A DNA stretch of 12,668 nt, from positions 1 to 12,668 of the forward strand of contig JALWEK010000081.1 in assembly GCA_027014185.1 (NCBI GenBank). The letters are read 5' to 3'. Every line of letters starts with the position of its first letter. Positions within the stretch are counted from its first letter, which is position 1. This DNA is from Aquificaceae bacterium. Lineage in GTDB: Bacteria > Aquificota > Aquificia > Aquificales > Aquificaceae. The notes beneath the pieces are model-generated. The model searched no databases, had not been told where the DNA came from, and saw nothing but the letters and a program-made list of their open reading frames with translations. The position numbers and the translations under genes were made by a program. Positions 1 through 12,668 of the stretch are shown here, in pieces.

Positions 1-116
1 ACAACTTCATAACCCTCAGAACCCACGAGGGTGCCCAGAAGGAGATCAGGGAGTTTGCAGAAGCTATAAGGGACCTTGTAGGGTACAAAGGAACGGACAA
101 GAAAAACAGACTCTGA
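1..116 (+). CDS. C-terminal end of an unidentified protein (partial)
   Basis: An open frame enters from the left edge (codons starting at base 3) and stops at TGA 114-116. It gives about 37 residues that begin NFITLRTHEGAQKEI and end in KKNRL. The stretch looks like a beta-strand followed by an amphipathic helix and then a basic tail, as at the end of a globular domain. Codon choice (ATA, AGG) matches the neighbours. It converges on tkt with only 8 bp between the two stop codons, so there is no room for a separate terminator. I do not recognise the family; the full gene lies outside the window. Confidence 0.6.
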   Translation, partial: NFITLRTHEGAQKEIREFAEAIRDLVGYKGTDKKNRL

Positions 117-124
117 AGGCTGCT

Positions 125-2128
125 TTACCTAAACCATATCTCAACTACCTTCTGGGCCACTGCCTCGGGGGTAAAGCCAAAGTGCTCAAAAAGGACCTTT
201 CCTGGCGCAGATTTTCCAAAGCTCTCCATAGAGATAATCAGCCCTTCTGACCCCACGTACCTGTGCCAGCACGATCCTCTCGCTGCCTCAACAACCACCC
301 TCCTCGTAACTTCCCTCGGGAGAACGCCCTCCTTATACTCATCGCTCTGCATCTCAAAGAGCTCTATGCTGGGAAAGTTCACCACCCTGGTCTTTATACC
401 TCTTTCCTCGAGTATGTCCTTTGCCCCGAGGGCTACGTGGACCTCAGAACCGGTCCCTATAATTATCACATCCGGCGTCCCATCACAGTCGGAGAGAACG
501 TACGCTCCCTTCTCGAGGTTCTCCTCGGAAGGGTACCTGCTCCTATCTATCAGTGGAACGCTCTGTCTTGTTAAAACGATAGCCGTCGGTCCGTTCTTTC
601 TCTGGAGAGCTACCTTCCAGGCCACCTTCACCTCGTTTGCGTCCGCAGGTCTTATAACAACCAGGTTCGGGATAAGTCTTAAGGAAGGAAGCTGTTCAAC
701 GGGCTGATGGGTCGGCCCGTCCTCACCTAAACCTATCGAGTCGTGGGTAAGTACGTATATGACCTGTAAACCGGCCATAGCGGCCAGCCTTATTGGAGGC
801 CTCATGTAATCGGAGAATATAAGGAAGGTCCCACCGTACGGAAGGATCCCACCGTGGTAGGCCATCCCGTTCATTATCGCCCCCATGGCATGTTCCCTCA
901 CCCCGTAGTGGATGTTCCTACCCGTAGGAGAATCCGCCTCTAAGTCTGGGTAGTTCTTAAGAACCGTGTTATTGGACTCGGAAAGATCCGCGGAGCCACC
1001 CAGCATAGTTGGTATGTAATCAGCCATAACGTTCAGGACCTTCCCAGAAGCCTTCCTCGTTGCCATAGGCTCCTCGAACCTGGGAACCTTTTCGTACCAG
1101 CGGAGGCTCCACTCTCTTCTGAAAGCTCTCTCCAGCTCTTCGGCAAGCTCAGGATATTCCTTCTTATACTCCTCGAATAGTTCCTTCCACTCCATCTCCC
1201 TATCCTGACCCAGCTGGACGTGTCTTCTCGTGTACTCAAGGGCTTCCTTAGGAACGTAAAACTCCTCAACAGGCCAGCCAAAATGCTTCTTCGTCTCCAC
1301 AACGTTTTCAGTGCCCAATGGCGCGCCGTGAACCTTAGCTGTGTCCTGCAGCGGGCTTCCGTAACCTATGTGGGTCCTGACAGATATAAAAGAAGGCCTG
1401 TCGGTCTCCCTAGCCTTACCTATGGTCTCCTCTAAAAGATCCAGGTTGTACCCGTCCTCTATGTGGTAAACGTCCCACCCTAAGGCCTCAAACCTCTTCA
1501 AAACATCCTCAGACCAGGCGAGTTTAGTGTCTCCGTCTATTGATATGTGGTTGTTGTCCCATACAACGATCAGCTTACTTAGCCTCCAGTGCCCCGCCAG
1601 GGCCGCGGCCTCGTAAGATATACCTTCCATAAGGTCTCCGTCCGAGCACAGAACGTAGGTGTAGTGATCTATCACGGGATAACCCTTCCTGTTGAAGTAC
1701 GAAGAGAGGAACTTCTCCGCCAGGGCCATCCCTACAGCGTTTCCAAAACCCTGACCGAGCGGTCCTGTGGTAGCCTCAACTCCAGGAGTCAGCCAGCTCT
1801 CAGGGTGTCCAGGGGTCTTACTCCCCAACTGTCTGAACTCTTTTAGATCCTCTATAGATATGTCGTACCCGAACATGAAGAGGGTAGCATACAGCATCGC
1901 CGAGGCGTGGCCGGCGGATAGAACGAACCTGTCCCTGTTTATCCAGTTAGGGTTCTTCGGGTTGAACTTTAAGAACCTATCGTATATGAGGTAGATGATA
2001 TGGGAAGCCCCCAAAGGCATTCCGGGGTGTCCAGATTTTGCTCTTTCAACCTGATCTACGCTCAAAAATCTTATAGTGTTTATGACCAGCTGATCTATCT
2101 CTCTCTGCGAGCCTACCTTAGAGTCCAT
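125..2128 (-). CDS. tkt: Transketolase
   Basis: Thiamine-diphosphate enzyme that moves two-carbon ketol units between sugar phosphates in the non-oxidative pentose phosphate pathway; cytoplasmic. At 667 residues it has the usual bacterial length. Visible motifs are GHPGMP (about 33-38), the TGPLGQG loop (about 121-127), the ThDP/metal motif SDGDLMEG (162-169) with DNN at 191-193, HGAP (about 267-270), DLSES (381-385), the pyrimidine-domain REHAMGA with the predicted catalytic Glu at about 412, and the THDS...GPTHQP substrate loop (461-476). All three domains appear intact. The ATG start is supported by an in-frame TAG five codons upstream. The only SD-like tract (AAGGTGAGGG) overlaps the upstream stop and lies 16 nt from the ATG, so translation may be coupled to the chaperone gene ending 19 bp upstream. 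Family assignment is secure. Confidence 0.96.
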   Translation of the reverse strand: MDSKVGSQREIDQLVINTIRFLSVDQVERAKSGHPGMPLGASHIIYLIYDRFLKFNPKNPNWINRDRFVLSAGHASAMLYATLFMFGYDISIEDLKEFRQLGSKTPGHPESWLTPGVEATTGPLGQGFGNAVGMALAEKFLSSYFNRKGYPVIDHYTYVLCSDGDLMEGISYEAAALAGHWRLSKLIVVWDNNHISIDGDTKLAWSEDVLKRFEALGWDVYHIEDGYNLDLLEETIGKARETDRPSFISVRTHIGYGSPLQDTAKVHGAPLGTENVVETKKHFGWPVEEFYVPKEALEYTRRHVQLGQDREMEWKELFEEYKKEYPELAEELERAFRREWSLRWYEKVPRFEEPMATRKASGKVLNVMADYIPTMLGGSADLSESNNTVLKNYPDLEADSPTGRNIHYGVREHAMGAIMNGMAYHGGILPYGGTFLIFSDYMRPPIRLAAMAGLQVIYVLTHDSIGLGEDGPTHQPVEQLPSLRLIPNLVVIRPADANEVKVAWKVALQRKNGPTAIVLTRQSVPLIDRSRYPSEENLEKGAYVLSDCDGTPDVIIIGTGSEVHVALGAKDILEERGIKTRVVNFPSIELFEMQSDEYKEGVLPREVTRRVVVEAARGSCWHRYVGSEGLIISMESFGKSAPGKVLFEHFGFTPEAVAQKVVEIWFR

Positions 2129-2147
2129 AGTTTCTATATTCTAACCC

Positions 2148-3464
2148 TCACCTTAAGTACTCTTCATTGATTTTGATCTTAGCTTCTTCCACCAGCTTTT
2201 CCACATACATGTTTACAAGCGCATCCTCCTTCGCCCTGATAAGATCCTTCTCCATATCACTTCTGTTCTTCACGGGCTCTGGGCCCAGTCTCCTAGCCTC
2301 TACGTATATTACGGCGTAGCCGTTTACGGTCCTGTAAGGTCCGAATACCCTGTCCTTTGAAAATACCAGCCTGAGGGTGTCATCCCCCCTTATCTTGAAG
2401 AGGGTTATGAACTCCTCAACGCTCGAGTTTTCAAACTCCAGAGGCTTAACATCAACTCTTTCCCCCTTCTCTAGCTTCTCCCTGATCTCCCACGCCTTCT
2501 TTTCCAAGAGCTCATCCACCCTGCTCTTTTTCAAGATATCCTCTATCTCCTCCTTCACCTCGGAGAAAGGCCTTATCTTCCTGGGCTCTATATCCTTCAG
2601 ATAAAGCACGTAGTAAGTTCCTCTAACTTTAGTTATAGTTACCCTATCCTCTTTGGAGAGCCTACCGATCTCTTTAGACACGTCCTTCGGAAGCACCGAT
2701 GGATCCCTTACCTCCCTTCCACCCTCAGGTATCTTCCCTTTCCTCAGGGAGCTGTATATAGAGTGGGCTTTCCTTTTGTCTTCCGTTTCCCAGACCATAT
2801 ATACCTTCCTCTCAGGGGTTAAGAACTTCTCCTTGTTCTCCCTGTAGTAGCGCTCTAGATCCTCGGCACTCGGCTTATAATCGACAGAAAGAGATTTAGG
2901 AGAGATAAGATAGACCTTGCCCTCGAACCTTGTGGAGAGTATCTTCTCCTGAAACTCCCTTTCCCTGTCCGTCAGATAAACCAGCCTGGATATTAAATTT
3001 ATAAGCCTCCTTACTGTCAGCTGCTTCTTCAGGTACGATTCGTACTCTGAGGGCGTAAGACCGACCCTCTCGAGAGCGTCCTTGTACATACCTATATCGA
3101 ACTTCCCGTCCCTGCTGAAGTTAGGATCCCTCTTTATAGCTTCCGCTACCTCTGTATCCGATGCCAGAACACCAAGCTCGATCGCCTTCTGGTAAAGAAC
3201 CTCCCTACTTATCAGGCTGTAGAGTACCTGCCTCTTTACCACACTCCTGAGAACTTCCTTTTCAAGCAGGTCGGAGTACCTGAGAAGCTCGTACCTGAAC
3301 TCCCTAAGGGTAATGCACTCCCCGTTCACTTCCGCAGCACATCTCTTAAGGCCGAACATCTGCTGTATGTCGGCCACACTGAACATCCAGAAGAGAAAGG
3401 ATAGGGATGCTACAGCGATAATTATCGCTGCAAGTCTCTTATGTCTCTGTATTATGGCGTACAT
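2148..3464 (-). CDS. PpiD/SurA-like membrane-anchored periplasmic chaperone with degenerate parvulin domain
   Basis: 438 residues. A short basic N-terminus is followed by one hydrophobic segment (about 11-29, rich in Ile/Ala/Leu/Phe), as in PpiD, where it anchors the protein in the inner membrane with the bulk outside. Residues about 42-170 match the SurA_N-type helical chaperone module (AAEVNGECITLREF, then helices with DREREFQEKIL). Residues about 215-295 and 350-392 resemble parvulin-type repeats (RGTYYVLYLKDIEP; FGPYRTVNGYAVIYVEARR). The canonical HIL signature and the GG-containing active-site loop are not seen, so prolyl isomerase activity is doubtful. A charged helical tail follows. 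The ATG is preceded by AAGGG at good distance (minus strand, about 3470-3474). It lies 24 bp downstream of the tRNA and 19 bp upstream of tkt. The role in envelope protein folding is inferred from the family. Confidence 0.8.
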   Translation of the reverse strand: MYAIIQRHKRLAAIIIAVASLSFLFWMFSVADIQQMFGLKRCAAEVNGECITLREFRYELLRYSDLLEKEVLRSVVKRQVLYSLISREVLYQKAIELGVLASDTEVAEAIKRDPNFSRDGKFDIGMYKDALERVGLTPSEYESYLKKQLTVRRLINLISRLVYLTDREREFQEKILSTRFEGKVYLISPKSLSVDYKPSAEDLERYYRENKEKFLTPERKVYMVWETEDKRKAHSIYSSLRKGKIPEGGREVRDPSVLPKDVSKEIGRLSKEDRVTITKVRGTYYVLYLKDIEPRKIRPFSEVKEEIEDILKKSRVDELLEKKAWEIREKLEKGERVDVKPLEFENSSVEEFITLFKIRGDDTLRLVFSKDRVFGPYRTVNGYAVIYVEARRLGPEPVKNRSDMEKDLIRAKEDALVNMYVEKLVEEAKIKINEEYLR

Positions 3465-3488
3465 ACGACCCTTATTTTAACTTTTATG

Positions 3489-3562
3489 TGGCGGCGGGAG
3501 GAGTCGAACCTCCGACCTGGGACTTATGAGATCCCCGCTCTAACCACCTGAGCTACGCCGCC
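3489..3562 (-). tRNA. tRNA-Met (anticodon CAT); tRNA-Ile2 is an alternative
   Basis: A complete cloverleaf can be drawn on the minus strand: acceptor GGCGGCG (3562-3556) with CGCCGCC (3496-3490), D-stem GCTC/GAGC, anticodon stem GGGAT/GTCCC, loop CTCATAA with anticodon CAT (3526-3528), five-base variable region AGGTC, T-stem GGAGG/CCTCC with loop TTCGACT, and discriminator A at 3489. CCA is not encoded (CAT follows the discriminator), so it must be added by nucleotidyltransferase. The first base pair is G-C and the GC pairs of the anticodon stem lie on its outer side, so this is not an initiator tRNA. Elongator Met is preferred. A lysidine-modified Ile2 tRNA reading ATA would also carry CAT and cannot be excluded by eye. 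Confidence 0.95.
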
Positions 3563-3576
3563 TCAAGCAGTATAAA

Positions 3577-3582
3577 ATTATA
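3577..3582 (-). promoter_or_regulatory. Candidate -10 element for the tRNA transcript
   Basis: The minus strand reads TATAAT 14 bp before the first tRNA base, within the AT-rich TATAAAATTATA stretch at 3571-3582. That stretch can also act as a -10 (TATAAA) for the divergent thioesterase gene starting at 3589. No good -35 is visible on the minus strand (TTCACA at 3597-3602 gives only a 14 bp spacer). Confidence 0.4.
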
Positions 3583-3588
3583 CACATA

Positions 3589-3981
3589 ATGCTCCGTGTG
3601 AAGACCCACGCCAGGATAGACAAGAGCTTGAGCGGAGAACCCGTAAGCGTAGAGGACGGTTCGGCGACCGTTAGGCTGAAAACGAGCGAGGTCATGGTCG
3701 CGGACGAAAAGGGTCTAGTTCACGGGGGGTTTCTGTTCTCCGCTGCGGATTACGCAGCTATGCTTTCCGTAAATCATCCAAACGTTGTCCTTGCGAAAGC
3801 TGAGGTTAAATTTCTGAAGCCAGTTAAAGTGGGGGATGAGGTCCTTTTCAGAGGGGAGGTAAAGGAAAGGGACGGCAAAAAGCTCAAGGTTCTTGTGGAA
3901 GGGGAGAGGAAAGGAGAGAAGGTCTTTGAGGGAACCTTTCTCTGTGTAGTGCCAGAAAGGCACGTTCTTGAAAGGGGATGA
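3589..3981 (+). CDS. Hotdog-fold thioesterase, PaaI-like
   Basis: 130 residues, the normal size for a single hotdog domain. The central motif VHGGFLFSAADYAA (about 44-57) has the HGG turn at 45-47 and an acidic residue (Asp54) on the following helix, as in PaaI/YbgC-type acyl-CoA thioesterases. The following strands AEVKFLKPVKVGDEV and LFRGEVKERDGKKLKV are the typical antiparallel sheet. The family hydrolyses acyl-CoA or related thioesters in the cytoplasm; the substrate cannot be told from sequence. No Shine-Dalgarno sequence precedes the ATG. With a -10-like TATAAA at 3571-3576 the transcript could start within a few bases of the ATG, that is, be near-leaderless. It ends in an ATGA overlap with the next gene. 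Confidence 0.8.
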   Translation: MLRVKTHARIDKSLSGEPVSVEDGSATVRLKTSEVMVADEKGLVHGGFLFSAADYAAMLSVNHPNVVLAKAEVKFLKPVKVGDEVLFRGEVKERDGKKLKVLVEGERKGEKVFEGTFLCVVPERHVLERG

Positions 3982-4334
3982 GCTGGCAAGAAGAGCTCAA
4001 AAGGCTTCTCGATATACCGCAGGAAGCCAAGATAATTACAAAACCCTACTACAGAACCATACCAAAGAAGAACGGCAAAACCTACAGAGCACTTACGATA
4101 CAGTACATTCACGAAGGCAGGAGGAAGTACAAACATATAAAGAAGGATAAAGAACAGATAGTTAGGAAGGCCCTTTCGAGAGAAGATCTGGCCTACGAGT
4201 ATGCGGCTTCCAAGCTGAGAGATATCAAAGCGTTTCTCGAAAGCTTTTCGGATGAGAGAACGCGTAAGAACCTGTATCCTCTGCTCAAAGAAATAGACAA
4301 GCTCCTTATGAAGATATCCACAAGGATCTTTTAG
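3978..4334 (+). CDS. Small basic protein of unknown function next to the putative origin
   Basis: 118 residues, not recognised with confidence. About 29 Lys/Arg against about 16 Asp/Glu make it strongly basic. Residues about 18-55 (KPYYRTIPKKNGKTYRALT, then IQYIHEGRRKYKHIKKDKE) look like two or three short beta-strands with basic turns. This is loosely similar to small proteins with a YYR..KKNGK..Y pattern that often precede a helical tail. Residues about 56-115 are predicted helical (REDLAYEYAASKLRDIKAFLES; NLYPLLKEIDKLLMKI). There is no signal peptide or membrane segment. The start overlaps the thioesterase stop as ATGA, so translation is probably coupled; the GGGG before the ATG is too close to be a normal SD. 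Its stop is followed directly by the DnaA-box region. Nucleic-acid binding is plausible from charge but unproven. Confidence 0.7.
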   Translation: MSWQEELKRLLDIPQEAKIITKPYYRTIPKKNGKTYRALTIQYIHEGRRKYKHIKKDKEQIVRKALSREDLAYEYAASKLRDIKAFLESFSDERTRKNLYPLLKEIDKLLMKISTRIF

Positions 4335-4380
4335 CTTTTCCCTTCCTAACTCTTTCTCTTTAATCTTATATAGCTGTTCT

Positions 4381-4410
4381 TTTAAAAAGTAAAAATTATT
4401 AATGAATGAG
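4381..4410. other. Candidate DNA unwinding element
   Basis: Only 4 of 30 bases are G or C (TTTAAAAAGT, AAAAATTATT, AATGAATGAG). It lies at the left end of the box-bearing region, 46 bp before the first box-like site at 4457. A second AT-rich patch with alternating TATATATA lies at 4597-4608, inside the left arm, and is a competing candidate. I could not recognise a clean DnaA-trio series beside either. Confidence 0.4.
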
Positions 4411-4443
4411 CTAGCTAAATCCAAAAACACAGTCTTATCAATG

Positions 4444-4739
4444 ACTTACCGACAGACTATCCACATTGTGCTGTAATTGTCCAGAATAATCAATAACTTT
4501 TGAACGTAATATTTGCACATATTTATCAAGAACTTTTAAACTTTCCACATTGCGTACGGATTATACACATATACCAATAACTTATCTCTGTGCAGAATGT
4601 ATATATATGTAAATGACTTATGTTTTTATCCACATTTATCCACATAGTGCTCTGTTTTTATAGCAATATCAAAGGCTTATGCTTGACACGGTTGCATAGT
4701 GCTATAAACAACTTACGAACTTTCCACATCTTCTACACA
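4444..4739 (+). repeat. Left arm of the origin: degenerate repeats carrying forward DnaA boxes
   Basis: Forward boxes or near-boxes occur at 4457 (CTATCCACA), 4541 (CTTTCCACA), 4561 (TTATACACA), 4626 and 4636 (TTATCCACA), 4720 (CTTTCCACA) and 4731 (TTCTACACA). Several are preceded by an ACTTA-like word: ACTTTTAAACTTTCCACAT at 4532-4550 and ACTTACGAACTTTCCACAT at 4711-4729 agree at 16 of 19 positions, and 4616-4635 is a looser copy. ACTTA/ACTTT/GCTTA words at 4496/4532, 4580/4616 and 4675/4711 are each 36 bp apart. CAATAACTT occurs exactly at 4491 and 4575; CATAGTGCT exactly at 4643 and 4695, with CATTGTGCT at 4464. The arm looks like a diverged tandem duplication of a unit about 84-95 bp long. 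Confidence 0.6.
4683..4708 (+). promoter_or_regulatory. Candidate sigma-70 promoter inside the origin, reading toward the sigma-54 activator gene
   Basis: A perfect -35 hexamer TTGACA (4683-4688) is followed after 14 bp by TATAAA (4703-4708), which carries an extended -10 dinucleotide (TGC at 4700-4702). The spacer is short, but the extended -10 could compensate. Transcription from about 4715 would run through the reverse DnaA-box array and give a leader of about 130 nt for the gene starting at 4845. A second, weaker option is the -10-like TAAAAT at 4833-4838, which would make that mRNA nearly leaderless. Confidence 0.4.
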
Positions 4740-4743
4740 GGTC

Positions 4744-4839
4744 TGTGGATAACTGCCACCAGATTGTGGATAATTTGTGGATAGATTGTGGATAAATTGT
4801 GGACAATTTGTGGAAAACTTGTGGATGGATTGTAAAATG
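4744..4839 (-). repeat. Right arm of the origin: helically phased reverse DnaA-box array, 11 bp period
   Basis: As read on the + strand, boxes begin at 4744 (TGTGGATAA), 4765 (TGTGGATAA), 4776 (TGTGGATAG), 4787 (TGTGGATAA), 4798 (TGTGGACAA), 4809 (TGTGGAAAA) and 4820 (TGTGGATGG). From 4765 on, the start-to-start spacing is exactly 11 bp, leaving 2 bp between boxes. The next register at 4831 reads TGTAAAATG, a further decayed copy. All share one orientation. The match to consensus weakens toward the following gene. Same-strand boxes about one helical turn apart fit cooperative filament assembly by DnaA, known from other bacteria. Confidence 0.8.
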
Positions 4840-4844
4840 TAAGT

Positions 4845-6197
4845 ATGTCGGTTAAGGTACTCGTCATAGACGATGAGGAGGGGATAAGGGAATCTCTAAA
4901 GGGGATACTCAGGGAGGAGGGGTACAAGGTAGATACCGCAGCAACCCTTTCTGCGGCTAGAAAAAAGGTGTCTGAAGAGTTCTTTCACGTAGTTGTTCTA
5001 GATGTGTGGATGCCTGATGGGGACGGGATAGAGTTTCTGGATGCTGTCAGGGAGCTTTCTCCTGACTCCGTGGTCGTGGTTATAACTGGGCACGGCAACG
5101 TTGATATGGCCGTAAAGGCTATAAAGAAGGGGGCGTACGACTTCATAGAGAAGCCATTTTCTATGGACAGGTTTCTGTTGACTGTCAAGCACGCAGTGTC
5201 CGAGTCTATGGGAAGGGTTTCTGGCGGAGGGGAGGAGGATGTAGAGCTTATAGGAAACTCTAAACCTATAAGGGAGATAAAGAAGATAGTTTCCAAGATA
5301 GCCAAGAGCAGGGCCCCGGTTTTAATACTGGGAGAGAGCGGAACTGGGAAGGAGCTGGTGGCAAAGCTTATCCATAGAGAGTCTAAGAGAAAAGGGCAGT
5401 TCGTTGATATAAACTGTGCCTCTATACCTAATGACCTGATAGAGTCAGAGCTGTTCGGATACGAGAGGGGAGCTTTCACAGGAGCGGTTAGCAGGAAGAA
5501 GGGGAAGTTCGAGCTCGCAGACGGGGGGACCCTCTTCTTGGACGAGATAGGTGATATGGATACCAGAGCCCAGGCCAAGCTCCTCAGGGTTATAGAAACT
5601 GGCAGCTTTACCAGACTCGGGGGAACCCAGAGGATAGAGGTCGATGTGAGGTTGGTTTCTGCCTCGAACAAGAACCTTACAGAGGAGGTTAAGGAAGGGA
5701 GGTTCAGAGAAGATCTCTATTACAGGATCTCCGTATTCACAATAGAGCTCCCTCCCCTGAGGGAGAGAGGGGAGGATATTATCCTTTTGGCGGAGTACTT
5801 CCTGAAGAAGTTTTCCCAGGAGTACAAGAAAGAGTGTAAGGTCCTCTCGGACGAGGCCAAGGAAGCTCTCATGAATCACACCTGGAAGGGGAACGTGAGG
5901 GAGCTTAAGAATCTTATGGAGAGGGTGGTTATACTCTGTGATGGAGACGTGGTCAGGCCAGAGCATCTTGGACTTGGAAGTTACAGAAGATCGAAAGACT
6001 ACAGTTACATATTCAGACTTGAAAAGCTGAAGGAGGCGAGGAGAGAGTTCGAAAAGGTGTTCATAGAAGAGAAGCTAAAGGAGTACAACTACGATATGAA
6101 GGAGGTTTCCTCAAAGATAGGTACAGACCTTTCAAACCTTTACAGGAAGGTTAAGGCCTACGGGATAAAGATCAAGGACCTGCAAGGTTCGCTATAA
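4845..6197 (+). CDS. Sigma-54-dependent response regulator, NtrC/NtrX type
   Basis: 450 residues in three domains. The receiver (about 1-120) has the acidic pair D9/D10, phosphoacceptor Asp53 (LDVWMPDGDG), Thr81 and Lys103. The AAA+ domain (about 134-370) has Walker A GESGTGKE (163-170), the sigma-54-contacting GAFTGA loop (209-214), Walker B TLFLDEIG (229-236) and the GNVREL sensor II region (349-354). A Fis-type helix-turn-helix follows (about 410-443, with KIGTDLSNLYRKVKAYGI). It would bind an enhancer when phosphorylated and drive sigma-54 polymerase open by ATP hydrolysis. The C-terminal EKVFIEEKLKEYNYDMKEV and SNLYRK words resemble NtrX. The partner kinase is not in the window. No SD precedes the ATG, and the start is only 16 bp beyond the last DnaA-like box. 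Its 3' end overlaps rsmE by 26 bp. Confidence 0.93.
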   Translation: MSVKVLVIDDEEGIRESLKGILREEGYKVDTAATLSAARKKVSEEFFHVVVLDVWMPDGDGIEFLDAVRELSPDSVVVVITGHGNVDMAVKAIKKGAYDFIEKPFSMDRFLLTVKHAVSESMGRVSGGGEEDVELIGNSKPIREIKKIVSKIAKSRAPVLILGESGTGKELVAKLIHRESKRKGQFVDINCASIPNDLIESELFGYERGAFTGAVSRKKGKFELADGGTLFLDEIGDMDTRAQAKLLRVIETGSFTRLGGTQRIEVDVRLVSASNKNLTEEVKEGRFREDLYYRISVFTIELPPLRERGEDIILLAEYFLKKFSQEYKKECKVLSDEAKEALMNHTWKGNVRELKNLMERVVILCDGDVVRPEHLGLGSYRRSKDYSYIFRLEKLKEARREFEKVFIEEKLKEYNYDMKEVSSKIGTDLSNLYRKVKAYGIKIKDLQGSL

Positions 6198-6873
6198 TTC
6201 CAACGCCTACTATCGCCGCCGTCTCGCTTCTTAGAACATGGGGCTCAAGCCTGACTGGTATGAACCCCTTATCTGTGAGGTGCCTCACCTCAGATTTAGA
6301 AAATCCTCCCTCCGGGCCAACCACCAGGCTGACACTTTTTACGCCTTCCAGCTCCAGTTCCTTTACCCTCTTTCCATCGGAAAAGTTGTCTAGAATTATG
6401 TTCAGTTCGCTCTTGGGTTCCAGCTCGTCTATATACATTGGATCCCTCAGCTCAAGCGTATAGGGCCTTCCAGACTGTTTCATCGCTTCCCTGATTATCC
6501 TCTCCCATCTTTCCCTCTTTTTGCCCATAACCTCTCTGTTTTTAAAGCTCCTATCCGTCAATAGGGGGACCACCTCAGACACACCGAGCTCCGTTGATTT
6601 CTGAAGGATAGCTTCGAACGTTCTCAGTGCCACCGGAACGGCCTGAATTAGGGTTATCATTACCGCGGGTTCCTTAGTTTCGATCCTTTCGATTATCCTC
6701 AGCTTGGCCTCTTTGCTTCCTGCTCTTTCGAGCTCACAGAGGTAAAGGCTTCCCTCCCATATGATCCCTACCTTCTCCTCTTTTTTTATCCTTCTTACCT
6801 TAAAGTGTCTTAGCTCTTCACCTTGTAGGATAAAGGAATCTTTTGACTTTCTCGATGGAAAAAAGATGTGCAT
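6172..6873 (-). CDS. rsmE: 16S rRNA (uracil1498-N3)-methyltransferase RsmE
   Basis: SPOUT-class methyltransferase that uses S-adenosylmethionine to methylate U1498 of 16S rRNA in the assembled 30S subunit. The 233 residues match the family length. Motifs: HFKVRRIKKEEKVGI in the N-terminal PUA-like domain (about 23-37), STELGVSEVVPL (about 93-104), EAMKQSGRP (about 129-137), the knot-forming SAM-site motif VVGPEGGFS (about 184-192) and LRSETAA (214-220). Start ATG matches the usual N-terminus, in which a short strand leads the PUA-like fold. No clear SD lies upstream, where a GC-rich hairpin sits instead. It follows the HU gene by 31 nt on the same strand and is probably co-transcribed with it at reduced level. 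Its stop lies inside the convergent response regulator gene. Confidence 0.95.
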   Translation of the reverse strand: MHIFFPSRKSKDSFILQGEELRHFKVRRIKKEEKVGIIWEGSLYLCELERAGSKEAKLRIIERIETKEPAVMITLIQAVPVALRTFEAILQKSTELGVSEVVPLLTDRSFKNREVMGKKRERWERIIREAMKQSGRPYTLELRDPMYIDELEPKSELNIILDNFSDGKRVKELELEGVKSVSLVVGPEGGFSKSEVRHLTDKGFIPVRLEPHVLRSETAAIVGVGIIANLAGP

Positions 6874-6878
6874 AATGT

Positions 6879-6895
6879 CGGGGCGGGACGCCCCG
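6879..6895 (-). terminator. GC-rich hairpin between HU and rsmE (attenuator or mRNA-end stabiliser)
   Basis: On the minus strand CGGGGCG, loop TCC, CGCCCCG form a perfect 7 bp stem. It begins 9 nt after the HU stop codon and ends 5 nt before the rsmE ATG. No T-run follows (ACATTATG), so it is not a classical intrinsic terminator. It may still lower read-through from HU into rsmE, protect the HU mRNA 3' end, or hinder ribosome access to rsmE. Confidence 0.5.
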
Positions 6896-6904
6896 AGGAG
6901 GTAT

Positions 6905-7177
6905 TTACTTTATGCTCTCCCTGAGATCCTTGGCCGGCTTGAATGCCACTACCTTCCTTGCGGGGATCTGGATCACCTGTCCGGTCCTGGGGTTCCTTCC
7001 CTTCCTTGCGGCCCTCTTCTTGACGGTAAATATTCCCAGTCCGGGGATGGCTATCCTCTCGCCCTTCTTGAGAGCCTTGGATATAGCTGCGACTGCTGCC
7101 TTGAGAGCGGCATCAGCCTCTTTTTTGGTGATGCCCGCCTGCTTGGCGATCTCTGCAACGAGCTCTGCCTTTGTCAT
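6905..7177 (-). CDS. hup: HU-family histone-like DNA-binding protein
   Basis: 90 residues, the standard length of HU/IHF subunits. The N-terminal dimerisation helices begin MTKAELVAEIAKQAG. They are followed by GIFTVKKRAARKGRNPRTG (about 48-66), the DNA-clasping beta-arm with Pro63 as the intercalating residue, then QIPARKVVAFKPAKDLRESI. It acts as a dimer, bends DNA and compacts the nucleoid; in E. coli HU assists DnaA in opening oriC. Minus-strand GGGAGGG (7185-7191) sits 7 nt before the ATG as a strong ribosome binding site, fitting high expression. It is divergent from ileS and upstream of rsmE. HU is preferred over IHF because no second subunit gene is adjacent and the sequence is HU-like throughout. 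Confidence 0.96.
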   Translation of the reverse strand: MTKAELVAEIAKQAGITKKEADAALKAAVAAISKALKKGERIAIPGLGIFTVKKRAARKGRNPRTGQVIQIPARKVVAFKPAKDLRESIK

Positions 7178-7215
7178 AGCACGACCCTCCCAAATAGAAT
7201 TTAGCGCTGATATAG

Positions 7216-7244
7216 ATAATACATAACTTACCTTGATTTTGCAA
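7216..7244 (-). promoter_or_regulatory. Candidate sigma-70 promoter for HU
   Basis: On the minus strand TTGCAA (7244-7239) and TATTAT (7221-7216) are separated by exactly 17 bp. Transcription would start near 7209 and leave a leader of about 32 nt containing the GGGAGGG ribosome binding site. Confidence 0.5.
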
Positions 7245-7265
7245 GCCCCTTCTTTCGACTATAAT
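7239..7265 (+). promoter_or_regulatory. Candidate sigma-70 promoter for ileS
   Basis: The + strand has a consensus -10 TATAAT at 7260-7265. The -35 is either TTTTGC (7237-7242, 17 bp spacer) or the palindromic TTGCAA (7239-7244, 15 bp spacer) that also serves the HU promoter on the other strand. The leader would be about 35-40 nt and ends with the SD GGAGGG at 7295-7300. Confidence 0.5.
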
Positions 7266-7307
7266 TATCTTTCATGCACTTTTGAGGATCTCATGGAGGG
7301 CTCTTGA

Positions 7308-10127
7308 ATGGACTACAAGGAAACGCTGAACCTTCCAAGAACTGATTTTCCTATGAAGGCAAATCTTCCAGAGAAAGAGCCCCAGATATTAGAAAGGTGG
7401 TCAGAGCTGTATAAAAAGATTAGAGAATTCAGAAAAGGTAAGGAAGTTTTCCTGCTTCACGACGGACCACCTTATGCGAACGGCCACATTCACATAGGCC
7501 ACGCTCTGAACAAGATCCTGAAGGACATAATAAACAAGTACAACCTCATGATAGGTAAGGATGTCCTCTACATACCAGGGTGGGACTGCCACGGTCTTCC
7601 CATAGAGAGGCAGGTTGAGAAGGAGCTGAAGGCTAAGAAGATAAACAAGGAGGATCTTCCGAAAACCGAATTCAGGAAGCTGTGCAGGGATTACGCCCAG
7701 AGGTTTGTGAATATACAGAAGGAGGAGTTCGTACGTCTTGGAGTCCTCGGAGACTGGGAGAACCCGTACCTGACTATGGATCCATCCTACGAGGCGCAGG
7801 AGGTCAGGGAACTTGGGAAGTTCTTTAAGAAGGGGCTTGCGTACAGAAGCAAGAAGCCAGTTTACTGGTGCATATACGATATGACCGCAGAAGCTGAAGC
7901 TGAGGTCGAGTACAGAGATAAGGAGGACCCGAGTATATACGTGAAGTTTCCCCTCGAAGACGAGGATGCCTTTCTCGTTATATGGACCACAACTCCATGG
8001 ACCCTTCCGGCGAACCTCGGGATAATGGTCGGTGAGGAGTTCGATTACATTTACTACAGGACCGCCGAAGGTACCCTTATACTCGCTAAGGAGCTGCTAG
8101 AAAACTTCAGTGAGGTTACTGGTATAGAGGGAGAGGTTGTAAAGGAGCTGAAGGGAAAAGATCTGGTGGGGAGATCGTACTTACATCCTTTCGTTAAGAG
8201 GTCAGAACTTGAGGGTTATCTGTCCGAGGAAACCTTGAAGAACATGTGGAAGGTTTATCCCTCTGAGTTCGTTGAGCTCGGAACTGGGACAGGCTTGGTT
8301 CACATGGCTCCGGGGCACGGCCAGGAGGATTACACCGTAGGGATAAGATACGGAATAGAGCCTTACGCTCCTCTAGACGACAGAGGTAGGTTTATACAGC
8401 CGGCCCCAGAGTTTCTCCTGGGGGTCAGGGTGTTCGATGCCAACAACCTAATAGTGAACTTACTTAAGGAGAAGGGCTTCCTTCTTCATCATGGGAAGGT
8501 CTCGCACTCGTACCCCCACTGCTGGAGGTGTAAGAACCCGGTAATATTCAGGGCGACGTACCAGTGGTTCATAAGCATGTCCGCAAAGGTAAACTCTAAG
8601 ACCCTAAGGGAGAAGGCTCTTGAGGAAATAGAGAGGGTCAGGTGGATCCCCGATTACGGTAAGAACAGGATAAGGAGCATGGTCGAGAACAGGCCGGACT
8701 GGTGCATATCTAGGCAGAGGTACTGGGGCGTTCCCATAGCCGTTTTCTACTGTAGGAACTGCGGGGAGGTGGTTTCGGACGAAGAAGTTTTCGAACACGT
8801 GGCCAGATTGATAGAGAAACATCCAAGCGGAGCGGACGTTTGGTTCGAGAGGGAAGAAAAGGACCTCCTCCCTGATGGTTACAGATGTAAAAGGTGCGGG
8901 GGAACAGATTTCAAGAAGGAAGAGGACATCTTAGACGTGTGGTTCGATTCCGGGTGTTCGCACGCGGCCGTTGTGAGGCCTCTCGGTTTCAGCAAGGCGG
9001 ATATGTACTTGGAAGGATCGGATCAGCACAGGGGTTGGTTCCAGGCATCTCTCTTGGAGTCGGTAGGTTCTTACGGGGAGGCCCCTTACAGATCGGTTCT
9101 GACCCACGGATTTACGGTGGATGAGAAGGGCAGGAAGATGTCCAAGTCCTTGGGCAACGTCGTTTCTCCCCAGGAAGTTATAGAGCAGTTCGGGGCGGAT
9201 CTGCTTAGGCTTTGGGTTGTCTCCGAGGATTACAGCGAGGACGTAAAGCTAGGAAAGTCAATCCTGAGGAACCTGGTGGACGATTACAGGAAGATAAGGA
9301 ACACTCTTAGGTTTCTCCTTTCCAACCTTTACGACTTCGATCCTAAATATGATAGGGTAGATACAGGTGAGCTCCACCACTTCGACAGGTGGATGCTCTC
9401 CAGGCTCCAGAGGTTCCTGGAGGAGGTCCACAGGCACTACAGTGATTATGCCTTCCACAGGGTGTATCATCTTGTAAGGAACTTCTGCACTTCAGATCTA
9501 TCCTCCCTTTACCTGGACGTTCTGAAGGACAGGCTCTACGTGTACTCCCCCAAGAGCTGGGAGAGGAGGTCCGCCCAGACAGTTCTTTACGAACTTCTCG
9601 TATCCATAACTACCTCTGTTGCTCCCTTCCTGAGCTTCACGGCGGAGGAGGTGTGGGATCATGTGAGGTCCATAGACCCTTCCCTCCCCGAGAGCGTTTT
9701 TCTGCACGAGATCCCCAGGCCTAAGGGTAATCTCGTGTCCGATGAGCTAGAGAGGGATTACTCTGTCCTTATAGCGGTTAGGGACGAGGTGATGAAGGCC
9801 ATAGAGATAGCAAGGCGTGAGGGTCTGGTCAGGCACCCTTACGAGGCGAAGGTTTACATAAAGGCCGAAGGTGATGTGCACGATCTCCTGACTAAGTACC
9901 TAGATTACCTGAACTTCTTCCTGACGGTGAGCCAGGTGGAGCTCTCCGAAGGAGGCGATATAAAGCTGGAGGGAGAGGATGTAGGTAATCTCAAGGTAGG
10001 GGTGTCCAGGGCCGAGGGAAAGAAGTGTCCAAGGTGCTGGATATACTACCCAGAAAGTGAATTCGAGGGGGAGGTGTGCAGGAGATGCTGCAGGGCCCTC
10101 CAGGAAAGGGGATATGTTTGCACTTAG
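7308..10127 (+). CDS. ileS: Isoleucyl-tRNA synthetase
   Basis: Class I synthetase charging tRNA-Ile and clearing Val-tRNA-Ile; 939 residues, normal for the bacterial type. Visible: HIGH signature (62-65) in [12 protein letters not shown], editing-domain motifs [11 protein letters not shown] (226-236) and [15 protein letters not shown] (327-341) with the conserved Asp341, KMSKS (610-614), and an anticodon-binding helical region after about 650. Two zinc sites are visible: C482/C485 with C527/C530 near the catalytic domain, and the C-terminal finger C907/C910/C924/C927. Both are known in bacterial IleRS such as that of Thermus. The ATG follows the SD GGAGGG (7295-7300) by 7 nt. No T-box leader was seen in the short upstream region. 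It is the first gene of the run ileS-nrnA-nfo-membrane protein. Confidence 0.98.
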
Positions 10128-10132
10128 ATCAT

Positions 10133-10148
10133 ATTTTCAACTGAAAAT
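10133..10148. repeat. AT-rich inverted repeat between ileS and nrnA
   Basis: ATTTTCA and TGAAAAT are perfect inverted 7-mers separated by AC, starting 5 bp after the ileS stop. The stem is AT-only apart from one C-G pair, and the 2 nt loop is too tight for a stable RNA hairpin. An operator-like site or chance are as likely as a weak terminator. Confidence 0.4.
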
Positions 10149-10168
10149 GAGACAAAATTTAATTGGTT

Positions 10169-10174
10169 GGAGGA
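10169..10174 (+). promoter_or_regulatory. Ribosome binding site fixing the nrnA start
   Basis: GGAGGA lies 6 nt before ATG 10181 and downstream of the in-frame TTG at 10163, so the TTG cannot use it. The longer reading is rejected. Confidence 0.85.
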
Positions 10175-10180
10175 AAGAAG

Positions 10181-11161
10181 ATGAGAAGGGAAACGGTACC
10201 ACTCGTTGAGTTTCTTAGGGAGATAAAGGGCTCGATACTTATACTTACCCACGAGAACCCGGATGGAGATGCCCTCGGAAGCGCTATGGCGCTTTACCTC
10301 TTTTTGAAGAAGAAGGGTAAAGACGTTACCGTTGGTTGCAAGGATAGGATACCCCATTTTCTCGACTTCATACCTCACTCTGAAGAAGTGGTAAGCCTGC
10401 CGGACGGAAGGTTCTACGATATAGGGATAATAGTGGACTCGGCGGGATTCTACAGGGCCGGGATTGAGGTGAAGGTTGCGAAGAGGATAAGGATAGACCA
10501 CCACGTTGGGGGAGAGTTCTACGGGAGATACGATTACATAGACCCGAAAGCTCCAGCCACAGCTTCTCTTATATACGAGCTCATATCCGCCTGGGACGAG
10601 TCCGAGATAGACAAGGATATAGCCACCTGCATATACGCCGGTCTTGCAACGGATACGGGCTTCTTCAGGTACTCGAACACGAACGAATACACCTTTGAGC
10701 TCGCCAAGAAGCTAGTCCACTGGGGTGCAGATCCAAACTACGTTTACAGGATGTTTGCCGAGAGAGAGTCCCTTGGAAAGATGAGGCTCATCTCCAAGGT
10801 ACTGGACACTCTCACCCTGTACGAGGACGGTCTGGTGGCCGGTATAACCATATTCGACAGGTTCTTTAAAGAGACCGGCACAGACTACTCTGACAGTGAA
10901 GGGCTGGTAAACTACCCGAGGTCCCTCGAGGGGGTTGAGGTTGCCTTCGCCCTCATAGAGAAGCCGGACGAAGGCATCTGGAAGGTCTCTCTCAGGAGTA
11001 AGGTAAACGTGGATGTGTCCAAGATAGCTGAGAGGCTAGGAGGAGGTGGTCACAAGTACGCCTCCGGTGCAAAGATAGAGGCGAGTTCCCATCAGGAGGC
11101 ACTCGATAAGTTGCTCTCAGAGATACATAAACAGCTTGAGCTACAAAAGATAGTGAGCTGA
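10181..11161 (+). CDS. nrnA: DHH/DHHA1 phosphoesterase, NrnA-like (oligoribonuclease / pAp phosphatase)
   Basis: 326 residues from the chosen ATG. Motif I THENPDGDALGS (23-34), VDSAG in the second motif, the DHH triad (106-108), and a C-terminal DHHA1 domain with GGGGHKYASGA (287-297). This is the Bacillus NrnA architecture. NrnA degrades 2-5 nt RNA fragments, and often 3'-phosphoadenosine 5'-phosphate, with divalent metal; cytoplasmic. The Asp/His metal ligands of motifs I and III are present. An in-frame TTG at 10163 would add six residues, but GGAGGA (10169-10174) lies 6 nt before the ATG at 10181 and settles the start. It ends in TGATG, overlapping nfo by one base. Whether it prefers oligo-RNA, pAp or cyclic dinucleotides cannot be told from the sequence. 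Confidence 0.9.
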   Translation: MRRETVPLVEFLREIKGSILILTHENPDGDALGSAMALYLFLKKKGKDVTVGCKDRIPHFLDFIPHSEEVVSLPDGRFYDIGIIVDSAGFYRAGIEVKVAKRIRIDHHVGGEFYGRYDYIDPKAPATASLIYELISAWDESEIDKDIATCIYAGLATDTGFFRYSNTNEYTFELAKKLVHWGADPNYVYRMFAERESLGKMRLISKVLDTLTLYEDGLVAGITIFDRFFKETGTDYSDSEGLVNYPRSLEGVEVAFALIEKPDEGIWKVSLRSKVNVDVSKIAERLGGGGHKYASGAKIEASSHQEALDKLLSEIHKQLELQKIVS

Positions 11162-12003
11162 TGGCCCTGTTCGGTGCCCATGTGTCTTCGGCCGGGTCTA
11201 TACTTAAGACCTTCGAAAGAGCGGAAGAAATAGGCGCTGAGGTTTTCCAGTTCTTCCTGAGAAGTCCGAGGGCCTGGGGCTGGAAGGGAGTTAGTAAGGA
11301 GTTAGTAAGCAAGTTTAGGAGAAGGCTATCCGATTTCGGAAATCCAGTGATGGTCCACGCCCCTTACCTGCTGAACCTCGCCTCCCCGAAGGAAGACTTG
11401 AGGAGAAGATCGGTTGAGGTCTTCTTGGAGGAGCTGATAGCGTGCGAGGAGCTCGGTGTGGACTTCTACAACTTCCATCCAGGGACTGCGACAGGCGTAG
11501 ACGAAAAAGAAGGAATTATGAATATTCTCAGATCCTTAGAGGAGATCTTCTCCTCATGTGAACCCAAAAGAACAACGGTTTTGCTTGAAAACACTGCTGG
11601 GGAGAGGGGGGATCTTGGAAAGAACTTCGAGGAGCTCTCCCTGATACTGAAGAGCTTCGACGGGGTGAGGATTGGCGTTTGTCTCGATACATGCCACGCA
11701 TTCGCCTACGGGTACGAGATAAATACTGATAAAGGTTTTTCTGAGTTCCTTAAAGAGGTTGATAAGATCGGAATTGAAAATATAAAGGCTATCCACGCCA
11801 ACGATTCAAAGTTCCCGTTAGGTTCTAGAAAGGATCGGCACGAGCACATAGGAGAAGGGTTCATAGGCCTTAAGGGCTTTAAAAACCTCTTCGCGCACGA
11901 GTACTTCCGAGGTCTGCCTTACTTTATCGAGACCCCAAAGGCTGGAGATATGGACAGGGTGAACTTGGAAAAGCTCAGGAACATTTACTTGGGTAGAATT
12001 TAA
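11161..12003 (+). CDS. nfo: Endonuclease IV (apurinic/apyrimidinic endonuclease)
   Basis: 280-residue TIM-barrel AP endonuclease of base excision repair. It cuts 5' to abasic sites and clears blocked 3' ends. The full set of three-zinc ligands seen in E. coli Nfo has counterparts here: H66, H106 (in DFYNFHPG), E143 (LLENTAGERG), D176 and H179 (GVCLDTCHAFAYGYE), H212 (IHANDSK), D225 and H227 (KDRHEHIGEG) and E257. The N-terminus MALFGAHVSSAGS is the usual family start, so the ATG is well placed. It overlaps the nrnA stop by one base (TGATG), implying coupled translation, and the next gene starts 3 bp after its stop. A frequent depurination repair load fits a thermophile. Confidence 0.97.
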   Translation: MALFGAHVSSAGSILKTFERAEEIGAEVFQFFLRSPRAWGWKGVSKELVSKFRRRLSDFGNPVMVHAPYLLNLASPKEDLRRRSVEVFLEELIACEELGVDFYNFHPGTATGVDEKEGIMNILRSLEEIFSSCEPKRTTVLLENTAGERGDLGKNFEELSLILKSFDGVRIGVCLDTCHAFAYGYEINTDKGFSEFLKEVDKIGIENIKAIHANDSKFPLGSRKDRHEHIGEGFIGLKGFKNLFAHEYFRGLPYFIETPKAGDMDRVNLEKLRNIYLGRI

Positions 12004-12006
12004 CCG

Positions 12007-12668
12007 ATGTCCGTAAGGGTAACCATCAGCAGGAAAAACGAAGATGTTCCTGAGGAGTTTATATACTCCGTCCTCATGAGTACCCTGAGGATGAGCAGGG
12101 AAGAGTACGAGAGGATTAAAAGGGAAGATGGGTCGGTCTCCCTCTACGTAAAGGATCCAGAAGCTCTCCTTAGGCTCCAGGAGATAGGAGAGAAGCACTC
12201 AGAGCTTATCGAGATAACGTTCGATAGCGATTCTCCAGGGGGTTTATTCTCGGCCTCCTTCGAGGCTGTAAGGTCCAACTGGGGGCTCGCCTTCTCCTGG
12301 TCGGCTGTTGTTTTTATACTCTTCCTGCTTTCGCTGGTTCCTATACTCGGCTTCTTTGTGAACATACTTCTTAACGTGTTCATATACTCGTTCATAATTT
12401 ACGCCTCCTTTGAGCTTCTTGGGGGAAGCGTTGAGAAGACCTTCGGTAGCTTGAGCTTAGGCAACGTATTTTCGAAGCACATGGCAAGCGGCTTCGGTAT
12501 GTGGCTGGGTGTTTTCTTGATAAGCCTAGGGTTTTTAGCCGTATCCTTCTTCCTGATAGTGGCCTTTGGTGCTCTGGGGGGAATGTCGGATCTGATAAAC
12601 TACGGGAGGGTAAGGGAGGGGGCGATCGTTTCCGTTCTACTGGTCTTTATCCTGCTTTTGATCGTTGG
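12007..12668 (+). CDS. Membrane protein of unknown function (3' end outside the window)
   Basis: An open frame from ATG at 12007 runs to the window edge without a stop, about 220 residues. The first 90 or so residues are soluble and charged (SREEYERIKREDGSVSLYVKD). They are followed by at least three or four hydrophobic segments: about 97-113 (WSAVVFILFLLSLVPIL), about 114-130 (FFVNILLNVFIYSFIIY), about 164-190 (MWLGVFLISLGFLAVSFFLI onward) and about 206-220. It begins 3 bp after the nfo stop, so it belongs to the same transcript. There is no strong SD. The family is not recognised. The layout, a cytoplasmic N-terminal domain then a multi-pass region with many glycines and serines, resembles uncharacterised integral membrane proteins. 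Confidence 0.75.
   Translation, partial: MSVRVTISRKNEDVPEEFIYSVLMSTLRMSREEYERIKREDGSVSLYVKDPEALLRLQEIGEKHSELIEITFDSDSPGGLFSASFEAVRSNWGLAFSWSAVVFILFLLSLVPILGFFVNILLNVFIYSFIIYASFELLGGSVEKTFGSLSLGNVFSKHMASGFGMWLGVFLISLGFLAVSFFLIVAFGALGGMSDLINYGRVREGAIVSVLLVFILLLIV

Follow-up and report, generated by a model that had tools for sequence, protein, structure and literature searches.

A probable chromosomal replication origin, located away from dnaA, in an Aquificota bacterium

Does chromosome replication in this bacterium start in a short AT-rich gap between two genes, which a first-pass annotation took for a probable oriC away from dnaA? The gap lies in contig C81, one of the 233 that make up a draft genome of 1.65 Mb; the whole stretch of 12,668 nucleotides of this contig is called the window here. 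The annotated surroundings are largely as described: the region lies between a gene for a small protein and a gene for a sigma-54 activator, an HU/IHF-family gene is present nearby, and the flank at 4335-4456 is AT-rich (GC content 29.5%, versus 49.1% for the window; 32% versus 49% for the whole region). The Aquificota-like host also fits, as the neighbouring gene finds its two best named relatives in an Aquificaceae and in an Aquificales MAG. The origin-like direction ascribed to the neighbouring genes is not borne out, as they point both ways in the window; in G009, a complete relative (one contig of 1,753,429 bases), forks starting at the array would run in the same direction as 51.8% of 753 called genes, which amounts to no gene-direction bias. 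The region and its neighbours are located as follows:

4335..4844, no strand: candidate origin region, 510 bases between the 118-aa protein gene and the NtrC-family gene
3978..4334, + strand: gene for a 118-aa protein without Pfam match, left neighbour
4845..6197, + strand: gene for an NtrC-family response regulator (sigma-54 activator), right neighbour
6905..7177, - strand: gene for an HU/IHF-family DNA-binding protein
4347..4406, no strand: candidate element for DNA unwinding, where the computed duplex stability is lowest in the window

We consider, with a probability of about 0.9, that an Aquificota bacterium has its chromosomal oriC in this region, at a distance from dnaA. The earlier proposal is thus supported, by an excess of DnaA boxes, by conservation and by a strand-asymmetry turning point in relatives. 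The position away from dnaA is confirmed as well: the dnaA gene of the draft genome is on a different contig, and the distance between array and dnaA in relatives is 765 kb (G009), 725 kb (G082) or 42 kb (G001). Among plasmid records, none resembles the region. The 118-aa protein whose gene (3978-4334) adjoins the region has matches in eight of the 17 genomes of the genus.

The DnaA boxes form two arms, the second of which ends in a regular ladder:

4457..4465, + strand: DnaA box CTATCCACA, one mismatch
4541..4549, + strand: near DnaA box CTTTCCACA, two mismatches
4561..4569, + strand: DnaA box TTATACACA, exact TTATNCACA
4589..4597, - strand: near DnaA box TTCTGCACA, one mismatch, against the orientation of the left arm
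4626..4634, + strand: DnaA box TTATCCACA, exact
4636..4644, + strand: DnaA box TTATCCACA, exact
4720..4728, + strand: near DnaA box CTTTCCACA, two mismatches
4731..4739, + strand: near DnaA box TTCTACACA, one mismatch
4744..4752, - strand: DnaA box TTATCCACA, exact
4765..4828, - strand: ladder of six DnaA boxes and near boxes in exact 11-bp steps (4765, 4776, 4787, 4798, 4809, 4820)

The previously reported count of six exact boxes within 4457-4828 is correct: TTATNCACA occurs at 4561, 4626 and 4636 on the + strand and at 4744, 4765 and 4787 on the - strand. The reported number of at least eight near-matches is reached if two mismatches to TTATCCACA are allowed, which adds 4541(+), 4720(+) and 4820(-), among others, but not at one mismatch, where there are six: 4457(+), 4589(-), 4731(+), 4776(-), 4798(-) and 4809(-). 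The division into a left, + strand cluster and a right, - strand cluster holds overall, with 4589(-) as the exception. The clustering in 4335-4844 is statistically significant in shuffle tests. The six exact TTATNCACA compare with a shuffle mean of 0.08 and a maximum of 2, and the 12 boxes at no more than one mismatch with a mean of 1.3 and a maximum of 7; neither number is reached by any of 1000 shuffles. In the whole window, 21 box sites at no more than one mismatch are observed versus 6.0 expected, and 0 of 200 shuffles reach 21. As the steps of the ladder are exactly 11 bp, the DnaA molecules bound to it would line up along almost the same side of the helix. Sixteen bases separate the end of the ladder from the start of the NtrC-family gene.

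A second repeat went unnoticed in the first reading, and its modular arrangement is the new part of the present one. A 13-mer close to TATCAATAACTTA occurs seven times on the + strand, starting at 4436, 4488, 4524, 4572, 4608, 4667 and 4703. These copies resemble WATCAANNNNTTR, which we take to be the IHF consensus, and are therefore listed as IHF-like sites with their mismatches to it:

4436..4448, + strand: IHF-like site 1 (half module), 0 mismatches to WATCAANNNNTTR
4488..4500, + strand: IHF-like site 2, 1 mismatch
4524..4536, + strand: IHF-like site 3, 36 bp from site 2, 1 mismatch
4572..4584, + strand: IHF-like site 4, 1 mismatch
4608..4620, + strand: IHF-like site 5, 36 bp from site 4, 2 mismatches
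4667..4679, + strand: IHF-like site 6, 0 mismatches to WATCAANNNNTTR
4703..4715, + strand: IHF-like site 7, 36 bp from site 6, 1 mismatch

Three pairs of copies are thus 36 bp apart, and in each pair the second copy precedes a box, the distance from start to start being 17 or 18 bp; for the unpaired first copy (4436), the box comes at 21 bp. The interleaving of the motif with the left boxes therefore has the form of modules: site, 36 bp, site, 17/18 bp, box. With at most two mismatches, TATCAANNACTTA matches eight times in the region (seven times on the + strand and once on the - strand, inside the ladder), versus a shuffle mean of 0.56 with 0 of 1000 shuffles reaching 8; the rest of the window holds two matches at two mismatches and none better. 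Compared with WATCAANNNNTTR, two of the window's seven sites are exact, four have one mismatch and one has two. For the window's region by itself, the fit to this consensus stands out less: the two exact WATCAANNNNTTR in the region are reached by 8 of 1000 shuffles, and the seven WATCAANNNNTTR at no more than one mismatch by 2 of 1000. In ten origins, 29 exact WATCAANNNNTTR are present in 4.7 kb, versus 24 in the 798 kb of G009 that were sampled, three of which fall in the G009 origin. This is a strong enrichment relative to the sampled sequence.

A motif matrix was built from 54 sites of nine origins, leaving out G011, which is near-identical to the window. Its sites were picked by similarity to the consensus (at most three mismatches), which inflates their conservation and admits a few likely chance hits: AA is found at 98-100% and TT at 100%; the motif ends in A or G in 91% of the sites; positions 1, 3 and 10 are T, T and C, each at more than 90% (91% for C at position 10); and position 4 is C in 78%. 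With extra hits at four mismatches in G000 and G010 ignored, the spacing 52-36-48-36-59-36 is common to G000, G009, G011 and G020, G011 being close kin of G000. G022 exhibits 62-36-48-36-59-36, with 62 for 52, or approximately one helical turn longer. This difference of 10 bp in one gap might reflect helical phasing kept by selection. The spacing is partly kept in G008, G010 and G012, and G017 and G062 diverge more. In the alignment, the sequence between the sites is visibly less conserved than the sites themselves.

With regard to proteins that could bind the second motif, the genome encodes three of the HU/IHF family: the one in the window, one beside a gene that is presumably rpsA-like, and one elsewhere. 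The window's protein scores 89.3 bits with the IHF-beta model of NCBIfam (cut-off 115) and 77 with HU-beta (157), which is the highest HU score among the three. For the other two, the best NCBIfam scores are 97.3 bits with IHF-alpha (cut-off 111) and 82 with IHF-beta (115). The best NCBIfam model is thus an IHF model for all three, each below its curated cut-off, and 'IHF-like' is as close a label as these scores warrant, as far as that goes.

The array is conserved in a part of the phylum. A pattern of three boxes in 11-bp steps (at most one mismatch) is present in 37 of 136 phylum genomes and in none with the reversed control, some of the 37 being single one-mismatch hits of doubtful meaning (e.g. 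G028 and G121). A looser three-box pattern matches at least 93 of the 136, with control matches in several. The paired-motif pattern matches 10 of 136 genomes, six of them in the genus, and its control three; it undercounts, because the modules of G008 and G020 escape it, and includes some background. Within the genus, the 11-bp array is found in 11 of 17 genomes. Conservation at the same gene junction, which the first-pass annotation had put forward as a check, holds in part: the array adjoins the NtrC-family gene in nine of the 17, with the 118-aa gene on the opposite side in six of these nine; the other three (G008, G012 and G017) have no match to the 118-aa gene. In G016 and G023, module sites and left boxes follow the 118-aa gene up to the contig end, so that some drafts may lack the array because their contigs end inside the origin modules (L322/G016, L326/G023). 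G014, G018 (99% complete), G019 and G021 have no array, no paired-motif match and no match to the 118-aa gene. G013 and G015 carry arrays elsewhere, namely two oppositely oriented arrays with 11-bp steps around a motif site (L022:100-320, L023:290-520). No NtrC match is found near them, and their neighbours are reading frames that we take to be murD-like and yfiH-like. The origin may have moved or been rebuilt within this genus.

Outside the genus, the array is found in five of seven genomes of genus g2, and in G082 (f2), where its gene neighbours are other than the window's. In G001 of g2, box pairs are approximately 94 bp apart and the gene neighbours also differ, the array lying between what are presumably a rimP/nusA-like pair and a methyltransferase-like gene. 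The motif-like sites of the g2 loci replace the C of WATCAA (position 4) by G or A and form inverted pairs 48 bp apart at three of the five loci; at locus L016, no such sites are found at the stringency used for g2. In genera g3-g10 of the same family, no 11-bp TGTGGA ladder is found, except for a single hit with one mismatch (G028). The origins of these genera may have a different build or other boxes. In G059 of genus g10, neither three-box array pattern, stricter or looser, is matched. Its contig C114 (L185:1-560) exhibits seven exact TATCAATGACTTA plus an eighth in which T replaces G, several of these directly after CTATCACAA, and is possibly the origin of a genus with diverged boxes.

The position of the array on the chromosome was examined through strand asymmetry at fourfold sites, with the coding strand fitted and significance assessed by block shuffles. 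In G009, the fourfold AT two-arm signal has a t of 10.8, and none of 300 block shuffles is as strong (maximum 7.4). The cumulated AT profile is a tent with its peak at the array: the turning point is at 1,675,063 and the array at 1,673,293, 1.8 kb apart, with dnaA at 685,007, 988 kb from the array (765 kb the other way). In G001 (1.195 Mb read) and G082 (400 kb read), the turning point is 2.1 kb and 1.2 kb from the array, respectively, a proximity that is somewhat favoured because these stretches were chosen to include arrays; signals of the same strength are reached by 37 and 17 of 300 shuffles. The AT turning point is thus within approximately 2 kb of the array in all three genomes tried, with a strong signal in G009 and weak ones in G001 and G082.

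As AT alone fixes the axis and not the pole of the origin, the sign was taken from GC3 of G009, for which the best origin is at 1.65 Mb and the cumulative minimum at 1.66 Mb (28 of 300 shuffles are as good). Fourfold GC of G009 gives a best origin at 1.67 Mb (42 of 300), yet its cumulative minimum is at 109 kb. In G001, GC3 has a t of -0.47 at the array, and 8 kb off the cumulative residual peaks instead of reaching a minimum (255 of 300, not significant). In G082, GC3 places the best origin 170-220 kb off, at 1.78-1.83 Mb (5 of 300), in a stretch outside the sampled sequence, with a t of 2.72 at the array; fourfold GC has a t of 0.62 there. The raw cumulative GC skew of G009 was discarded as an origin marker, its best two-arm contrast being equalled in 53 of 200 shuffles. 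The turning point expected at this locus is therefore found for fourfold AT in relatives, whereas GC skew is weak, absent or contrary. A dif-like pattern gave little more than its control, so there is no independent marker for the opposite pole.

These asymmetries bear on the reading of the turning point as the terminus and of the boxes as a terminus-side cluster. AT asymmetry by itself does not separate the poles, and the GC signals are weak, with the opposite sign in G001, though not significantly so. The GC3 sign in G009 (minimum at 1.66 Mb) and at the G082 array (t 2.72) is nevertheless that of an origin, and we know of no dense DnaA-box arrays at termini, so that we regard this reading as highly improbable. 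Equally improbable is that the region regulates the NtrC-family gene, with DnaA sites alongside the regulator's own sites, as might be thought from the ladder stopping 16 bases before the gene. The motif is not palindromic, judging from its sequence, and the box arrays of G001 and G082 adjoin other genes, which suggests that array and turning point go together even without this gene. In addition, the comparison of NtrC upstream regions, which covered L042 and L043 of 80 loci, shows that these two relatives keep the gene (75% and 66% identity) with neither box core nor exact IHF-consensus site in the 500 bp upstream, and we reject the promoter reading on this ground. A locus for titration or inactivation of DnaA, like datA of E. 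coli and not itself an origin, is very unlikely, albeit slightly less so. In it, too, DnaA boxes and IHF-type sites occur together: datA needs DnaA boxes 2, 7 and 3 and an IHF site (PMC5835720). Against this, the array coincides with the AT turning point (a strong signal in G009, a weak one in two other genera), adjoins the least stable DNA of the window, and has far more sites than the five original boxes and one IHF site of datA (PMC5835720).

The identity of the second motif leaves more room for doubt. It could be a low-affinity DnaA site or the site of another origin-binding protein: TTATCAATA matches TTATCCACA at seven of nine letters, position 10 (C, 91%) is conserved although it is free in the IHF consensus, and the g2 variant departs from that consensus. 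However, the conserved CTTA end falls outside the 9-base DnaA box, the strongest positions (AA and TT) coincide with those of WATCAANNNNTTR, and 36 bp is close to one IHF footprint. On balance, we find a motif other than that of IHF unlikely, but worth keeping in mind.

For the origin itself, we tentatively propose, at somewhat less than even odds, that oriC is a chain of IHF-36 bp-IHF-DnaA modules with phasing under selection, in which an IHF-like protein wraps the left arm and presents its phased boxes to a DnaA filament borne by the ladder. IHF covers approximately 35 bp, so that sites 36 bp apart could be occupied side by side. In our main reading of the region as oriC, an IHF-like protein of the HU/IHF family would bend the left arm at each module and gather the left boxes; the paired sites would fold the arm and align its boxes with the ladder. 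A DnaA-ATP filament assembled on the right ladder and the left boxes could then open the AT-rich element on the left (about 4347-4406), and the helicase would be loaded there. The least stable 60-bp stretch of the window starts at 4347 and the least stable 40-bp stretch at 4361, to the left of the first motif site, and AT-rich stretches are visible on the same side in ten relatives; we infer that unwinding occurs at approximately 4347-4406. If the module chain is correct, initiation would need many bends instead of one, perhaps as an adaptation to high temperature. An origin with countable, regularly spaced sites would also be a natural template, from the same phylum, for testing models of DnaA filaments and DNA bending.

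In E. coli, oriC comprises two oppositely oriented halves of DnaA boxes, an IHF site and an AT-rich unwinding element, and is located away from dnaA. The present region exhibits comparable features: opposed box halves, IHF-like sites, an AT-rich element and a location away from dnaA. In contrast to E. coli oriC, it has seven IHF-like sites, six of them paired, instead of one, and a strict ladder of six boxes in 11-bp steps. Bipartite origins of the Helicobacter type have two box clusters, as is the case here, but here no dnaA lies between the clusters and copies of the second motif are interspersed among the boxes of the left one. The region also resembles datA of E. coli, which has DnaA boxes with an IHF site between them (PMC5835720); it differs in being at the AT turning point of its relatives and beside an unstable AT-rich element, and in having many more sites. 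Comparable, too, are the arrays of other Aquificales (g2, for example G001, and f2, for example G082), which share 11-bp TGTGGA arrays of at least three boxes, opposed boxes alongside, motif-like sites and, in G001 and G082, the AT turning point, and which differ in their gene neighbours and, at three of the five g2 loci, in the inverted arrangement of site pairs 48 bp apart.
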